Positions 1 to 64,000 of a stretch of DNA of 64,000 nt are shown one piece after another (the stretch's first letter is position 1; every line of letters starts with the position of its first letter). This DNA is from Saccharospirillum mangrovi (GTDB lineage Bacteria > Pseudomonadota > Gammaproteobacteria > Pseudomonadales > Natronospirillaceae), in contig NZ_CP031415.1 of assembly GCF_003367315.1 (NCBI RefSeq), positions 3,284,001 through 3,348,000 on the forward strand, written 5' to 3'. The position numbers and the translations under genes were made by a program. A model generated the notes under the pieces. The model saw nothing but the letters and a program-made list of their open reading frames with translations. It searched no databases and was not told the DNA's origin.

Positions 1-114
1 GGCGGTCTGTTTGTGTTGGTCACGCTGTTCCTGCCCAAAGGACTGGTCGGTCTGGTCGGCCAGGTGCGCGCTCGTTTCAAACCCGCCAAACCCTCCGAGG
101 AGTCTGCCGTATGA
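1..114 (+). CDS. urtC: Urea ABC transporter permease UrtC, C-terminal end (partial)
   Basis: Only the last 37 codons are in the window, in frame 1, ending at a TGA that overlaps the urtD start by four bases (ATGA). The residues run GGLFVLVTLFLPKGLVGLVG and then a short charged tail. This is the usual end of a branched-chain/urea-type inner-membrane permease: a last membrane segment followed by the LPKGL motif. The identification rests on this motif plus the urtD-urtE-urease genes directly downstream. The rest of the gene, and presumably urtA and urtB, lie to the left of the window. Confidence 0.8.
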   Translation, partial: GGLFVLVTLFLPKGLVGLVGQVRARFKPAKPSEESAV

Positions 115-932
115 CTGTTCAGTCTTTGCTCGACCGCGAGCACGTCTGGCCGTTTTTAACCCCGGCACAACGGCCGGTGGATGTGTCGCATCAGGTCATT
201 TTGTACGTCGAAGGGCTCACCGTCAGTTTCGACGGTTTCAAAGCGCTGAACGACTTAAACCTCTACGTGAACGACGGCGAATTACGCTGCTTAATCGGCG
301 CGAACGGTGCCGGTAAAACCACGCTGATGGATGTGATTACCGGCAAAACCGCCTGCGATTCCGGCCGCGCTTTCTTCGGCCAGACCATCGATTTACTGGC
401 GCACTCCGAGGCCGAAGTCGCGCAACTCGGCATCGGCCGGAAATTCCAGAAACCCACCGTCTTTGAAGCACAGACGGTGTTCGACAATCTGGAACTGGCG
501 ATGAAAAGCAACAAGGCATTGTGGCCAACGCTGATCGCCAAACTCACGCCGTCAGACATCGACCGCATCGATTCAGTGCTCGCCACCATCGGCCTCACCA
601 CCGAGCGTTTCAAACTGGCCGGCAGTTTGTCGCACGGGCAAAAGCAGTGGTTGGAAATTGGCATGCTATTGGTCGCCGAACCGCGCCTGTTATTGATCGA
701 CGAACCCGTAGCCGGCATGACCGCCGAAGAAACCGACCGCACCGCTGAATTGCTCACCTCGCTCGCCGGTGAACGCACCGTCATCGTGGTCGAACACGAC
801 ATGGCTTTTGTGCGTTCCATCGCTCGCACCGTCACGGTGTTGCATCAAGGCTCGGTACTCGCCGAAGGCACCATGGACCAGATTCAAAACCACCCGGATG
901 TCATCGAGGTGTACCTGGGGGAAGAAGCATGA
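111..932 (+). CDS. urtD: Urea ABC transporter ATP-binding protein UrtD
   Basis: This is one of the two cytoplasmic ATPases of the high-affinity urea importer UrtABCDE. The 273-residue product has a Walker A motif GANGAGKT near residues 63-70, an ABC signature LSHGQ near 175 and a Walker B LLLIDEP followed by a switch histidine (VEHD). UrtD proteins typically carry an N-terminal extension of about 30 residues before the ABC core, and it is seen here. The start overlaps the urtC stop and the end overlaps urtE by four bases, so the genes are translationally coupled. Urease genes follow directly, which favours urea over branched-chain amino acids (LivG) as substrate. Confidence 0.92.
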   Translation: MTVQSLLDREHVWPFLTPAQRPVDVSHQVILYVEGLTVSFDGFKALNDLNLYVNDGELRCLIGANGAGKTTLMDVITGKTACDSGRAFFGQTIDLLAHSEAEVAQLGIGRKFQKPTVFEAQTVFDNLELAMKSNKALWPTLIAKLTPSDIDRIDSVLATIGLTTERFKLAGSLSHGQKQWLEIGMLLVAEPRLLLIDEPVAGMTAEETDRTAELLTSLAGERTVIVVEHDMAFVRSIARTVTVLHQGSVLAEGTMDQIQNHPDVIEVYLGEEA

Positions 933-1624
933 TCGACATTCACGGCCTCAACCAACTCTACGGCGGCACACAAATTCTGTGGGATTTGAACCTCGATATT
1001 AAACCCGGTGCCTGCACCTGCATCATGGGGCGCAACGGTGTTGGCAAAACCACGCTGCTGAAATGCCTGATGGGTTTGCTGCCGATCAAGAGCGGCGAAA
1101 TTCTGTTCGACGGCCAGAGCATTCACACCAAGTCAGCCGAAAGCCGGGCGCGTACCGGCATCGGGTATGTACCGCAAGGGCGCGATATTTTTCCGCTGCT
1201 CACGGTCGAAGAAAACCTGCGCATCGGCTTAAAAGCCCGGCCCGATAAAGCCAAGAAAATTCCGCAGAAAATCTTCGATTTATTTCCAGTGCTCGGCGAC
1301 ATGATGCACCGGCGCGGTGGCGATTTATCCGGCGGCCAGCAACAGCAACTGGCGATTGGCCGGGCGTTGGTGCTCGACCCGAAAGTGTTGATTCTCGACG
1401 AACCCAACGAAGGCATTCAGCCCAACATCGTCGCGCAAATTGGCGATGTAATTCAGTTGCTGCAAAAAGAAGACGGTTTAACGGTGGTGCTGGTGGAACA
1501 GAAACTCGGTTTCGCGCGCCGCGTCGGCCAGGAATTCCGCTTAATGGAAAAAGGCCGCATCGTCGCCAGCGACCAGATGGCGAATTTAACCGACGAATTA
1601 ATTCGTCAGCATCTGGCGGTGTAA
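929..1624 (+). CDS. urtE: Urea ABC transporter ATP-binding protein UrtE
   Basis: This is the second ATPase of the urea importer, a LivF-like protein of 231 residues. Walker A GRNGVGKT lies at residues 34-41, the signature LSGGQQQQLAIGRAL in the middle, and Walker B VLILDEPNEGIQPNI after it; the NEGIQP sequence is typical of UrtE. The gene overlaps urtD by ATGA and ends only seven bases before ureD, so importer and urease very probably share one transcript. Neighbouring urease rather than amino-acid genes separates it from livF. Confidence 0.92.
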   Translation: MIDIHGLNQLYGGTQILWDLNLDIKPGACTCIMGRNGVGKTTLLKCLMGLLPIKSGEILFDGQSIHTKSAESRARTGIGYVPQGRDIFPLLTVEENLRIGLKARPDKAKKIPQKIFDLFPVLGDMMHRRGGDLSGGQQQQLAIGRALVLDPKVLILDEPNEGIQPNIVAQIGDVIQLLQKEDGLTVVLVEQKLGFARRVGQEFRLMEKGRIVASDQMANLTDELIRQHLAV

Positions 1625-1631
1625 GCCGAGC

Positions 1632-2498
1632 ATGAACAGCCGAGTCGAGATTCCAGCCGAAGCCATAACCAGCCGTTGGGATGCGTCGCTCAGCCTGGGG
1701 TTTGAAACCGGGCCACGCGGCACGCGTTTAATGCGTTGCCGCCACCAGGGGCCGCTCTACGTGCAGAAGGCGTTCTACCCGGAAGGGCCCGATTGCGCGC
1801 ACGCTTATTTGCTGCATCCGCCGGGCGGTTTGGTGTCGGGCGATGATTTACGCATCCACGTCGAGGTCGGCGAAAAAGCACACGCCTTGCTGACCACACC
1901 CGGCGCTGGCCGCGCCTATCGCGCACGCAGCGACGGTGCGTTGCAGCACCAACGCAACCAGTTAACCGTCGCCGCTGGTGGCATGCTGGAATGGCTGCCG
2001 CAGGAAAACATCCTCTACCCGAATGCGCATGCACGCTTAGACACCGAAGTCGATTTGGCCGAGGCCGCGCACTTTATCGGCTGGGAAATAACCAGCCTGG
2101 GTTGGCCGGCCAGCGGTCGCGATTTGGAAGACGGCGCCGTGCAACAGCGGCTGCAAATTCGTCGCAACAATCGCCTGGTCTTGCGCGAACAATTTTTACT
2201 GCACGCGCACAACCGCACCGATATAAAAGGCGCAGCGGGTTTACGCCAAAACGCGGTGAATGGCGTTTTAATCGCCGGACCTTTTGCGCACGAAGATGCG
2301 GCCTTGATTGAACAACTGCACGCCGAATGCCAAAGCGGATTACTCGCCGGTGTATCGCAAGTGGGTGATTTTATTGTGCTGCGAGCGCTGGCAAATCGTG
2401 CGGAACCGCTGCGCGAATTATTCATTCGTTGCTGGGCTTTGTTGCGCCCGGCACTGATCAACGTGGCGGCCTGCCCGCCGCGTGTTTGGAAAACCTGA
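1632..2498 (+). CDS. ureD: Urease accessory protein UreD
   Basis: UreD (also called UreH) binds apo-urease and, with UreF and UreG, forms the complex that inserts nickel. The 288-residue product is of normal length and shows the family traits RCRHQGPLYVQKAFYPEG near the N-terminus and the HPPGGLVSGDDL stretch around residues 60-75. It is the first gene of the urease cluster, seven bases after urtE and 26 bases before ureA. That is the usual ureD-first order. It has no signal peptide and acts in the cytoplasm. Confidence 0.93.
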   Translation: MNSRVEIPAEAITSRWDASLSLGFETGPRGTRLMRCRHQGPLYVQKAFYPEGPDCAHAYLLHPPGGLVSGDDLRIHVEVGEKAHALLTTPGAGRAYRARSDGALQHQRNQLTVAAGGMLEWLPQENILYPNAHARLDTEVDLAEAAHFIGWEITSLGWPASGRDLEDGAVQQRLQIRRNNRLVLREQFLLHAHNRTDIKGAAGLRQNAVNGVLIAGPFAHEDAALIEQLHAECQSGLLAGVSQVGDFIVLRALANRAEPLRELFIRCWALLRPALINVAACPPRVWKT

Positions 2499-2524
2499 TT
2501 GCCTGAATCTTTCGAGGAACCGTT

Positions 2525-2827
2525 ATGGAATTGCTGCCCCGAGAAAAAGACAAATTGCTGGTGTTTACCGCCGGCCTGTTGGCGGAACGTCGGTTAGCGC
2601 GCGGCCTGAAATTGAATTACCCCGAAGCCGTCGCCTACATCAGCCTGGCGATTGCCGAAGGCGCGCGCGATGGCAAAACCGTGGCCGAATTAATGAGCGA
2701 CGGCAAACAACTGTTAAGCGCCGATCAGGTGATGGATGGCATCGCCGACATGATCGACGAAGTGCAGGTTGAAGCCACCTTCCCGGACGGCACCAAACTG
2801 GTCACCGTTCACCACCCCATTGCCTGA
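2525..2827 (+). CDS. ureA: Urease gamma subunit UreA
   Basis: This is the small gamma subunit of the nickel urease that hydrolyses urea to ammonia and carbamate. The 100-residue length matches the family exactly. The [20 protein letters not shown] start and the [13 protein letters not shown] end are the classic UreA termini. A GAGGAA ribosome-binding site precedes the ATG. Ten bases separate it from ureB. Alpha, beta and gamma are separate genes here, as in Klebsiella, and not fused as in Helicobacter. Confidence 0.96.
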
Positions 2828-2837
2828 GGAGCGCGCC

Positions 2838-3157
2838 ATGATTCCCGGAGAAATCCAGGTCGCCAGCGGCGACATTGAACTGAACGCGGGCCGTCAACGG
2901 ATCACGCTCAGCGTCGAAAACAGCGGCGACCGGCCGGTGCAGGTCGGCTCGCATTATCACTTCGCTGAGACCAACCCGGCGCTGCAATTCGACCGCACAG
3001 CCGCGCTCGGTTTTCATCTCGATATCGCCGCCGGAACAGCGGTGCGGTTTGAACCCGGCCAATCGCGCACCGTCACTTTGGTGCCCTTTGTCGGCAAACG
3101 CATTGTCCAGGGTTTTCGTGGTGATGTGATGGGCGCGTTGCCGAAGGAGGCTAAACA

Positions 3158-3161
<4 letters not shown>
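2838..3161 (+). CDS. ureB: Urease beta subunit UreB
   Basis: This is the urease beta subunit, 107 residues. I start it at the ATG giving MIPGEIQV, the almost invariant UreB N-terminus, with a GAGG ribosome-binding site just upstream. An in-frame upstream ATG at 2769 lies inside ureA and is unlikely. The motif [13 protein letters not shown] and the C-terminal GFRGDVMG are family hallmarks. The stop overlaps the ureC start by four bases. The product assembles with UreA and UreC in the cytoplasm. Confidence 0.95.
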
Positions 3162-4864
<1,703 letters not shown>

Positions 4865-4888
4865 CAAACGCTATTTGGCACCCAGGGA

Positions 4889-4998
4889 GCTCTGCAACGA
4901 GTTGCAATTTTTGCGACCGTCGGCAGCAGGGATGCTGCCGGCGAGTTCCCAGGGAAGGGTTCACAACGTGTCGCAAAAATTGCAACTCGTTGCGGAGC
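4889..4998. repeat. Long inverted-repeat element between ureC and ureE
   Basis: Two perfect 24-base arms (4894-4917 and 4970-4993) are exact reverse complements. They extend to 29 pairs (4889-4917 with 4970-4998) if one G-U pair is allowed. The 52-base loop holds a second hairpin, CGGCAGC at 4921-4927 with GCTGCCG at 4934-4940. As RNA this is a very stable structure inside a polycistronic message. It has no T-run and the operon continues, so it is not a plain terminator. It may be a REP/MITE-like mobile element or an mRNA processing or stability element separating structural from accessory genes. Confidence 0.85.
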
Positions 4999-5024
4999 GG
5001 CCCATTACCACCACAGGAAAAAAC

Positions 5025-5468
5025 ATGCTGAACATCCACGAACGCCTCGGCACCCAGACACCTGTCGATGCTGACGCTGGCGTCACCCTGACTTACGAAC
5101 AGCGCGAAAAAGGTCGCTTAAAAGCCGTCACCGACAACGGTGAAGAAGTGCGGCTGTTTCTGGAACGCGGCCGACCGCTCGCCGTCGGCGAAGTGCTGAA
5201 AAGCGAATGCGGCCGACACCTGCAAGTGAAGGGCGCACTCGAAGCGGTAACACTGGCACGCGCCAGCAACTGGCTGAGTTTTTCGCGCGCTTGCTATCAC
5301 CTGGGCAACCGACACACCAAGGTACAGGTCGGCGAACTCTGGCTGCGCATTCAGCCCGACCACGTACTGGAAGACATGCTCAAAGGATTGGGCCTGAGCG
5401 TTGAATCCGAAACGGCGGTGTTCAATCCCGAATCCGGAGCGTACAGCCATGGTCATCACCACCACTGA
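5025..5468 (+). CDS. ureE: Urease nickel metallochaperone UreE
   Basis: UreE delivers nickel to the UreDFG-urease complex. I start at the ATG giving MLNIHERLG; an earlier in-frame ATG at 4875 would place coding sequence across the inverted-repeat element. The product has 147 residues with the peptide-binding N-domain, the metal-binding domain containing ACYHLGNRH, and a short His-rich tail ending HGHHHH. The tail is an extra Ni-binding region that is variable in the family. The gene overlaps ureF by 20 bases. Confidence 0.94.
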   Translation: MLNIHERLGTQTPVDADAGVTLTYEQREKGRLKAVTDNGEEVRLFLERGRPLAVGEVLKSECGRHLQVKGALEAVTLARASNWLSFSRACYHLGNRHTKVQVGELWLRIQPDHVLEDMLKGLGLSVESETAVFNPESGAYSHGHHHH

Positions 5469-6126
5469 TGGCAGCTTGCTGCGCCTGCTGCAACTGGCGA
5501 GTTTGAGTTTGCCGGTCGGCGGTTTTTCGTTTTCGCAAGGGCTGGAAACCGCCATCGAAAACGGCTGGATAAACGACCGCCAGGAAACCGCCGATTTTCT
5601 CGGCACGCAACTGCGGCAGTCGTTAGCGCGGCTCGATTTACCGCTGTTATTGCGCGCGTTAAGCGCCAGCGAAAACGGCGAATTGGAACGCTTAAACAGT
5701 TGGAACGACTTAGCCCTGGCCTGTCGCGAAACCAAAGAATTACGGCTCACCGACACCGCCATGGGCGCGGCGTTAGCACGGTTGTTGCGGCACTTGGATT
5801 TACCGCTGCCGTTTGCGCCAGCGACCGAACTCAGCTTCGTCATTGCCTTTGCATGCGCCGCCTCACATTGGAGCATCAATGCCCGCGCCGCTGTCTTCGG
5901 TTACGGCTGGGCCTGGCTGGAAAACCAAGTCGCGGCCGCGACCAAATTGGTGCCGCTCGGCCAGACCGACGCGCAAAAATTATTGGGCGAATTGCAGCAA
6001 CAGTTACCCGAGGCGTTAGCAACAGCCGAGGCCATTGCTGACGACGCCATTGGCGCCGGCTTACCCGCGCTCGCCATCGCCAGCGCGCAACACGAACATC
6101 AATACAGTCGCTTGTTTCGATCTTAA
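5449..6126 (+). CDS. ureF: Urease accessory protein UreF
   Basis: UreF acts with UreD and UreG in nickel insertion and is thought to gate UreG GTPase activity. I chose the ATG at 5449, giving [18 protein letters not shown], because [25 protein letters not shown] is the conserved UreF N-terminus and a GGAG lies ten bases upstream. The product is 225 residues, a normal length and largely helical. It overlaps the end of ureE and is followed by ureG after 11 bases with an AAGGAG ribosome-binding site. Confidence 0.93.
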
Positions 6127-6137
6127 GGAGAGCAACC

Positions 6138-6785
6138 ATGAGTCAACCCAAACAAACCTTACGCATCGGCGTCGGCGGCCCGGTCGGCTCCGGCAAAACC
6201 GCCCTGCTGCGTTCACTGTGTTCTGCGCTGCGTGACCACTACGACATTGCTGTGGTCACCAACGACATCTACACCCGCGAAGACGCCGACTTTTTAACGC
6301 GCCACCAAGCGCTCTCGGCCGACCGGATCTTGGGCGTCGAAACAGGCGGCTGCCCACACACCGCCATTCGTGAAGATGCGTCGATGAACCTGGCGGCCAT
6401 CGATGAATTGGTGGCGCGCCACGGTACGCTCGATGTCGTTTTTGTCGAAAGCGGTGGCGACAATTTAAGTGCCACCTTCAGCCCGGAATTATCCGATTTC
6501 ACCATCTATGTCATCGACGTTTCTGCCGGCGACAAAATTCCGCGCAAAGGCGGGCCGGGCATCACCAAATCCGATTTGTTGATCATCAACAAAACCGACC
6601 TGGCACCGCTGGTCGGTGCTGATTTATCGGTGATGGATCGAGACGCCAAAAAAATGCGCGGCGACAAACCGTTTGTATTCTGCAATTTGAAAAAAGCCGA
6701 GGGCCTGGATGCCGTTATCGACATCATCGTGCGCGAAGGCATGCTCGAAATAAAAACTCTGCCACCGGCCCAAGCCGTTGTTTAA
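6138..6785 (+). CDS. ureG: Urease accessory GTPase UreG
   Basis: UreG is the SIMIBI-class GTPase that powers nickel delivery to urease. The 215-residue product has a P-loop [14 protein letters not shown] near residues 11-24, the metal-binding CPH motif within [23 protein letters not shown], and the guanine-specificity NKTDL. All motifs look intact. It sits in the standard place after ureF and is followed by the ureJ-type permease 13 bases later. Confidence 0.96.
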
Positions 6786-6798
6786 CCGGAGACTGCTG

Positions 6799-7377
6799 AT
6801 GAAAACCTTGAACCGAATTCTGGCTGCATTTTTGTTGACGTTACCCAGCCTGGCGCTGGCCCACACCGGCGAAGGTGCGCACGGTGGTTTCGCCGCTGGC
6901 GTCGGCCATCCGTTAGGTGGCTTGGATCATTTATTGGCAATGGTCGCCGTGGGTTGCTGGGCCGCGCACCTGGGCGGCAAAGCCTTATGGCAACTGCCGG
7001 TCGCCTTCGTTGGCGCCATGTTGCTGGGCGGCGCGCTCGGCATGCTGGGTGTGGCCGTGCCGATGATGGAAGCGATGATCTTGGCGTCATCGGTTGTGAT
7101 CGGTCTCGCCTTGGCGATCAGCGGCCGGTTAAACAGCCTGATAGCCGCCAGCCTGTGCGCGCTCTTTGCCATCTTTCACGGCGCGGCCCACGGTTTGGAA
7201 ATGCCGAATTCCGGCTCCGCCTTCGGTTACGCACTGGGTTTTGCGCTGGCAACGGCCGTGTTGCATCTGACGGGTTTAGCGAGCGGGAAACTCAGCCAGG
7301 AACTGGCGGGTCGCTCGCTGGAGCGTTGGTTGGGCGGCGCCATTGCGGTTGCCGGCCTGGGGCTGGCGTTTAGCTGA
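6799..7377 (+). CDS. ureJ: HupE/UreJ-family nickel permease
   Basis: This is an inner-membrane protein of 192 residues of the HupE/UreJ family, which imports nickel for urease or hydrogenase. It starts with a signal-like hydrophobic N-terminus (LNRILAAFLLTLPSLALAHTG), followed by the family motif HPLGGLDHLLAMVAVG. About five further membrane segments follow, with a conserved FHGAAHGLE in the middle. I use the ATG at 6799 after a GGAGACTG ribosome-binding site; the earlier ATG at 6778 lies inside ureG. Its place after ureG argues for nickel supply to urease. Confidence 0.88.
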   Translation: MKTLNRILAAFLLTLPSLALAHTGEGAHGGFAAGVGHPLGGLDHLLAMVAVGCWAAHLGGKALWQLPVAFVGAMLLGGALGMLGVAVPMMEAMILASSVVIGLALAISGRLNSLIAASLCALFAIFHGAAHGLEMPNSGSAFGYALGFALATAVLHLTGLASGKLSQELAGRSLERWLGGAIAVAGLGLAFS

Positions 7378-7401
7378 GTGGATTGCCTTGTGGACCAAAA
7401 G

Positions 7402-7443
7402 CTGGGAAGTTAAGCCGGTCGGCGACGGTCGCCGGTTTCCCAG
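7402..7443. repeat. Nested hairpin between ureJ and the GFA gene
   Basis: CTGGGAA at 7402-7408 can pair with TTCCCAG at 7437-7443, enclosing a second palindrome, CGGCGAC-G-GTCGCCG, at 7420-7434. No T-run follows. The hairpin ends eight bases before the next start codon, so it could affect translation of the GFA gene or act as a weak transcription stop for the urease operon. Confidence 0.5.
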
Positions 7444-7451
7444 AGGTCAGC

Positions 7452-7868
7452 ATGAACGACATTCAATACCCACTCAAAGGCGCGTGCCAGTGCGGCAGCA
7501 TTACTTACCAGTTAACCGAACCGCCGTTGAAAGTTATCGCCTGTCACTGCCGCCAGTGTCAGAAATTATCGACCAGCGCATTCAGTATTACCGCTTTGGT
7601 GAAAACCGAATCGCTGGTCATTGAAGGCGAACTGAAATTCTGGGAACGCCTGGCCGACAGCGGCAACGTAAACGGCGCGGCCTTCTGCCCCAATTGCGGC
7701 AACCGTATTTACCATTTCAACCCGGCCGACCCGGATCACATTAAACTCAAACCCAGCACGCTCGAAGACACTCGTGTTATTCAACCGAGCAGCCACGTCT
7801 GGGTTGTCGAGAAACAGGATTGGTTTGAAATTCCTGACGGTGTGCCGACGCATCAGCGGCAAAGTTAA
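7452..7868 (+). CDS. GFA/CENP-V family zinc-binding protein
   Basis: This protein of 138 residues belongs to the GFA family (glutathione-dependent formaldehyde-activating-like, Mss4 fold). Zinc ligands are visible as Cys12/Cys14 (CQC), Cys31/Cys33/Cys36 (CHCRQC) and Cys79/Cys82 (CPNC). The family name comes from one studied member; most members have no proven reaction, so I do not assign one. I start at the ATG at 7452 because GAGGTCAGC precedes it. The gene follows the urease block in the same direction and ends before a clear terminator. Confidence 0.85.
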   Translation: MNDIQYPLKGACQCGSITYQLTEPPLKVIACHCRQCQKLSTSAFSITALVKTESLVIEGELKFWERLADSGNVNGAAFCPNCGNRIYHFNPADPDHIKLKPSTLEDTRVIQPSSHVWVVEKQDWFEIPDGVPTHQRQS

Positions 7869-7893
7869 GCGTCATCTTTTAATAGCTATTCAG

Positions 7894-7927
7894 GCCGTTC
7901 ATTGTCCATCGGTGAACGGCTTTTTTT
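7894..7927 (+). terminator. Rho-independent terminator after the GFA gene
   Basis: An eight-base stem, GCCGTTCA at 7894-7901 pairing with TGAACGGC at 7913-7920, is followed directly by seven T residues. It closes the urease-GFA transcript and isolates the lipoprotein genes downstream. Confidence 0.88.
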
Positions 7928-7943
7928 GTTTTTTATCACCGAT

Positions 7944-7962
7944 ATACCGCAGCCTGCGGTAT
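7944..7962. promoter_or_regulatory. Conserved hairpin/dyad upstream of lipoprotein gene 1
   Basis: ATACCGCA-GCC-TGCGGTAT is a perfect eight-base dyad with a three-base centre, 68 bases before the start of the first GLUG lipoprotein. The same dyad, with one changed centre base, lies 61 bases before the second paralogue at 9585-9603. Shared position and sequence suggest an operator or an RNA hairpin in the leader. Confidence 0.65.
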
Positions 7963-8030
7963 TCATTAACACCCATAACTTGCTGAGACTGAGTCCTCCT
8001 GTTTAAAACTTTTCCCAGGGGAGGATGACC

Positions 8031-9368
8031 ATGCGCGGCCTGATCAATTTAGGGTTCTTTGTAGCGCTTTCAGCACTCGGGCTGACGGGCTGCAACTCAG
8101 AAAACGGCGGCTCCGGCGGCGGTAACGCCGGCCCATCTGTCCAAACCGAGCCTTTCTTTTGCGCCGGCGGTATCTGTTCTCTCGCCAGAGGTGTTGCACT
8201 GAATGAGGAATACGCAACCACCGTCCAAGACGAGTTGATCAGTGGCAATGTTATTTTAAAAGCGGCTAATGACAGTGAGTTAATGCTGACGCATGCCATT
8301 GAATGGAACAGCAGCCACTCATTGACCTTACAAGCTAACAACGACATCCATATCCAGGGTGGTATTACAGCATCCGCCGGTCAATTGATTATCGACAATC
8401 CGGGGCATCAATATGATTTGCGCAAACCGGTGAACTTATCGGCCGGTCCAAACCTTCGTGTGAATGGTGAAAGCTACACTGTCATTACCGAACTGGGCGC
8501 ACCGGGTTCAACAACTGCAACCGATCTGCAAGGCATGAATGGCAACCTGACAGCCAATTATGCGCTGGGCGCCGATATTGATGCGGCCGCCACCAGTAGC
8601 TGGAACGGCGGCGAAGGTTTTTCACCCATTGCTTTGGAAGACAGTGTGCAGGGCGCGTTTAAGGGCGACTTTACCGGCCTTGGTCACATCATCAGAAATT
8701 TCCAAATTGAGAGAACCACCAGCACCAATGTCGGGCTCTTTTCCGTGTTGAATGGCAGTACCATCAGAGATGTCGCCCTCCGTGATACAACCATTACTGG
8801 CAAGGACTTCGTTGGGGCTGTAGCCGGTAGCGTTACAGGGCAAAGCCAAATCAGTGGCAGTTGTGTTGTGGGTGGCACGATCGAAGCACTTAACAATGCA
8901 GCCGGGGGGCTGGTTGGCGAACAAAGCGCATCGCTGACGATTACCGATAGCTGTGTGGTAAGAATTCGCGTCTCGAGGGAAGACTATGCAGGCGGTTTTA
9001 TTGGCAACCAAAACGCTGGCGCAACCATAATAAGGCAAAGTTACTTCGCCGGTTACTTTTCAGGGAACGGCAGCAATTCGAATAACACCGGTATTTATAT
9101 CGGCGCATTTGCAGTTCAGCCAACGATTTCTGAGAGTCTCTACTACCTTCAGTCCGGTACGATACCTGGCGGTTCACCCAGTGGTAGCACTCAACTGGTC
9201 TCTTCCCAACTGAGCCAGCTTGCGCCTTACGAAAATGCTAATTGGGACATTTCAGACGACCCGGATCAACACAGCCTTTGGTTTCTGAATGTGCCACTCA
9301 ATCCCTATCTACTGCCAATGTTAAGAGTGTTTGATATCAACATGAATGAATACAACTACGATGCATAA
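8031..9368 (+). CDS. Lipoprotein with haemagglutinin-like GLUG repeats, paralogue 1
   Basis: The predicted product has 445 residues. The N-terminus MRGLINLGFFVALSALGLTGC is a lipoprotein signal with lipobox LTGC, followed by a Gly/Ser-rich linker. Then come a beta-helix-like segment (WNSSHSLTLQANNDIHIQGG, LIIDNPGH, YALGADIDAAATSSWN, GLGHIIRNFQI) and GLUG-type repeats (VGLFSVLNGSTIRDVAL, FVGAVAGSVTG, AGGLVGEQSA, AGGFIGNQNAG). In other bacteria these motifs occur in large filamentous-haemagglutinin-like adhesins; here they are on a short lipid-anchored protein. I prefer the ATG at 8031 to that at 8025 because GGGGAGG at 8018-8024 abuts the earlier one. Exact function is unknown; surface adhesion or matrix binding is an inference. 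Confidence 0.8.
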   Translation: MRGLINLGFFVALSALGLTGCNSENGGSGGGNAGPSVQTEPFFCAGGICSLARGVALNEEYATTVQDELISGNVILKAANDSELMLTHAIEWNSSHSLTLQANNDIHIQGGITASAGQLIIDNPGHQYDLRKPVNLSAGPNLRVNGESYTVITELGAPGSTTATDLQGMNGNLTANYALGADIDAAATSSWNGGEGFSPIALEDSVQGAFKGDFTGLGHIIRNFQIERTTSTNVGLFSVLNGSTIRDVALRDTTITGKDFVGAVAGSVTGQSQISGSCVVGGTIEALNNAAGGLVGEQSASLTITDSCVVRIRVSREDYAGGFIGNQNAGATIIRQSYFAGYFSGNGSNSNNTGIYIGAFAVQPTISESLYYLQSGTIPGGSPSGSTQLVSSQLSQLAPYENANWDISDDPDQHSLWFLNVPLNPYLLPMLRVFDINMNEYNYDA

Positions 9369-9664
9369 AAACCACACTATCGAGCTGCCGGATGCTAGGT
9401 GGTTTGATATCTGAAGGCCCGGATCGGGTGTTCCCTCAGTGCACCCGATCAACCATGAAAATACCCGTCACCTCAGCTCTACTTTCAATCCAAGGCAATG
9501 GCATTCGCTTTCGATTTCTCTATCGATGCCACAAACCTGCCAGCGGTTTCAGAACTGCTGAATGTATTAAAGATTATCGCTTTTATACCGCATCCTGCGG
9601 TATTCCACCGATGTTCCCCATGCCAGACACTGCTCAATGATTTCTTGCTGTTTTGGAGTCCATT
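9369..9664. other. Intergenic region between the two GLUG lipoprotein genes
   Basis: No gene is seen in these 296 bases. A nine-base inverted repeat, GATCGGGTG at 9422-9430 with CACCCGATC at 9442-9450, may be the 3' end hairpin of the first gene, though no T-run follows. The conserved dyad at 9585-9603 and a GGAG ribosome-binding site at 9655-9658 belong to the second gene. Confidence 0.6.
9585..9603. promoter_or_regulatory. Conserved hairpin/dyad upstream of lipoprotein gene 2
   Basis: ATACCGCA-TCC-TGCGGTAT repeats the dyad at 7944-7962 with only one base of the three-base centre changed. It lies 61 bases before the ATG of the second paralogue. Shared bases also flank it (TTATC upstream, TTC downstream), so the whole unit including promoter was probably duplicated. 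Confidence 0.65.
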
Positions 9665-11005
9665 ATGCGAGGTCTGGCTGCCTGGAAAGGTGCACTGTTC
9701 ACCACGGCGTTCTTCAGTATTGCTGGCTGTAATTCCGAAAGCGGCGGCGGTGGCTCCAGCGCCACGCCATTGCCCACCGTCGATACGCTGTTTTGCAGCG
9801 GCGGTATTTGCACACTCGACAGTGGCGCCACTATCAACACAGCGGAAGCCCGGGTCGTTGAAGCACATCTGGCGCAGGGCAATGTGATTGTGAAAACGTC
9901 GGACTCAGACGTGCTGACGCTCTTGAGCCCGGTTCGCTGGAGCAGCAATCGCTCACTGACGTTGCAAACGGATAACGACATTCAATTGTTCGGTGGCATT
10001 AGCGCCAGCCAGGGAAAACTGATTATCGACAACCCCGGACACGACTATCAATTGCGTAAGCCGGTTAATCTGTCGGCCGGTCAAAACTTTCGTGTTAATG
10101 GCGAAGACTTCACAGTGATTACTTCATTGGGGCAACCGGGTTCGACAACCGGTGCCGACCTGCAAGGCATCAGTGGAAATATGTCTGGCAACTATGCGCT
10201 GGGCAGCGATATTGATGCATCCGCTACCAGCAACTGGAACAGCGACGCCGGGTTTTATCCAATCTCTACCTTTGGCGATGTCGATCCATTCACCGGAAAG
10301 TTGGATGGCCTGGGGCACGTGATTCGCAGCATTAGAATCAACCGGCCCACCTTCAGCTATATTGGCCTTTTTGCGGTGTTGGAAGATGCGTCAATTAAGC
10401 ACCTGGCGCTGGAAGATTTTCAGGTAACGGGTAAATCCGATGTGGGTAGTTTTGCCGGGGTTGCAGAGGGCACAACCCGGATCGCTCAAAGCTGTGTGGT
10501 GGGTGGCAGTGTCACTGCAAAAGACCAATCAGCCGGCGCCTACTTTGGCGAAAGATTGCAAGACACTGAGGTAACCGATAGCTGCATTCTCGGAACCAGC
10601 ATTATTGCGAATGAAATGATTGGCGGAATGGTTGGCCTGGAATCCGACGGGACACTGACGGTTGTTAAAAGCTACGCATTTCGTTTGAAACTGTTAGACA
10701 ACGACGGCGACCCGAACTTCATCGGTTTCCTGGCGGGTGGGAGTAACGCTGAGCCACCGGTCGTCAGTCACAGTTTAGTGAATTATCAAAACGCCAGCTT
10801 AGTGCCCAGCGATGTCACTGGCGCCACCACACTTCGACTGATTGCACTCGGCGATCTTTCAAATTATCAAGACGCATCCTGGGATATTTCTACCGATCCA
10901 GACAGCAACAGTCTTTGGTATCTGGACCAGTCCTACGACCACCCGGCACCTGCCATGCTGCGGATGTTTGATCTCGATCTGACTGACTTTTTGTATGACT
11001 CTTAA
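9665..11005 (+). CDS. Lipoprotein with haemagglutinin-like GLUG repeats, paralogue 2
   Basis: The product has 446 residues and aligns with its upstream neighbour over the whole length. It shares the N-terminal lipobox (SIAGC), the LTLQ-DNDI, LIIDNPGHDYQLRKPVNLSAG and YALGSDIDASATSNWN stretches, GLUG-like repeats (IGLFAVLEDASIKHLAL, VGSFAGVAEG, GGMVGLESDG) and the ending LRMFDLDLTDFLYDS. N-terminal and IDNPGH parts are closest; the repeats and the region after residue 250 have diverged. I start at the ATG at 9665 after GGAG; a TTG at 9653 is possible. The gene ends one base before the convergent TetR gene. It is probably an outer-membrane-anchored surface protein. Confidence 0.8.
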   Translation: MRGLAAWKGALFTTAFFSIAGCNSESGGGGSSATPLPTVDTLFCSGGICTLDSGATINTAEARVVEAHLAQGNVIVKTSDSDVLTLLSPVRWSSNRSLTLQTDNDIQLFGGISASQGKLIIDNPGHDYQLRKPVNLSAGQNFRVNGEDFTVITSLGQPGSTTGADLQGISGNMSGNYALGSDIDASATSNWNSDAGFYPISTFGDVDPFTGKLDGLGHVIRSIRINRPTFSYIGLFAVLEDASIKHLALEDFQVTGKSDVGSFAGVAEGTTRIAQSCVVGGSVTAKDQSAGAYFGERLQDTEVTDSCILGTSIIANEMIGGMVGLESDGTLTVVKSYAFRLKLLDNDGDPNFIGFLAGGSNAEPPVVSHSLVNYQNASLVPSDVTGATTLRLIALGDLSNYQDASWDISTDPDSNSLWYLDQSYDHPAPAMLRMFDLDLTDFLYDS

Positions 11006-11698
11006 TTAACGATCCGCCAACCAAGCCTCGGCTTTTAATGCGCTGTGCCGTTCAAGCCAGGCTTTCGGATCATCGTGATGGCGCGCAACAAAGCGCGCCA
11101 GATCGTTTTCGCTGCACACCTGGCCGGTAAACACCCGCACATATTCCGCCATGCGGCTTAACCGTTCGCTTAAATTTTCCTGCGTGCGCATCGAGATATA
11201 ACCAATCTGCGTCAGATAAATCGTACGCGCGCGAACGTCGACTTCGCTATCGGGGAAATCGTAGCGTTTGAGCATGGCGCGTAACGCCGCCAAGCGACGC
11301 TGGTCGGCCCCGTCTACCACTTTCGCGACCGCTTTTGAGTGCAACGCCCAATGCCGCACCGCGTATTCAAAATCGGCGTCGAACAAGCGCGCATCCAACC
11401 AGCAATCGAAGACGTTCAACATGGCTTCAACCACGCTGTCGGCATAGCGTTCGGTCTGCGCAATCAGGCCTTGGGTGTTGGTGTTTTTCCAGCGCTCGAT
11501 TAACTGATCGAGCAGCGCATCGCGATCTTTGAAGAACCAGTAAAAACTGGTGCGGGAGGTGTTGAGCGCTTTTGCCAGCGGTTGGATTTTTACCGCCTCA
11601 ACACCTGAACGAATCAAGGTTTCGTAGGCCAGGTTCAGCCAATCTTCGGCGCGGCCTTTTTCTGTCGGCACATTGGTGGGTTTTATTGTCTGGCTCAT
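11006..11698 (-). CDS. TetR-family transcriptional regulator
   Basis: This is a DNA-binding repressor-type protein of 230 residues when started at MSQTIKPTN (an upstream start at 11773 would add 25 residues). The TetR helix-turn-helix is visible near residues 28-62: WLNLAYETLIRSGVEAVKIQPLAKALNTSRTSFYWFF, with the SFYW-F recognition end. The C-terminal ligand domain is unassigned. It is transcribed away from the flavin oxidoreductase at 11829 and so probably controls that gene and itself. Its 3' end meets the lipoprotein gene with no spacer. Confidence 0.87.
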   Translation of the reverse strand: MSQTIKPTNVPTEKGRAEDWLNLAYETLIRSGVEAVKIQPLAKALNTSRTSFYWFFKDRDALLDQLIERWKNTNTQGLIAQTERYADSVVEAMLNVFDCWLDARLFDADFEYAVRHWALHSKAVAKVVDGADQRRLAALRAMLKRYDFPDSEVDVRARTIYLTQIGYISMRTQENLSERLSRMAEYVRVFTGQVCSENDLARFVARHHDDPKAWLERHSALKAEAWLADR

Positions 11699-11766
11699 GC
11701 GCAGCCCTGTTTCAGTAGGCCTGCCATCATCGGCCAGCCGGATAATGTTCACCAGTGTCTTATATC

Positions 11767-11779
11767 TTGACACCTGTGT
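11767..11779 (+). promoter_or_regulatory. Candidate promoter -35 with overlapping operator dyad
   Basis: A consensus -35 TTGACA lies at 11767-11772 and overlaps a small palindrome ACAC-CT-GTGT at 11770-11779. A looser GTGTC/GACAC pair is at 11755-11759 and 11769-11773. It sits in the divergent region between the TetR gene and the flavin oxidoreductase, where a TetR site is expected. A clear -10 was not found. Confidence 0.4.
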
Positions 11780-11828
11780 ACAGTCGCCATTAGCTTGAAC
11801 CTTCGCCCACCGAAAACCGAGGCTCGTT

Positions 11829-13865
11829 ATGGCGCTCGATCCGTTGTTGCAGCCCTATCAGCTGAAGCATCTGACGCTGAAAAACCGCTTGATGCTGACC
11901 GCTCACGAGCCGGCCTATCCGGTCGATGGCATGCCCAAAGCCGCCTACCGCGCTTACCACGTCGAGCGCGCCAAAGCCGGCATCGGCCTGACCATGACGG
12001 CCGGTTCCGCCTCGGTCGCCAAAGACAGCCCGCCGGTGTTCAACAACATTCTGGCCTACCAGGATGAAGTCGTACCCTGGCTGCGCGATCTGGCTGACGA
12101 GTGCCACCAGTACGGCACGGCAGTGATGATTCAGCTAACGCACCTGGGCCGGCGCACACGCTGGGACAAAGCCGACTGGCTGCCCACGATTTCCGCTTCG
12201 AACCAACGCGAAATGGCGCATCGCGCTTTCGCTAAACAAGTCGAAGACTGGGACATCGAACGGCTGATCCGCGACTACGCCGACGCCGCCGAACGCATGC
12301 AGGCGGCCGGTCTCGATGGTCTGGAATTGCAGGCGTACGGGCATTTGATGGATCAGTTCTGGTCGCCACTCACCAACACCTTGGAGGCACCTTACGGCGG
12401 CAGCCTCGACAACCGCTTGCGTTTTACCTTTGAAGTGTTGGCCGCCATCCGTGAACGCGTGGGCGACGAATTTTTAATCGGTGTGCGTTACACCGGCGAC
12501 GAAATGCTCGACGGTGGTTTGAGTGCCGACGACGGGCTGAGTATTTCACATCGATTAAAAGACAGCGGCCTGGTCGATTTTCTGAACGTGGTGCGCGGCC
12601 ATATTGATACCGACCCGGGTTTGACTGACGTGATCCCGGTGCAAGGCATGCGCAGCGCGCCGCATTTGGAATTCGCTGGCGAAATTCGTAAGCAGACCGA
12701 TTTCCCGACCTTCCATGGTGCCAAAATTCAGGACATCGGTACCGCACGTTACGCCATCGAAACCGGCAAAGTCGATGTGATTGGCATGACCCGAGCGCAC
12801 ATGGCCGACCCGCATATTGTGCGCAAATTATTGGCCGGCCAGGAAGACCGGATTCGCCCTTGTGTTGGCGCGAATTATTGCCTGGATCGCATCTATCAGG
12901 GCGGCGCCGCTTACTGTTTGCACAACGCCGCCACCGGCCGCGAAACGACCATGCCGCACGACATCGAACTGGCCGAAATCCAACGCAAGGTCGTTGTGAT
13001 TGGTGCTGGGCCGGGCGGATTGGAAGCAGCGCGTGTCGCCGCCGAGCGCGGCCACAACGTCGTAGTCATGGAAGCGATGAGCGACGCCGGCGGCCAGGTT
13101 CGCTTAAGCGCGCAAAGCGAACGCCGCCGCGAAATGATCGCCATCATTGATTGGCGCGTCGCCGAATGCGAACGGCTTGGCGTCGAGTTTCGTTACAACT
13201 GTTGGGCTGAGGCGGATGATGTACTGAACGAAAATCCGGACGTCGTTATTGTCGCCACCGGCGGTTATCCGATTGACGATCAGCCGGCCATCGGACACGA
13301 ATTAACCGTATCGAGCTGGGATATTTTATCCGGCCACGTTAAACCCGGTGCGCGGGTTTTGTTGTTCGATGAAGCGGGCGATCACCCGGCCTTGCAAGCG
13401 GCCGAAATCATCGCCGCGGCCGGCGCCGAATTGGAAATTATGACACCGGATCGCAGTGTGTCGCCGGAAATCATGGCGATGAATCTGGTGCCATACATGC
13501 GCGCCCTGCAACGCGATAATGTGCGTTTTACCCCGACGTATCGACTCACGTCCGTTGAGAAAAAGGGCGCGGAACTTGTCGCCACTGTGGGCAGCGATTA
13601 TCTGTCGTTATCACAACAACGCCACGTCGATCAGGTTGTGGTGAATTACGGTAACCGGCCATTGGCCGATTTATATTTCGACTTGAAACCGCATTCATCA
13701 AACGGCGGCGCGGTAAATTACGATGCGTTAATTGCCGGTGAGGTTCAGGAAGAAATTCGCAACGACGCAGGCACTTTCCAACTGTTCCGCATCGGCGATG
13801 CGGTGTCGTCGCGCAATACGCACGCCGCGATTTATGACGCACTGCGGTTGATGAAAGATTTATAA
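11829..13865 (+). CDS. FMN/FAD oxidoreductase of the DgcA/StcD (2,4-dienoyl-CoA reductase-like) family
   Basis: The 678-residue protein has an N-terminal old-yellow-enzyme TIM barrel that binds FMN (residues 1-340), a cysteine-rich linker, and a C-terminal FAD/NAD domain (VVVIGAGPGGLEAARVAAERGHNVVVMEA near 385-415). Relatives are trimethylamine and dimethylamine dehydrogenases and the demethylases of dimethylglycine (DgcA) and N-methylproline (StcD). The linker reads CVGANYC then AYCLHNAATG, with cysteines at 345, 351 and 363 but alanine at 348. Classic members have four cysteines for a 4Fe-4S cluster. A secondary or tertiary methylated amine is the likely substrate type, but the exact one is not determined. 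It is divergent from a TetR gene and convergent with eutC. Confidence 0.75.
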   Translation: MALDPLLQPYQLKHLTLKNRLMLTAHEPAYPVDGMPKAAYRAYHVERAKAGIGLTMTAGSASVAKDSPPVFNNILAYQDEVVPWLRDLADECHQYGTAVMIQLTHLGRRTRWDKADWLPTISASNQREMAHRAFAKQVEDWDIERLIRDYADAAERMQAAGLDGLELQAYGHLMDQFWSPLTNTLEAPYGGSLDNRLRFTFEVLAAIRERVGDEFLIGVRYTGDEMLDGGLSADDGLSISHRLKDSGLVDFLNVVRGHIDTDPGLTDVIPVQGMRSAPHLEFAGEIRKQTDFPTFHGAKIQDIGTARYAIETGKVDVIGMTRAHMADPHIVRKLLAGQEDRIRPCVGANYCLDRIYQGGAAYCLHNAATGRETTMPHDIELAEIQRKVVVIGAGPGGLEAARVAAERGHNVVVMEAMSDAGGQVRLSAQSERRREMIAIIDWRVAECERLGVEFRYNCWAEADDVLNENPDVVIVATGGYPIDDQPAIGHELTVSSWDILSGHVKPGARVLLFDEAGDHPALQAAEIIAAAGAELEIMTPDRSVSPEIMAMNLVPYMRALQRDNVRFTPTYRLTSVEKKGAELVATVGSDYLSLSQQRHVDQVVVNYGNRPLADLYFDLKPHSSNGGAVNYDALIAGEVQEEIRNDAGTFQLFRIGDAVSSRNTHAAIYDALRLMKDL

Positions 13866-13871
13866 CGCCGG

Positions 13872-14684
13872 TTACTCATTGGACGGAGGCACCAGAAAAT
13901 TCTGGTGCGTGGGCGCATCGAGAATATCGCTGCTGCTGTCGTCTTTCAGTTTTACGCCGGAATAACCGAGCGCGGTTGCTTCGCGCACCAGCCAGCACAA
14001 ACGCCGGCTGGCTTCGGCAAACGACAGGCCCGCCGGGCGGATGTTCGACAGGCAATTGCGGTCGGCATCGGAACTGCCAAGTTGTGCGTGGTAGGTGTAA
14101 TAGATGCCGAGGCTGTCGGGTGAACTCAGCCCCGGCCGTTCGCCGACCAGCAAGACAATGTGATCGGCCCCAATGTGTTCTGCGATGTCATCGCCAATGG
14201 CAACCCGGCCCTGATCGACGCGGCACAATAACTCACACGCCAGCCCGAGCCTGGCTAAGTCCGGTAATAATTGCTGCACCATTTTCGGTGCCTGGTTTTC
14301 GATGGCGGTGCTCGACAGGCCATCGGCGATAACGATCACCACTTTCGGCGCGGCGTTGTTTTCGCGCCAGCGCATCAAGGCGGCCGCTGATTCCTGATCC
14401 AGTTTTCGGCCCAGATCCGGGCGTTGCAAATAGTGGTTTCGATCCAGCGCCTGGCTGTGCAGTGCCAGCATCGGCAGGCTGTTTTGTTCGGCCAGGGCAT
14501 CGACGCCCGACCAATCGATGGGTCGTTTAACTGCATCGCGTGCGGCGGCGTGGGCGAGTTGGAAATCCAGATGATGTCGCGTTGGTAAACTGACGCCGCT
14601 GCGGCCCAAACCAATGCGTGCGTCGGTGTATTCGCGCAACCGTTGCCAGCGATTTTCCTGCACGGTTTTTGGGCTGTCCGACAT
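13872..14684 (-). CDS. eutC: Ethanolamine ammonia-lyase small subunit EutC
   Basis: This is the small subunit of adenosylcobalamin-dependent ethanolamine ammonia-lyase (ethanolamine to acetaldehyde + ammonia). The 270-residue length is normal. Family features include RIGLGRSGVSLPTRHHLDFQLAHAAARDAV near the N-terminus, VIVIADGLSSTAIENQA, VLLVGERPGLSSPDSLGIYYTY and NCLSNIRPAGLSF. It overlaps eutB by one base and is cotranscribed. No microcompartment or eutA reactivase genes are in the window, so this is the short cytoplasmic form of the pathway, probably used as a nitrogen source. Confidence 0.94.
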   Translation of the reverse strand: MSDSPKTVQENRWQRLREYTDARIGLGRSGVSLPTRHHLDFQLAHAAARDAVKRPIDWSGVDALAEQNSLPMLALHSQALDRNHYLQRPDLGRKLDQESAAALMRWRENNAAPKVVIVIADGLSSTAIENQAPKMVQQLLPDLARLGLACELLCRVDQGRVAIGDDIAEHIGADHIVLLVGERPGLSSPDSLGIYYTYHAQLGSSDADRNCLSNIRPAGLSFAEASRRLCWLVREATALGYSGVKLKDDSSSDILDAPTHQNFLVPPSNE

Positions 14685-16075
14685 CAGAATTTGCTCCCCA
14701 AGGTTTTCTGAAACGCCGGTGGCAATTGGTCGCCTACGGCCAGCCGACCGCTGTCGGAAAAAATGCCCATGCGTTTTAACCAGTCATCGAATTCCGGCGC
14801 CGGCTTTTTGCCGAGCACTTCGCGCACATAGAGCGCGTCGTGAAAACTGGTGGTCTGGTAATTGAGCATGATGTCGTCGCTGCCGGGAATGCCCATGATG
14901 AAATTCACACCGGCGACGGCGAGTTGCGTCAGCAGCATGTCCATGTCGTCCTGATCGGCATCCGCATGATTGGTGTAGCAGATGTCACAGCCCATCGGTA
15001 CGCCGAGCAATTTACCGCAGAAATGATCTTCCAGACCGGCGCGAATAATCTGTTTGCCGTTGAACAAATATTCCGGGCCGATAAAACCGACGACGGTGTT
15101 GACCAGCAACGGATCGAAGGCGCGTGCCACGGCGTAGGCACGCACTTCACAGGTTTGTTGATCGACGTTGTGGTGCGCGTTGGCCGAGAGCGCACTGCCC
15201 TGGCCGGTTTCAAAATACATGACGTTGTTGCCGACGGTGCCGCGTTTTAATTCGAGCGCCGCCTGGTGCGCTTCAGCCAACAATGCTAAATCAATACCGA
15301 AACTTTGGTTGGCTTTTTCGGTGCCGGCAATCGACTGGAACACCAAGTCAACCGGCGCGCCTTTTTGCATCGCCTGAATGTGTGTGCTGACGTGGGTGAG
15401 CACGCACGACTGAGCGGGAATGTCGTAATGCTGAATCACGTCGTCGAGCATTTTCATCAACGTCATAACCGCTTGCGGGCTGTCGGTGGCGGGGTTGATA
15501 CCGATTACCGCATCGCCGTTGCCGTACAGCAAACCGTCCAGCACGCTGGCGGCAATACCGGCCGGGTCGTCGGTTGGGTGATTCGGTTGCAAGCGAGTGG
15601 ATAAGCGGCCGGGCAAGCCGACGGTGTTGCGAAAGGCGGTGACGACTTCGCATTTCTGCGCCACCAGAATTAAATCCTGAACGCGCATGATTTTGCTGAC
15701 AGCGGCGACCATTTCCGGGGTCAAACCCGGCGCGAGTTTTTGCAAGCTACCGGCGTTGGCCGCATCGGATAATAACCAGTTGCGAAAATCGCCAACGGTT
15801 AGCGACGACACGGGTGCCATGGCGTCGCGATTATGGGAGTCGAGAATCAGGCGGGTGACTTCGTCGGATTCATAAGGAATAACGGCGTCGTTTAAAAAAG
15901 TGGTTAATGGCAATTCCGCCAATGCCATTTGTGCGGCCACGCGTTGCTCGGCCGACTCGGCCGCGATGCCGGCCAGCTGATCACCCGAGCGCAGTGGTGT
16001 GGCTTTGGCGAGCAGGGTTTTTAAATCGTCAAAGTGCCAGCGGGTGCCGTAACAGTCGAATGAGTAAGACGCCAT
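14684..16075 (-). CDS. eutB: Ethanolamine ammonia-lyase large subunit EutB
   Basis: This is the catalytic large subunit of the B12-dependent ethanolamine ammonia-lyase, 463 residues against about 453 in enterobacteria. Recognisable stretches are LPLTTFLNDAVIPYESDEVTR, GLPGRLSTRLQPNHPTDD, DAVIGINPATDSP, the YFETGQGSALSA region and FIMGIPGSDDIMLNYQTTSFHDALY. It is the first gene of a eutBC pair. A terminator of the upstream amt transcript lies between, so eutBC probably has its own promoter in 16076-16118. The ammonia released fits the neighbouring ammonium transporter and urease. Confidence 0.95.
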   Translation of the reverse strand: MASYSFDCYGTRWHFDDLKTLLAKATPLRSGDQLAGIAAESAEQRVAAQMALAELPLTTFLNDAVIPYESDEVTRLILDSHNRDAMAPVSSLTVGDFRNWLLSDAANAGSLQKLAPGLTPEMVAAVSKIMRVQDLILVAQKCEVVTAFRNTVGLPGRLSTRLQPNHPTDDPAGIAASVLDGLLYGNGDAVIGINPATDSPQAVMTLMKMLDDVIQHYDIPAQSCVLTHVSTHIQAMQKGAPVDLVFQSIAGTEKANQSFGIDLALLAEAHQAALELKRGTVGNNVMYFETGQGSALSANAHHNVDQQTCEVRAYAVARAFDPLLVNTVVGFIGPEYLFNGKQIIRAGLEDHFCGKLLGVPMGCDICYTNHADADQDDMDMLLTQLAVAGVNFIMGIPGSDDIMLNYQTTSFHDALYVREVLGKKPAPEFDDWLKRMGIFSDSGRLAVGDQLPPAFQKTLGSKF

Positions 16076-16102
16076 GCCATTGCCTTCTAAACAGTCTTGC
16101 CT

Positions 16103-16140
16103 TTTTAAAAACGAAAAACGCCGGAGTCGGAACTCCGGCG
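16103..16140 (-). terminator. Rho-independent terminator of the amt unit
   Basis: On the minus strand a nine-base GC-rich stem (16132-16140 with 16119-16127) and a four-base loop are followed by TTTTT, CG, then TTTTT. It lies 18 bases after the small membrane protein gene and closes the amt transcript before eutB. Confidence 0.85.
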
Positions 16141-16158
16141 AGTAGAGCTTAAATAACC

Positions 16159-16326
16159 TTATTCCTGGTAATCAATGTAGCTGTGTTTTTCGTGACGGAC
16201 GGTGGAAACAATCACCGCCACGGTCACGATAACCGACAGCACAAAGATGCCAAACACCACCGCCGGTTTATCGGCGAAGGTGAAGACGGCTTCTGCGCCG
16301 TCCCAACTGGTAATCGGGCTTGCCAT
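16159..16326 (-). CDS. 55-residue single-TM protein downstream of amt
   Basis: This small ORF of 55 codons starts MASPITSWDGAEAVFTF and has one clear membrane helix (VVFGIFVLSVIVTVAVIVSTV, roughly residues 23-43). It then has a short polar tail, RHEKHSYIDYQE. A strong AAGGAG ribosome-binding site lies seven bases before the ATG. The gene follows amt after 12 bases and precedes the amt terminator, so the two are one transcript. It does not resemble GlnK and I do not recognise a family. Position suggests an accessory subunit or regulator of the ammonium transporter; that is inference. Confidence 0.75.
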   Translation of the reverse strand: MASPITSWDGAEAVFTFADKPAVVFGIFVLSVIVTVAVIVSTVRHEKHSYIDYQE

Positions 16327-16338
16327 ATTTCAGTCTCC

Positions 16339-17682
16339 TTATGCAGTTACAGAACCGGCCATGCCGGGTTCACTTTTAGGTTGGCCCGCTGCCGGTACGG
16401 CTTCCGGATAGGCTTCCAACGGCACTTCAACCAGATCAAGGCCGGCAATTTCGGCTTTCGGCGGTACGCGCAGCACGCCGAATTTCGCCATGACATACGA
16501 CAGCACAAAGCCCGGAATAAAGCCGAGCGCGGCCATCACACCGGCACTGGCTAACTGACCGAAGAAGCTGACATCCGGGCCGTTCACATTCGGGTAACCG
16601 GAGAAAATGCCCATGCTGACGATGCCGATTAAACCGCCGATGCCGTGCACGGAAAACGCACCGACTGCATCGTCGAGCTTGAAGCGTTTGGTGATGAATT
16701 TATCGGCCATCGGTGTCACGACACCGCCAATAATGCCGAGCAAAAATGCCAGCGGCGGGTAGTAAACATCCAGACCCGGAGCGGCCGAGAAAATACCGGC
16801 CAGCGCGCCTGACATCATCCAGAACGGCTGACGCGTAATGACGTACGAACCGATGATGCCACCGGAAAACGCCATCAGCGTATTGAAGCTGACCGACGAC
16901 AAGGTGGTCGGGTTGCCGAAGATCGTCGTCCATTGCGCGCCGGTGTTGTAGATGATGCAGCCACCGAGGAAGCCGAAGAAACCGACGATGATCAACATCA
17001 GGCCGATGATGCTCATCGGTGCACTGTGGCCTTTGATCGGCACCACCGTGCCATCGGGCAGGAAGCGGCCGATGCGCGGACCGAGGTTGATGATCACACC
17101 CAGCGCAAAGAAGCCCGCGACCATGTGCACGCAGCCTGCGGCGCCGAAATCGTGGAAGCCCCATTGGGTGGTTAACCAGCCGTCCGGGTGCCAACCCCAG
17201 GCAGCGCCCAGAATCCACACGCCAGAACCGAGCACAATCGCCAGGATGATGAAGGCACTCATGCGAATGCGTTCAATCACCGCGCCAGAAAAAATTGAGG
17301 CGGTGGTGGCGGCGAACAACACGAAGGCGCCCCAGAAAATGCCGGTGCCGTTGTCGATCAGGTTTGGCCCCATCACCGACGACCAGGGAATGCCCCCGGC
17401 ACCGGCTTCGAAATCGGGCGTAAAACCGCCATACATGGCGAGATAAATCCACCAGCCGAAAAAGAAAAAGGTGGGAATAATAAACGCGAACGCGAGGATG
17501 TTTTTCACCCCCGATGCCAAAGCATTTTTCAGTCGCGATGCGCCCATTTCATAAGCGAGAAATCCCGCGTGAATGATGACCATCAAACCCGTACACCACC
17601 AATAAAACACTTCCATATTGATGGTGCCGGACATCTCGATCATCGCCTGTAATTCTTCAGGGGATAGAGCCGTTGCCGTCAT
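16339..17682 (-). CDS. amt: Ammonium transporter (Amt family)
   Basis: This is an inner-membrane ammonium channel of 447 residues with about 11 membrane segments. Family stretches include EVFYWWCTGLMVIIHAGFLAYEMG, the DFGAAGCVHMVAG segment carrying a pore-lining histidine, TLMAFSGGIIGSYV and the GAFSVHGIGGLIGIVSMGIF region with the second pore histidine. The C-terminal tail is Pro-rich and longer than in E. coli AmtB. No glnK gene is adjacent, unlike the usual glnK-amtB pair; a 55-residue membrane protein follows instead. A sigma-54 promoter lies about 60 bases upstream, consistent with nitrogen control. Confidence 0.93.
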   Translation of the reverse strand: MTATALSPEELQAMIEMSGTINMEVFYWWCTGLMVIIHAGFLAYEMGASRLKNALASGVKNILAFAFIIPTFFFFGWWIYLAMYGGFTPDFEAGAGGIPWSSVMGPNLIDNGTGIFWGAFVLFAATTASIFSGAVIERIRMSAFIILAIVLGSGVWILGAAWGWHPDGWLTTQWGFHDFGAAGCVHMVAGFFALGVIINLGPRIGRFLPDGTVVPIKGHSAPMSIIGLMLIIVGFFGFLGGCIIYNTGAQWTTIFGNPTTLSSVSFNTLMAFSGGIIGSYVITRQPFWMMSGALAGIFSAAPGLDVYYPPLAFLLGIIGGVVTPMADKFITKRFKLDDAVGAFSVHGIGGLIGIVSMGIFSGYPNVNGPDVSFFGQLASAGVMAALGFIPGFVLSYVMAKFGVLRVPPKAEIAGLDLVEVPLEAYPEAVPAAGQPKSEPGMAGSVTA

Positions 17683-18109
17683 ACCGGTTTCCTTTTTTTA
17701 GGTGAGACCAACGCCTTGCTTACAACCGACCCGGCGGACAAAGCAATAACCGCGCCCTGCAGCAAAAAAGGGTTACAAAGCAATGAGTTATTGACAGGAA
17801 ACCGGAAAATGGCCGGCCCGCAGGCACTAAGGTGAACCCCGATCGAAAGGCCGTGGCCCGTTTCGGGTGCACAGCAGCGTAAGACGAGTTGTAAAGACGC
17901 ACACAACGCCAGGTGACAGCAGCCCAGTTGGGGTGGCGATCATACGTCGATGCGCGCTGAGTGCTGCTTTGTGAAACGGTTCAACAATCTGGACGCTTAA
18001 CCGGCCGTTGGCTATTCTCATTGGCCGTTGAACACTGAACGATGCCGGTCACTGTTCGAGCCCATTATGCCTTGCAGTCAGCCGCCAACCCTCGGGAGCC
18101 CGTCGCTCG
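17683..18109. other. Divergent intergenic region between amt and mnhA
   Basis: I see no convincing gene in these 427 bases. The left part holds the leader and sigma-54 promoter of amt on the minus strand. The right part must hold the promoter of the mnh operon, but I could not pick a convincing -35/-10 pair. Short reading frames here lack ribosome-binding sites and family resemblance. Confidence 0.5.
17743..17757 (-). promoter_or_regulatory. Sigma-54 promoter of amt
   Basis: On the minus strand GGGCGCG-GTTA-TTGC matches 13 of 15 positions of the sigma-54 consensus TGGCACG-N4-TTGC. It has the required GG and GC ten bases apart. Transcription would begin near 17731, about 50 bases before the amt ATG. 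Ammonium transporter genes are commonly driven by sigma-54 and NtrC; a clear NtrC site was not found. Confidence 0.65.
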
Positions 18110-20908
18110 ATGAATTTGCTTTGGATACCGCTGTTAACCCTGATCGGCACAGTGGTTCCGCCGCTGACCATTCGCTTTGGTCGCAGTGCCTGTGCGTTTT
18201 TTACTGCTCTGCTGCCGGCAGCGGCGCTGGCGTTGGTGTTGTCCAACCTGCCGGCTGTCTACGCTGGGCAGACGCTGGTCTCCACCGTCGACTGGGTGCC
18301 GTTGCTTGGGCTTTCCGCCTCGGTGCATCTGGATGGTCTGGCGTTGCTGTTTGCCATTCTGGTGCTGGGCATCGGCCTGCTGATCATTCTCTACGCGCGT
18401 TATTACCTGTCTGAAAAAGATTCGATGGGCCGTTTCTACGCCTATCTGATTCTGTTTATGACCGCCATGCTCGGCATTGTGGTGTCGCACAACCTGATTC
18501 AGATGTGGGTGTTCTGGGAACTGACCAGTCTGTCGTCGTTCCTGCTGATCAGTTTCTGGCATCACAAAACCGAAGCGCGCAAAGGTGCGCGCATGGCGTT
18601 GACGGTAACCGGCATGGGCGGCCTGGCGTTGTTGGGCGGCGTCTTGTTGATTGGCAAGATCGTCGGCAGTTTTGAGCTCGGCGATGTGCTTGCCAGTGGC
18701 GATTTACTGCGTAATCACGCCGCTTATCCAATCATCATCGCGCTGGTGTTGCTCGGTGCCTTTACCAAGTCGGCGCAGTTCCCGTTTCATTTCTGGTTAC
18801 CGCATGCGATGTCGGCACCGACGCCGGTCAGCGCTTACCTGCATTCGGCCACCATGGTCAAAGCCGGCATCTTTTTGATGGCGCGGTTTTACCCGGTGCT
18901 GGCCGGTACCGATTTGTGGTTTCTGGTGGTCAGTCTCACCGGTTTGTTGACCATGTTGCTCGGCGCTTACACCGCCTTGTTGAAACACGACTTAAAAGGC
19001 TTGCTGGCCTATTCGACCGTCAGCCATCTGGGTTTGATCACGCTGTTGCTCGGCATGGGTTCGGAACTCGCTGCGGTAGCAGCGGTATTCCACATCATCA
19101 ACCACGCCGCTTTTAAAGCCTCGCTGTTTATGGCGGCCGGCATCATCGATCACGAATCCGGTTCGCGCGATATGCGTCAGTTGAACGGCCTGTGGAAATA
19201 CATGCCGTACACGGCGACATTGGCGATGGTCGCGGCGGCGGCCATGGCGGGCGTGCCGTTATTGAACGGTTTCCTGTCGAAAGAAATGTTTTTTGCCGAA
19301 ACGCTGCATCAAAGTTCACTCGGTTCGCTGAGTTGGATGATTCCGGTTTTAGCGACCATCGGCGCTGGTTTTTCGGTCGCTTATTCGCTGCGTTTTATTC
19401 ACGATGTTTTCTTTAATGGCGAGCCCATCGACCTGCCGAAAACGCCGCACGAACCGCCGCGCTACATGCGCGTGCCGGTGGAAATTCTGGTGGCGCTTTG
19501 TTTGATGATCGGTATCTGGCCGGCATTGGTGGTGGGCGATTTATTGGCGGTGGCCTCGCAAGCGGTGGTCGGCAGTCACCACCTGCCGCATTACGGTTTG
19601 TACATCTGGCACGGTTTGAATCTGCCGTTATTAATGAGCGCCTTGGCAATGGCCGGCGGCGCTTATGTGTACATCAACCGGCACAAATTATTTCAGTTCC
19701 AGGCGCAGTTTCCGGAAGCCAACGCCAGCTTGTTGTTCGATGCTTTTATTAAAGGCGTGATGAAACGTTGTACCGCTTTGATGGCCTGGTTCGATAACGG
19801 TTCGCTGCAACGCTACACCTTCTGGTTAATCGTTCTGGCCTTGGTGTTGATGGGCGCACCGCTGCTCGATCTGAACACCACGGCCGGTTTGAAACCGCAG
19901 ATTCCAATCGATGCCGTTATGCTCTCCGGTTCCGCGCTGCTGGCGTTCTGTTCGCTCGCTACCATCATCTGGCATCGCCAACGTTTGGTGGCGTTGTTGA
20001 TGTTGTCGGTGGTGGGTTTGATTGTGTCGCTGGCGTTTGCGTTGTTCTCGGCGCCGGATCTGGCGTTGACGCAATTGTCGGTCGAAGTGGTCACCATCAT
20101 TCTGTTGTTGCTGGCGTTGTATTTCCTGCCGCAAAACACGCCGAAGGAATCGACACCACGACGCGTAGCGCGTGACCTTTCGATTGCAGCTTTGATTGGC
20201 GGTGTTATCGGCACCCTGAACTACGCCTTGCTGACCCGGCCGCTGCAAAGCATTTCCGAATTTTTCCTGGAGCATGCCAAAGAAGGCGGTGGCGGCACCA
20301 ACGTGGTCAACGTCATTCTGGTCGATTTCCGTGGCTTCGATACGCTCGGTGAAATCACCGTTTTGGGCATCGCGGCCCTGGGCATTTATAAACTGATTTC
20401 GCGCATGCGCCTGTTCAAACCAACCGGCGATTCCAGCGGCCGCCCCTGGGCCGAAGACAAACATCCGATGATGTTGTCGGTGATTTCTCAAGGCTTGTTG
20501 CCGTTGGCGTTGCTGGTGTCGATCTACATTTTCCTGCGCGGCCACAACATGCCAGGCGGCGGTTTTATTGCTGGTCTGATCACCTCGATTGCGCTGATTC
20601 AGCAATACATCGCCCACGGTGTGGACTGGATCAAAGACCGGCTGAAACTCGACTACCAGAAAGTCATCGGCAGCGGTTTGTTGATCGCCACCTTAACCGG
20701 CTTGGGTGCCTGGATCTGGAACCGCCCGTTCCTGACTTCCTGGCACGATTACCTCTACTGGCCGATTGTCGGCAAGTTCGAACTGGCCAGCGCTATGGCG
20801 TTTGACCTCGGCGTCTACCTGACCGTGGTCGGTGCGACCTTGCTGATCCTCGCCAACCTGGGCCAGCTCACCACCGGTGAGCGCGCCCGCGAGACGGAGC
20901 ATCATTAA
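18110..20908 (+). CDS. mnhA: Mrp-type Na+/H+ antiporter subunit A fused to subunit B (MnhAB/PhaAB)
   Basis: This is the largest subunit of the multisubunit sodium/proton antiporter, 932 residues with about 20-25 membrane segments. The NuoL-like part contains [33 protein letters not shown] and the [12 protein letters not shown] stretch. The C-terminal 160 residues ([36 protein letters not shown]) are the MnhB domain. This fusion is the group-2 (PhaAB) form and explains the lack of a separate mnhB gene. It is the first gene of a six-gene operon, and mnhC starts directly at its end. Confidence 0.93.
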
Positions 20909-21253
20909 ATGGAAGCGGTATTCGCCTTCTGCGTCGGTCTGCTGACCGCTTGCGGTGTCTTTCTGACGCTGCGCGGTCGCACCTTTCCGGTGGTGGTTGG
21001 TATCACTTTGTTGTCGTACGCGGTCAACCTGTTCCTGTTTTCCAGCGGCCGTCTGGTGATTAACGCCGCGCCCATTCTGGGCAACGGCCACTACACCGAT
21101 CCGCTGCCGCAAGCGTTGGTGTTAACCGCCATCGTTATCGGCTTTGCGATGACCGCCTTCGTCGTCATTCTCGCCATTCGCGCCCGCGCCGATTTGGGGA
21201 ACGACCACGTTGACGGCACCAATCCTCCGCACGAAGAGGAGGACAAACGGTGA
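20909..21253 (+). CDS. mnhC: Na+/H+ antiporter subunit C
   Basis: This NuoK-like membrane subunit of 114 residues has three membrane helices. It begins MEAVFAFCVGLLTACGVFLTLR; the middle carries LLSYAVNLFLFSSG, and DPLPQALVLTAIVIGFAMTAF is the MnhC signature region. It starts immediately after the mnhA stop codon and overlaps mnhD, so expression is coupled. It acts in the inner membrane with MnhA and MnhD in proton translocation. Confidence 0.93.
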   Translation: MEAVFAFCVGLLTACGVFLTLRGRTFPVVVGITLLSYAVNLFLFSSGRLVINAAPILGNGHYTDPLPQALVLTAIVIGFAMTAFVVILAIRARADLGNDHVDGTNPPHEEEDKR

Positions 21254-22758
21254 TGCAACATCTGCCCATTCTGCCCATTCTGATTCCGCTGCTGACCGGC
21301 ACGCTGATGCTGTTGCCGCCGCTGGGCGGTGGCATTCGTCGTCAGCGCATCACCAACGTCATTGCGATGGTGGTGCTGATGATTGTCGCTTTCGCGCTGT
21401 TGCAACAAAGCTTGAGCCAAAGCCAGATTTACGTGCTCGGCGACTGGCAGCCGCCGTTTGGCATCATCCTGGTGGCCGACCGTTTGTCGGCGCTGCTGGT
21501 GTTGCTGACTTCCGTGCTGGCGTTCGGCGCCTTGCTGTATTCGCTCGCCGGTGACGACAACAAAGGCAAGTATTTCCACACGCTGTTTATGTATCAGTTG
21601 ATGGGCATTAACGGCGCTTTTCTGACCGGCGACATCTTCAACCTGTTCGTGTTTTTCGAAGTCTTGTTGATCGCCTCGTACGCGTTGCTGATTCACGGCG
21701 GCGGTAAACAGAAAACCCAGGCGAGTGTGCATTACGTCAGTTTGAACTTAATCGGCTCGGCGTTCTTTCTGTTCGCGCTGGCAATTCTGTACGGCACGCT
21801 GGGCAGTTTGAACATGGCCGACATGGCGTTGCGCGTTGCCAATTTAACACCGAGCGCGCGCATTCTGGCGCACGCTGGTGTGTTGCTGTTGTTGCTGGTG
21901 TTCGGTTTGAAAACCGCCATGTTGCCGCTGCAATTCTGGTTGCCGCGCACCTATTCCGTTGCCAGTGCGCCGGTGGCGGCGCTGTTCGCCATCATGACCA
22001 AGGTCGGTATTTACGCCATCTTCCGGGTGCACACGGTGGTGTTTGGCGCGGGTGCCGGTGAACTCGCCTTTGTCGCCGTGCCGTGGATCTGGCCGCTGGC
22101 GATTGGCACCATCGTCGTCGCCACCGTCGGTGTGTTGGCGGCACCGACATTGCGTTTGTTGATCGCCAATCTGGTGCTGATTTCCGCCGGTACTTTGTTG
22201 CTGGCGATTGTGTTGTTGAATCCGCAGGCGTTTATCGCTGGCTTGTATTATCTGGTGCACACCACGCTGGTCACCGGCGCGTTGTTCCTGCTGGCGGATT
22301 TGATCGGCACTCAGCGCGGCCAGGCGTCGGACCGCTTTGTCGTGTCCCGGCCGATGGCGCAAGCGCCATTATTGGGCGCGCTCTTTATGGTGGCCGCTGT
22401 GACTGTGGTTGGCCTGCCGCCGTTGTCCGGATTTATCGGTAAGGCGCTGTTGCTGGAAGCGGCTGAAACTCCGGCTCAAATGGCCTGGGTATGGCCGACG
22501 ATTTTGATCAGTTCGTTGCTGGTGTTGGTCGCCTTGTCGCGCGCTGGCACCAACTTATTCTGGCACTTGTCCGGCTCCAAACCGGGCACGGAAAAAGCCG
22601 CGCCGGTGCAATTGGCAGCGGTGATATTTTTGCTGGCGGCGTCGCCGTTGCTGGTGATATTCGGTGGCCCGGCGACCGATTTTGCCGCCGGGGCAGTGTC
22701 GCAAATGGAAGCCATCTACCCCGATGTGTTGCCACTGTTGGAAGGAGCGCACCGATGA
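21253..22758 (+). CDS. mnhD: Na+/H+ antiporter subunit D
   Basis: This NuoM/N-like proton-pumping subunit has 501 residues from the ATG at 21253, or one more from a GTG at 21250; both overlap the mnhC stop. Typical stretches are GINGAFLTGDIFNLFVFFEVLLIASYALLIHGG, KTAMLPLQFWLPRTYSVASAPVAALFAIMTKVGIYA and GLPPLSGFIGKALL. It has about 14 membrane helices. The end overlaps mnhE by ATGA. Confidence 0.93.
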   Translation: MQHLPILPILIPLLTGTLMLLPPLGGGIRRQRITNVIAMVVLMIVAFALLQQSLSQSQIYVLGDWQPPFGIILVADRLSALLVLLTSVLAFGALLYSLAGDDNKGKYFHTLFMYQLMGINGAFLTGDIFNLFVFFEVLLIASYALLIHGGGKQKTQASVHYVSLNLIGSAFFLFALAILYGTLGSLNMADMALRVANLTPSARILAHAGVLLLLLVFGLKTAMLPLQFWLPRTYSVASAPVAALFAIMTKVGIYAIFRVHTVVFGAGAGELAFVAVPWIWPLAIGTIVVATVGVLAAPTLRLLIANLVLISAGTLLLAIVLLNPQAFIAGLYYLVHTTLVTGALFLLADLIGTQRGQASDRFVVSRPMAQAPLLGALFMVAAVTVVGLPPLSGFIGKALLLEAAETPAQMAWVWPTILISSLLVLVALSRAGTNLFWHLSGSKPGTEKAAPVQLAAVIFLLAASPLLVIFGGPATDFAAGAVSQMEAIYPDVLPLLEGAHR

Positions 22759-23243
22759 GACGCCTCATTCCGCATCCTTATTTAAGTCTGATTCTGTTCG
22801 TCGTCTGGCTACTGCTGAGCAATTCCATCGTACCCGGCCACATTGTGCTGGCCGCTGTTTTTGCCGTGGTGATTCCGTTGCTGACGGCGCCGTTGCAGAA
22901 CCCGCATCCGCCGTTGAAAAAACCGTTATTGGCGGCGCGTTACGTCTTGATGCTGATGTGGGACATCGTTGTCTCCAACGTTGAAGTGGCGATACAGGTG
23001 CTCGGACCGCTGCGCAAATTAAACCCGGGTTTTATCGTTATTCCGCTCGATACCCGTGAGGATTTGCCGATCACCTTGCTGGCGTCGAGCATTTCTTTAA
23101 CGCCCGGCACGGTGAGTGTTGAGGTAGCGAAAGACCGCAGCCATCTGTACGTGCATGTGCTGAACCTGGACGACGAAGCCAAGACCGTCGCCGCCATCAA
23201 ACAGCGCTATGAAAAACCGCTGAAGGAGATTTTCGGATGCTGA
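22755..23243 (+). CDS. mnhE: Na+/H+ antiporter subunit E
   Basis: MnhE is a 162-residue accessory subunit with two or three N-terminal membrane segments and a cytoplasmic beta domain. I start at the ATG at 22755 (MRRLIPHPYLSLILFVVWLLLSNS), which has GAAGGAG upstream and overlaps mnhD by four bases. The C-terminal part carries DTREDLPITLLASSISLTPGTVSVEV and the final LHVHVLNLDD-like stretch (here YVHVLNLDD), as expected. It overlaps mnhF by seven bases. Confidence 0.92.
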   Translation: MRRLIPHPYLSLILFVVWLLLSNSIVPGHIVLAAVFAVVIPLLTAPLQNPHPPLKKPLLAARYVLMLMWDIVVSNVEVAIQVLGPLRKLNPGFIVIPLDTREDLPITLLASSISLTPGTVSVEVAKDRSHLYVHVLNLDDEAKTVAAIKQRYEKPLKEIFGC

Positions 23244-23506
23244 CGCTGATCGTGCTGATTTGCTGCGCGCTGGTGGGCGTGGCATTGCTGCTGAATTTGT
23301 ATCGGCTGATTCAGGGGCCGAGTGTGCTCGATCGCATCCTGGCGCTCGACACCATGTACATTAATTCCATCGCGCTGATTGTGTTGCTGGGTTTGTTCTT
23401 TGGCTCGCCGCTGTATTTTGAAGGCGCGCTTCTGATCGCCATGCTCGGCTTCGTCAGCACCGCTGCGTTGTGCAAATACTTGCTGCGCGGCGACATCATC
23501 GAATAA
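23237..23506 (+). CDS. mnhF: Na+/H+ antiporter subunit F
   Basis: MnhF has 89 residues and three membrane helices. The family signature RLIQGPSVLDRILALDTMYIN lies around residues 24-44, followed by hydrophobic segments and LGFVSTAALCKYLLRGDIIE at the end. The related Pha/Mrp F subunits have been linked to cation and bile-salt transport, but the main role is as part of the Mrp complex. It overlaps mnhE and is 20 bases before mnhG. Confidence 0.92.
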   Translation: MLTLIVLICCALVGVALLLNLYRLIQGPSVLDRILALDTMYINSIALIVLLGLFFGSPLYFEGALLIAMLGFVSTAALCKYLLRGDIIE

Positions 23507-23526
23507 CCCAAAGGGCTCGAGACGCT

Positions 23527-23883
23527 ATGCATCCTGCCATTGAATGGACCGTCGTCGTCCTGCTGTTAATAGGCTCGGTATTTCTGCTGGTCGGCTCAGT
23601 CGGCCTGGCGCGGCTGCCGGATTTTTTCACCCGTCTGCACGCACCAACCAAAGCCTCGACGCTGGGCATTGGCGGCGTGTTGATCGCTTCCTGCCTGTAT
23701 TTCAGCATCGAGCAGGACGGCCTGTCGGTGAAGGAACTGGTGATAACGCTGTTCCTGTTTATCACCGCGCCGATTACCGCGCACATGCTTGCCAAGGCGG
23801 CCTTGCATCAGGACAGCCCGCCGCTGGAGCGCACCCGCAACAGCGATTTAATGACGCCCGCGAAAGATCGCGAGAGCCCTTAA
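23527..23883 (+). CDS. mnhG: Na+/H+ antiporter subunit G
   Basis: MnhG has 118 residues when started at MHPAIEWTVVVLLLIGSVF, with an upstream alternative at 23470 that would overlap mnhF. It has three membrane helices; the conserved GLARLPDFFTRLHAPTKASTLG and LFLFITAPITAHMLAKAA stretches identify it. It is the last subunit of the set A(B)-C-D-E-F-G, so all subunits needed for a group-2 antiporter are here. It serves Na+ efflux and pH homeostasis. Confidence 0.92.
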   Translation: MHPAIEWTVVVLLLIGSVFLLVGSVGLARLPDFFTRLHAPTKASTLGIGGVLIASCLYFSIEQDGLSVKELVITLFLFITAPITAHMLAKAALHQDSPPLERTRNSDLMTPAKDRESP

Positions 23884-23902
23884 CAAATGAGATTGTACTG
23901 AA

Positions 23903-24175
23903 ATGGACGCAACGGTCTGGCTGTGGATTGGGGCCATTATCGCCGCCGGTTTGGGCGTTGGTTCATTTTTTATTGGCTGTTTGTTTGCGCTGATTATTGC
24001 GCTGGGCAACAAGCATTACGTCTGGGGAATCTGCGGTTTTATTTTTCTGCCCGTTACCGTGCTGTACACCTTGCGGCACCGTAACGACGCCACTCGATTT
24101 TGTGCCCGCTTTCAATGGGCGGGCATCGCGATAGTGGCGTTATTGCTGATTCCCTATTACCGCTTTATGGTCTGA
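23903..24175 (+). CDS. Small membrane protein after the mnh operon
   Basis: This 90-residue protein has about three membrane helices (residues 5-33, 41-57 and 70-86) and a central basic loop, LRHRNDATRF. I do not recognise a family. It begins 19 bases after mnhG on the same strand, so it is probably cotranscribed with the antiporter, and it ends seven bases before the convergent yjdM gene. A role with the antiporter is possible but not supported by any motif. Confidence 0.65.
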   Translation: MDATVWLWIGAIIAAGLGVGSFFIGCLFALIIALGNKHYVWGICGFIFLPVTVLYTLRHRNDATRFCARFQWAGIAIVALLLIPYYRFMV

Positions 24176-24182
24176 ATCCACC

Positions 24183-24521
24183 TCAGACTTTCTTAACGAA
24201 TTCCGACTTAAGCTTCATCGCGCCGATGCCGTCGATCTTACAATCGATGTCGTGATCGCCGTCCACCAGACGAATGTTTTTCACCTTGGTGCCGACCTTC
24301 ACCACGGACGATGAACCTTTCACTTTTAAATCTTTGATGACCGTGACGGTATCGCCGTCGGTCAGACGCTGGCCGTTGGCGTCGGTGATGATTCGTTCAT
24401 CGCTGGCAGCCGATTCTTCTGTACCCGACCATTCGTGGCCGCACTCCGGGCACACCCAAAGACCGCGATCCTGATAACTGAACTGGCCCTGGCATTGCGG
24501 GCAGGCTGGGATGTCGCTCAC
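24183..24521 (-). CDS. yjdM: YjdM (PhnA-like) zinc-ribbon protein
   Basis: The 112-residue protein has an N-terminal zinc ribbon, Cys7-x2-Cys10 (CPQC) and Cys24-x2-Cys27 (CPECGHEW). A C-terminal SH3-like domain follows, with [32 protein letters not shown]. This layout and length fit YjdM, formerly called PhnA. Despite the old name it is not phosphonoacetate hydrolase, and its biochemical role is unclear. It is probably monocistronic. Confidence 0.9.
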
Positions 24522-24565
24522 CGGATACTCCTTATTAACACTGAAAACGCCGGGTTATTAACGCT

Positions 24566-24590
24566 GAAAAAGCCGGGCCGACTGGCCCGG
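24566..24590 (-). terminator. Terminator of the marR-emrAB operon
   Basis: On the minus strand CCGGGCC (24590-24584), a four-base loop and GGCCCGG (24579-24573) are followed by CTTTTTC. It lies about 40 bases after the emrB-type stop codon and just upstream of yjdM. Confidence 0.8.
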
Positions 24591-24631
24591 GTGAGCGACT
24601 ATAACTCAACTGGGGAGGAAAAAGTTGCCGA

Positions 24632-26194
24632 TCAGGCCGCCGCGCGGCGCTGACGCAACATCAGCGTGGGCAGCATGGTCAGCAAAAACAGCAGACCGAC
24701 CAGCATAAAACTGTCGCGATAGCCGTGAATGTTGCTCTGCACGTAGACCATTTGTCCGAGGAAACTCATGGCGCCATAGGCTTGGGCGTCGCCACTCAAA
24801 CCCGCCTGCGTCAGCACGCCCGACACCTGACCGATCAGCTCAGTGGTCGAGCTGTTCGCGGTGGTTTGCGCCGCCGCCAGATGGTGGGCGTACACCTGAG
24901 TGCGAGTGCTCAAATACAGCGTCAGCAGGTTTACACCAAAGGCGCTGCCCAACTGGCGGATAAAGTTGATCGCGCCCGTGCCCTGGCCGACCAGCGCCAG
25001 CGGCAGGGCTTTCAACGCACCGGCGTTGAGGCTGGGCATGATGAAACCCAGGCCGACGCGGCCGATCAGCGTCCACCAGGCCAGTTGCCAGAACGAAGTG
25101 CCGCCATCGATGTTCGCCAGCAAAATCGACGACAGCGCAAACAACGCCAGCCCGGCCAGAATGGTGATGTGCGCCGGCACCCGGTCGGACAAGCGGCCGG
25201 CGATCGGAAACACCACGCCCATCGCAAGGCCGGCCGGCATCAGCAACAGGCCCGACAGCGTTGGCGTGTAGCCCTGAATGGTCTGCACAAAGAGCGGCAC
25301 CAGAAAGGTCGAGCCGAACAGACCGGCGCCGAAAATAAACGAAATCAGCGCGGCCGCAGCGTAGACCGGATGAGTGAACAACTGAAAATTCAGCAGCGGT
25401 GCCGCAGCGGTCAGTTCACGGATAAAGAAGCCCGCTGCAGCCAGAACGGCCAGCGTGAACTCAATCAAAATGATGTCGGACGTCCAGCCGTCGCGCGAAC
25501 CGTTCGACAGCGCCGTCAGCAGGAACACCAAAAAGGCGATCATCAAGCCGAAGCCGACCCAATCGAAGCGTTTGATGGCGTCGTCGGTCATGCGGCCGGG
25601 CATGTACAACAGCCCCATAAAGACACCGGCAACGCAGAACGGCAGTGGCATAAAGAAGATGTAACGCCAGCTGAAGCTGTCGATCATGATGCCGCCGAGC
25701 GTCGGGCCAAGCGCCGGTGCCAGCACCACGCCGATGGCGTAAATGCCCATCGCTGAGCCGCGTTTTTCCGGCGGGAATACCTGAAAGATCGTCTGCATGG
25801 CGAGCGGTTGCAGCACGCCGGCGGCCGCGCCTTGTAAGATGCGCGCCAGAATCAGCACGCCACTGGTCGGTGCCAGACCGCCGACAATCGACGCCGCGGT
25901 AAACAACGCAACCGAAGCCAGATAGGTGAAGCGCTGGCCGAACGAATCGACCATCCAGGCGTTGACCAGCATGGTGCCGGTCATGGCGGCGAGGAAGCCA
26001 GTCGATAGCAACTGCGCCTGATCCTGGCCCATGCCGAGCGCGCCCATGATGTCGGGCAACGCCACGTTGACGATGGTCGCGGTCAGAATGGTGGCGATGG
26101 TGCCCATCATCACCGTGGCCGTAACCAGCCAGCGATAGCCCGGACCGTGGCGTTCGAACCGGGCCGCCAGACTGTCGGGTGCGCCCTTAGCCAC
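24632..26194 (-). CDS. emrB: DHA2-family (EmrB/QacA-type) multidrug efflux permease
   Basis: This is a major-facilitator transporter of 520 residues with about 14 membrane segments. It begins with a short cytoplasmic tail and WLVTATVMMGTIATILTATIVNVALPDIMGALG, the usual EmrB N-terminus. Motif C-like GVVLAPALGPTLGGIMID and the motif-A-like MVDSFGQRFTYLAS are present. It overlaps the HlyD-type adaptor gene by eight bases. With that adaptor, and an outer-membrane channel encoded elsewhere, it would export hydrophobic toxic compounds. The actual substrate is unknown. Confidence 0.88.
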   Translation of the reverse strand: MAKGAPDSLAARFERHGPGYRWLVTATVMMGTIATILTATIVNVALPDIMGALGMGQDQAQLLSTGFLAAMTGTMLVNAWMVDSFGQRFTYLASVALFTAASIVGGLAPTSGVLILARILQGAAAGVLQPLAMQTIFQVFPPEKRGSAMGIYAIGVVLAPALGPTLGGIMIDSFSWRYIFFMPLPFCVAGVFMGLLYMPGRMTDDAIKRFDWVGFGLMIAFLVFLLTALSNGSRDGWTSDIILIEFTLAVLAAAGFFIRELTAAAPLLNFQLFTHPVYAAAALISFIFGAGLFGSTFLVPLFVQTIQGYTPTLSGLLLMPAGLAMGVVFPIAGRLSDRVPAHITILAGLALFALSSILLANIDGGTSFWQLAWWTLIGRVGLGFIMPSLNAGALKALPLALVGQGTGAINFIRQLGSAFGVNLLTLYLSTRTQVYAHHLAAAQTTANSSTTELIGQVSGVLTQAGLSGDAQAYGAMSFLGQMVYVQSNIHGYRDSFMLVGLLFLLTMLPTLMLRQRRAAA

Positions 26195-27284
26195 CGGTGC
26201 GGGCCTCCACTTCGACCATCATGCCCGGCTTCAGCAAACCATCGACCTGATCGATGGCAATGCGCACCGGCAAGCGCTGCCCGACCTTGGTGAAATTGCC
26301 GCTCGGGTTGGGGCTGGGCAGCAGCGCGAATTCGCTGGTCGCCGCCTGGCCGACCGCTTCCACCCGGCCTGTAAACACGCGACCCGGCAGGGCATCGACC
26401 GTCACCTGAACCGCCTTGCCGAGCGTGAAATAACGGATGTCGGTTTCTTTAACGTTGGCATCTACCCGCACCCGCGCCGGATCGTGCACCAGCACCAGAC
26501 GTTGGCCGGGCGATACAAACTCGGCGTTATCGACAAAGATCTGATCGATCACGCCGTTCACCGGCATGGTGACGTTGTGATCGTCCAGCGCCAGTTCCGC
26601 GCGTTGGCGCTGAATGCGCAGTTGGTTTTCTTCCGGTGCCAGTTCGGCCAACTGGCGTTGCAGCACGGTGAGTTCTTCGCGGCTGGCGGTCAGTTGCGTT
26701 AAAGCCGCTTGGGCGCTTTCGACATCGGCCTCGGCGGTCTGCACTTGCTGACGCGCGGTTTCCAGCGCCAACCGGGCCTGATCGAGACTTTCGTGCGTGA
26801 CGACACCTTGCGGTGCCAGGCGCTCGGCGCGCTCATCGTCCGACTCGGCCTGAGCCAGATGCGCACGCGCCGTGGCAAGGTTCGCCTGAGCGGCACGAAT
26901 GCGCGCGCGCTGCGCGTCCAGACTGGCCTGGGTCTGGTGGTCGGTCAGGCTGATGCGCGCTTCCATTTCCTCGCGGCGGGCTTGCAGGCCAGCCAGTTGC
27001 GCTTCCAGGCCGGCAACGTTCAAGGCGCTGTCGCGATCATCAAGCGTTGCCAGCACCGCGCCCGCGGCGATGCGTTCACCCTGGGCGGCGTTCAGGGCAG
27101 TAACACGCCCGGCCACGCGGCTGCTGACCGAAATCATATCGGCGGCAATGCGCGCATCGGCCACGCTGACGTGGGTGAATTGCTGGAACAGCCAATAACC
27201 GGCACCGACAACAACGACAACACCGGCGCTCGCCAACACCAAGGGGCGACGACGCCGAACCGAAACAGTGTCCGCTTCAGACAT
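26187..27284 (-). CDS. emrA: HlyD/EmrA-type membrane fusion protein
   Basis: The periplasmic adaptor has 365 residues. A single N-terminal membrane anchor (LVLASAGVVVVVGAGYWLFQQF) is followed by half of a lipoyl domain, a long helical hairpin of about residues 70-215 rich in Ala, Gln and Arg, and the second half of the lipoyl domain with beta-barrel. LKPGMMVEVEARTGG at the end is typical. It joins the inner-membrane EmrB partner to an outer-membrane channel. It overlaps both neighbours by eight bases in a tight marR-emrA-emrB operon. Confidence 0.88.
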   Translation of the reverse strand: MSEADTVSVRRRRPLVLASAGVVVVVGAGYWLFQQFTHVSVADARIAADMISVSSRVAGRVTALNAAQGERIAAGAVLATLDDRDSALNVAGLEAQLAGLQARREEMEARISLTDHQTQASLDAQRARIRAAQANLATARAHLAQAESDDERAERLAPQGVVTHESLDQARLALETARQQVQTAEADVESAQAALTQLTASREELTVLQRQLAELAPEENQLRIQRQRAELALDDHNVTMPVNGVIDQIFVDNAEFVSPGQRLVLVHDPARVRVDANVKETDIRYFTLGKAVQVTVDALPGRVFTGRVEAVGQAATSEFALLPSPNPSGNFTKVGQRLPVRIAIDQVDGLLKPGMMVEVEARTGG

Positions 27285-27762
27285 GGGGGTTTTCTCCTGA
27301 GGGCAATAACGCCACCTCCTCCAAACGCTCGGCGAGGCGACTAAAAACGGTTAAGCAATGAAGGATGTCTTCCGGATCGATACCGACGAACAATTGCGCC
27401 CGAATGCTGCGCGAGGCCTCCTGTATCTGCGCCAGCGCCGGTTCCGCTTTGGCGGTTAAATGAACCGTTTTGGCGCGGCGGTCGTCCAGCGTCGGGCGAC
27501 GTTCGACCAGCCCTTCCAACTCCAGCGAGTCGAGGCTGCGTACCAGCGTTGGCCCCTGAACGAACAGGCGTTCGGCCAGTTCTTTCTGTCGCAGCGGCTG
27601 TTCGGCGCGCTTGAGCACCAGCAAAATCTGCCAGCGCGATTCGGTCAGGCCGTAAGGCTGCAAGCGCCGGTCGAGCTCGGCGCGCCAGCGACGCGCCACC
27701 TGACCAATACTGCGGCCCAGCTGTTCCTGGAGATCGGCGGGATTTTGGACGGGCTGAGGCAT
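27277..27762 (-). CDS. MarR-family transcriptional regulator
   Basis: This winged-helix regulator of 161 residues is likely the local repressor of the emrAB efflux genes it precedes. The wHTH spans roughly residues 40-105: LTESRWQILLVLKRAEQPLRQKELAERL, then GPTLVRSLDSLELEGLVERRPTLDDRRAKTVHLT with the DDRR wing. A strong dyad lies 45 bases upstream of the start, in the place expected for autoregulation. Loss of binding on sensing a drug or phenolic ligand is the usual MarR mechanism. Confidence 0.9.
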   Translation of the reverse strand: MPQPVQNPADLQEQLGRSIGQVARRWRAELDRRLQPYGLTESRWQILLVLKRAEQPLRQKELAERLFVQGPTLVRSLDSLELEGLVERRPTLDDRRAKTVHLTAKAEPALAQIQEASRSIRAQLFVGIDPEDILHCLTVFSRLAERLEEVALLPSGENPHV

Positions 27763-27806
27763 AACGACGGGCCGGCTGACATGGGAGCGCCATCCTAATC
27801 AGCAAT

Positions 27807-27824
27807 TAGATAGTTAGCTATCTA
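27807..27824. promoter_or_regulatory. MarR-type operator
   Basis: TAGATAG-TTAG-CTATCTA is a perfect seven-base inverted repeat with a four-base centre, 45 bases upstream of the marR ATG. A further CTATCTAA copy at 27822-27829 overlaps its right edge. Length and spacing fit MarR-family sites. Confidence 0.7.
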
Positions 27825-27912
27825 TCTAAAGTCACAAAACGGCGTATGGCACCGTCACGCCAGGCGGACAGCGGGTAGCTTCAGTAAACGGGAAACGATG
27901 GTTGGTGTGAGG

Positions 27913-28554
27913 TCAGAATGCCTGGCGAATGCGCGGCAGCAGATCGGCGCTGGCGGTAACTTCACCGAACTCGTAGGCAAAGGTGGTCAGCGCCACCTTT
28001 TGCACCTCGGCGGCGGAGACCGCACCGAAACCCAAATCCGGGTACGGCATGGCGGCGTTGGCGTCGCTGACGACGATCACCTTGTATTCGCGGTGCACCG
28101 CATCGCGGATGGTGGTGTCGCAACAAACGTTGGTAACGGTGCCGCAGACGATCAACGTATCGACATCGTGGGCGCGCAGCACCGTATCGAGATCGGTGTT
28201 GTGGAAACCGCTGTAGAAAAGTTTGTCGACCACCACATCGCCCGCTTTCGGTGTAAGGGCGTCGATAATGTTGACCTGGGGATTGTCGCGCGCCAGCACC
28301 GAATCGACATCCGGATACAGATCGCGCATGCGGCCGCTGTCGCGACCATCGCCACGCAGCACATGGCGCAGATAAATGACCGGCATAGACTGGGCGCGGC
28401 AGGCGTCGGCCAGTGCCTGAATGGGCGCAACAACGGCGTCGGTGGACGGCACATAGAGCGCGCCGTCCGGCTCGCAAAACACCCGCTGCATATCGACGAT
28501 GATCAGCGCCGTGCGTTGTCGAACAATCGGCCAGGGCTGCGCTAATGTCGGCAT
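27913..28554 (-). CDS. Cysteine hydrolase (isochorismatase-like amidase)
   Basis: This protein of 213 residues has the isochorismatase fold. The catalytic triad is visible: Asp21 in LIIVDMQRVF, Lys111 in VVDKLFYSGFHNT and Cys144 in VCGTVTNVCCDTT. An active cysteine means it is an amidase-type hydrolase (relatives act on N-carbamoyl compounds, nicotinamide, ureidoacrylate or biuret) rather than an isochorismatase. I start at MPTLAQPW; an upstream ATG at 28653 would overlap the permease gene. It is the last gene of the seven-gene operon that starts with a 2OG oxygenase, 17 bases after the permease, and likely hydrolyses an amide made from the imported substrate. Confidence 0.82.
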   Translation of the reverse strand: MPTLAQPWPIVRQRTALIIVDMQRVFCEPDGALYVPSTDAVVAPIQALADACRAQSMPVIYLRHVLRGDGRDSGRMRDLYPDVDSVLARDNPQVNIIDALTPKAGDVVVDKLFYSGFHNTDLDTVLRAHDVDTLIVCGTVTNVCCDTTIRDAVHREYKVIVVSDANAAMPYPDLGFGAVSAAEVQKVALTTFAYEFGEVTASADLLPRIRQAF

Positions 28555-28571
28555 AACGTTTCCAACCCCGG

Positions 28572-29504
28572 CTAGATGCGTTCTTCGCGAATAAACGGAC
28601 TGCCCAACGCGCCGGGCTGGCTGTTGCTGTCGCGCTTGCTGAGCGCCACCCACACCATCACCGCCAGCGTAATCAGGTACGGCGCCATAAACACAAAATA
28701 CTGCGACAGCTTGATGCCCGACGCCGCCAACTGCGGAATCAACGCTTCAATGCAGCCAAACAGAATGGCACCGGCCAGCGCTCTCCACGGCGACCAGCGC
28801 GCAAAAATCACCAGCGCCACGGCAATCCAACCGCGACCGCCGGTCATGTTGGCGATCCACAATTTAGTGCTGAGCACAGAAATAAACGCGCCGGCCAGAC
28901 CAATCAACGCACCGCCCATCAAGATGGCCGCGAGCCGATAGCCCAACACCGGAATGCCCGCCGCGTCAGCCGCCTGCGGGTTTTCACCGACGGCGCGCAA
29001 ACGCAAACCGGCGGTGGTGCGATACAGCGCCCAAACACAGAGCAAAAAAATCAGCGGCGTTAAATACACCACGGCGTTCTGAATAAAGATGCGGCCAATG
29101 ATCGGCAGATCAGACAACCCCCACACCGCAAACTCACTCAAGCCCGGCACCGGCTTATTCACCCAGCCAAACTGACTGCCGACCAAGGTGCTCAAACCCT
29201 GACAGAAAAACACCAGCACCAAGCCGGAAATCACCTGGTTGATGCGCATCACCAACACCATCAACGCAAACAACAGCGACACCACGCTGGCGGCGAACAT
29301 GGCGGCCAATAACGCCAGCGGCGTATTGCCCACAGTGAGATAAGCGCCGATGCCAATCACCGCGCCGACCAACATCAAACCTTCGGCACCCAGCGCCAGC
29401 ACGCCGGATTTTTCGATAACGATCAAACCCAACGCCGCCAACGCAAAGGGCACGGCGAACTCGGGCGTGTTGCCCAGCCAACTGCTGATCAAGGTCATGC
29501 TCAA
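28572..29504 (-). CDS. Nucleoside-type ABC importer, permease 2 (NupQ/YufQ-like)
   Basis: This inner-membrane permease of 310 residues, with about 8-10 helices, belongs to the family that pairs with BMP/PnrA binding proteins. Characteristic parts are LIVIEKSGVLALGAEGLMLVGAVIG near the N-terminus, VMRINQVISGLVLVFFCQGLSTLVG, and GLRLRAVGENPQAADAAGIPVLGYR, the EAA-like loop. Known systems of this type import purine nucleosides. It overlaps the other permease by four bases. Substrate here is inferred only. Confidence 0.85.
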   Translation of the reverse strand: MSMTLISSWLGNTPEFAVPFALAALGLIVIEKSGVLALGAEGLMLVGAVIGIGAYLTVGNTPLALLAAMFAASVVSLLFALMVLVMRINQVISGLVLVFFCQGLSTLVGSQFGWVNKPVPGLSEFAVWGLSDLPIIGRIFIQNAVVYLTPLIFLLCVWALYRTTAGLRLRAVGENPQAADAAGIPVLGYRLAAILMGGALIGLAGAFISVLSTKLWIANMTGGRGWIAVALVIFARWSPWRALAGAILFGCIEALIPQLAASGIKLSQYFVFMAPYLITLAVMVWVALSKRDSNSQPGALGSPFIREERI

Positions 29505-30592
29505 TCACCTCCCTGAATGCGACGAATGCGGTGACGAATAAAGAAATCGGACGAGGCCACACAGATCACCAGCACCGCCTGAATCAACTGCACCATGGCG
29601 AACGGAATCTGGTAGAACACCTGCAAGCTGCGACCGGCAACAAACAAGGTCGCAATCAACAAGGCCGCACAGGTGGCGGCGATGGGGTTATTACGCGCCA
29701 GAAAGGCGATCAGGATGCCGGAGAAACCGTAACCGACGTAGAACGAATGCGTCAGTCGGCCTTCCTGCCCGGCGGCGACCATTAAACCGGCAAGCCCGGC
29801 GAGCGCACCGGAAAACAACACCGTCAGAAAAATAATGCGCGCCGTCGGCACCCCAAGCGCCTGCGCCACACGCGGGCTTTGATCGACGAAACGCAGATAC
29901 AAACCCGCACGCGACAAGCTGATAAACCAGAACACCACCAACGCAATGACCAACGCCAACGGGATCGACAAACTGACGCCGCCGAACACATCCGGCAGCA
30001 ATTCAAAGACTTCAAATTTGGGCGAATAAGGAAAGGCGTCTTTCGGATCTTTCCAGGCGCCGTACATTAAATGCAGCAAAAAATTGATGGCGACGTAATT
30101 GAGCATCAGCGTCGACACAATTTCATTCACGCCGAGTTTTAAGCGCAACAAAACCGGCAACACCGCCCACAGTAATCCGCACACCAGCGCCGCTACGATC
30201 ATCAACGGCAAACGCATCGACGGCGTGCCTACTTCCCAGATGGTGATGGCCGTCGCGCCGATGGCGCCGAAAATCATCTGCCCTTCCAAACCCAGATTCC
30301 AAAAGCGCGCACGAAACGCCAGACAACCGGCCAGGCCAACCAGAATGAGCGGCGACGCCTGGAAAATAACCGATTGCAAACTTTGCGCATCGAGCAAGGT
30401 GTAGAGCACAAATTCATTGAGCAACTCGCCAGCCGGAACACCGGCGGCCACCAGAATGGCACCGGAAATAAACAGCCCGACCAGTAACGACACCGCAAGA
30501 ATAATCGCCTGCCAATACCAGGCCATTTGTTGACGAATTTCGAGTGCGAATTTGTAGCTGAGCAGTGGACGTTTTACAGCGGTTTCAAACAT
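29501..30592 (-). CDS. Nucleoside-type ABC importer, permease 1 (NupP/YufP-like)
   Basis: This is the first permease of the importer, 363 residues. It has a cytoplasmic N-terminus, a hydrophobic first helix (IILAVSLLVGLFISGAILVAAG), and FRARFWNLGLEGQMIFGAIGATAI, a strong marker of this permease group. GVNEIVSTLMLNYVAINFLLHLM and GFSGILIAFLARNNPIA are further typical segments. It overlaps the ATPase gene by eight bases and the second permease by four. Confidence 0.86.
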   Translation of the reverse strand: MFETAVKRPLLSYKFALEIRQQMAWYWQAIILAVSLLVGLFISGAILVAAGVPAGELLNEFVLYTLLDAQSLQSVIFQASPLILVGLAGCLAFRARFWNLGLEGQMIFGAIGATAITIWEVGTPSMRLPLMIVAALVCGLLWAVLPVLLRLKLGVNEIVSTLMLNYVAINFLLHLMYGAWKDPKDAFPYSPKFEVFELLPDVFGGVSLSIPLALVIALVVFWFISLSRAGLYLRFVDQSPRVAQALGVPTARIIFLTVLFSGALAGLAGLMVAAGQEGRLTHSFYVGYGFSGILIAFLARNNPIAATCAALLIATLFVAGRSLQVFYQIPFAMVQLIQAVLVICVASSDFFIRHRIRRIQGGD

Positions 30593-32108
30593 GATTCACC
30601 ATGGCCTGACCAATGGCCTGCCGATCGGCCGGCTGAGAAAATTCGGCCACAATGCGGCCAGCGGACATGACGCCGATGCGATCGGCCAGCGCCAGAACTT
30701 CATCCAGATCTTCGCTGATCAGCAACACCGCCGCGCCCTGATCGCGCGCTTTTTTTAAGCGCTCACGCACCGCCAGCGTGGCTTTGACATCAAGCCCACG
30801 GCTGGGGCTGTGCGCCAACACCAGAATCGGTGGTTTATTGAATTCGCGTGCGATAACGAGCTTCTGGGCATTGCCGCCCGAGAGCAGCGCCGCCTTCTGT
30901 TTTTGCGAGCGCACGCCTTGCACATCAAATTGCAGCACGGCGCTTTCTGCGGCTTTTTCAATAGCGCCGCGACGCAACCACCAGACCGAACCGTAAGCGC
31001 CGGAATGAATGTCGCCCATGGCAAAGTTATCGGCTATCGACAACGGCCCGGCCAGCGCCGCACCGTAACGGTCGGCCGGAATAGCGGCGATGCCAAGCTG
31101 GCGACGCCGCGCTGCACTGAGTTCAGACAACGCACCTTCGCCGACCAATTCAACCGTGCCATTAACCGCTTCGGGCAAACCCATCAAGACATTCGCCAGT
31201 TCACTTTGGCCGTTGCCACCAACGCCAGCGATGCCGTAAATCTCACCGCGATGCAGCGTTAAATTCACACCGTTTAATGGCGGATGTCCGCCGCTGACCC
31301 GGCTAACCAGATGTTCAATTTTCAATAAGGCTTCGCCCGGCATGGCGGCTTGTGTTACCGCATCGCTGCGCGCGGCCGATTCACCGACGGTGAGTTTCAC
31401 CAACTCATCCACCGACACCGCATCGGGTTTCAAACGGGTAATGGTTTGGCCGGCGCGCATGATGGTCACCTGATCGGCGTAGCGCAGCACGTCGTTCATT
31501 TTGTGCGTCACTAAAATTACCGCCGCGCCTTCACGCGCCAACCCTTGCACCGTGGTCAGCAAACGTTCGGCTTCGTCTTCGGTGAGTACGGCGGTGGGTT
31601 CGTCGAGAATTAACACTTTGGCGCCGGCGAGCAGCACTTTGACGATTTCGACGCGTTGTTGTTCGGCAATCGACAGCCGGCTGATGCGCGCTTTGGGGTC
31701 GATATTAAAACCGAGTTTTTCCGCCATGGCCCGGATATCGTCCGAGACCTGGCGCAGCCGCTGGCGATGCCAGCCGCTGCGTTGCTGGTGGCCGAGATTG
31801 AGCAAAATATTCTCGGCCACGGTAAAGGGGGTGACCAGCTTGAAGTGCTGGTGCACCATGCCGATGCCGAGCTGAGCGGCCTGCTTCGGCCCTTTCAGCT
31901 CGACGGCATTGTCGTCGATAAACAGCGATCCGCCTTCCGGACCGTAGAGCCCCGCTGCGATGTTCATCAGCGAGGATTTTCCGGCGCCGTTTTCGCCCAG
32001 CAGCGCGTGGACTTCACCCCATTTGGCGGTGAAGTCGGCGTTCACCAGCGCGCGGAAACCGTCGAATGTCTTGCTGACGCCGGTCAGCTGGATCGCGTTT
32101 GGATTCAT
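30585..32108 (-). CDS. Nucleoside-type ABC importer, double ATPase (NupO/YufO-like)
   Basis: The protein of 507 residues has two fused ABC domains. The first is complete: Walker [12 protein letters not shown] near 37-47, a signature RLSIAEQQRVEIVK and Walker [12 protein letters not shown]. In the second the P-loop reads GVGGNGQSE, lacking the GKS/T, with SGGNAQK and LVLAHSPSRGLDV. This one-active, one-degenerate layout is normal for ribose/nucleoside-type importers. I start at MNPNAIQL (32108), which overlaps the binding-protein stop by ATGA; an upstream start at 32150 is less likely. Confidence 0.88.
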   Translation of the reverse strand: MNPNAIQLTGVSKTFDGFRALVNADFTAKWGEVHALLGENGAGKSSLMNIAAGLYGPEGGSLFIDDNAVELKGPKQAAQLGIGMVHQHFKLVTPFTVAENILLNLGHQQRSGWHRQRLRQVSDDIRAMAEKLGFNIDPKARISRLSIAEQQRVEIVKVLLAGAKVLILDEPTAVLTEDEAERLLTTVQGLAREGAAVILVTHKMNDVLRYADQVTIMRAGQTITRLKPDAVSVDELVKLTVGESAARSDAVTQAAMPGEALLKIEHLVSRVSGGHPPLNGVNLTLHRGEIYGIAGVGGNGQSELANVLMGLPEAVNGTVELVGEGALSELSAARRRQLGIAAIPADRYGAALAGPLSIADNFAMGDIHSGAYGSVWWLRRGAIEKAAESAVLQFDVQGVRSQKQKAALLSGGNAQKLVIAREFNKPPILVLAHSPSRGLDVKATLAVRERLKKARDQGAAVLLISEDLDEVLALADRIGVMSAGRIVAEFSQPADRQAIGQAMVNHV

Positions 32109-33193
32109 TGCTGAGTGATCACTCCGTCGACAAACCAATCCATTTGCCACAGATCGCCATCGGACACCGTCTCGCCTTCGGCGGCGATGAGGTTTCCGTT
32201 CTGATCGGACAATGGACCGGCGTAGATGTCGAGTTCGCCATTCAACAGTTTTTCCCGCGCCGCCATGATCTTGGCTTCTTCTTCGGCATCAACGCCTGGG
32301 CCACAGCAAGCGATATCGGTGCCGCCTTCCTGCATCGACAACAACGCGCCATACGGGCTTGGCTGCCAGTCACCGGCGAAGATTTTTTCCAGCTCGGCTT
32401 TCAGGAAACGATCCCACACCCAGACCGACGAACAGACAGTGGCTTCGGGCGCGAACTCACGGAAGTCGCGGTGGTGGCCGGTGCCGCGAACGCCGTTTTC
32501 CTGGGCGACCAATTGCGGCGTCGGGGTATCGACGTGCTGACCGATGACATCTGCACCCTGGTCGATTAACGCCTGAGTCGCAGCGCGTTCTTTGATCGGA
32601 TCGTTCCAGGCGCCGGTGTAAACGACGGTGACGGTCGCATCCGGATTCATTTCACGCGCGCCCATGGCGTAAGCGTTGATGGTCCAGTTCACCTGGCCGA
32701 ACGGGTTGGCGGCAACGAAGCCGAGTTTGCCGGTCGGTGAGGCTGCGCCGGCGGCCATGCCACACAGATATTGGCTTTCGTAAGTACGGCCGTAGAACGA
32801 CAGCAGGTTATCGCTGTTGGTGGTGCCGGAACCGTTCAGGAAAGCGACGTCCGGATATTCTTCGGCCAGCGCGCCAAAGGTATCGGAATAACCATAGGCG
32901 GTACCGATGATGATGTTGGCGCCGCGCTGAATCAGTCGCGCTACAGCCGGGCGAATGGCCGAGGCAGTTTCCGGTACGCTTTCGACGTACTGAATTTTCA
33001 CATCCAGTTCGTCTTCAAGTTTCTGACGGGCTTCATCGAACGCCTGCGTCCAGCCACCGTCATTCGTCGGCGAGATGTACAGCATGGCTATTTTCGGTTC
33101 GCCGCTGAGGCTGAAGCCATCGGCGTAACTCAGACTGACCAGGCCAGCAACGCCAGCCAGCACCAGAGCGGCGCGGGTAATGATGTTTCTCAT
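32105..33193 (-). CDS. BMP/PnrA-family substrate-binding lipoprotein-like protein
   Basis: This periplasmic binding protein of 362 residues has an N-terminal signal peptide (MRNIITRAALVLAGVAGLVSLSYA); no lipobox cysteine is present, so it is probably free in the periplasm. The BMP-family start is clear: KIAMLYISPTNDGGWTQAFD and GANIIIGTAYGYSDTFGALAEEYPDVAFL, then ANPFGQVNWTINAYAMGAREMNPDATV. Characterised relatives bind purine nucleosides; others are uncharacterised. It begins the transport part of the operon, 35 bases after the VOC gene. Confidence 0.86.
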   Translation of the reverse strand: MRNIITRAALVLAGVAGLVSLSYADGFSLSGEPKIAMLYISPTNDGGWTQAFDEARQKLEDELDVKIQYVESVPETASAIRPAVARLIQRGANIIIGTAYGYSDTFGALAEEYPDVAFLNGSGTTNSDNLLSFYGRTYESQYLCGMAAGAASPTGKLGFVAANPFGQVNWTINAYAMGAREMNPDATVTVVYTGAWNDPIKERAATQALIDQGADVIGQHVDTPTPQLVAQENGVRGTGHHRDFREFAPEATVCSSVWVWDRFLKAELEKIFAGDWQPSPYGALLSMQEGGTDIACCGPGVDAEEEAKIMAAREKLLNGELDIYAGPLSDQNGNLIAAEGETVSDGDLWQMDWFVDGVITQQ

Positions 33194-33228
33194 GGGAACG
33201 TCCTTTGGGCGGTTTTTTTTGGGTTGGC

Positions 33229-33615
33229 TTACATCATGTAATTGATTCGGAACACATTGCCTTCCGGGTCCAGCAACACAGCCTGGTACCAGTGGTAATA
33301 CGTTTCGTATGGCTCCTTAATCAAGGTTGCACCCGCAGCCACCGCCTTGGGCACGTACTGATCGACCTCTTCCTTGGAATCGACATCAATATTGAGCAGA
33401 AATTTGCAGCCCTGAGTGTTCGAATATTCTTCCAGGTGCAGCAATTCGTAGGCATCAAGTGCGTTAAAACCGATGCAGGATTTGCCGGTGTTCAGACCGC
33501 GAAAAATCGGCGAACGAATTTCCGGAATTTCTTCAAAGCCAAACACATCGCGATAAAAAACGTTCTGCGCTTCGATGTCTTTGGCAAAGACATTCACGTA
33601 CGACAAGGTGCTCAT
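33229..33615 (-). CDS. VOC-family (glyoxalase/dioxygenase-like) protein
   Basis: The protein of 128 residues has a betaalphabetabetabeta VOC layout: SYVNVFAKDIEAQNVFYRDVFGFEEI at the N-terminus and YQAVLLDPEGNVFRINYMM at the end. The family includes lyases, isomerases, dioxygenases and resistance proteins; the reaction here cannot be told from sequence. Its start shares one base with the stop of the 2OG oxygenase and it precedes the BMP binding protein, so it belongs to the same pathway. Confidence 0.78.
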   Translation of the reverse strand: MSTLSYVNVFAKDIEAQNVFYRDVFGFEEIPEIRSPIFRGLNTGKSCIGFNALDAYELLHLEEYSNTQGCKFLLNIDVDSKEEVDQYVPKAVAAGATLIKEPYETYYHWYQAVLLDPEGNVFRINYMM

Positions 33616-34631
33616 CAGGCCACCTCGGTTTTACTGCCACCAAAGGTGGTTTGTTTGACGAATTTCGATTTCAGATGGTCGCCGGATGACACCGGCGGAT
33701 AGAGCGCCTCGCCGTCGTCACCCAGGCAACTGGGCAGACATTCGATGATGGCGTCGTAGTTCGGCTGGTGGAAAAACACAATCGACTGGCGCGGGTGTTC
33801 GGCGTTGGCATCGAGTGGCGGATTCACGACGCGATGCAGTGTGGAAATCCACTGGTCGTTGGTCCAGCGCATCATCAAGTCGCCGATGTTGACGGCGAAA
33901 CCGCCTTCAACGTAAGGCACATCCACCCAGTCGCCTTTGGCGTTGCACGCTTGCAAGCCACCGGGCGAATCGTCCGGGCGGACGATGGTCAGACTGCCGT
34001 AATCACTGTGCGCACCGGCGCGCATCTGGCCGGGTTCGATTTTGTCGCCGACATTGGGGTAACTGAGTGTGCGCAGCATGGAAATTTCTTTGTCGATTTT
34101 GTCATCGAAAAAGAATTCATCGAGATCCAGCGACAGCGCGAAGATGCGCATCAGCGAACGCGCCAGATCACTCATGGCGGCGAAGTATTCACCGTAGGCC
34201 TGCTCAAAACCGGGAATGTTTTGCGGCCAGACGTTGGGCGCGAAATGCGGCCCGGCGACGTCAAGGCTGTGGTAGTCGTCGTCCGGCACTTCGACCGGGC
34301 CGATGGAAAAGCTTTCTTTCAAATCACCCGGCGCGGCTTCTTCGAGCGAGTACGACAAACTCTCCTCAGCGACGGCGCTGTAACCACGCACCATGTCTGG
34401 ACGCGGCCGGTCGACCTTGCGTTTTTCCGCCATCGGCTGATTAAAAAATTCACGGCTTAACTGATAAACGCGATCGACCAGCGACTCATCAATGCCGTGA
34501 TTAACGATGACCAGAAAGCCGATGTCTTTACAGGCCTGGTCAACCGCTTGCGCAACCTGTTTTTTGCCAGCCTCAGTGCCTTCAAAGTACGGCGCCAGAT
34601 CAATGGTTGGCACGTGCTCTAATTTCGTCAT
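33615..34631 (-). CDS. 2-oxoglutarate/Fe(II)-dependent oxygenase (isopenicillin N synthase-like)
   Basis: This non-haem iron oxygenase of 338 residues has the N-terminal DIOX_N part (VPTIDLAPYFEGTEAGKKQVAQAV, IGFLVIVNHGI) and the jelly-roll core. Iron ligands are His208 and Asp210 (AHSDYGSLT) and His266 (STLHRVVNP). Arg281 and Ser283 (RQS) bind 2-oxoglutarate. I start at MTKLEH (34631); an upstream ATG at 34733 would run through the sigma-54 promoter. It heads a seven-gene operon with a nucleoside-like importer and an amidase, so it probably hydroxylates or demethylates the imported nitrogen compound. Confidence 0.85.
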   Translation of the reverse strand: MTKLEHVPTIDLAPYFEGTEAGKKQVAQAVDQACKDIGFLVIVNHGIDESLVDRVYQLSREFFNQPMAEKRKVDRPRPDMVRGYSAVAEESLSYSLEEAAPGDLKESFSIGPVEVPDDDYHSLDVAGPHFAPNVWPQNIPGFEQAYGEYFAAMSDLARSLMRIFALSLDLDEFFFDDKIDKEISMLRTLSYPNVGDKIEPGQMRAGAHSDYGSLTIVRPDDSPGGLQACNAKGDWVDVPYVEGGFAVNIGDLMMRWTNDQWISTLHRVVNPPLDANAEHPRQSIVFFHQPNYDAIIECLPSCLGDDGEALYPPVSSGDHLKSKFVKQTTFGGSKTEVA

Positions 34632-34717
34632 GGTGCTTGCCCTCTTCTGACCGTTGATCACAGCGAGGTCATGCAACCCATTCCTTTCGGCTGAGTGCTC
34701 GCTCACGGCTGGGCAGA

Positions 34718-34732
34718 GCAGCAAGCGTGCCA
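34718..34732 (-). promoter_or_regulatory. Sigma-54 promoter of the 2OG-oxygenase/importer operon
   Basis: On the minus strand TGGCACG-CTTG-CTGC matches 14 of 15 positions of TGGCACG-N4-TTGC, with GG and GC at the required ten-base spacing. Transcription would begin near 34706, leaving a leader of about 75 bases before the oxygenase ATG. Confidence 0.75.
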
Positions 34733-34783
34733 ATAAATAAATAGCAATAAAAACAACGGGTTATTTTTTATCGACTTATTGAT

Positions 34784-34801
34784 TTGGATCAAATGGTCCA
34801 A
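34784..34801. promoter_or_regulatory. Dyad upstream of the sigma-54 promoter (candidate activator site)
   Basis: TTGGATCAAATGGTCCAA is an 18-base imperfect palindrome (14 of 18 positions symmetric, arms TTGGA/TCCAA). Its position about 80-95 bases upstream of the predicted start fits an enhancer-binding activator. It could also be a GntR-type site. Confidence 0.45.
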
Positions 34802-34934
34802 TTTAGAGCTTCTGGTCTGGTATTAGGCACGAATAAAGGGCAAAGGCGACAGGCACCAAAATTCCCGGCCGATTGCGTCCGGGGTTTCAAAAGGCGAGGT
34901 AAATAAAAGTAGCGCTATGGCATGAAAAACAGCG

Positions 34935-35918
34935 TTAAGCGTCGGCGGGTTTTTCGGCGCAAAGATCCAATAAATACTGCGCCCGCCGTCGTACTTCAGC
35001 GCGCAGTTGCTGCGGTTTACGAATGGTGAAATCGACGCCCAAACCAGACAGGGCGGTGGCGAACCAATCCAGATTAGCGGTGCGTGAATGCACCACCAGG
35101 CCGTCTTCGGTCGGCACATAGACGCCGCCCATCCAACCGAGTTGTCGCGCCGCACTGGGCGACTGAGTGTGCAACAGCACTTCAATATCCCAGGCGCCTT
35201 CCTGGCCCTGAAACAGTCCGGCCAGACTGTCGGCCAGGTATTTTGCTGCGTCGAATTGCGCCGGTCGCAGAAAACTTTTGGGCAATGGATGTACTTGTGT
35301 CACCCGGTCCAACCGAAACGAGCGTAAGTCGTTGCGCAGATGGCAGTGGCCGCTCACGTACCAATAGCCGGCTCGAAACACCAGACCGTAAGGATCGACT
35401 TCGCGCTCCGAAGTTTCGCCATCGACCGTGCAATAACCCAGGCGCACGCTTTGTTGCGCCAGCGTGGTTTCGGTCAATGTCAGGAAAATACCTTCGTCGA
35501 TTTCGGTACGCGCCGGCGCACGCGCCATCTGTGTGGTTTCACCAATGGCACGTACGCGTCGCTTCAAGCCATCGGGCATGACCCGTTCCAACTTGGCGCG
35601 CACGCTGGCCACCGCCACCTCGGTTTCCGCCAGGCCCAATCCACTGGCAGCGACCAGACCCAGCGCCACCGCCAACGTTTCTTCATCGGTGAACATCATC
35701 GGCGGCAGCTTGAAACCCGCCACCAGGGAGTAGCCGCCATCACGGCCGCGTTCGGCGACCACTGGCACACCCAGTTCTTCCAACGCCTGGATATAGCGCC
35801 GCACGGTACGGCCATCGACTTCCAAGCGGCGGGCGATTTCGGCCCCGCTGAGTCGGCGGTGGGTTTGCAACAATTCGAGCAGCGTCAGCACGCGGGTGGT
35901 GGGGCGACTCATGGTCAT
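34935..35918 (-). CDS. HTH/WYL-domain transcriptional regulator (YafY-like)
   Basis: This regulator of 327 residues has an N-terminal winged helix (VLTLLELLQTHRRLSGAEIARRLEVDGRTVRRYIQALEELGVPVVAERGRDGGYSL), a middle region and a WYL domain (YGLVFRAGYWYVSGHCHLRNDLRSFRLDRV). The C-terminal WCX extension follows. WYL domains sense ligands, often nucleic-acid related or small molecules. It lies upstream of the oxygenase operon on the same strand and divergent from a GFA gene; which of the two it controls is not clear. A second ATG six bases downstream is an equal start. Confidence 0.88.
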   Translation of the reverse strand: MTMSRPTTRVLTLLELLQTHRRLSGAEIARRLEVDGRTVRRYIQALEELGVPVVAERGRDGGYSLVAGFKLPPMMFTDEETLAVALGLVAASGLGLAETEVAVASVRAKLERVMPDGLKRRVRAIGETTQMARAPARTEIDEGIFLTLTETTLAQQSVRLGYCTVDGETSEREVDPYGLVFRAGYWYVSGHCHLRNDLRSFRLDRVTQVHPLPKSFLRPAQFDAAKYLADSLAGLFQGQEGAWDIEVLLHTQSPSAARQLGWMGGVYVPTEDGLVVHSRTANLDWFATALSGLGVDFTIRKPQQLRAEVRRRAQYLLDLCAEKPADA

Positions 35919-36024
35919 CTCGGTGGCAACGAAGGATGCAGACAGCCTCGCATTGAATTAGGACGGCTTCCAGCCTATTTCGACTGTAACGTGAGCGCTC
36001 CCTGTCACCGAAGGAGCACCACAG

Positions 36025-36426
36025 ATGAAAACGACCTATCAAGGCAGTTGCCATTGCGGCGCCGTGCGCATCGAAGCGGACATTGATCTGAGTGAAGGCA
36101 GCGGCAAATGCAATTGTTCCATCTGCACCAAAACCCGCGCCTGGGGCGCCATCATCAAGCCAGAGAATTTTCGTCTGCTCAGCGGCGAAGAGGCGTTAAG
36201 CGAGTATCGCTTTGGCGAGGTCATGCAACACCTGTTCTGCAAACACTGCGGCGTGCGCCCGTTTGGACGTGGCGAGTTGGATGTGCTCGGCGGTCAATTT
36301 GTGTCCATCAGCCTGGCTTGCCTGGACAACCTCGACCCCAGTGAACTTGCCCAGGTGCCGGTGCGTTTTTCTGACGGCCGACACGACAACTGGCTCGAAG
36401 CACCGGCGGAAACCCGACATTTATAA
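36025..36426 (+). CDS. GFA/CENP-V family zinc-binding protein
   Basis: This is a second GFA-family protein in the window, 133 residues, with zinc ligands at Cys9/Cys11 (CHC), Cys29/Cys31/Cys34 (CNCSIC) and Cys72/Cys75 (CKHC). It differs clearly from the copy at 7452, so it is not a recent duplicate. Reaction unknown. It is divergent from the WYL regulator, with an AAGGAG ribosome-binding site, and is followed 24 bases later by a DUF1761-type gene, probably in the same transcript. Confidence 0.85.
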
Positions 36427-36450
36427 CAACGAATTTCAGGAGAGTTTTTT

Positions 36451-36858
36451 ATGATTAGTACGTTGAATGTCTGGGCCGTTCTGGCGGCATTCGTTCCGTA
36501 TTTTGTGCTGGGTGCACTGTGGTTTACCGTGTTTTTCAGCCGGCCTTATCGACGCTCGCTAGGGCGTGATGAACGCACGCCAACACCCAATGCGCCGATC
36601 TTTATTGTTGGCCCGATGTTGTGCATGGCCGTCATAACGGTAACGACGGCGGTGCTGATGCAATGGTTAGCTATTGAAAGTCCGCTGGCGGCTTTTGCGT
36701 TTGCGATCCTTGTCGGGCTGGGCTATCTGGTGACCAATACCCTGAACATCGCCATCAACCCCAATATCCCAAAGCCAGTTCTCTATGCGTTCATTACCGG
36801 CAGTTACCATTTGATCGGCGTGACGTTGGCGTGTTTTATTTTGCTGGCCTTAGGCTGA
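36451..36858 (+). CDS. DUF1761-type integral membrane protein
   Basis: This membrane protein of 135 residues has four helices. The N-terminal NVWAVLAAFVPYFVLGALWFTVFFSRPYRRSLG is typical of the DUF1761 family, whose function is unknown. A strong CAGGAGAG ribosome-binding site precedes the ATG. It follows the GFA gene on the same strand and overlaps the convergent 91-residue gene by nine bases at the 3' end. Confidence 0.75.
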   Translation: MISTLNVWAVLAAFVPYFVLGALWFTVFFSRPYRRSLGRDERTPTPNAPIFIVGPMLCMAVITVTTAVLMQWLAIESPLAAFAFAILVGLGYLVTNTLNIAINPNIPKPVLYAFITGSYHLIGVTLACFILLALG

Positions 36859-37125
36859 ATCATCACCGCAACTGACCTGGCTGGCGCGCCACTGGCGGTT
36901 ATATTTAACGCCGATGTCGTCGCCATAAATGACGGTGTAAATCCAGGTGGGTTCGTAATGATGTACACCCGCGCGCACCTCATAGTGTTTGCCCAGCCGC
37001 GCTTCGATGGCGCTGCTGGGCAACCCTTCGGCCTGCAAACAATAGGCGTGCGCCAGGCTGGATTTTTCGGCCACCAGCAAATACAAACCCAGCGCAGCGA
37101 AGAGCGCGATCACAACAATTTTCAT
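36850..37125 (-). CDS. Small secreted or membrane-anchored protein of unknown function
   Basis: This protein of 91 residues has an N-terminal hydrophobic segment (MKIVVIALFAALGLYLLVAEKS) that could be a signal peptide or anchor. The rest is a soluble part with two cysteines (Cys29 and one near the C-terminus), which might form a disulphide in the periplasm. No family recognised. The 3' end overlaps the convergent gene by nine bases. It is a plausible coding sequence rather than a certain one. Confidence 0.55.
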   Translation of the reverse strand: MKIVVIALFAALGLYLLVAEKSSLAHAYCLQAEGLPSSAIEARLGKHYEVRAGVHHYEPTWIYTVIYGDDIGVKYNRQWRASQVSCGDDSA

Positions 37126-37176
37126 AGCAATTCCATCGAAGCCTTTTTCAACACAAACCGCCGTTAGCCACTGGCC

Positions 37177-37641
37177 TTAAAAATAGTCGGGCAATTGATC
37201 AAAGTGAAAATCGGTGGCGATTTTTTTGACCATGCAATGACTGCCGGGTGCGGCCACTTCAAAGCCTAAACGGCGGTAGAAATTCAGATCGATGTCTGAA
37301 TGCAGAAACACCGCCTGGGTGTTTTGCTGTTCAACGAAATGATTGATCACTGCCTCTATCAGTGCATAGGCGTAACCGCGCCGACGACAGTCAGGATCGG
37401 TGGCAACGGCCGCCAGACCGATACTGCCGGGTGGCAATTTATAGCGCTGTTGCAACACCAGCAGCGACGCCACCGGCTGACCGTCGAGATCCCAGACAAA
37501 CCACTCGCCCGCGCGGTATTTCTCGCTGGTTTCGCAGGCGAGCAGATGTTCTGCTTTTGTATCGCCGTCGCCCCAGGCGTCGTAGCCCATCATATAGAGA
37601 CGATGCATTTCATCGCCGGTTGGTGCTCGCAAGGTTTGCAT
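37177..37641 (-). CDS. GNAT-family N-acetyltransferase
   Basis: The product has 154 residues from MQTLRAPTGDEM (an ATG at 37668 would add nine). The acetyl-CoA binding motif A is seen as LAAVATDPDCRRRGYAYALIEAVINHF, with the R-R-x-G-Y-A pyrophosphate loop, and the C-terminal FLHSDIDLNFYRRLGFEVA is the usual GNAT motif B. The acceptor substrate is unknown. It lies alone on the minus strand. Confidence 0.85.
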   Translation of the reverse strand: MQTLRAPTGDEMHRLYMMGYDAWGDGDTKAEHLLACETSEKYRAGEWFVWDLDGQPVASLLVLQQRYKLPPGSIGLAAVATDPDCRRRGYAYALIEAVINHFVEQQNTQAVFLHSDIDLNFYRRLGFEVAAPGSHCMVKKIATDFHFDQLPDYF

Positions 37642-37773
37642 ACCAGAACCTTTTCGCAGTCTGAACAAGCCCGCTAATGTAGGCGATCCGCCCGGCTAAC
37701 GAAACGCTTTACCGATAGAAACGGCTCAAGCAAGATCGACCACTGAACCCTAACCAACGTTCGGAGCCAAGCC

Positions 37774-38319
37774 ATGCCAACGGCCGCACCTTTGATCTGG
37801 GGAACTGGCGAGCGCCGGTTCGACGTCTTCCTCGAACCGACCTGCCCGTTCTCCGTGAAAGCCTTGAACAAACTGGACGCGCTGCTAGAGCACGCCGGTG
37901 CCGACCAGATTCGCATCCAGATCTGGTTGCAATCGCAGCCCTGGCATTTGTTTTCCGGCGTGGTTGTGCGTTGTGTTTTGGCAGCATCGACTTTGCCGAA
38001 CGGCCGCGATATGGCCAAAAAAGTGTTGCAGGCGGTGGCCGACCATCGCGAAGAATTCGAGTTCGAACACCACTGCCTCGGACCGAACCGCGATGCCACT
38101 CCGAACGATATTATTCAGCGCATCGAACGCTACAGCGGCATCGAATTAACGCCCGCCTTTGAACAACCTGATTTGGATGCTGTGATAAAACGCCACTGCA
38201 AATACGCGCGCCAGAACGGCATTCATGTATCGCCCACTTTTATGATCGACGGTTTGGTGCAGCCGAATATTGGCAGTGGTGGTTCGGTGGAAGATTGGGC
38301 GAAGGCAATTTTAAGCTGA
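37774..38319 (+). CDS. DsbA-like thioredoxin-fold protein with CPFS motif
   Basis: The protein of 181 residues has a thioredoxin fold with DsbA-type insertion: RRFDVFLEPTCPFSVKALNKLDALL at the N-terminus and the cis-proline loop HVSPTFMIDGLVQPNIGSGGSVEDW near the C-terminus. The active-site motif is Cys24-Pro-Phe-Ser27, so only one of the two usual redox cysteines is present, as in 2-hydroxychromene isomerase or glutathione-transferase-like DsbA relatives. There is no signal peptide, so it acts in the cytoplasm. It overlaps the convergent GrpB gene by nine bases. Confidence 0.78.
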   Translation: MPTAAPLIWGTGERRFDVFLEPTCPFSVKALNKLDALLEHAGADQIRIQIWLQSQPWHLFSGVVVRCVLAASTLPNGRDMAKKVLQAVADHREEFEFEHHCLGPNRDATPNDIIQRIERYSGIELTPAFEQPDLDAVIKRHCKYARQNGIHVSPTFMIDGLVQPNIGSGGSVEDWAKAILS

Positions 38320-38895
38320 GCTTTTATCGACTGGACGACCGCTGTCGTGCCAAAGGCAGGCGGCGTAGTAGAGGCTGTCCATATAGGGGTCTTTAATCGC
38401 GTAGTAGGCGTTGGCGTCATCCGCGAAATACAGCGCTAATTCGCGCTTAATAGCAGAGTAGGCCTGCGCCACTTTCGGCTGCGCTTTCAAGTAGTCACGC
38501 ATCAACAGCGGATAGGCTTGGTTCAACCGACCCTGTTCACGCAGATGCAGGTGCGCGCGTCGCATGCCCGGTATTTCGCGAAAGAATTGTTTCGCCAGTT
38601 GTTTAGGTTCTGCTGTATATCCAATCAAATTGTCGCGCTGCACGAGCGGTCGATGATTGAACCCTGCGGCTGACAATAATCTGACCGCTCTGTCATCGTT
38701 CAAGTCGGCCAGAGTAATTTGAATATCGATCACATCCTTGGCGGGCAACCCTGGTATGGCCGTTGAACCAATATGATCAATGCGCAATGCGAGCGCCCCT
38801 AGCACTTGCTGCAATTGCATCGCAAGTTGATTGAATTCCTCCGGCCATTCGACCTTGGGTTCGACGATGACAATCCGGTCGGCCGTCTCAGCCAT
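38311..38895 (-). CDS. GrpB/UPF0157 family nucleotidyltransferase-like protein
   Basis: This protein of 194 residues has the GrpB signature WPEEFNQLAMQLQQVLGALALRIDHIGSTAIPGLPAKDVIDIQI, which resembles a nucleotidyltransferase fold (GS...D-x-D). The FFREIPGMRRAHLHL stretch and the C-terminal YLKAQPKVAQAYSAIKRELALYF part are also typical. Members have no firm function. Its start overlaps the stop of the LysE-type gene by eight bases, so the two are cotranscribed. Confidence 0.85.
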   Translation of the reverse strand: MAETADRIVIVEPKVEWPEEFNQLAMQLQQVLGALALRIDHIGSTAIPGLPAKDVIDIQITLADLNDDRAVRLLSAAGFNHRPLVQRDNLIGYTAEPKQLAKQFFREIPGMRRAHLHLREQGRLNQAYPLLMRDYLKAQPKVAQAYSAIKRELALYFADDANAYYAIKDPYMDSLYYAACLWHDSGRPVDKSSA

Positions 38896-39505
38896 GCTCA
38901 GTCAACGCCAGTTTTACGCCGAGCGCGGCAAAGCTAGCGGCGAAACATTTCTGCATAACCACAGAAGCGCGCTGCGATTGTGTCAACCAATGCCGAAGCT
39001 GATGCGCCAGCAATCCGTAGCCGATAAACACCACCAGCGTCATCAACATAAAAATACCGCCAAGCACCAACATCTGCGGCAACGGTTGGCTGACATCCGC
39101 CGGTACAAATTGCGGCATAAAGGCGAGAAAGAAAATCGACAGTTTGGGATTAAGCGTGTTGATCAACATGCCTTTGAGCGCCACTGACCAACCGGTCTGC
39201 ACTGCGCCGTCATCGGCCAGCGTCATCGGTCCGGTGGATCGCCACATCGACCAGGCCAAATACAGCAGATAGAGTGCACCAACGTATTTGATGAGTTGAA
39301 ACGCCAGCACGCTGGTGTGAAAAATCACCGCCAATCCCAACACACTCGCCAGTAACGACGGAACAATGCCCAGCGTACAACCAGCGGCGGCATACAGGCT
39401 GGCGCGGCCGCCCTGGAACAGCGCTGTTGCCAGGGTGTAGAGCACGCCGGTGCCGGGAATCAATACCACAACGAGGGAGGTAAACAGGAATTCGATACTG
39501 ATCAT
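38888..39505 (-). CDS. LysE/RhtB-family amino-acid exporter
   Basis: This is an inner-membrane exporter of 205 residues with about six helices. Family features are VVLIPGTGVLYTLATALFQGGRASLYAAAGCTLG at the N-terminus and KYVGALYLLYLAWSMWRS, then LINTLNPKLSIFFLAFMPQFV. RhtB-type relatives export threonine, homoserine or other amino acids; the substrate is not determined. It is upstream of, and overlaps, the GrpB gene. Confidence 0.87.
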   Translation of the reverse strand: MISIEFLFTSLVVVLIPGTGVLYTLATALFQGGRASLYAAAGCTLGIVPSLLASVLGLAVIFHTSVLAFQLIKYVGALYLLYLAWSMWRSTGPMTLADDGAVQTGWSVALKGMLINTLNPKLSIFFLAFMPQFVPADVSQPLPQMLVLGGIFMLMTLVVFIGYGLLAHQLRHWLTQSQRASVVMQKCFAASFAALGVKLALTEHG

Positions 39506-39647
39506 GGCGCGACTCCTATGTCCTGTGTTGTTGGCTCCGGGACAGTGGTTAACTGCGCGGACTACCAGGGCTGCGTGCTGTTGATAGCACGCGACAAAGG
39601 AGCGTCAGAGTACGTCAAGGTTTGGCGGTTGCCCATCCCCGCCTCGG

Positions 39648-40379
39648 TTATTGGGCGACAAACCCGCCGTCGATAGGCAAAGCAGTACCACTGATCATGG
39701 ACGCCGCCGGGCTGAGCAAAAATGCAATCGGGTAGGCCACTTCCTGCGGCTGCGCAAAACGACGCAGCGGGATAGCTGCCAACATGGGGCCGCGTTTGGC
39801 CGGATCGGCCCAGGCCATTTCGGCCATCGGCGTCAGCGTGACCGTCGGGTTCACGCTGTTCACCCGTATGCCGTATTCGCCCAGTTCCAGACACAGCACG
39901 CGCGTCATGGAATCCAGTGCCGACTTGGACGCGCAGTAACCGAGATGATTGCGCAAGGCAACCAAACCAGCCTGGCTGGATACGTTGACGATGCTGCCCG
40001 CGCGGCCATGGTCCACCATGTTTTGCGCGACAAGTTTGGCGACGTGAGCGGCCGCCGTCACATTCACCGCCATGATTTTATCGATGTCGGCGGGTTTGAA
40101 TTCAAGAACGCTGTCGAGAATCGAAATACCGGCGCAATTCACCAGACCATCCAACGCGCCCATGCCGGCAATGGCTTCGGCGACGGCGGTTTCATCAGTA
40201 ATGTCCAGCGCGTGAGTTTCAGCGCCCAATCGTTCCGCCAAAGACGCCAGAGCGTCGGCATTACGGCCCATCAAAATCAGTTGTGCGCCCAATTGATGCA
40301 GCACTTCGGCTGTGGTTAAACCAATGCCGCTGGTGGCACCAGTGACGAGAATTCTTAGCCCTTCGATGTTGTAACTCAT
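39648..40379 (-). CDS. Short-chain dehydrogenase/reductase
   Basis: This classical SDR of 243 residues has the cofactor motif TGATSGIG (13-20), NCAG (81-84), catalytic Ser135, Tyr148 and Lys152 (YCASK), and RVNSVNPTVTLTPM. The size and the DGLVNCAGI context resemble L-xylulose reductase-type carbonyl reductases. It follows the sugar-alcohol importer and dehydrogenase genes on the same strand, but a terminator separates it, so it probably has its own promoter. A keto-sugar or polyol is a likely substrate. Confidence 0.83.
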   Translation of the reverse strand: MSYNIEGLRILVTGATSGIGLTTAEVLHQLGAQLILMGRNADALASLAERLGAETHALDITDETAVAEAIAGMGALDGLVNCAGISILDSVLEFKPADIDKIMAVNVTAAAHVAKLVAQNMVDHGRAGSIVNVSSQAGLVALRNHLGYCASKSALDSMTRVLCLELGEYGIRVNSVNPTVTLTPMAEMAWADPAKRGPMLAAIPLRRFAQPQEVAYPIAFLLSPAASMISGTALPIDGGFVAQ

Positions 40380-40430
40380 AGCACTATTCCATCGTTGGTT
40401 ACGTTAAAAAGCTGTCTGCGATTTCGCCCA

Positions 40431-40464
40431 ATTAAAAGAGCGGTATCGGCGCCGATACCGCTCT
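40431..40464 (-). terminator. Terminator of the LacI-controlled sugar-alcohol operon
   Basis: A perfect 28-base palindrome at 40437-40464 (14-base arms meeting at GGC-GCC) is followed on the minus strand by TTTTAAT. It starts six bases after the dehydrogenase stop codon. Confidence 0.88.
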
Positions 40465-40469
40465 GATTT

Positions 40470-41540
40470 TCACGGCTGCAACAACACCTTGATGGAGTCG
40501 GTTGAGTCGGCCAGTTCAAAACCTTTTTCGTAATCCGCCAGCTTCATGCGATGCGTCACAATGCCTTTGGAGGTGATCAGTCCACGACTGAACAAGTCGA
40601 TGGTGGTTTCATAGGTGTAAGGCGCCAGGTGAGCACCACGAATGTCCAATTCTTTGCGATCACCGATGATCGACCAATCGACGCTGGTTTCTTTACCAAA
40701 CACGCTGAATTCCACAAATCGACCCAACTTGCGGATGATGTTCAGGCCCTGTACTACGCCAGCCGGAACGCCGGTCGCTTCGATGTAAACATCGCAACCA
40801 TAGCCATCGGTCAGGGCGCGGACTTCGGTTTCAACGTCGTCTTTGGCGGGGTTGAGCACCACATCAGCACCGAAGGTTTTTGCCAGTTCCAGGCGTTCTT
40901 CAACCATATCGATCACAATCAATTTGCGCGGGGACTTGAGTTTGGCAGCCTGCACCATGCCCAGACCAATCGGCCCGGCACCGGCAATAACAACCACATC
41001 GTCTAACTGAATATCACCGCGATTTACCGCATGAATGCCGCACGACATGGGTTCGATAAAAGCCGCGTCGTCATCGCTGATATTTTCCGGAATTTTGTGC
41101 ACCCGGCAGTGCTCGGTAACGAGCAAATATTCAGCCATGCCACCTTCGGCTACATAACGTTGGAAGCCAAAGATATTGTGCACTTCGCACATCCAATAAC
41201 TGCCCGTTCGGCAATAGCGACATTTGCCGCAGGGTACAATTTGCTCGGCAATGGCACGGTCGCCTACAGCCACGTTGAAGTGCGCTTCGGCATCTTCTCC
41301 GGCGGCGACCACTTCACCGAAAAATTCGTGGCCGGAAATCACCGGCGCCTTAACCCAGGGGTTGTCTCCGCCCCAGAACATGGCGGCACCCGAACGGCAT
41401 TTGCAGTCGCTGGCGCAGATACCGCAGGCGACAATTTTAATGAGCAATTCGTGTTTTCCCGGCGTAGGTACATCCCGGTCTTCCAGGCGATAGTCGTAGG
41501 GTCCATGACAAACGATGGCTTTCATTGTTTTACTGATCAT
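40470..41540 (-). CDS. Zinc-dependent polyol dehydrogenase (erythritol/L-threitol dehydrogenase-like)
   Basis: This medium-chain dehydrogenase has 356 residues. Catalytic zinc ligands are Cys42 (GICASD) and His71-Glu72 (GHE). Four cysteines 104, 107, 110 and 118 (CGKCRYC...C) hold structural zinc, and GAGPIGLG (187-194) binds NAD. The N-terminal CHGPYDYRLED and GAAMFWGGDNPW stretches resemble proteins annotated as erythritol/L-threitol dehydrogenase. It is the last gene of the importer operon, 15 bases after the permease, so it probably oxidises the imported sugar alcohol. Substrate identity is inference. Confidence 0.82.
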   Translation of the reverse strand: MISKTMKAIVCHGPYDYRLEDRDVPTPGKHELLIKIVACGICASDCKCRSGAAMFWGGDNPWVKAPVISGHEFFGEVVAAGEDAEAHFNVAVGDRAIAEQIVPCGKCRYCRTGSYWMCEVHNIFGFQRYVAEGGMAEYLLVTEHCRVHKIPENISDDDAAFIEPMSCGIHAVNRGDIQLDDVVVIAGAGPIGLGMVQAAKLKSPRKLIVIDMVEERLELAKTFGADVVLNPAKDDVETEVRALTDGYGCDVYIEATGVPAGVVQGLNIIRKLGRFVEFSVFGKETSVDWSIIGDRKELDIRGAHLAPYTYETTIDLFSRGLITSKGIVTHRMKLADYEKGFELADSTDSIKVLLQP

Positions 41541-41555
41541 TGCTGACTCCAGATG

Positions 41556-42542
41556 TTATTTTTTAATGTTTCGATCACGGCCGATGTAGATAGCCACCAA
41601 AATGATGAATCCTTTGATTACGGTCTGGGCGTAGGGCGACATGCCGATCATATTCAGGCCGTTATTCAGCACACCCAGCAACATGGCACCGACCAGCGTG
41701 CCGATGATGGCGCCGCGTCCACCGGCAATGGCGGTGCCGCCAATCACGACGGCGGCGATGGCATCTAACTCAAACGCCACGCCGGCATTGGGTTGTCCGC
41801 TCATTAATCGGGAAGTAAGAACCAGACCAGAAATGGCGGCAGTGCAACCGCTGATGCTGTACACCAAAACCTTGTAGCGATTGACTCTGACTCCGCTGAG
41901 ACGCGTCGCTTCTTCATTGCCACCGATGGCGTAGATGTAGCGGCCGACCGGGGTTTTGTGCAGCACAACCCAGGCAACCAGATACACCAGCAACATAATG
42001 ACGATGGGTGTTTGAACGCCGAACAGCGTGCCGCGCCCGAAAAACGAGAACGATTCAGGCAAGCCGGAAAGCGGATAGCCGCCGGTGTAAATCAGCGCCA
42101 GGCCGCGTGCGATACCCATGGTTGCCAGGGTGACGATGATGGGTGGTAACGCCCAAACCGCGATGCAGAATCCGTTGAAGAAACCGAACAAAATACCAAC
42201 GCCAATGCCCGCCAAAATCGATAATTCCATGGGCAAACCCAACACCATTAATCCCGCCATGATGGTGCCCGATAACGCCATTACCGGACCGACCGAGAGG
42301 TCGATACCACCGGTTAAAATGGCGAACGTCATGCCCACGGCGATGATCGAAATAATCGAGACCTGACGAGCGATATTGATCAGATTACTTTCGGTAAAAA
42401 AATGCTCGTTCATGAAGCTCATAAACACTGTCACGACGATCAAACCGATGAATGGGTAAAACGCCGATGACCGTGTTAACCATTTAATCGAGCCGGAAAA
42501 TCCATACCGTTTTTTAAGTTCAGACTGCGCGGTCATATTCAA
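41556..42542 (-). CDS. Ribose-type ABC importer permease (RbsC-like)
   Basis: This is a membrane permease of 328 residues with about ten helices. Typical stretches are [91 protein letters not shown] (the cytoplasmic ATPase-contact loop) and [24 protein letters not shown]. Two such chains form the channel. Its start overlaps the ATPase gene by 23 bases. The family takes up pentoses, hexoses and polyols. Confidence 0.9.
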
Positions 42543-44037
42543 TGCCTCCCGTCGCCAGCTTTATTATGTGATTCGAACTCACCTCTTCCCGACTCAGAGT
42601 TCGCACCAGTTTTCCTTGTCGAAATACCGCTACGCGATCTGACATGCCGATCACTTCCGGCAGTTCGGAGGAAATCATGATGACGGCGAATCCGAGGGCG
42701 GTGAGTTCCCGTATCAGGTTGTAAATTTCAGCTTTGGCACCGACGTCGATGCCGCGCGTAGGTTCATCAAAAATGAGGATGTTGCATTGGTGGTTGAGCC
42801 AACGTGCGATGACGATTTTTTGTTGATTGCCGCCGCTTAAATTCACCACCACCGAATCGACGTTCGGGGTTTTGATCGACAGCTTTCTGACCAGGGTTTC
42901 CGAGTCGGCCCGTTCAGCCTCCACATCCAGAATTCCGACGGGAAAGGTGTATTTCTTCAGGTTGTTAATCGAGATGTTGTCGCGTACCGCAAAGGCGGTG
43001 ATCAACCCCTGCGCCTTACGGCTTTCTGGCAATAAGCCGATGCCGTTGCGCAGTGCCTCGGCCGGGTCTTTGAGCTTGGCCGGCTTGCCGTTGACGACCA
43101 CCTTCTTCTGATGAACTTTGGTTGCGCCGATCAACCCCATCACCGTTTCGGTTCGGCCCGAACCCACTAATCCGGAAAATCCCAGCACTTCGCCTTTGTA
43201 GAGATCGAAACAATTAACCGGGGCATTGCTGGTTAATTGAATGGCTGCAACTTCCAGTACTTTTTCGGTGGTGGCGTAGTCGATGGGTGTGTGCGGCGGG
43301 AAACTGTTTTCAATTTTCCGGCCCACCATCATTTCCACCAATTGATCGGTTGTGCTGTCTTGCACGGCCATATCGCCCACGTAACAACCGTCGCGCAGCA
43401 CGGTAACGGTGTCGCAGATCTCGAAGATTTCTTCCATGTGATGGGAGATAAAAATCATGGTGACGCCTTGTTTCTTCAGCTCACGCATGATGGCGAACAG
43501 ATGGTCGGCTTCGTTGGGCGTCAGCGTTGCTGTCGGTTCATCCAGGATCAGGATGTTGGCGTTCAGCGACAGCGCTTTGGCAATTTCAACAAATTGCTGT
43601 TCTGCAACGCTGAGTTTGTAGACCGGCACATCAATCTGCAGATCAATGTTGAGCGATGCAAAAATCTGCTCAACGCGTTGGCGCATTGCTTTGTAATTCA
43701 ACAGGCCAAATTTGTTACAGATGGCCCGACCCAGGAAAATATTGTCGACCGCATCGAGATAGGGAATCAGGCTGAATTCCTGAAAAATAATGCCGATGCC
43801 GGCGCTGATGGCGCTGTTGTAGTCCTTAAAATGGCAGACAGTTCCCTGCACTTTTATCTGCCCGCTGTCGGGCTGATAAATGCCAGACAGTATTTTCATC
43901 AAGGTGGATTTTCCGGCGCCGTTTTCTCCCAGCAGTGCCCGTATTTCCCCTGCGCCCACACTTAGGGAAATGTCGGTCAGTGCTTTTACACCCGGGAACG
44001 ACTTACTGACGCCACTGAGCTCAAGTGTCGGATTCAT
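42520..44037 (-). CDS. Ribose-type ABC importer ATPase (RbsA-like)
   Basis: This double-ABC ATPase has 505 residues from MNPTLELSG; an ATG at 44100 would add 21 poorly conserved residues. The first domain has [32 protein letters not shown] and [10 protein letters not shown]; the second has a degenerate P-loop (GLVGSGRTE), [15 protein letters not shown] and [20 protein letters not shown]. This is the RbsA/XylG/AraG layout. It energises import of the sugar or polyol bound by the neighbouring periplasmic protein. Confidence 0.91.
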
Positions 44038-44129
44038 ATTGGGTTTGCTCGCAACTAGCAGACAGTCGGATAGGGATGCGCTCAGCCGGTGCATTACCAC
44101 ACCAGCGAGCGCCGACCCTGCCTGAGGAT

Positions 44130-45044
44130 TTACCAGCTAAAACTTGGCGCAGCGTCCTGGTCGATCAACGTCACGTCGACCGGGATCTGGCTGGGCACGT
44201 TGGCACCCCAGTACTTAGCCATGGCAACACCCAGACCCAGGCGAACCTGGTCACGCGGATATTGAGCGGCGGTAGCAACGAACAGCGAGTTCGGTTCCTG
44301 CATGGCGGCAATGGCATCGGGTGCACCATCGACGCTGACCAGCTTCACGTTACGACCACTGGCGTTGATGGCGGCATAGGAACCCATGGCACCGCCGTCG
44401 TTGACGCTGAAGATTCCGGCCAGATCAGGATGCGCTGCCAGCATGTTTTCGGTTACAGACAACGCAACAGAGCGCTGTTGCTGACCGTTCTGCACGGTGA
44501 CGATGGACATGTCCGGATGCTCGGCAATGGCTTCGCGGCAACCTTCGACACGCTCCAGAATGGGCACGACCGGAATGCCGTCGAGGATGGCGATTTCACC
44601 TTTACCACCGAGCGATGTCGCTAGGTAATCGCACGCCAGGTAACCGGCATGCTGGTTACGCGAACCGACAAAGGCGTCAATCGGACCTTCGGCCTGGGCA
44701 TCCACTGCAACCACAATGACGCCTTCGTCTTTGGCGTAACGCACGGCTGATTGCACGCCGACCGAATCCGTCGGGTTGATGAGCAGGATGTCGATGCCGC
44801 GCTGGACCATGTCTTCAATATCACTGACCTGCTTGGCAACGTTGTGGCGCGCATCTGTAACCACCACGTCGGCGCCCATGCTTTCGGCCGCGTCTTCCAG
44901 TGCCTGATGCATAACCACGAAGTATTCGTTGTTCATTTCCTGAAAGGACATGCCGATCAACAGGTCGTCGGCGGACGCCGAACCCAGGGTGAACACTGCG
45001 CAGGCAGTAAGGGCGAGTTGTCTGATCGTAGGTATGGTTTTCAT
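44130..45044 (-). CDS. Ribose-type periplasmic sugar-binding protein
   Basis: The binding protein has 304 residues with a Sec signal peptide ([25 protein letters not shown]). The mature part begins [66 protein letters not shown], typical of the RbsB family. It is the first gene of the importer operon, under the LacI-type operator at 45082-45097. I use the ATG at 45044 because the longer frame reads through the promoter region. The ligand is unknown, with a sugar alcohol favoured by the dehydrogenase in the operon. Confidence 0.9.
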
Positions 45045-45081
45045 TGTTTTATACCCTGTTGTTAAGTTTATTGTTGGGTTT

Positions 45082-45097
45082 ATGTTATCGATAACAT
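45082..45097. promoter_or_regulatory. LacI-family operator upstream of the sugar-binding protein gene
   Basis: ATGTTATCGATAACAT is a perfect 16-base palindrome with the central CG of LacI/GalR-type sites. It lies 37 bases upstream of the binding-protein start codon, directly next to the gene for a LacI-family regulator. Confidence 0.82.
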
Positions 45098-45167
45098 TTT
45101 TTAGCAAAAAAGAGAGTGGGCACTACTTTTGGAGCATAGGAGCCATACCCAATCGCCCACTCGAAAA

Positions 45168-45181
45168 TGTTAACGATTAAA
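45168..45181. promoter_or_regulatory. Second, weaker LacI-type half operator
   Basis: TGTTAACGATTAAA matches the core of the perfect operator at 11 of 14 positions. It lies about 85 bases away, close to eight helical turns, which could allow looping. Confidence 0.4.
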
Positions 45182-45394
45182 AAAAACTAGCAAAAAGAAT
45201 CTTTAGGGACAAGCCTCGCTGGCGAAATTTTGCACGTAAAGCCGATGGCCCGGCCGTCACAAGGCGATGAACCGGGCGTATTCAATCGCTGTACATCCAG
45301 CGTTGGCGGGCGCTTTCAGGCGGTTGGGAGGAGTGATTCAGATCTGGCGCATTCGACGGTCTTTGGGCGACGTAAGTCTATTTCTGTGGCCAGG

Positions 45395-46393
45395 TTAGAC
45401 TTGCAACTTGCCGTCGATGACCACTTCTTTGGTTTCATTGTCGCCGCTGTTCATTTCCTGAAACAGCAACTCCATGGCCTTTACGCCCGTCATGGTCGGA
45501 TCGTGCGCAATGGTGGGATAGGTGATGCCATATATTTCGGCATAGGGCAGTTGGCTGACACCGGCGACCAGAACATTGCGATCTTCGAGATCAAAATCCC
45601 GCACCGCTTTCATGGCCCCCAACGTTATAAGTTCATTAATGCCTAAAATAGCATCCGGAATTTCGTGGTATTTCAGGTAATGCAGTGCCTTGTCGTAGGC
45701 AGGATTCATGGTGTAATCGGCGTATACCACATCGTAATCCAGAACCTTGCCTGACTCTTCCACGGCCTTTAAAAAACCCGCCAATCGATTCTTCGAAATT
45801 GGTGAACTCATCGGCCCGCTGATGATTAAAATCCGGCGAATATTTTGCGCCATCAAATGCCGGCCCATCTGATAGCCACTGTCCATATTATTCAGCACCA
45901 CTCGGCTGAACGGAGTGTCATACAGCACGCGATCCACCATCACCACGGGCATGTGGTGGCGAATCAATTTGTCGATGTAGCTGGGGCGATAGGTGAGGTT
46001 GTCCAGTATCGGAGACAGCAAAATGCCCGCCACGTTATAGCCCAGCAAGGTTTCCACCGCTCGCATTTCCAGCTCTTCAACGCCGTCGGTATCGAACAGC
46101 ATAATCGAGTAATTATGCGATTTGGCTTCACGGGAAACTGACTTGATCATTTCGGCGTAAAAGGGGTTGTCGATGCTGTCAGTAACAACGCCAATAATAT
46201 TGCTGCTTTTTGACTTCAGATTTTTAGCGAAAGCGTTCGGCACATAGTTCAATTCATCGACGGCTTTGAGGATTTTTTCCAGCGACGATGGTTTAACTTT
46301 TTCCGGATGATTCAACGCCCGTGACACCGTAATGGTGGTCATGTTGACCTGTTTGGCAATGTCCCGAATCGTAACTTGGTTACGCTTACTCAT
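45395..46393 (-). CDS. LacI/GalR-family transcriptional regulator
   Basis: The regulator has 332 residues. The N-terminal HTH reads [35 protein letters not shown], followed by the hinge helix [23 protein letters not shown] and a periplasmic-binding-protein-like sensor domain. I start at the ATG at 46393; a TTG two codons earlier is possible. It lies upstream of the ribose-type importer and is the obvious ligand of the perfect operator at 45082-45097. Induction by the imported sugar alcohol or a metabolite is likely. Confidence 0.9.
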
Positions 46394-46683
46394 CGTCAAT
46401 TCCTAAACGCTCGACACTCAAAAAAAGGGGGATGAAACAGTTCACCCGAGGCGCTTCCTGGCGGCACCTTTCCACGTCGCGAAGCCGCTCAGAGTATACA
46501 AAGTGTCCGCAGCCTGGTCATTTCATCCACTCAAATACCAACACTCCAATCACGATCCTCAGTAATAGAAGCAAATTTGGCGTCTTGCCCTCGCTCCGAT
46601 CAGCCCCCATACACTGGCCCAGTATGATGTCCCGCCTAGCCTCGCAGATGCTTTCACCGCGCGGCTATTTTCCTGGAGTCCCC

Positions 46684-47673
46684 ATGACCGCCTATTCCGT
46701 TCTTGATCTTGCTCCCGTTACCGAAGGGTCCGATATTCGCCAGGCACTGCACAACAGCCGCGATCTGGCGCGCCACGTTGAACAACTGGGTTTCACCCGT
46801 TTCTGGATGGCCGAACACCACAACATGACCGGCGTTGCCAGCGCCGCCACCGCCGTGGCACTGGGCTTTGTGGCGTCAGGCACCGAACGCATTCGCATCG
46901 GTTCCGGCGGTGTGATGCTGCCCAACCATTCGCCGCTGGTGATTGCCGAACAATACGGCACGCTGGCAGAACTGTATCCGGATCGGGTCGATCTCGGCTT
47001 GGGCCGGGCACCCGGTACCGACGGCGCCACCATGCAGGCATTGCGTCGCGACCCGATGACCGCCGCCGACCGTTTCCCCGACGACGTGCAGGAATTGCAG
47101 GCTTATCTGGAACCGTTGCGCGACGGTCAACGCATTAAGGCTGTGCCCGGTTATGGCACGCGTATTCCGATCTGGCTGTTGGGATCGAGTCTGTATTCCG
47201 CGCAACTGGCTGCGGCCTTGGGCCTGCCGTTCGCATTCGCTTCGCATTTCGCACCGGACATGCTCGACCAGGCGCTGGCAATTTACCGCGAGCGCTTCCA
47301 GCCATCGGCATTTATGGACACACCCTACAGTGCCGCCGCCGCCAATCTGTTTGCAGCCGATACCGACGCCGAAGGCCGCCGTCTGCAAACCTCAATGATG
47401 CAACAGTTCGTTGCCTTGCGCCGTGGCACACCGGGCAAGATGCCGCCGCCGGTCGATGACATCGACAGCATCGGTTCGCCCATGGAACGCATGCAGGTGG
47501 AGCACGCTCTGGTGGAATCGGCCGTGGGTTCGCCGCAGAGCGTGCGTCGCTGGTTAGCGGCTTTTATCAGCCGCACTCAGGTCGATGAAGTGATATTAAA
47601 TGGCCCGATTTTCGACCACGCAGCCCGGCTGAAATCGTTCAGCATTGCCGCTGAGGCGATGCAGGGGCTGTAA
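46684..47673 (+). CDS. Luciferase-like (LLM-class) flavin-dependent monooxygenase
   Basis: This flavin-dependent TIM-barrel protein has 329 residues. It begins [55 protein letters not shown], the typical start of YhbW-like members of the bacterial luciferase family, with [42 protein letters not shown] after it. I start at the ATG at 46684 after TGGAGTCCCC; a longer frame upstream has no resemblance. Substrate unknown. The gene is 84 bases upstream of an acyl-CoA ligase and could be cotranscribed with it. Confidence 0.86.
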
Positions 47674-47757
47674 CATTCGCGCGCCAATTTGAGCGCTGGC
47701 ATTAACGCACCACGCTGCCGATCTCGGTGTGCGCGGCGCCCGTCCGCAAGGCAACGC

Positions 47758-49176
47758 ATGACGCAACAGTTTGTAGGCCAGTCGCTGGATCATTGGTCAA
47801 TGCAGTTCGGTGACCGCGTTGCACTGAGCAATGGGTCCAACGTCGTCTGCTGGCACGAGCTTCTGCAAAACGTAAAACGCCTGGCAGGCCACCTTGAACC
47901 GGCGGGTGCAGTCGCGCTTGAGTTGGCCGATCCGATTGAATTGGCTACCGCATTTTTGGCGGTTGTCAGAGCCGGCGGTCGGGCCTTGGTCTACGATCCG
48001 AGCTGGTCGCTGTACCAGCGTGCTCAACTTGGTTCACAACTGCACCCGACCACTACGCTGGATTCCGCCGGGCTACAACAACGGCTGGCCGACGCCTCAG
48101 GTCCAATTGACGCAACGCATCGACCAGCGGCAACGGATCCGTTCTACGTTGGTTTTACCTCCGGTTCCACCGGTTTGCCGAAAGGGTATCGGCGCCATCA
48201 TGCGTCCTGGTTGAACAGTTTCGACGTCAGCCAACAGTTGTTTGATTTCACTCAAAACGACGTCGTGATGGCACCCGGCAGCCTGGCAACATCGCTGCAT
48301 CTGTATGGTGTGTTGCAGGCTTTGCAGGCGGGGATCCGCGTCACCTTGGTATCGCGCTTCCAACCCCGGTCGGTTCTGGAAGAAATGCGCGAGCAAAACG
48401 TCACCGTGCTCTACAGCACGCCGACGCAACTGCAATTGCTGTTGCAAGCCAGCCAGCGCCGCTCCGGGTCAGCCTTAACTCAGGTTCGACACCTCATTGT
48501 CAGCGGTTCCAAATGGTCACAACACACCCGTCATGCCATTAAGCAGCTGTTTCCAAATGCCCGCCTGACGGAGTTCTACGGCACCTCGGAAATGAGCTTT
48601 GTCAGTCTGCGCAACGACACCCAAGACGCCCCGGAAACGTCGGTGGGCCGACCAGTTCCGGGCGTCGACATTCGCATTGGCGAACACCCTGATCGGCCGC
48701 TATCGACGGGCGAGGTCGGTCGCATTTGGGTGCGCAGCCCGCTGTTATTCGACGGCTATGAATGCGGTGGTGGTGAAGAAACACGCCGGCATGGACCGTG
48801 GCTGACCGTTGGTGACCACGGCTACCTCGACCAGGCCGGCTGGCTGTATCTGGCCGGTCGGGAAAAACGCATGATCGTCAGCAGCGGTTTCAATTTCTAT
48901 CCGGAAGAGATGGAACTTTGGCTGGCACAGTTACCCGGTGTTCAACACGCTGCGGTTGTCGGCCTGCCCGATGCCTTGCGCGGTCAACGCATTGAAGCCT
49001 GTATCAGTAGCAATCGTGCGATAACCGATGCCGAATTGCTGCAACATTGCGCTGAGCGGTTCCCAATCCATCAATGTCCCCGCACCTGGCACCGCTTGGC
49101 CGACTGGCCGATAACGTCGAGCGGCAAAACCGACTTCAACCAATTAAAGGCGCAGCTTATGGCGGTCAGCCAATGA
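47758..49176 (+). CDS. AMP-forming acyl-CoA ligase-like protein
   Basis: This member of the acyl-adenylate superfamily has 472 residues, a little shorter than most. Motifs: P-loop FTSGSTGLPKG (133-143), YGTSEMSF (A5), GDHGYLD (A7), GREKRMIVSSGFNFYPEE (A8) and the catalytic lysine in SSGKTDFNQLK. The first 110 residues are reduced compared with typical long-chain ligases. The acid substrate is unknown. Its stop overlaps the start of a thiolase-like gene by ATGA, so the two are translationally coupled and probably act on the same acyl chain. No strong ribosome-binding site is seen; an upstream start at 47689 has no resemblance. Confidence 0.82.
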   Translation: MTQQFVGQSLDHWSMQFGDRVALSNGSNVVCWHELLQNVKRLAGHLEPAGAVALELADPIELATAFLAVVRAGGRALVYDPSWSLYQRAQLGSQLHPTTTLDSAGLQQRLADASGPIDATHRPAATDPFYVGFTSGSTGLPKGYRRHHASWLNSFDVSQQLFDFTQNDVVMAPGSLATSLHLYGVLQALQAGIRVTLVSRFQPRSVLEEMREQNVTVLYSTPTQLQLLLQASQRRSGSALTQVRHLIVSGSKWSQHTRHAIKQLFPNARLTEFYGTSEMSFVSLRNDTQDAPETSVGRPVPGVDIRIGEHPDRPLSTGEVGRIWVRSPLLFDGYECGGGEETRRHGPWLTVGDHGYLDQAGWLYLAGREKRMIVSSGFNFYPEEMELWLAQLPGVQHAAVVGLPDALRGQRIEACISSNRAITDAELLQHCAERFPIHQCPRTWHRLADWPITSSGKTDFNQLKAQLMAVSQ

Positions 49177-50312
49177 ATCGTCCAGTTTACCTTGTGGCAG
49201 CACGGCGTACACCGGTTGCACCGGTGGGCGGTGCATTCAAAAAACTGGCGGTGACCGATCTGGCCGTTCCTGTGTTGCAAGCCATTGTGGCTGACGCTGG
49301 ACTGAGGCCTACCGACGTCGAACAGGTCATTCTCGGCAATGCGCTGTATGGCGGCGGCAATCCGGCGCGCACCGTCGCGTTGGCGGCGGGTTTGGACGAA
49401 GCCATCCCGGCTTTTACGCTGGACACCCAATGTTGCTCGGGTCTGGATGCGATTCGACTTGGCACCCAAGCCGTTGCCGCCGGCCAGGCGGATGTCGTTA
49501 TCGCTGGTGGCGTGGAAAGCACCAGTCGCCGTGCCATTCGCCTGCACCGGCCGACATCGCCTAATGAATCGCCCATTGAATACGAACGGCCGCCGTTCAC
49601 GCCCTGGCCGGAGCGGGATCCCGACATGGCTGACGCGGCGGCAAAAGTGGCCGATCAATGCAACATCACCTTGGACGATCAAATCGCCTGGGCGATTCAT
49701 AGCCACCAAAAAGCCTTGGCTGCACGAGCAGAATTAGAGGAGGAATGCGTCGCTGTCGGGGGTTTAACGGTCGACTCAGCGACCCGACCGCTGACCGAGC
49801 CACTGGCCCGACGCACGCCGGTGATTGCCCGACGTCACCGAGGCGAGATCAATGTGGCCGGCACGGCATTGAGCGCCGACGCAGCCGCAGCCTGTGTGCT
49901 GGTCAGCGAGACAGTTGCCCGGCGTCTGGACCCGGCACTCGTCAAGTTACGCTGGATCGATGACGCCAGCGGCGGTGGTCGAGCGGATTGCCCGCCCGAA
50001 GCGCCGGTGCCGGTCGCCCGTACCCTGCTGGACCGGCTGAACCTGAGCGGTCGAGACTTTGCCGCAATTGAATGGATGGAAGCCTACGCTGCCCAAGTGA
50101 TCGCCAATGCTCAGGCGCTGGAGTTGCCGATTGATCGGATGAACAGAGGCGGCGGCGCTTTGGCGCGCGGCCACCCCATTGCGGCATCGGGTGCCATCCT
50201 GGCCGTCCGGGCCTATTCGCAGGCCCGGCAATCTCCCAAGGGGTTCCGTGCGTTACTCGCCATCGCCGCCGCTGGCGGATTGGCGAGTGCGGCCGTTTTG
50301 GCGACGGATTGA
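49173..50312 (+). CDS. Thiolase-family protein with altered active site
   Basis: This thiolase-fold protein has 379 residues. The nucleophilic cysteine is present (Cys87 in DTQCCSGLDA) and so is the histidine (His334 in GHPIAASG). The second catalytic cysteine of the usual C-x-G-G-G motif is replaced: the segment reads AIAAAGGLASAA with Ala365 in its place. The NEAFA motif reads MEAYA, so the oxyanion-hole Asn is Met302. The protein therefore may not do normal thiolysis or Claisen condensation, or may do a partial reaction such as acyl transfer. It is coupled to an acyl-CoA ligase. Confidence 0.82.
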   Translation: MNRPVYLVAARRTPVAPVGGAFKKLAVTDLAVPVLQAIVADAGLRPTDVEQVILGNALYGGGNPARTVALAAGLDEAIPAFTLDTQCCSGLDAIRLGTQAVAAGQADVVIAGGVESTSRRAIRLHRPTSPNESPIEYERPPFTPWPERDPDMADAAAKVADQCNITLDDQIAWAIHSHQKALAARAELEEECVAVGGLTVDSATRPLTEPLARRTPVIARRHRGEINVAGTALSADAAAACVLVSETVARRLDPALVKLRWIDDASGGGRADCPPEAPVPVARTLLDRLNLSGRDFAAIEWMEAYAAQVIANAQALELPIDRMNRGGGALARGHPIAASGAILAVRAYSQARQSPKGFRALLAIAAAGGLASAAVLATD

Positions 50313-50325
50313 ACCGGCGTCGATT

Positions 50326-51003
50326 TTACTGCGAGAAACCTCGGAACCGGCTGTAATCGGTCAACGGCAGGCGGGGCGTTGCAAAGTTGTTTTCGGGCGC
50401 CGAGGTATCGGCATAGCCCAGCGCAATACCGCAGACCACCATTTCGTCATCGCTCAACTCAAGCGCATTGCGAATTACATCCGGGTAACTGGCCAAGGCA
50501 CCTATGCCACAACTGTCGATGCCTTCTTCAGCGGCGGCGAGAAAGATCGATTGCACAAACATGCCCAAATCCATAAAGCAGCCCGCGCCCATGCCCCGCT
50601 CTATCGTAATGACCAATCCCACAGGCGCATCAAAGAACTGAAAGTTACGGCGAAACTGTGCTCGACGCTGAGCCAGATCGCGCCGGGCGATACCGAGACT
50701 GCTGTACAACGCATACCCCACTTCGCGTTGTCGTGCTTTCAGGTGCGCGGGCATGGGCACTGGGAAATAGTCGTACTCTTCTGGCTGGCTGTCCTGCCGT
50801 TCCACAGCGGCATCTAACTGAGCCTTTAGTTGTTGCAGTGGCTCGCTCGTTAATACGTGTACAAAACCCGGTTGCAGGTTGGCCCCCGACGGCGCTCGAC
50901 GCGCTTTCGTCAGCACGCGTTCTATTGTGGAACGCGACACGGGCCGGTCCAGATAACGACGCACTGAGCGGCGCCGCAATAACGCCTCGGATACGGAAGT
51001 CAT
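50326..51003 (-). CDS. Nitroreductase-family flavoprotein
   Basis: This FMN-dependent oxidoreductase of 225 residues carries the nitroreductase start SVSEALLRRRSVRRYLDRPVSRSTIERVLTKARRAPSGANLQPG, which contains FMN phosphate-binding arginines. The C-terminal AAAEEGIDSCGIGALASYPDVIRNALEL and VCGIALGYAD are also typical. Substrate unknown; relatives reduce nitroaromatics, quinones or flavins. It is convergent with the thiolase gene, with 13 bases between. Confidence 0.87.
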   Translation of the reverse strand: MTSVSEALLRRRSVRRYLDRPVSRSTIERVLTKARRAPSGANLQPGFVHVLTSEPLQQLKAQLDAAVERQDSQPEEYDYFPVPMPAHLKARQREVGYALYSSLGIARRDLAQRRAQFRRNFQFFDAPVGLVITIERGMGAGCFMDLGMFVQSIFLAAAEEGIDSCGIGALASYPDVIRNALELSDDEMVVCGIALGYADTSAPENNFATPRLPLTDYSRFRGFSQ

Positions 51004-51177
51004 CGTGAATTCTGGACAAGTAACGGAGTTGGATTGAGCCGTGGACGCTCAGTTTGAGGGAAGCGGTTCATTCGGTTGATCTGCAATGTCCGGGTCGCGC
51101 TGTGGTTGCTGTCGTTTGCAGTAGTTTACAGTCACGACCCGGCGATTCCGAGACAATGCAACCAACGAATCAGCCGA

Positions 51178-51726
51178 TCAACGGCCAAACAATTGGTCGA
51201 TCAGACTGGGCATGCTTTGCATGGCAGCGTAGGCGTCGGCACCGGCGTTGCCGGTACTTTTGGCGGCGTCGGCGAGGAAGTACAGATCGCCGTTTTCGAA
51301 GGCGGCGCGGGCTTCTTCGTCGGTCATGTTAGCCAGTGCCTGCAATTTTTCTTCGTCGAACCAATCCGGCGTCTGTTGGTTGTTCGACACCAATTGATAG
51401 GCGTTGAACAGCGCTTTCGATGGCGTGGTGCCGTTGGCTTCGTGTTCGGCCATGGCTTTGCTGAGGGCGTCGTAAGCGGCCGACAGGGTGTCGTCGCTGA
51501 GCGTCAGACCCTGGTTGGCCCACTGGGTCACCTGGCTGTCGCCGCCAAAGACCAAACGCGCCAGATGATTTTTCGACGCAGCGCCGGAAAGCATGGCGTT
51601 TTCCATTGCCATCTGTTCTTCGGTGCGTTCGATGGGTTCGATCTCACCGGCAGCTTCCTGCCGCCGCGTTTCCACCGTCTGGATAAATTGTTCCGCCCAC
51701 TGCGTTAAAGAGCCGGAAATATTCAT
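51178..51726 (-). CDS. Acidic, helical cytoplasmic protein of unknown function
   Basis: The protein has 182 residues from MNISGSLTQW; an earlier start at 51762 would add 12. It is rich in Ala, Glu, Gln and Asn, with no signal peptide or membrane segment, and looks mostly helical. The repeated style of LTQWAEQF and VTQWANQG is notable. No family recognised. It lies alone between a nitroreductase and a VOC gene. Codon use resembles its neighbours, so I take it as a real gene. Confidence 0.7.
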   Translation of the reverse strand: MNISGSLTQWAEQFIQTVETRRQEAAGEIEPIERTEEQMAMENAMLSGAASKNHLARLVFGGDSQVTQWANQGLTLSDDTLSAAYDALSKAMAEHEANGTTPSKALFNAYQLVSNNQQTPDWFDEEKLQALANMTDEEARAAFENGDLYFLADAAKSTGNAGADAYAAMQSMPSLIDQLFGR

Positions 51727-51797
51727 GCGTTCGCCTCTTAAAAAGTGATTCTTGCAATACACATTTCAAGAGGCGTGCCAGCATTATGGTCGAACGC

Positions 51798-52151
51798 TCA
51801 GCGCTCCGACCAGACGGCGAATTCGTTGCCGCTGGGTTCGGCAAAATGGAACCGACGGCCGCCGGGAAATTCGTAAATCGCCTGCAGAATTTCGCCACCG
51901 GCGGCTTCGATTTTGGCCTGAGTGTCGGCCAGTTCGTCGCTGTAAAAAATCACCAGCGCAGAACCTTCGTCAGACCGGGCACGTTTGCTGTCGTGGTAAA
52001 AACCGCCTTCCATGCCGCCGCCAGTAAAGGCCAGATATTCCGGGCCGTAACTGACGAATTTCCAATCAAAAACGGTTTCAAAAAACGTCTGGGTAGCGGC
52101 GAAATTGCTGGCGGGGAATTCCAGATAATGGATGGATTCGTGCTGTGGCAT
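51798..52151 (-). CDS. VOC-family protein
   Basis: This glyoxalase-fold protein of 117 residues starts IHYLEFPASNFAATQTFFETVFDWKFVSYGPEYLAFTGGGMEGGFY and ends GRRFHFAEPSGNEFAVWSE. This is the single-domain form with the beta-alpha-beta-beta-beta repeats needed to dimerise, and His4 and the C-terminal glutamate region may be metal ligands. Function unknown. A GGAGCGCC ribosome-binding site precedes the ATG. Confidence 0.85.
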   Translation of the reverse strand: MPQHESIHYLEFPASNFAATQTFFETVFDWKFVSYGPEYLAFTGGGMEGGFYHDSKRARSDEGSALVIFYSDELADTQAKIEAAGGEILQAIYEFPGGRRFHFAEPSGNEFAVWSER

Positions 52152-52217
52152 GGTTGGCGCTCCTTTTGGACGGAACGCCCAGCTTACCGGCTGTTAACAA
52201 TCCCAACCACTCACGAA

Positions 52218-52988
52218 TCAGTCGTTACCGAGCCATTGGTAATTGACGCCAACCACCGCCACGTAACGGGATTGATCGTCGAGTAAATCCGTCACCGGGC
52301 TGTCGGCAGCGTCGCCAATATAATGGCTGCGACTGAGCACCAGAATGGTCGACCAACGCGGTTTGATTCGATACGCCGTCACCAAACCAACGCTCATTTC
52401 CTGCCAGCCACCATCGGCATCAAACGCCTCGACACCGGCGGCGCTGGCGTCACTGGCGTTGAGTGAGAAAAAGCGCTCGGAATAATCGTCGCTGAAATAA
52501 CTGAAGCCCAGATTACCGATAAAAGTGAGTTGGTCGGTGGTGGGCAACACCCAGCCAAATTTCATCGTGCCGTACATCGATTCGTGGCCACCCGGCATCG
52601 AGGTGGCGATGTCGCCGCCTACGGTCAGAATGCCCGGTAACGGTACGCCGATAACTTTCCAGGGAATGCCGCTGCCGCCGGCCAGACCGACTTCGGCCGA
52701 GGCGGGAATGTCGGGCACTTCTGCTTCGTCACGTCCGCCGTTGTAACGCATCAACGGCCCCAGGCTGATCAGTCGGTTGGGCACCAGATCGGTGCCGATG
52801 CCTAAGCCGGCACTGGCGACGGAATAACCGTTGTTTTCATATCGGAACGACGGCGCCGGGAAGACGCGCCAGTTGTCATCGCCCGTCGGTGGCAGCGCTG
52901 CGGCACCAAGCCCAACCGACAACTCCGCCGCCTGGGACGACCACACAAACGACAACAACAGTACGCAGGAACAGAAGCGTTTTATCAC
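52218..52988 (-). CDS. MipA/OmpV-family outer-membrane protein
   Basis: The protein has 256 residues from a GTG at 52988 giving MIKRFCSCVLLLSFVWSSQAA, a good signal peptide with GGAG nine bases upstream. An ATG at 53012 would add eight residues in front of it. The mature part begins ELSVGLGAAALPPTGDDNWRVFPAPSFRYENNGYS and continues with amphipathic beta-strands to the end. This fits the MipA/OmpV family, linked to peptidoglycan synthesis scaffolding or osmotic response. It is located in the outer membrane. Confidence 0.82.
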   Translation of the reverse strand: MIKRFCSCVLLLSFVWSSQAAELSVGLGAAALPPTGDDNWRVFPAPSFRYENNGYSVASAGLGIGTDLVPNRLISLGPLMRYNGGRDEAEVPDIPASAEVGLAGGSGIPWKVIGVPLPGILTVGGDIATSMPGGHESMYGTMKFGWVLPTTDQLTFIGNLGFSYFSDDYSERFFSLNASDASAAGVEAFDADGGWQEMSVGLVTAYRIKPRWSTILVLSRSHYIGDAADSPVTDLLDDQSRYVAVVGVNYQWLGND

Positions 52989-53109
52989 GCCGGGTTCTCC
53001 AGAGTTCATCAATCAACAAGGCCAGCGCTGAATGATACCCCGACTGGATGACAAAGGATCGCTTCCCTGCGATCCGCGCACTGTTAACTGAGATGGCTAA
53101 CCAGGATGG

Positions 53110-54021
53110 CTAACCGAGATGGCGATTAAAAAACGCCAGCGTGCGTTCCCACGCCAACTCGGCGGCTTCTTCGTCGTAACGACCGGTGGAGTCGTTATGG
53201 AAACCGTGGTTGGTGTTGGCGTAGATGTGGGCGGTGTACGGCACGCGGTTTTTCTTCAGCGTGCTTTCGTAGTCCGGCCAGGTGGCGTTTACCCGGTCGT
53301 CCAACGCCGCGAATTGCAGCAACAGCGGCGACTTCACCTGGTCGCGAATGGCCGCCGCCGCGGGCGTTCCGTAAAACGGCACACCCGCGTTCAACTCGTC
53401 TGGGATGGCGGCCGCCAGCATGTTCACCACGTAACCGCCGTAGCAGAAACCGACCGCGCCCAGTTTGCCGCTGGAACGTTCGTGCTGTTTCAGAAAGCGT
53501 GCGCCAGCGATGAAATCGGCTTCCATCTTGGCGGCGTCGAGCGAACTTTGCAGTGCCCGGCCTTCGTCGTCGTTACCCGGATACCCACCGACCGGATAGA
53601 GCGCATCCGGCGCCAGCGCCACAAAACCCGACTTAGCCAGGCGGCGCGCGACGTCTTCGATGTACGGATTCAAACCGCGGTTTTCGTGCACCACCAGCAC
53701 CACCGGGCCGGTATCGGCCAGACCCGTCGGCACCACCAGATAGCCACGGGCTTCGCCGTAGCCCTGCGGCGACGGGTAAGTGACGTAACTGGCGAGGATG
53801 TCCGGGTCGTTAAACGACACCTGTTCAGCCTCGGCGTAGTTGGGCATTAAAGCGGCGGTCAGCGTACTGAGCGCAAAACCGGCGGCGGTGAGCGTCATCA
53901 AGCGGTTCATAAAGGTACGGCGGTCGATCAGGCCGTGGGCGTATTCGTCGTACCAGTCGAAGGCTTCTTGCGGAATGGGTCGGTCGGTTGTCGTGGTTCG
54001 AGCGGGAGCGTGAGTGGACAT
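53110..54021 (-). CDS. Dienelactone hydrolase-family protein with N-terminal anchor
   Basis: This alpha/beta hydrolase has 303 residues from MSTHAPART; an ATG at 54069 would add 16. After about 35 residues comes RRTFMNRLMTLTAAGFALSTLTAAL, which resembles a twin-arginine signal or membrane anchor. The DLH core follows with the Glu of VVHENRGL, nucleophile Cys in GFCYGG, Asp in LDDRV and His in NTNHGF. The triad is complete. Export by Tat is likely, but the long N-terminal extension is typical of this YghX-like subgroup. Substrate unknown. Confidence 0.85.
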   Translation of the reverse strand: MSTHAPARTTTTDRPIPQEAFDWYDEYAHGLIDRRTFMNRLMTLTAAGFALSTLTAALMPNYAEAEQVSFNDPDILASYVTYPSPQGYGEARGYLVVPTGLADTGPVVLVVHENRGLNPYIEDVARRLAKSGFVALAPDALYPVGGYPGNDDEGRALQSSLDAAKMEADFIAGARFLKQHERSSGKLGAVGFCYGGYVVNMLAAAIPDELNAGVPFYGTPAAAAIRDQVKSPLLLQFAALDDRVNATWPDYESTLKKNRVPYTAHIYANTNHGFHNDSTGRYDEEAAELAWERTLAFFNRHLG

Positions 54022-54168
54022 GCGAGTTCTCCTGGAGCAACAACATGAATGGACGGGATGGCCAAACAATGTCGGGTGCGGGCAGCCCGAACGGCGCGTC
54101 CCCTGGAAGAGAGCATCGAAGCACCAGTGTAGCGGCAGTTGAAGCCCTGCTTGTGTAAAGTCGAGACG

Positions 54169-54570
54169 CTATTCCGGCGCGGGCCGATGCTGGGTGCCTT
54201 CGCCAGCGGTGATGAACAGCAAAGTACAGCCGGCCTCGCTGTATGCGTGATGCCAGATACCTTGCGGCACCACGACCAAGGCGCCCAACCGATCCAGCGC
54301 AAGATGTTCTGCGCCGTCCGGGTGCTCCAGTACAAACGTTGCCGAACCCGCCAATAAACAGATGATTTCGTCGCCGTTAGGGTGCATTTCCGACTGCGCC
54401 CAGCGGCCGGAAAACGAGTGCTGGGTAACCAAAAATTCATGGTGGAAATCACCCAGCGCGCCCTGCGCCAGGCGCGGCCAGAAATCGTCGTTCAATGGCA
54501 ACGCTTCTACGGTTGCATTACTGCGCAGCCGCAGCGCGGTGGTGTCGAGTGTTTGAGTGACCTGTGCCAT
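54169..54570 (-). CDS. Cupin-domain protein
   Basis: This single-domain cupin of 133 residues has a beta-barrel core: GRWAQSEMHPNGDEIICLLAGSATFVLEHPDG (motif 1, with His and two Glu-like ligands) and ALVVVPQGIWHHAYSEAGCTLLFI (motif 2, with His). It may bind a metal ion. Function unknown. The gene follows an ABM-domain gene on the same strand after 14 bases, so the two form a small operon. The start has GGAGCGACAG upstream. Confidence 0.82.
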   Translation of the reverse strand: MAQVTQTLDTTALRLRSNATVEALPLNDDFWPRLAQGALGDFHHEFLVTQHSFSGRWAQSEMHPNGDEIICLLAGSATFVLEHPDGAEHLALDRLGALVVVPQGIWHHAYSEAGCTLLFITAGEGTQHRPAPE

Positions 54571-54584
54571 CTGTCGCTCCTGCG

Positions 54585-54890
54585 TTAAACCACCAAACCC
54601 AGACCGCCCATCGTCGATAGCCGAACCTGATCGAATTCGCCGGTCAACAACGGCATGGCTTCGTTGATGGCAGCGCGCACCTCAGGCAATTGCAGCGACG
54701 CCTCATGGTGCTCGCTGGACAACCAGACTTCCGTCACCCAGATCGTTTCCAGTGCGTCCGCCTGTTGGTTGATCACGTACAGCAGGCAGCCCACTTCACT
54801 CAGGGCGTCCAGATTGCGGTTAAGGATTTCAATTACCCGGTCCGCTTCACCGGGCTTGGCGACCAACTTACCGTAGAGTCCAAAGTACAT
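54585..54890 (-). CDS. Antibiotic biosynthesis monooxygenase (ABM)-domain protein
   Basis: This ferredoxin-like fold protein has 101 residues: MYFGLYGKLVAKPGEADRVIEILNRNLDALSEVGCLLYVINQQADALETIWVTEVW, then SSEHHEASLQLPEVRAAINEAMPLL. Such domains act as small cofactor-free monooxygenases or binding proteins. I use the ATG at 54890; longer frames upstream have no resemblance. It is followed by the cupin gene in the same direction. Confidence 0.8.
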   Translation of the reverse strand: MYFGLYGKLVAKPGEADRVIEILNRNLDALSEVGCLLYVINQQADALETIWVTEVWLSSEHHEASLQLPEVRAAINEAMPLLTGEFDQVRLSTMGGLGLVV

Positions 54891-55057
54891 GGGCTTGTCC
54901 TCGTTGTGTTTTATTGCCGTTGTCCTTCCAGCCGTTGTTCGGATCGATTGATCAAAGAATAGTCCCCGAGCCGCCGCTGGAATACAACGCTGCCGACTGG
55001 TCAGTGCGCGCACTTACCGGTAGAGTGCGCCTTCTGTTGTATTCACCTCGAACCGCC

Positions 55058-55507
55058 ATGTTGAAACGTCTGCGGCATTCCACACACCACGCCGTCACCT
55101 TTACCCGTTACGCTCTGGTAGCCAGCGCCATTTCCGTTATCGACGCTGGTGGCCTGTATGCCTTGCACGAAGGACTGGGGCTGAACGTCTTCGTATCGCG
55201 GTTCTGTTCTTACCTGGCCGCCATCACCACCGGCTATTTCCTCAACCGACGTTTTACCTTTCACAACCATCAGCGGGTGCACCGGCTGCGGGTTGAACTG
55301 GCCCGCTACTATGGCGTGCATTCGACCGGCGGTCTGATCAACTACGGCATCTTCAGCCTGACGCTGCTTGTCGGCCACCATCTGCATTTGCCGCCGAGCT
55401 GGGATTATTGGCTACCGCTGTTCGGCGTCTGGCTCGGTGGCGTAGCCGGCATGTGCTTCAACTACACCCTGTCGCACAAACTGATCTTCCGTCGCCAACC
55501 CCATTAG
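55058..55507 (+). CDS. GtrA-family membrane protein
   Basis: This membrane protein of 149 residues has four helices. It begins TRYALVASAISVIDAGGLYALHEGLGLNVFVSRFCSYLAAITTGYFLNRRFTFH, a strong GtrA signature, with the ending GGVAGMCFNYTLSHKLIFRRQ. GtrA proteins are thought to flip lipid-linked sugars for cell-surface polysaccharides. The chosen ATG is at 55058, and a longer frame from 54914 is not family-like. It lies upstream of trpR with 85 bases between. Confidence 0.86.
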   Translation: MLKRLRHSTHHAVTFTRYALVASAISVIDAGGLYALHEGLGLNVFVSRFCSYLAAITTGYFLNRRFTFHNHQRVHRLRVELARYYGVHSTGGLINYGIFSLTLLVGHHLHLPPSWDYWLPLFGVWLGGVAGMCFNYTLSHKLIFRRQPH

Positions 55508-55582
55508 CCAGCTTCATTAGCCAACCTCTTTAGCCAAATCAGCCAAAAAACTCCGCTTGACTCGACGGTCAAAATACATACC

Positions 55583-55600
55583 GTACTAGTACATGAGTAC
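55583..55600. promoter_or_regulatory. TrpR operator overlapping the trpR start codon
   Basis: GTACT-N8-AGTAC has the same arms and spacing as the E. coli trpR operator, and also contains an ACTAGT core as in the E. coli trp operon operator. It overlaps the ATG of trpR at 55593. This is a strong sign of autoregulation and perhaps of a leaderless message. Confidence 0.7.
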
Positions 55601-55847
55601 ATCATCCGACTTACCCGATTACAAAGCCGAACTGCTCGACTACCTGCTCGCCATCAACGACGCCCAAACGCTGGACGCCGCTCTGGAAAGCCTGCTGACA
55701 CCGGCCGAATACGTTGAGATCACCAAGCGCCTGCAAATCTTCAAGATGCTGCGCGCGGGCATTCCACAACGCAAAATTGCCGAGACGCTGGGTGTCGGCA
55801 TTGCCACCGTATCGCGCGGCGCCCGGGCGCTGCACGACGATCACTGA
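55593..55847 (+). CDS. trpR: Trp operon repressor TrpR
   Basis: This protein of 84 residues is homologous to the tryptophan-binding repressor. The C-terminal part LTPAEYVEITKRLQIFKMLRAGIPQRKIAETLGVGIATVSRGARAL matches the TrpR helix-turn-helix with the GIAT-SRG recognition helix. It is shorter at the N-terminus than E. coli TrpR (108 residues). No Shine-Dalgarno sequence precedes the ATG and an operator overlaps it. trpE follows after 16 bases, so the repressor controls its own transcript with trpEG. Confidence 0.9.
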   Translation: MSTSSDLPDYKAELLDYLLAINDAQTLDAALESLLTPAEYVEITKRLQIFKMLRAGIPQRKIAETLGVGIATVSRGARALHDDH

Positions 55848-55863
55848 ATTCAGGAACGCTTTT

Positions 55864-57255
55864 ATGCCGAACCGTCCCCAACCGTTCGAGTTGCCGCGCA
55901 AACCGCAGTACATCAAGCTCGCGGCCGACTGCGATTTCTTCGAACTGTTCAAAAAAATCGAGAAGCGATTCGATACCTGTTTCATGCTCGAATCTCTGGG
56001 CGAAGACAGCCACATCTCGCGTTATTCCATCATCGGATTCGACCCGGAACACATCCTCTACGCCAACGGCCGCACGCTGAGCATTGAAGACCGCAACGGC
56101 CAGCGCACCGATTACGACAGCGACAACCCCTACCAACTGCTGCGCGACATCATGCCGCAGAACATCATCTCCCGACGTTACGCCGGCGGTTTAACCGGCT
56201 ACCTCGGTTACGATGCGATGCAATATTTCGAACCGACGTTAACGTTGAAACACAACGACGATTTCGACACCTTTCGCTTCGGCTTGTACAAAGACGGTTT
56301 GATTCTCGACAAGATGACCGGCGAAGTTATCTACTTCCACTACGGCGACAGCCGGGTCGAATTTTTGCAAAACCTGATCGACGCCGACTACGAAGGCAAC
56401 GGCCCGCTGAGCATCGAACTGGAAGGCGACACCATGAGCCAGGCCGAACACGCCGCCGCCGTCGCCAAAGTGAAAAACGACATCATCAACGGCAAGATTT
56501 TCCAGTGCGAAGTCGGCTTCAAAAAACGCCTGAAACTGAAAGGCGACACCATCAACATTTATCAACAACTGCGCGAAGTTAACCCATCGCCGCAGATGTA
56601 TTACGTCAAGTTCGGCGAACAAAAACTGATCGGTGCCAGCCCGGAGTTACTGTTCCGCTTGCGCCAGGGCGAAATGGAAACCTTCCCGCTCGCCGGCACC
56701 ACCAAACGCGGCAACAACGAACAGGAAGACACCCAATACGCGCGCGCGCTGTTGAACGATCCGAAAGAAATTGCCGAGCACAACATGATTGTCGATCTGC
56801 ACCGCAACGACATCGGTCGCGTCGCCCGTTTCGGCACAGTAAAAGTGCGCTCGTTAATGGACATCAAACGCTTTAGCCACGTGCAACATATTTCCAGCGA
56901 GATCGTCGGCATCATCGATGACGACGAAGATATGTTCAGCGCCCTGGCGAGTAACTTCCCGGCGGGTACCTTAACCGGCGCGCCGAAAATTGAAGCGATG
57001 AAAATTATCGACGGTCTGGAAACCGATGGCCGCGGGCCATACGGCGGTGGCGTCGGACATTTCTCGTTCAATGGCGACTGCACCTTCGCCATTCCGATTC
57101 GCACCGTCTTTGCCAATGGCGAACGCGCTTATGTACAAACCTGCGGCGGTAATGTGTACGACAGCAACGCCGAGGATGAATACGAAGAAATCCGCCGCAA
57201 ATTCGCCGGCACCAAACTGGCGTTGGATCCCTTTATTACCGGAGCCGAGAAATGA
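55864..57255 (+). CDS. trpE: Anthranilate synthase component I TrpE
   Basis: This chorismate-using enzyme of 463 residues makes anthranilate with TrpG. Chorismate-binding motifs are LAGTTKRG, VDLHRNDIGRVARFG, FPAGTLTGAPKIEAMKIID and RGPYGGGVGHFSFNGDCTFAIPIRT. I start at MPNRPQPFELPRKPQYIKL (AGGAA upstream). The first part is shorter than in E. coli TrpE. PabB is an alternative for this family, but the trpR gene and operator in front and trpG behind favour TrpE. Its stop overlaps trpG by ATGA. Confidence 0.9.
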   Translation: MPNRPQPFELPRKPQYIKLAADCDFFELFKKIEKRFDTCFMLESLGEDSHISRYSIIGFDPEHILYANGRTLSIEDRNGQRTDYDSDNPYQLLRDIMPQNIISRRYAGGLTGYLGYDAMQYFEPTLTLKHNDDFDTFRFGLYKDGLILDKMTGEVIYFHYGDSRVEFLQNLIDADYEGNGPLSIELEGDTMSQAEHAAAVAKVKNDIINGKIFQCEVGFKKRLKLKGDTINIYQQLREVNPSPQMYYVKFGEQKLIGASPELLFRLRQGEMETFPLAGTTKRGNNEQEDTQYARALLNDPKEIAEHNMIVDLHRNDIGRVARFGTVKVRSLMDIKRFSHVQHISSEIVGIIDDDEDMFSALASNFPAGTLTGAPKIEAMKIIDGLETDGRGPYGGGVGHFSFNGDCTFAIPIRTVFANGERAYVQTCGGNVYDSNAEDEYEEIRRKFAGTKLALDPFITGAEK

Positions 57256-57914
57256 AGGTTTTAATCATCGACAATTACGACTCCTTCACCTACAACCTCT
57301 ATCAGTTTATCGGTGAGATTTTGCTGGCGGCGCAACGCAAAAACCAAGTCGATTCATTCGATGTCATCGTCAAACGCAACGACGAAATCAGCCTCGCCGA
57401 AGTGCGTGATTTAAACCCCGACCGCATCATCATTTCGCCCGGCCCCGGCTCGCCGGATGACGAACGTTACTTCGGCGTATGCGCGCAAGTCATCACCGAA
57501 CTCGGCCCAACCATTCCGCTGTTGGGTGTTTGTCTGGGCATGCAAGGCATCGTGCACTGCTTTGGCGGCAAGGTCGTTCTGGCGCCGTTGCCGATGCACG
57601 GTAAAATCAGCCCGATTACGCACGGCGGCGATTCGGTTTTTGCCGGCGTACCGGACCAACTCGAAGTGATGCGTTACCACTCGTTAATTGCCGAAGCCGC
57701 CACCCTGCCCGACTGTTTAATGGTCACCGCCGCCGTTGGCGACTTAACCGCCGATCAATTTCACGACCGCGAGGCATTCAGCAGCGCCGGCGATTTTGAA
57801 TTGATGGGTGTGCGCCACCGCGACTATCCGATTCACGGCATTCAGTTCCATCCGGAATCTTTTGCAACCGAAGGTGGCAAAGAGATGCTGGCAAACTTTG
57901 TGTTACCAGCGTGA
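57252..57914 (+). CDS. trpG: Anthranilate synthase component II (glutamine amidotransferase) TrpG
   Basis: This class-I glutamine amidotransferase of 220 residues supplies ammonia to TrpE. It starts MKVLIIDNYDSFTYNLYQ, and has ISPGPGSPDD, the nucleophile Cys in GVCLGMQGI and the His/Glu of IQFHPESFATEGG. About ten extra residues are present near residue 30 (QRKNQVDSF). It overlaps trpE. No trpD or trpC follows in the window; the next gene is an outer-membrane protein after 254 bases, so the rest of the pathway is elsewhere. Confidence 0.92.
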   Translation: MKVLIIDNYDSFTYNLYQFIGEILLAAQRKNQVDSFDVIVKRNDEISLAEVRDLNPDRIIISPGPGSPDDERYFGVCAQVITELGPTIPLLGVCLGMQGIVHCFGGKVVLAPLPMHGKISPITHGGDSVFAGVPDQLEVMRYHSLIAEAATLPDCLMVTAAVGDLTADQFHDREAFSSAGDFELMGVRHRDYPIHGIQFHPESFATEGGKEMLANFVLPA

Positions 57915-58168
57915 CTGTTTGACGCACTTTCAACCGATTATTTTCATCGCTGAAATTCTAGAACTCGCGCAGGCACGTCAAGGAATTGTCGACGGAATTT
58001 TTATCCTCCGTAATGTCAGCAAACTTTACCGGGCCTGCGTCACACCTCTCGTTCTGTTCCGCCTTGCTGTGAACTGTTTCACTGCGTTCTCCCCACTTCG
58101 ATCGGTAGCGTCTTGCACCAAGATTGCCTCATACCGAAGTGATCGAAACTCGAAAAGGGAGAACACTC

Positions 58169-58732
58169 ATGAAAAAACAACTGTGTTTTGCAGCTGTCAT
58201 TCTTGGTACCAGCGGCCTGGCACTGGCCGACCGCACGCCCGTTTATTTATCCGGCGGCGGTGGTTTCGGTGCGCACGGTTTAACATCGGACTCTTCATTG
58301 GGCGAGGTCGAAACCGAAGCCAGCACCGGCTTGCTGCGCTCGCTGAAAGCCGGTTTCATGCTGAACGATCGCAACGCCCTGTACCTGCATGCGCGGTCTT
58401 CGAATTTCGACTATGAAACCGAAGATACCGGAACAGAATTTAAGGACGCTCGAGCCACCTTGGTTGGTCTGGGTTATACCCACTACACCAGCGCCACGGA
58501 GGGTTCGCCTTACTTTGAAGTCACCGCCGGGATGGCCGGATTCAATGTTGATGACAACGGCTTTGATATTGAATCGAAAGGGCGCGGGCTGTTAGTGGGT
58601 GCCGGTTATGAATTTAACCGTCATGTGCAGATGGGTGCGGTCTATACCTTGGCCGAAACCGAAGATGATGACGATGACGACACCACCTACACAACCAATT
58701 CGCTCGGCCTCAAAGTTGAGCTGAAACTTTAA
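58169..58732 (+). CDS. Small outer-membrane beta-barrel protein
   Basis: The protein has 187 residues with a Sec signal peptide, MKKQLCFAAVILGTSGLALA. The mature part is built of alternating-pattern strands (YLSGGGGFGAHGL, LKAGFMLNDRNALYLHARSS, ARATLVGLGYTHYT, SPYFEVTAGMAGF, GLLVGAGYEFNRHVQMGAVYTL) and ends LGLKVELKL, a typical barrel end. An eight-strand OmpX/OmpW-like porin-like barrel is likely. A loop near residue 170 has a long Asp run (EDDDDDD), perhaps binding cations. RBS is AGGGAGAA. It has its own promoter, as the upstream gap is 254 bases. Confidence 0.82.
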   Translation: MKKQLCFAAVILGTSGLALADRTPVYLSGGGGFGAHGLTSDSSLGEVETEASTGLLRSLKAGFMLNDRNALYLHARSSNFDYETEDTGTEFKDARATLVGLGYTHYTSATEGSPYFEVTAGMAGFNVDDNGFDIESKGRGLLVGAGYEFNRHVQMGAVYTLAETEDDDDDDTTYTTNSLGLKVELKL

Positions 58733-58750
58733 CGAAGTCCAACGCAACAA

Positions 58751-58779
58751 TTGGGGCGTCGTATAACTCGACGCCCCAA
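58751..58779. terminator. Hairpin terminator between the outer-membrane protein gene and the DUF1697 gene
   Basis: An 11-base stem, 58751-58761 with 58769-58779, and a seven-base loop lie between two convergent genes. Only short A/T runs flank it (TATTATT on the plus strand, TTGTTG on the minus strand), but the place suggests a bidirectional terminator. Confidence 0.65.
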
Positions 58780-58781
58780 TA

Positions 58782-59318
58782 TTATTGCTCAGTTAATTCC
58801 TGAATTTTCCGCACGCTTCGCCAGTTCCTCGCTGTCGCCGACACGCCCAGTTTCCGCTCCACTCGTTCCGCTAACTTCGAACGGCCAATGCCTTCGGGTG
58901 CGTACAAATAAAAGACGCTCTCGGTCAGCGTGAAGGCTTCGCTGTCTTTCGCCAATTCTTGAATTTCATCCAACTTGGCCTGTCTTGCTGGTTCGGCGAG
59001 GAAAAATAAATGCAGGCTTTTCGGGTCCGCTTCCGCCTGCGGGTAAGGGTTGGCATCGATAGCAGCGTTCAAGGCGGCTTCCGTTAGCAACATCACTTCG
59101 GGTTTGAATGCCTGCGTTTCGTGAACGGCCAGGCTGATCTGCTCGGCCAGTTTTACCGAATCGCGGCTGGCGTGCGTGAACACCGCGTTGCCGCTTTGGA
59201 TGTAGGTTTGAATATTCTCGGCACCCAAACCGGCCAGCAATTCTTTCAGCGTCTTCATCGGCAGGCTGTTGTGACCACCGACGTTAATGCCGCGAAATAG
59301 CGCGATCCAGGTTTGCAT
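58782..59318 (-). CDS. DUF1697-family protein
   Basis: The protein has 178 residues and starts MQTWIALFRGINVGGHNSLPMKTLKELLAGLGAENIQTYIQSGNAVF, the unmistakable DUF1697 signature, and carries FLAEPARQAKLDEIQELA and FYLYAPEGIGRSKLAERVERKLGVSATARNWRSV. Crystal structures of such proteins exist but no function is established. It is cytoplasmic. GGAGTCG precedes the ATG. Confidence 0.9.
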   Translation of the reverse strand: MQTWIALFRGINVGGHNSLPMKTLKELLAGLGAENIQTYIQSGNAVFTHASRDSVKLAEQISLAVHETQAFKPEVMLLTEAALNAAIDANPYPQAEADPKSLHLFFLAEPARQAKLDEIQELAKDSEAFTLTESVFYLYAPEGIGRSKLAERVERKLGVSATARNWRSVRKIQELTEQ

Positions 59319-59351
59319 ATCGACTCCTTATAGCCACGCCTTACAGCCAGC

Positions 59352-59900
59352 CTAAATACCGTTCACCACACTGCCCGGTAAATGCCGGCCTTCACCGTCG
59401 GCAACGACCGCACAATTCACCACCATATCGGTAGCAGTGATGCTCACCCAGCCGTTGGCTTCGGCGTCGAACAAGGCCGATTCCGACGTCAGTTCGCGGC
59501 GCGCTGCCTCATCAATCCAGCGCACCTCATAGATTTGCCAGATCGGACTGTACGGCCGGTTCACGCTGGTGGCGCCAATCGGATCGGGCGCGGAGGGCAA
59601 GATGGTGGGCTGGTCGCCCTCGGGAAAACCGTAGATGCGCTCGATCACAGTTTTCAGTTCCGGCGGTTTAGGTCGCGGTGGCAGCGCATCGCTCAGGCGC
59701 GGCGCGAAGTTGGCGTTCTTGCCAGTGGCCGCCGCCACCGGCGAGGCATCGGTGGTGATGTAGTACACCCGCTGGTCGTTAAACCAACCGGGAATCAACG
59801 GCATGGTGATGCTGGGGCCGGCGACTGAATTCGAACTCAGGCTGGCACAACCCGACAGCAAGACACTGAATAAGGCAATTCCGATCCAAGGTTTCAACAC
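59352..59900 (-). CDS. Lipoprotein of unknown function
   Basis: The protein has 182 residues starting at a GTG at 59900, after GGGAG; a second GTG at 59909 is also possible and gives 185. The N-terminus LKPWIGIALFSVLLSGC is a lipoprotein signal with lipobox LLSGC. The mature part contains IPGWFNDQRVYYITTDASPVAAATGKNANFAPRLSDALP and WQIYEVRWIDEAARRELTSE; it looks like a soluble periplasmic domain. I do not recognise a family. It is not coupled to its neighbours. Confidence 0.7.
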   Translation of the reverse strand: MLKPWIGIALFSVLLSGCASLSSNSVAGPSITMPLIPGWFNDQRVYYITTDASPVAAATGKNANFAPRLSDALPPRPKPPELKTVIERIYGFPEGDQPTILPSAPDPIGATSVNRPYSPIWQIYEVRWIDEAARRELTSESALFDAEANGWVSITATDMVVNCAVVADGEGRHLPGSVVNGI

Positions 59901-59906
59901 GGTTCC

Positions 59907-59944
59907 CACTCCCTAGTCCAATGGTCAAGTCAGTATAGGGAGTG
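59907..59944. repeat. Inverted repeat upstream of the lipoprotein gene
   Basis: CACTCCCTA at 59907-59915 and TAGGGAGTG at 59936-59944 form nine-base arms. They lie between psuG and the lipoprotein gene and could be a terminator for psuKG or a leader hairpin masking the lipoprotein's ribosome-binding site. Confidence 0.5.
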
Positions 59945-59962
59945 GTCGCGCGGGGGAAAGTT

Positions 59963-60877
59963 CTATCGACGGGCGAGTTGTTTTGCGATGCCCGCAGCCA
60001 GCCGGGCGTTGTTGAACACCAGTTGGATGTTGCTCGCTAAGCTGTCGCCGCCGGTCAGCTCGGCGACACGCGCCAACAGGAAAGGCGTGGACGCCTTGCC
60101 GCTGATGCCTTGTTCATCGGCTTCGCGCAATGCCTGTTCGATGGCGGCGTCGATGGCGGCTTTATCCATAGCGAATTCGGCCGGAATCGGGTTGGCGATC
60201 ACCACACCGCCGTTCAGACCCAGTGCCCATTTGGCGGCCAGGAAGTCGGCAATTTCGGCGTCGCTGTCGAGGCGGTAATCGACCGTCTCGTCACTGTCGC
60301 GGGTGTAAAACGCCGGCAGCGTTTCGGTCTGATAACCCAACACCGGCACGCCCTGGGTTTCCAGATATTCACGCGTCAGCGCCAAATCCAGAATCGATTT
60401 GGCACCGGCGCAGATAACGGCAACCGAGGTATGTGCGAGTTCCTGCAAGTCAGCAGAAATGTCGAAACTTTGCTGCGCGCCGCGATGCACACCGCCAATG
60501 CCGCCGGTGGCAAAAACGCGAATGCCAGCCAGATCAGCAATGATCATCGTCGCCGCAACGGTGGTGGCGCCGTGCTGGCGACGGGCAATGACGTACGGCA
60601 AATCGCGCCGTGAGCATTTGGCGACATCCTGACCGGCTTTTGCCAGCACCTGAATTTCGGCGTCCGACAGACCGGCTTTCAGACGGCCATCGAGAATGGC
60701 GATGGTGGCCGGCACCGCACCGGCGTCACGAATGATTTGCTCCACTTGCCGGGCGGTTTCGTAGTTCTGCGGCCACGGCATGCCGTGTGAAATGATGGTG
60801 CTTTCCAGCGCGACAACCGGGCGGCCTTCGGCCAGAGCGGCGGCGACTTCGGGGCTGATATCGAGATAAGAATTCAT
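59963..60877 (-). CDS. psuG: Pseudouridine-5'-phosphate glycosidase PsuG
   Basis: PsuG splits pseudouridine 5'-phosphate into uracil and ribose 5-phosphate. The 304-residue product has VVALESTIISHGMPWPQNYETA at the start and ATTVAATMIIADLAGIRVFATGGIGGVHRGAQQSFDISADLQEL, the signature region with catalytic lysine and manganese-site residues, plus CAGAKSILDLALTREYLETQGVPVLGY. I start at MNSYLDISPE, whose ATG overlaps the psuK stop (ATGA); an ATG at 60892 is five codons upstream. It is cotranscribed with psuK. Confidence 0.94.
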   Translation of the reverse strand: MNSYLDISPEVAAALAEGRPVVALESTIISHGMPWPQNYETARQVEQIIRDAGAVPATIAILDGRLKAGLSDAEIQVLAKAGQDVAKCSRRDLPYVIARRQHGATTVAATMIIADLAGIRVFATGGIGGVHRGAQQSFDISADLQELAHTSVAVICAGAKSILDLALTREYLETQGVPVLGYQTETLPAFYTRDSDETVDYRLDSDAEIADFLAAKWALGLNGGVVIANPIPAEFAMDKAAIDAAIEQALREADEQGISGKASTPFLLARVAELTGGDSLASNIQLVFNNARLAAGIAKQLARR

Positions 60878-61953
60878 CGGTTTGCGATCCATTGTTGAAC
60901 GGTGGTTTCAGTCAAATCAGGGTGGTTGGCGCCATCGGTTTCCAGCGTGAGACCCGCACAGGCCAAGCCAAAAGCGGCCTGCTCAGCCAGCGAATCGCCA
61001 CGCAAGGCCGCGTGCAGAATACCGGCAAAAAGCGCATCGCCGGCGCCGGTATCGCTGTGAATATCGACGCGGAACGGTGCCCGCTGGTGTTGTTCGCCAG
61101 CGCGCGACAAACGCACGCCATCGCGGCCCAGGCTCAGTACAACCAGCTCGACACCGGCGCTGTGCAAGCGTTCGATTAACTCGCTGTCGTCCAGACCATC
61201 AACATCCAAGATAGCCGTCGCCTCCTGACGGTTCACTTTCAGCGCGCTGAGTTTCGCCAGCAACGGCCGCAAGCGCGGCGCTTTGGTGGCAGACACGGCA
61301 TCGGCATAGAGCTGGCCGCGCAGCGGTAAGGTGGCGACCCACGCCAGCGTGTCGGCCGGCAAATTGGCTTCGACCAGCAACGAATCAGCCGCGACCAATC
61401 GCGATTGCAATGGCGCCAGCCGTTCCGGCGTCAACGCATCGCTGATGCCCATATCGGCAATGGCGCCGATCAACTGGCCGTTGGCGTCGTTCACGGCGAG
61501 GTAAGTGCTGGTCGGCAAGTCCGGATCGCGCAGCAAACCATCGACGGCAATACCGGCCAGACGAATGCGCTCGCTCAGCCAATCGCCATTCGGGTCGCGA
61601 CCGAGCAAGGTAATCAAAGCGATGTTCTGACCCAGCCGCGCCAGGTTTTCGGCGATGTTACGGCCAACGCCGCCGGCACTCTGGCGCAGCGTACCGGGGT
61701 TTGAATCGGCTGCCCGAAAGGCGGCACTCGACTGGCCGGTCAAATCGACATTGGCGCCACCGAGCACGACAAAGCGCTTATCGTCCGGCAGCAAATAACC
61801 CTTGCCCAGAATGCGACCCTGACGAGTCAGCCGCATGATGTGCCCGGCCACCGATTCACGGCTGATGCCCAACTGAGCCGCCAACTGTTGCTGGCTGGCG
61901 AGCGGGTTTTGGCGGATGGCGTCGAGCAGTTGTGATTCGATGGAAGGCGGCAT
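60874..61953 (-). CDS. psuK: Pseudouridine kinase with N-terminal winged-helix domain
   Basis: This PfkB-family kinase of 359 residues phosphorylates pseudouridine for PsuG. Residues 1-52 are an extra HTH (LLDAIRQNPLASQQQLAAQLGISRESVAGHIMRLTRQGRILGKGYLL), followed by VVLGGANVDLTG, SAGGVGRNIAENLARLG (92-108) and the catalytic DTGAGDALFAG (301-311). The fused HTH suggests the kinase can bind DNA. A triple TTAACAAA array stands directly upstream of its start. No Shine-Dalgarno sequence precedes the ATG. No pseudouridine transporter gene is adjacent. Confidence 0.9.
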   Translation of the reverse strand: MPPSIESQLLDAIRQNPLASQQQLAAQLGISRESVAGHIMRLTRQGRILGKGYLLPDDKRFVVLGGANVDLTGQSSAAFRAADSNPGTLRQSAGGVGRNIAENLARLGQNIALITLLGRDPNGDWLSERIRLAGIAVDGLLRDPDLPTSTYLAVNDANGQLIGAIADMGISDALTPERLAPLQSRLVAADSLLVEANLPADTLAWVATLPLRGQLYADAVSATKAPRLRPLLAKLSALKVNRQEATAILDVDGLDDSELIERLHSAGVELVVLSLGRDGVRLSRAGEQHQRAPFRVDIHSDTGAGDALFAGILHAALRGDSLAEQAAFGLACAGLTLETDGANHPDLTETTVQQWIANR

Positions 61954-62030
61954 TTAACAAATGTTTTTAAGCTTAACGTTTGTTAATTCTGCGCGCTGAG
62001 CGCAAATCTGACAAGACCGGATTTAACAAA
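61954..62030 (-). promoter_or_regulatory. psuK promoter and TTAACAAA operator array
   Basis: TTAACAAA at 61954-61961 faces its reverse complement TTTGTTAA at 61979-61986, with the palindrome TTAAGCTTAA (61967-61976) between. A further TTAACAAA lies at 62023-62030. On the minus strand a -35 TTGTCA (62014-62009), a 17-base spacer and a -10 CAGAAT (61991-61986) would start transcription inside this array. A protein bound here should block or modulate psuKG. Confidence 0.65.
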
Positions 62031-62072
62031 AACCAGCCGAGCACGATTTAAAGAGAAGTAAGGACTTACAGA

Positions 62073-62157
<85 letters not shown>

Positions 62158-62406
62158 ATGGGGTTGGGCGGGCGATACTAATGATTTATAGGGTTTGGGG
62201 CAACTGCTAGGTTATTGTGGCTGACTGCCAATACCGAAACACTATCACCTTGTTTCAAGCTGACTGTTTAGGCACCACCCGTCTTTAGATAGACAATACT
62301 TTGGGGTTACGATCGCCTGTCCATACTAACCAAGAACGTTTATATAAACTGAAGTAAACACAACGAATATTGTTAGGAAAGACTTAGCTATGGGTCTTAG
62401 GCAATT

Positions 62407-63066
62407 ATGAATCAGTACAATGTAATATGGGTAAGAGCTAAACGGTATTTCAAACAATGGATACGAGATGCGATTTCTCAAACAACGGCTCCATTATGGG
62501 ATAACAATGCCAGGCTTAATTACGTTGGATTTCTTGTAGCCATATTTTTGCTTTTCCCACAATGGAGTGCTGATGCAAGAGTGTCATGGGCTGGAACCAC
62601 TATCAATGGTCTAACAACAATCATCTATTCTATTCCATTATTTTTTTTAGCAAACCTAGTGTTTTCTATTTTTCGAATAAGAAAAAATGAAAAGATGATA
62701 GGAGCTTGGTTTGGAAACAGGTTTATCTACCATGAACCATTGAGGCTCTTGACAGTATTAGTTGATGAAAATGACAACGAGAACCCATTTGTATTTGCCA
62801 TCAATGATGCTGAGGATGATTCTCTTGTTTCATACGTAATTAAAACAGACCGGATAGATAATCGAGCAAAAGTTGAAATAGCGTGGGCTAGAGGATTTCG
62901 TCCAATGGATTGTGGTAAGCCGATGAATATTCCGAAGTGCTCTATAAGGTTACCGAAAGGACGAAAAATGTCACTAATTACGAATGTTGAACCTAATTCT
63001 ACAGTTACTACAGTCCGTGTATTCATGACGGGGTGGGAAGTTGGCAAAGGAGGTGGAAGAAGATAA
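62407..63066 (+). CDS. AT-rich orphan protein with two membrane helices
   Basis: The protein has 219 residues. Two hydrophobic helices (about residues 38-52 and 70-93, VGFLVAIFLLFPQW and GLTTIIYSIPLFFLANLVFSIF) are followed by a soluble, beta-rich region of about 120 residues. I do not recognise a family. Base composition is far more AT-rich than the rest of the window, and codon use differs (AGA, ATA, TTA common), so it is probably a recent transfer. No strong ribosome-binding site is seen. It stands alone beside a tRNA gene. Confidence 0.6.
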   Translation: MNQYNVIWVRAKRYFKQWIRDAISQTTAPLWDNNARLNYVGFLVAIFLLFPQWSADARVSWAGTTINGLTTIIYSIPLFFLANLVFSIFRIRKNEKMIGAWFGNRFIYHEPLRLLTVLVDENDNENPFVFAINDAEDDSLVSYVIKTDRIDNRAKVEIAWARGFRPMDCGKPMNIPKCSIRLPKGRKMSLITNVEPNSTVTTVRVFMTGWEVGKGGGRR

Positions 63067-63162
63067 TTCCCTAGCAAATTATTCAGATTTATATCTACCG
63101 GACTTGACGAAGAAGTTCTTCCGATTAGAAAGGCATTAGACTTCATTTCACGCTTTAAATAA
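63067..63162 (+). other. In-frame continuation after the orphan gene's stop codon
   Basis: After the TAA at 63064-63066 the same frame stays open for 31 codons to a second TAA at 63160-63162. The translation, ending EEVLPIRKALDFISRFK, looks protein-like. It may be the lost C-terminus of a longer gene cut by a stop mutation, or chance. From 63163 to 63263 I see no gene. Confidence 0.35.
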
Positions 63163-63263
63163 CCCACTAAGCGACATAAAAATGACTCGATTTAAGTTAA
63201 ATATCTTGTTTGAAACAAGAGCATCCTGATTTGGTTACTCAAAATACGTAGTTGCGACTTTCC

Positions 63264-64000
63264 TTACTGCCTAGACAACCTTCTCTGCTCAAACCACTCA
63301 ATCGCCTCACCCAATGGCCTCGGCTTGGCGTAAACAAACCCCTGAATCAGATGACAACCCAGGTCGGCGACGGCGTTTAGTTCGGCCTCGGTTTCGACGC
63401 CTTCTGCGACGACTTGAATCGATAGCGACTGACACAGATCGACCACCGCTTTTACCACCGCCATTTGTTTTTCCGACTGCGGTAAGTCGTGAATAAAGGT
63501 GCGGTCGAGTTTGACTACCTGGAACGGCAAATCCGGCAGGCGTGACAGGTTGGCGTAGCCGGTGCCGAAATCGTCGAGCGCTAAGGTGACGCCGAGTTCG
63601 CGGAACGCCAACAGCATGTCGCGGAATTCGAAATTCTGTTCCGGCAGTTGGTGCTCGGTGACTTCCACTTCCAGATAGCGCAGCACGTCCGGTTGGCGTT
63701 CGTGCCAGGCGCGCAGGTAATGCAGGGTGTCGCGGTTGACGCTTTGCACGCTGAAGTTCACACCCAGTACGACTGGTTGTGCGCCTTCGCCGAGTTGGCG
63801 GGCGAGCAGCATTAAGGTTTGTTCCAGCACCCAGCGGTCGAGTTCGCGAATCGAGCCATTGTGTTCGGCCAGGTCGATAAAATGGCCGGGGTAAATTAAG
63901 TCGCCGCCTTCGTTCTGCAAACGCACCAGACATTCCATCGCTTCAATCTGACCGGTGCGGCAATCGATGCGCGGTTGCAGATGAATTTCCATGTCGTGTT
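63264..64000 (-). CDS. EAL-domain c-di-GMP phosphodiesterase, C-terminal part (partial)
   Basis: The frame stays open to the window edge, so the start lies beyond 64000; the ATG at 63992 is internal to the domain. Visible motifs: MECLVR (EAL motif as ECL), GVNFSVQSV (Asn ligand), EVTEHQL (Glu), LALDDFGTGYANLSRL, KLDRTFI (catalytic Lys) and VVAEGVETEAEL. Metal and catalytic residues of an active EAL phosphodiesterase are present, so it should cleave cyclic di-GMP to pGpG. Sensor or GGDEF domains would be upstream. The gene ends the window in GC-rich host-type DNA. Confidence 0.88.
   Translation of the reverse strand, partial: HDMEIHLQPRIDCRTGQIEAMECLVRLQNEGGDLIYPGHFIDLAEHNGSIRELDRWVLEQTLMLLARQLGEGAQPVVLGVNFSVQSVNRDTLHYLRAWHERQPDVLRYLEVEVTEHQLPEQNFEFRDMLLAFRELGVTLALDDFGTGYANLSRLPDLPFQVVKLDRTFIHDLPQSEKQMAVVKAVVDLCQSLSIQVVAEGVETEAELNAVADLGCHLIQGFVYAKPRPLGEAIEWFEQRRLSRQ

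Follow-up and report, generated by a model that had tools for sequence, protein, structure and literature searches.

A seven-gene operon of Saccharospirillum mangrovi, lying in a window of 64,000 nucleotides (the whole stretch of DNA that was analysed), very probably has a pyrimidine role, and it is an evenly balanced proposition that it forms an auxiliary arm of the Rut pathway, taking up a pyrimidine base, most likely thymine, and oxidising it. Comparison of related loci showed that the operon shares a predicted RutR-type operator with the rut operon and that its predicted sigma-54 promoter is conserved, and comparison of genomes showed that it tracks RutA. The initial annotation had favoured a nitrogen-rich heterocycle or modified nucleoside as substrate. 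A purine or nucleoside was not supported; the RutR boxes, the co-occurrence with RutA and the linkage to rut point to pyrimidines instead.

Organisation of the operon

As first annotated, seven minus-strand genes run from 34631 down to 27913, and these were confirmed as one operon behind a predicted sigma-54 promoter. Pfam searches likewise upheld the pairing of an importer with a 2OG oxygenase in a single operon. The features are:

34784..34801, minus strand: predicted RutR-type operator, dyad TTGGACCATTTGATCCAA; core nearly matched in the genome's own rutA/rutR intergenic region
34717..34733, minus strand: predicted sigma-54 -24/-12 promoter element TTGGCACGCTTGCTGCT; 12/13 consensus positions
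33615..34631, minus strand: 2OG/Fe(II) oxygenase (OXY), thymine-7-hydroxylase-like; Pfam DIOX_N and 2OG-FeII_Oxy, PDB 5c3p
33229..33615, minus strand: VOC-fold protein, constant partner of OXY; Pfam Glyoxalase, PDB 2rbb
32105..33193, minus strand: BMP-family periplasmic binding protein, AtzT-like; Pfam Bmp, PDB 6pi5
30585..32108, minus strand: double ABC ATPase, whose ATG start overlaps the stop codon of BMP; Pfam ABC_tran in two stretches
29501..30592, minus strand: ABC permease 1 (PERM1); Pfam BPD_transp_2
28572..29504, minus strand: ABC permease 2 (PERM2); Pfam BPD_transp_2
27913..28554, minus strand: isochorismatase-family cysteine hydrolase (CHY), optional member; Pfam Isochorismatase, PDB 3irv

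The oxygenase and VOC genes overlap by 1 base and a 35-base gap separates VOC from BMP, while BMP and the ATPase overlap by 4 bases (ATGA), the likely ATPase start being the ATG at 32108, and the ATPase and PERM1 by 8 bases. PERM2 starts either at TTG 29504 (4-base overlap) or at ATG 29498 behind a GGAGG (2-base gap). The likely start of the cysteine hydrolase is ATG 28554, 17 bases past PERM2, with GTG 28653 as an alternative.

We compared the operon with the loci of the best 80 of 313 OXY relatives, two of which (L020 and L021) are from one genome; since these loci are related to one another, the counts from them are not independent. ORF calling at these loci was rough. The VOC gene followed OXY in all 80 loci and the whole six-gene block was found in 67, so the gene-order comparison at OXY homologues that had been suggested did reveal linkage elsewhere. 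The gene order, the sigma-54 box and the core of the dyad were seen again at dozens of loci across several genera, which is more than chance. Carriers of the operon include Saccharospirillum, Marinobacter, Halopseudomonas, Stutzerimonas, Pseudomonas and Variovorax.

Conservation of the predicted promoter and operator

Upstream regions were scanned with consensus strings for sigma-54, E. coli RutR and NtrC, and with shuffled controls that keep base counts only. The sigma-54 box matched 12 of the 13 fixed consensus positions used for scoring, with the next best site in the window reaching 11. The promoter proposed initially was supported, as expected for nitrogen scavenging. A box of at least 10/13 was present in 78 of 81 OXY upstreams (the 80 loci plus L084, which is from the same genome as L004) compared with ~3.5 expected from mononucleotide shuffles. 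The match in L012 is at -283 and may be a chance product, most others falling between -48 and -145.

The dyad at 34784-34801 looks like a RutR-type operator. Its core, GACCATTTGATC, has a near-identical counterpart, GACCATTTGGTC, in the rutA/rutR intergenic region of the same genome, and the dyad pattern TTGGAYCANNTGRTCCAA is matched exactly nowhere else in the 3.69 Mb of the genome. Using a 12-position core, derived from these same loci after their upstreams had been viewed, we detected 11 or 12 matching positions in 71 of 80 OXY upstreams (one short upstream being left out) against 0.48 expected from shuffles, and also in 39 of 45 rutA upstreams, which were scored without a shuffle baseline. 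The E. coli RutR consensus was matched at 11 or more of 14 positions in 33 of the 81 OXY upstreams compared with 1.2 expected, and the operon dyad itself scores 11/14, a value tied by four other sites in the window.

Candidate NtrC sites in the window were downgraded, the best, at 8/12, being at chance level. Across the same 80 upstreams, NtrC-like sites of at least 9/12 occurred in 45 compared with ~16.5 by shuffling. According to PMC8443478, an ntrC mutant of Pseudomonas stutzeri A1501, a strain that may carry the operon, was impaired when given thymine, uracil and cytosine as sources of nitrogen. A WYL regulator gene (34935-35918) was also considered as the operon's regulator and set aside, with a match of at least 40% in just 1 of the 80 loci, from the other Saccharospirillum.

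Association with the Rut pathway

Using NCBIfam we recognised rutABCDEF and RutR elsewhere in the genome, with the RutR-type box lying between rutA and rutR, and RutG had no match in this genome. Among the NCBIfam matches listed for the seven operon proteins, no RutA-RutF model was passed, and together with the presence of rutABCDEF elsewhere this argues that the operon is auxiliary and is not the Rut operon itself.

RutA exceeded its cut-off in 47 of 50 OXY genomes, hand-picked from the 80 loci to spread lineages, compared with 27 of 398 sampled Pseudomonadota; RutA was not seen in two of the 50, both MAGs. Taking the 398-genome samples for OXY and RutA as one draw that includes the window's own genome, RutA was found in 4 of 5 OXY genomes (hypergeometric 8e-5), or in 3 of 4 when that genome is removed (1e-3), kinship being ignored in both values. 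In the sampled OXY genome that lacks RutA (G293), the homologue has 57% identity and neither a VOC nor an ABC gene was recognised in the surrounding 20 kb, so this is probably another system. Among 57 relatives, the two genomes with RutA over cut-off were exactly those with an OXY orthologue, namely the window's own and that of a sister species. At the level of the locus, rutA accompanied OXY in 45 of 80 cases, and a YdfG-like reductase followed in 14 of the 80; in these 14 the importer and the YdfG-like gene stand in one block with rut.

The oxygenase and its VOC partner

The best PDB sequence match of OXY was thymine dioxygenase (5c3p, E 1.6e-51). Thymine 7-hydroxylase (T7H) was also the top hit of the OXY structure model by Foldseek and VIA-align (Z 27.6, rmsd 3.2, 299 aligned), for a model with a mean pLDDT of only 67.8 and with TropC, 6jyv and 3oox lying within 1.6 Z of T7H. 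The HxD..H iron site and the 2OG-binding Arg, Ser and Tyr are invariant in all 80 relatives, in which T7H residues R190, L192, Y194, H214, D216, Y217, H271, R286, S288 and F292 are identical. These include three pyrimidine contacts (R190, Y217 and F292); however, two others, N87 and E122, are replaced in 80/80, and for this reason we did not file OXY as a T7H. Furthermore, conservation of this Arg, Tyr and Phe is not diagnostic, since by eye the ethylene-forming-type enzyme 9ovh has them too.

We also searched the genome for an isoorotate decarboxylase of the fungal type, which is a PF04909 member, and recognised none in the two strong matches examined; these instead resemble 4-oxalomesaconate hydratase and 2-pyrone-4,6-dicarboxylate hydrolase. 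Two further, weaker PF04909 matches were present. RutA already accepts thymine, according to PMC7662398, and thymine use would therefore have no strict need for an oxygenase. That thymine is the substrate of OXY is a plausible but tentative assignment.

The VOC protein best matched 2rbb (E 1.8e-59), for which the PDB listing names no function. At what we take to be the glyoxalase metal-ligand positions, placed by eye, it has about N8, N75 and R123, all conserved, and it apparently lacks the usual metal ligands. One rather improbable scheme is that OXY converts thymine to 5-carboxyuracil by stepwise oxidation at the 5-methyl, with VOC removing the carboxyl or otherwise preparing the product for RutA. 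If true, OXY-VOC would be a bacterial thymine-to-uracil route and would give the VOC fold a new type of reaction; we know of no earlier bacterial thymine 7-hydroxylase pathway.

The cysteine hydrolase

The best PDB match of CHY was 3irv (E 3.6e-99), whose function is named neither in its PDB listing nor in the literature consulted, followed by RutB (8bkd, E 1.3e-21). D28, K118 and C151 (numbered from 28575) are near-invariant in 17 linked orthologues and fit the Asp-Lys-Cys triad of isochorismatase-type cysteine hydrolases, as given in PMC5806882. The cysteine hydrolase of the initial annotation stands for the operon in the window; as a core enzyme it was rejected, with an orthologue in just 25 of the 50 OXY genomes and linkage in 17 of the 80 loci.

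Proposed role and alternatives

In the mechanism that we propose, nitrogen shortage would switch the operon on through sigma-54 together with an activator, for instance NtrC, while a pyrimidine would relieve repression by RutR. The BMP/ABC importer would then take up a pyrimidine base, substituting for the RutG permease, and OXY would oxidise it, most likely at the 5-methyl of thymine in the manner of the fungal thymine 7-hydroxylase. The VOC protein would handle the oxidised product, which would pass to RutA-F as uracil or a 5-substituted uracil with release of ammonia, and CHY, where present, would cleave a ureido intermediate on which RutB acts poorly. If this is true, the Rut pathway gains oxidation by an oxygenase and import through a binding protein, which could explain base uptake in a genome without RutG and would offer candidate substrates for OXY and for the solved structures 2rbb and 3irv.

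If instead the importer were a plain uracil/thymine replacement for RutG, OXY and VOC could repair or detoxify a by-product of Rut and never act on the imported base. The lack of a RutG match, the 14 loci with importer, YdfG-like gene and rut in one block, and the 11 of 80 loci that keep OXY-VOC but lack the importer, each from a Pseudomonas in or close to the syringae group, would fit such a role. However, T7H is the nearest solved relative of OXY, and an OXY orthologue is absent from 23 of the 27 sampled RutA genomes, which indicates that OXY is dispensable to Rut; we consider this reading unlikely. It is also conceivable, though quite unlikely, that a pyrimidine nucleoside or C-nucleoside is imported and that OXY attacks its sugar or C5 substituent, freeing uracil for Rut, for which the fungal pyrimidine nucleoside 1'- and 2'-dioxygenases are a model. 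Nucleosides are the usual cargo of BMP importers, and on Rhizobium and Terrarubrum plasmids oxygenases of ~40% identity adjoin a carbohydrate kinase and a pseudouridine-5'-phosphate glycosidase, with a nucleoside hydrolase also nearby in Rhizobium. The importer had indeed been annotated as nucleoside-like, but, judging from nearest PDB relatives and NCBIfam only, this was not supported, as the BMP protein is closest to the base-bound AtzT and 3s99. Furthermore, no nucleoside hydrolase or phosphorylase was found among the recurrent neighbour clusters that were named, which are part of a larger set and were named by one representative each.

A non-pyrimidine heterocycle (purine, methylxanthine, hydantoin, triazine or vitamin B6-like) that is imported and hydroxylated or demethylated, with a ureido hydrolase also taking part, as in the initial annotation or a scheme close to it, is highly unlikely in our judgement. 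In its favour, the ligands of AtzT include guanine and hydroxyatrazine, as reported in PMC6834077, and an AMP-nucleosidase-like gene ends the Tistrella plasmid locus. Among NCBIfam models, those of a putative vitamin B6 ABC transporter also come nearest to the importer, which stays far below all of their cut-offs (60/400, 401/670, 148/400 and 170/465 bits). The RutR boxes and the tracking of RutA argue against it, as does the change of all five AtzT guanine contacts, although adenine-bound 3s99 likewise has H and D at 218/220. The auxiliary Rut arm is the preferred reading.

Comparison with known systems

No described pathway with this exact gene set was found in the literature searched, with subscription papers mostly outside it, in agreement with the initial annotation. 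The operon resembles the E. coli Rut system in its predicted RutR-type operator and sigma-54 promoter, RutR and NtrC sites having been described for E. coli rutAG (PMC10891134). It differs from E. coli rutABCDEFG in bringing in the 2OG oxygenase, VOC protein, BMP/ABC importer and second cysteine hydrolase. CHY belongs to the isochorismatase family, as do RutB, with which it was aligned, and BiuH, but it reaches neither the RutB equivalog cut-off of NCBIfam (103.3 of 377.95 bits) nor the curated BiuH cut-off (93 of 370 bits), and a RutB over cut-off is encoded elsewhere in the genome.

For the importer, AtzT (6pi5, E 8e-56, the best PDB match) and Brucella 3s99, both base-bound BMP proteins, are the closest PDB relatives. 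The AtzT ligand is sandwiched by two aromatics, whose counterparts W48 and W196 are Trp in 69/69 segments, whereas the guanine contacts S97, E165, N169, N218 and N220 are all changed, the H and D at the last two positions occurring likewise in 3s99. For thymine and uracil, AtzT itself is a poor binder (620 and 1600 uM; PMC6834077). By both sequence and fold, the nearest solved relative of OXY is Neurospora T7H (5c3o-5c3s), with which it shares the iron site, the 2OG-binding Arg, Ser and Tyr and the aromatic stacking residues; however, identity is only ~32%, and the substrate contacts N87, E122 and N294 of T7H are V, S and Q in all 80 OXY relatives.

Gene order and conservation of the operon

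The initial annotation described seven closely spaced minus-strand genes, and both their order and spacing are borne out, with start sites refined, in a host genome of 3.69 Mb held on one contig.

Features of the operon
33615-34631, minus strand: OXY, 2OG oxygenase, first gene
After OXY, minus strand, in this order: VOC (VOC-fold protein), BMP binding protein, double ATPase, two permeases
28554 down to 27913, minus strand: CHY, cysteine hydrolase, last gene
34717-34733: sigma-54 box, ahead of OXY
34784-34801: dyad, ahead of OXY

Examination of gene order around the best 80 of 313 OXY relatives showed that these genes are linked elsewhere, with VOC (at least 60% identity) next after OXY in all 80 loci and a six-gene block complete in 67, two more being cut by a contig end. 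The 11 loci without ABC genes all belong to Pseudomonas in or close to the syringae group, and in eight of them CHY lies immediately before OXY. A CHY orthologue is linked in 17/80 loci and was detected anywhere in the genome in 25 of 50 OXY genomes hand-picked from the 80 loci, and a different cysteine hydrolase (~28% identity) follows the second permease in the Variovorax and P. oryzihabitans loci. The sister species Saccharospirillum sp. MSK14-1 (genome G002, locus L004) has an oxygenase 93% identical to OXY. In Corticibacter populi (L049:9001-18984) a further set of oxygenase, BMP and ATPase genes, 37-42% identical to those of the window, follows the main block, and in Marinobacter salarius R9SW1 (L013:9001-15900) the matches to BMP, ATPase and permease are split into several pieces, suggestive of frameshifts from sequence errors or of decay.

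Directly upstream of the operon is a WYL-domain regulator (34935-35918), kept among the 80 loci only in the other Saccharospirillum. After the operon on the same strand (24632-27762) come genes whose translations look like a MarR-type regulator, an EmrA-like adaptor and an MFS exporter; they presumably form an efflux operon of their own.

Association with the Rut pathway

Recurrent neighbour clusters, named from one representative each, identify the predicted pathway of the block as Rut, the RutA-G pyrimidine utilisation pathway. Neighbours in Marinobacter, Halopseudomonas, Variovorax, P. oryzihabitans and others are over the NCBIfam cut-offs for RutA, RutB, RutC, RutD and RutF, with a further cluster over that for malonic semialdehyde reductase PRK05365 (the RutE role), and a neighbouring regulator over that for PRK15008 RutR but not TIGR03613 RutR. 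rutA is within the same locus in 45/80. A YdfG-like reductase, under its equivalog cut-off, follows in 14/80 loci (Marinobacter, Halopseudomonas and kin), and malonate semialdehyde is reduced in the Rut pathway by RutE or YdfG (PMC8113886). The host genome has a single RutA match at 0.194 Mb, followed by rutBCDEF and with RutR divergent, which on a circular contig would lie 0.56 Mb from the operon.

RutA was over cut-off in 47 of the 50 hand-picked OXY genomes and in two pieces in one more, and was absent from two, both MAGs. Across 398 Pseudomonadota species, RutA was over cut-off in 27 and OXY (E 1e-90 or better) was detected in five, four of which carry RutA (hypergeometric 8e-5, or 1e-3 for 3/4 without the window's own genome, kinship being ignored in both); the fifth has a 57% homologue with no VOC or ABC neighbour recognised. 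As 23 of the 27 RutA genomes are without OXY, and RutA is thus the commoner, OXY is an add-on to Rut. Among 57 relatives, only the two genomes with an OXY orthologue, which are sister species, have RutA over cut-off.

Elsewhere in the host genome (L114:9574-15523, ~3.54-3.55 Mb) a BMP-like binding protein, double ATPase and two permeases are followed by a second 2OG oxygenase (35% identical), and relatives in which RutA is not over cut-off (L093, L095-L098, L100, L103) carry oxygenase-permease pairs of this kind too, so the pairing of this oxygenase family with such an importer recurs beyond Rut genomes. The alphaproteobacterial plasmid pTM3 of Tistrella mobilis (L142:8761-16848) carries an OXY-VOC-BMP-ABC block ending in an AMP-nucleosidase-like gene, with no RutA found on the plasmid itself. 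On Rhizobium (L144:6776-9924) and Terrarubrum (L145:6758-9924) plasmids, ~40%-identical oxygenases adjoin a pseudouridine-5'-phosphate glycosidase, sugar kinase, enoyl-CoA hydratase and acyl-CoA ligase. This group may belong to a variant of a pseudouridine or uracil pathway; an ABC importer is behind it in Rhizobium, and a third plasmid (L143) is without the glycosidase and kinase.

Comparison of OXY with thymine 7-hydroxylase

The best solved relative of OXY by sequence is Neurospora thymine 7-hydroxylase (T7H), which also heads the Foldseek and VIA-align rankings (Z 27.6, rmsd 3.2, 299 aligned), although the OXY model is of moderate quality and TropC, a P. aeruginosa IPNS-like protein and others were within 1.6 Z. 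Using active-site and mutagenesis data (PMC4787775) we mapped T7H contacts onto OXY, and the iron ligands, R190, Y194, R286, S288, Y217 and F292 are common to both in 80/80, while OXY has V, S and Q at N87, E122 and N294, again in 80/80, with the E122 position set by pairing KESYEIG with KESFSIG, where the HMMER alignment differs. In T7H, N294A stayed active and N87A/E122A chiefly impaired later oxidations (PMC4787775). Together, the kept and changed contacts and the mutant data make a flat, aromatic substrate likely and thymine plausible, with OXY not established as a T7H. Since RutA opens uracil and thymine alike (PMC7662398), the oxygenase would not newly enable thymine use but improve or redirect it.

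Importer, VOC and CHY

A RutG profile search of the host genome (E 0.001) gave no match, and in 14 control genomes gave matches in eight, none over cut-off. From this search of the RutG family we infer that the BMP/ABC importer is a good candidate to take up pyrimidines; its nearest NCBIfam models are for a putative vitamin B6 transporter, far under cut-off. The best PDB matches of the BMP protein are AtzT, a base-binding protein, and Brucella 3s99. AtzT holds guanine between Tyr45 and Trp194 (PMC6834077), positions that are Trp/Trp in the operon's BMP (69/69 segments), where the guanine contacts S97, E165 and N169 become A, Q/V and T, and N218 and N220 become H and D, as in 3s99. AtzT binds pyrimidines weakly (PMC6834077), so family membership is no proof of a pyrimidine ligand.

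VOC matches 2rbb (E 1.8e-59) and CHY matches 3irv (E 3.6e-99), both listed with no function named. Placed by eye, the positions where VOC proteins usually have their metal ligands correspond to about N8, N75 and R123; the binding site may therefore be a non-metal one. CHY retains D28, K118 and C151 plus several near-invariant arginines, and on these conserved residues we speculate that its substrate might be a ureido compound more acidic than that of RutB.

Shared regulatory sites

The dyad core GACCATTTGATC is one base apart from GACCATTTGGTC of the host's rutA/rutR intergenic region. This core, derived from the same loci, is present at 11 or 12 of 12 in 71/80 OXY upstreams compared with 0.48 expected from shuffles that keep base counts only, and, as a plain count, at the same level in 39/45 rutA upstreams. 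Because the core was chosen after viewing these loci, the E. coli RutR consensus is the fairer test, and it matches at least 11/14 in 33 of 81 upstreams (the 80 loci plus L084) against 1.2 expected. With this consensus, the best match in 20 kb around the host rut operon is the rutA/rutR intergenic site (11/14), and the window dyad also scores 11/14, tied with four other sites of the 64 kb window. A sigma-54 box of at least 10/13 is present in 78/81 upstreams against ~3.5 by shuffling, the exceptions being L011, L049 and L057. For E. coli rutAG, RutR and NtrC sites have likewise been described (PMC10891134), whereas a scan of the window gave no support for NtrC sites.

Judged by its sequence, the operon is a conserved auxiliary to pyrimidine catabolism that bears RutR-type and sigma-54 sites; its link to pyrimidines is strong, and its chemistry is what we infer. 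An ntrC mutant of P. stutzeri A1501 was compromised on several nitrogen sources, thymine, uracil and cytosine included (PMC8443478).
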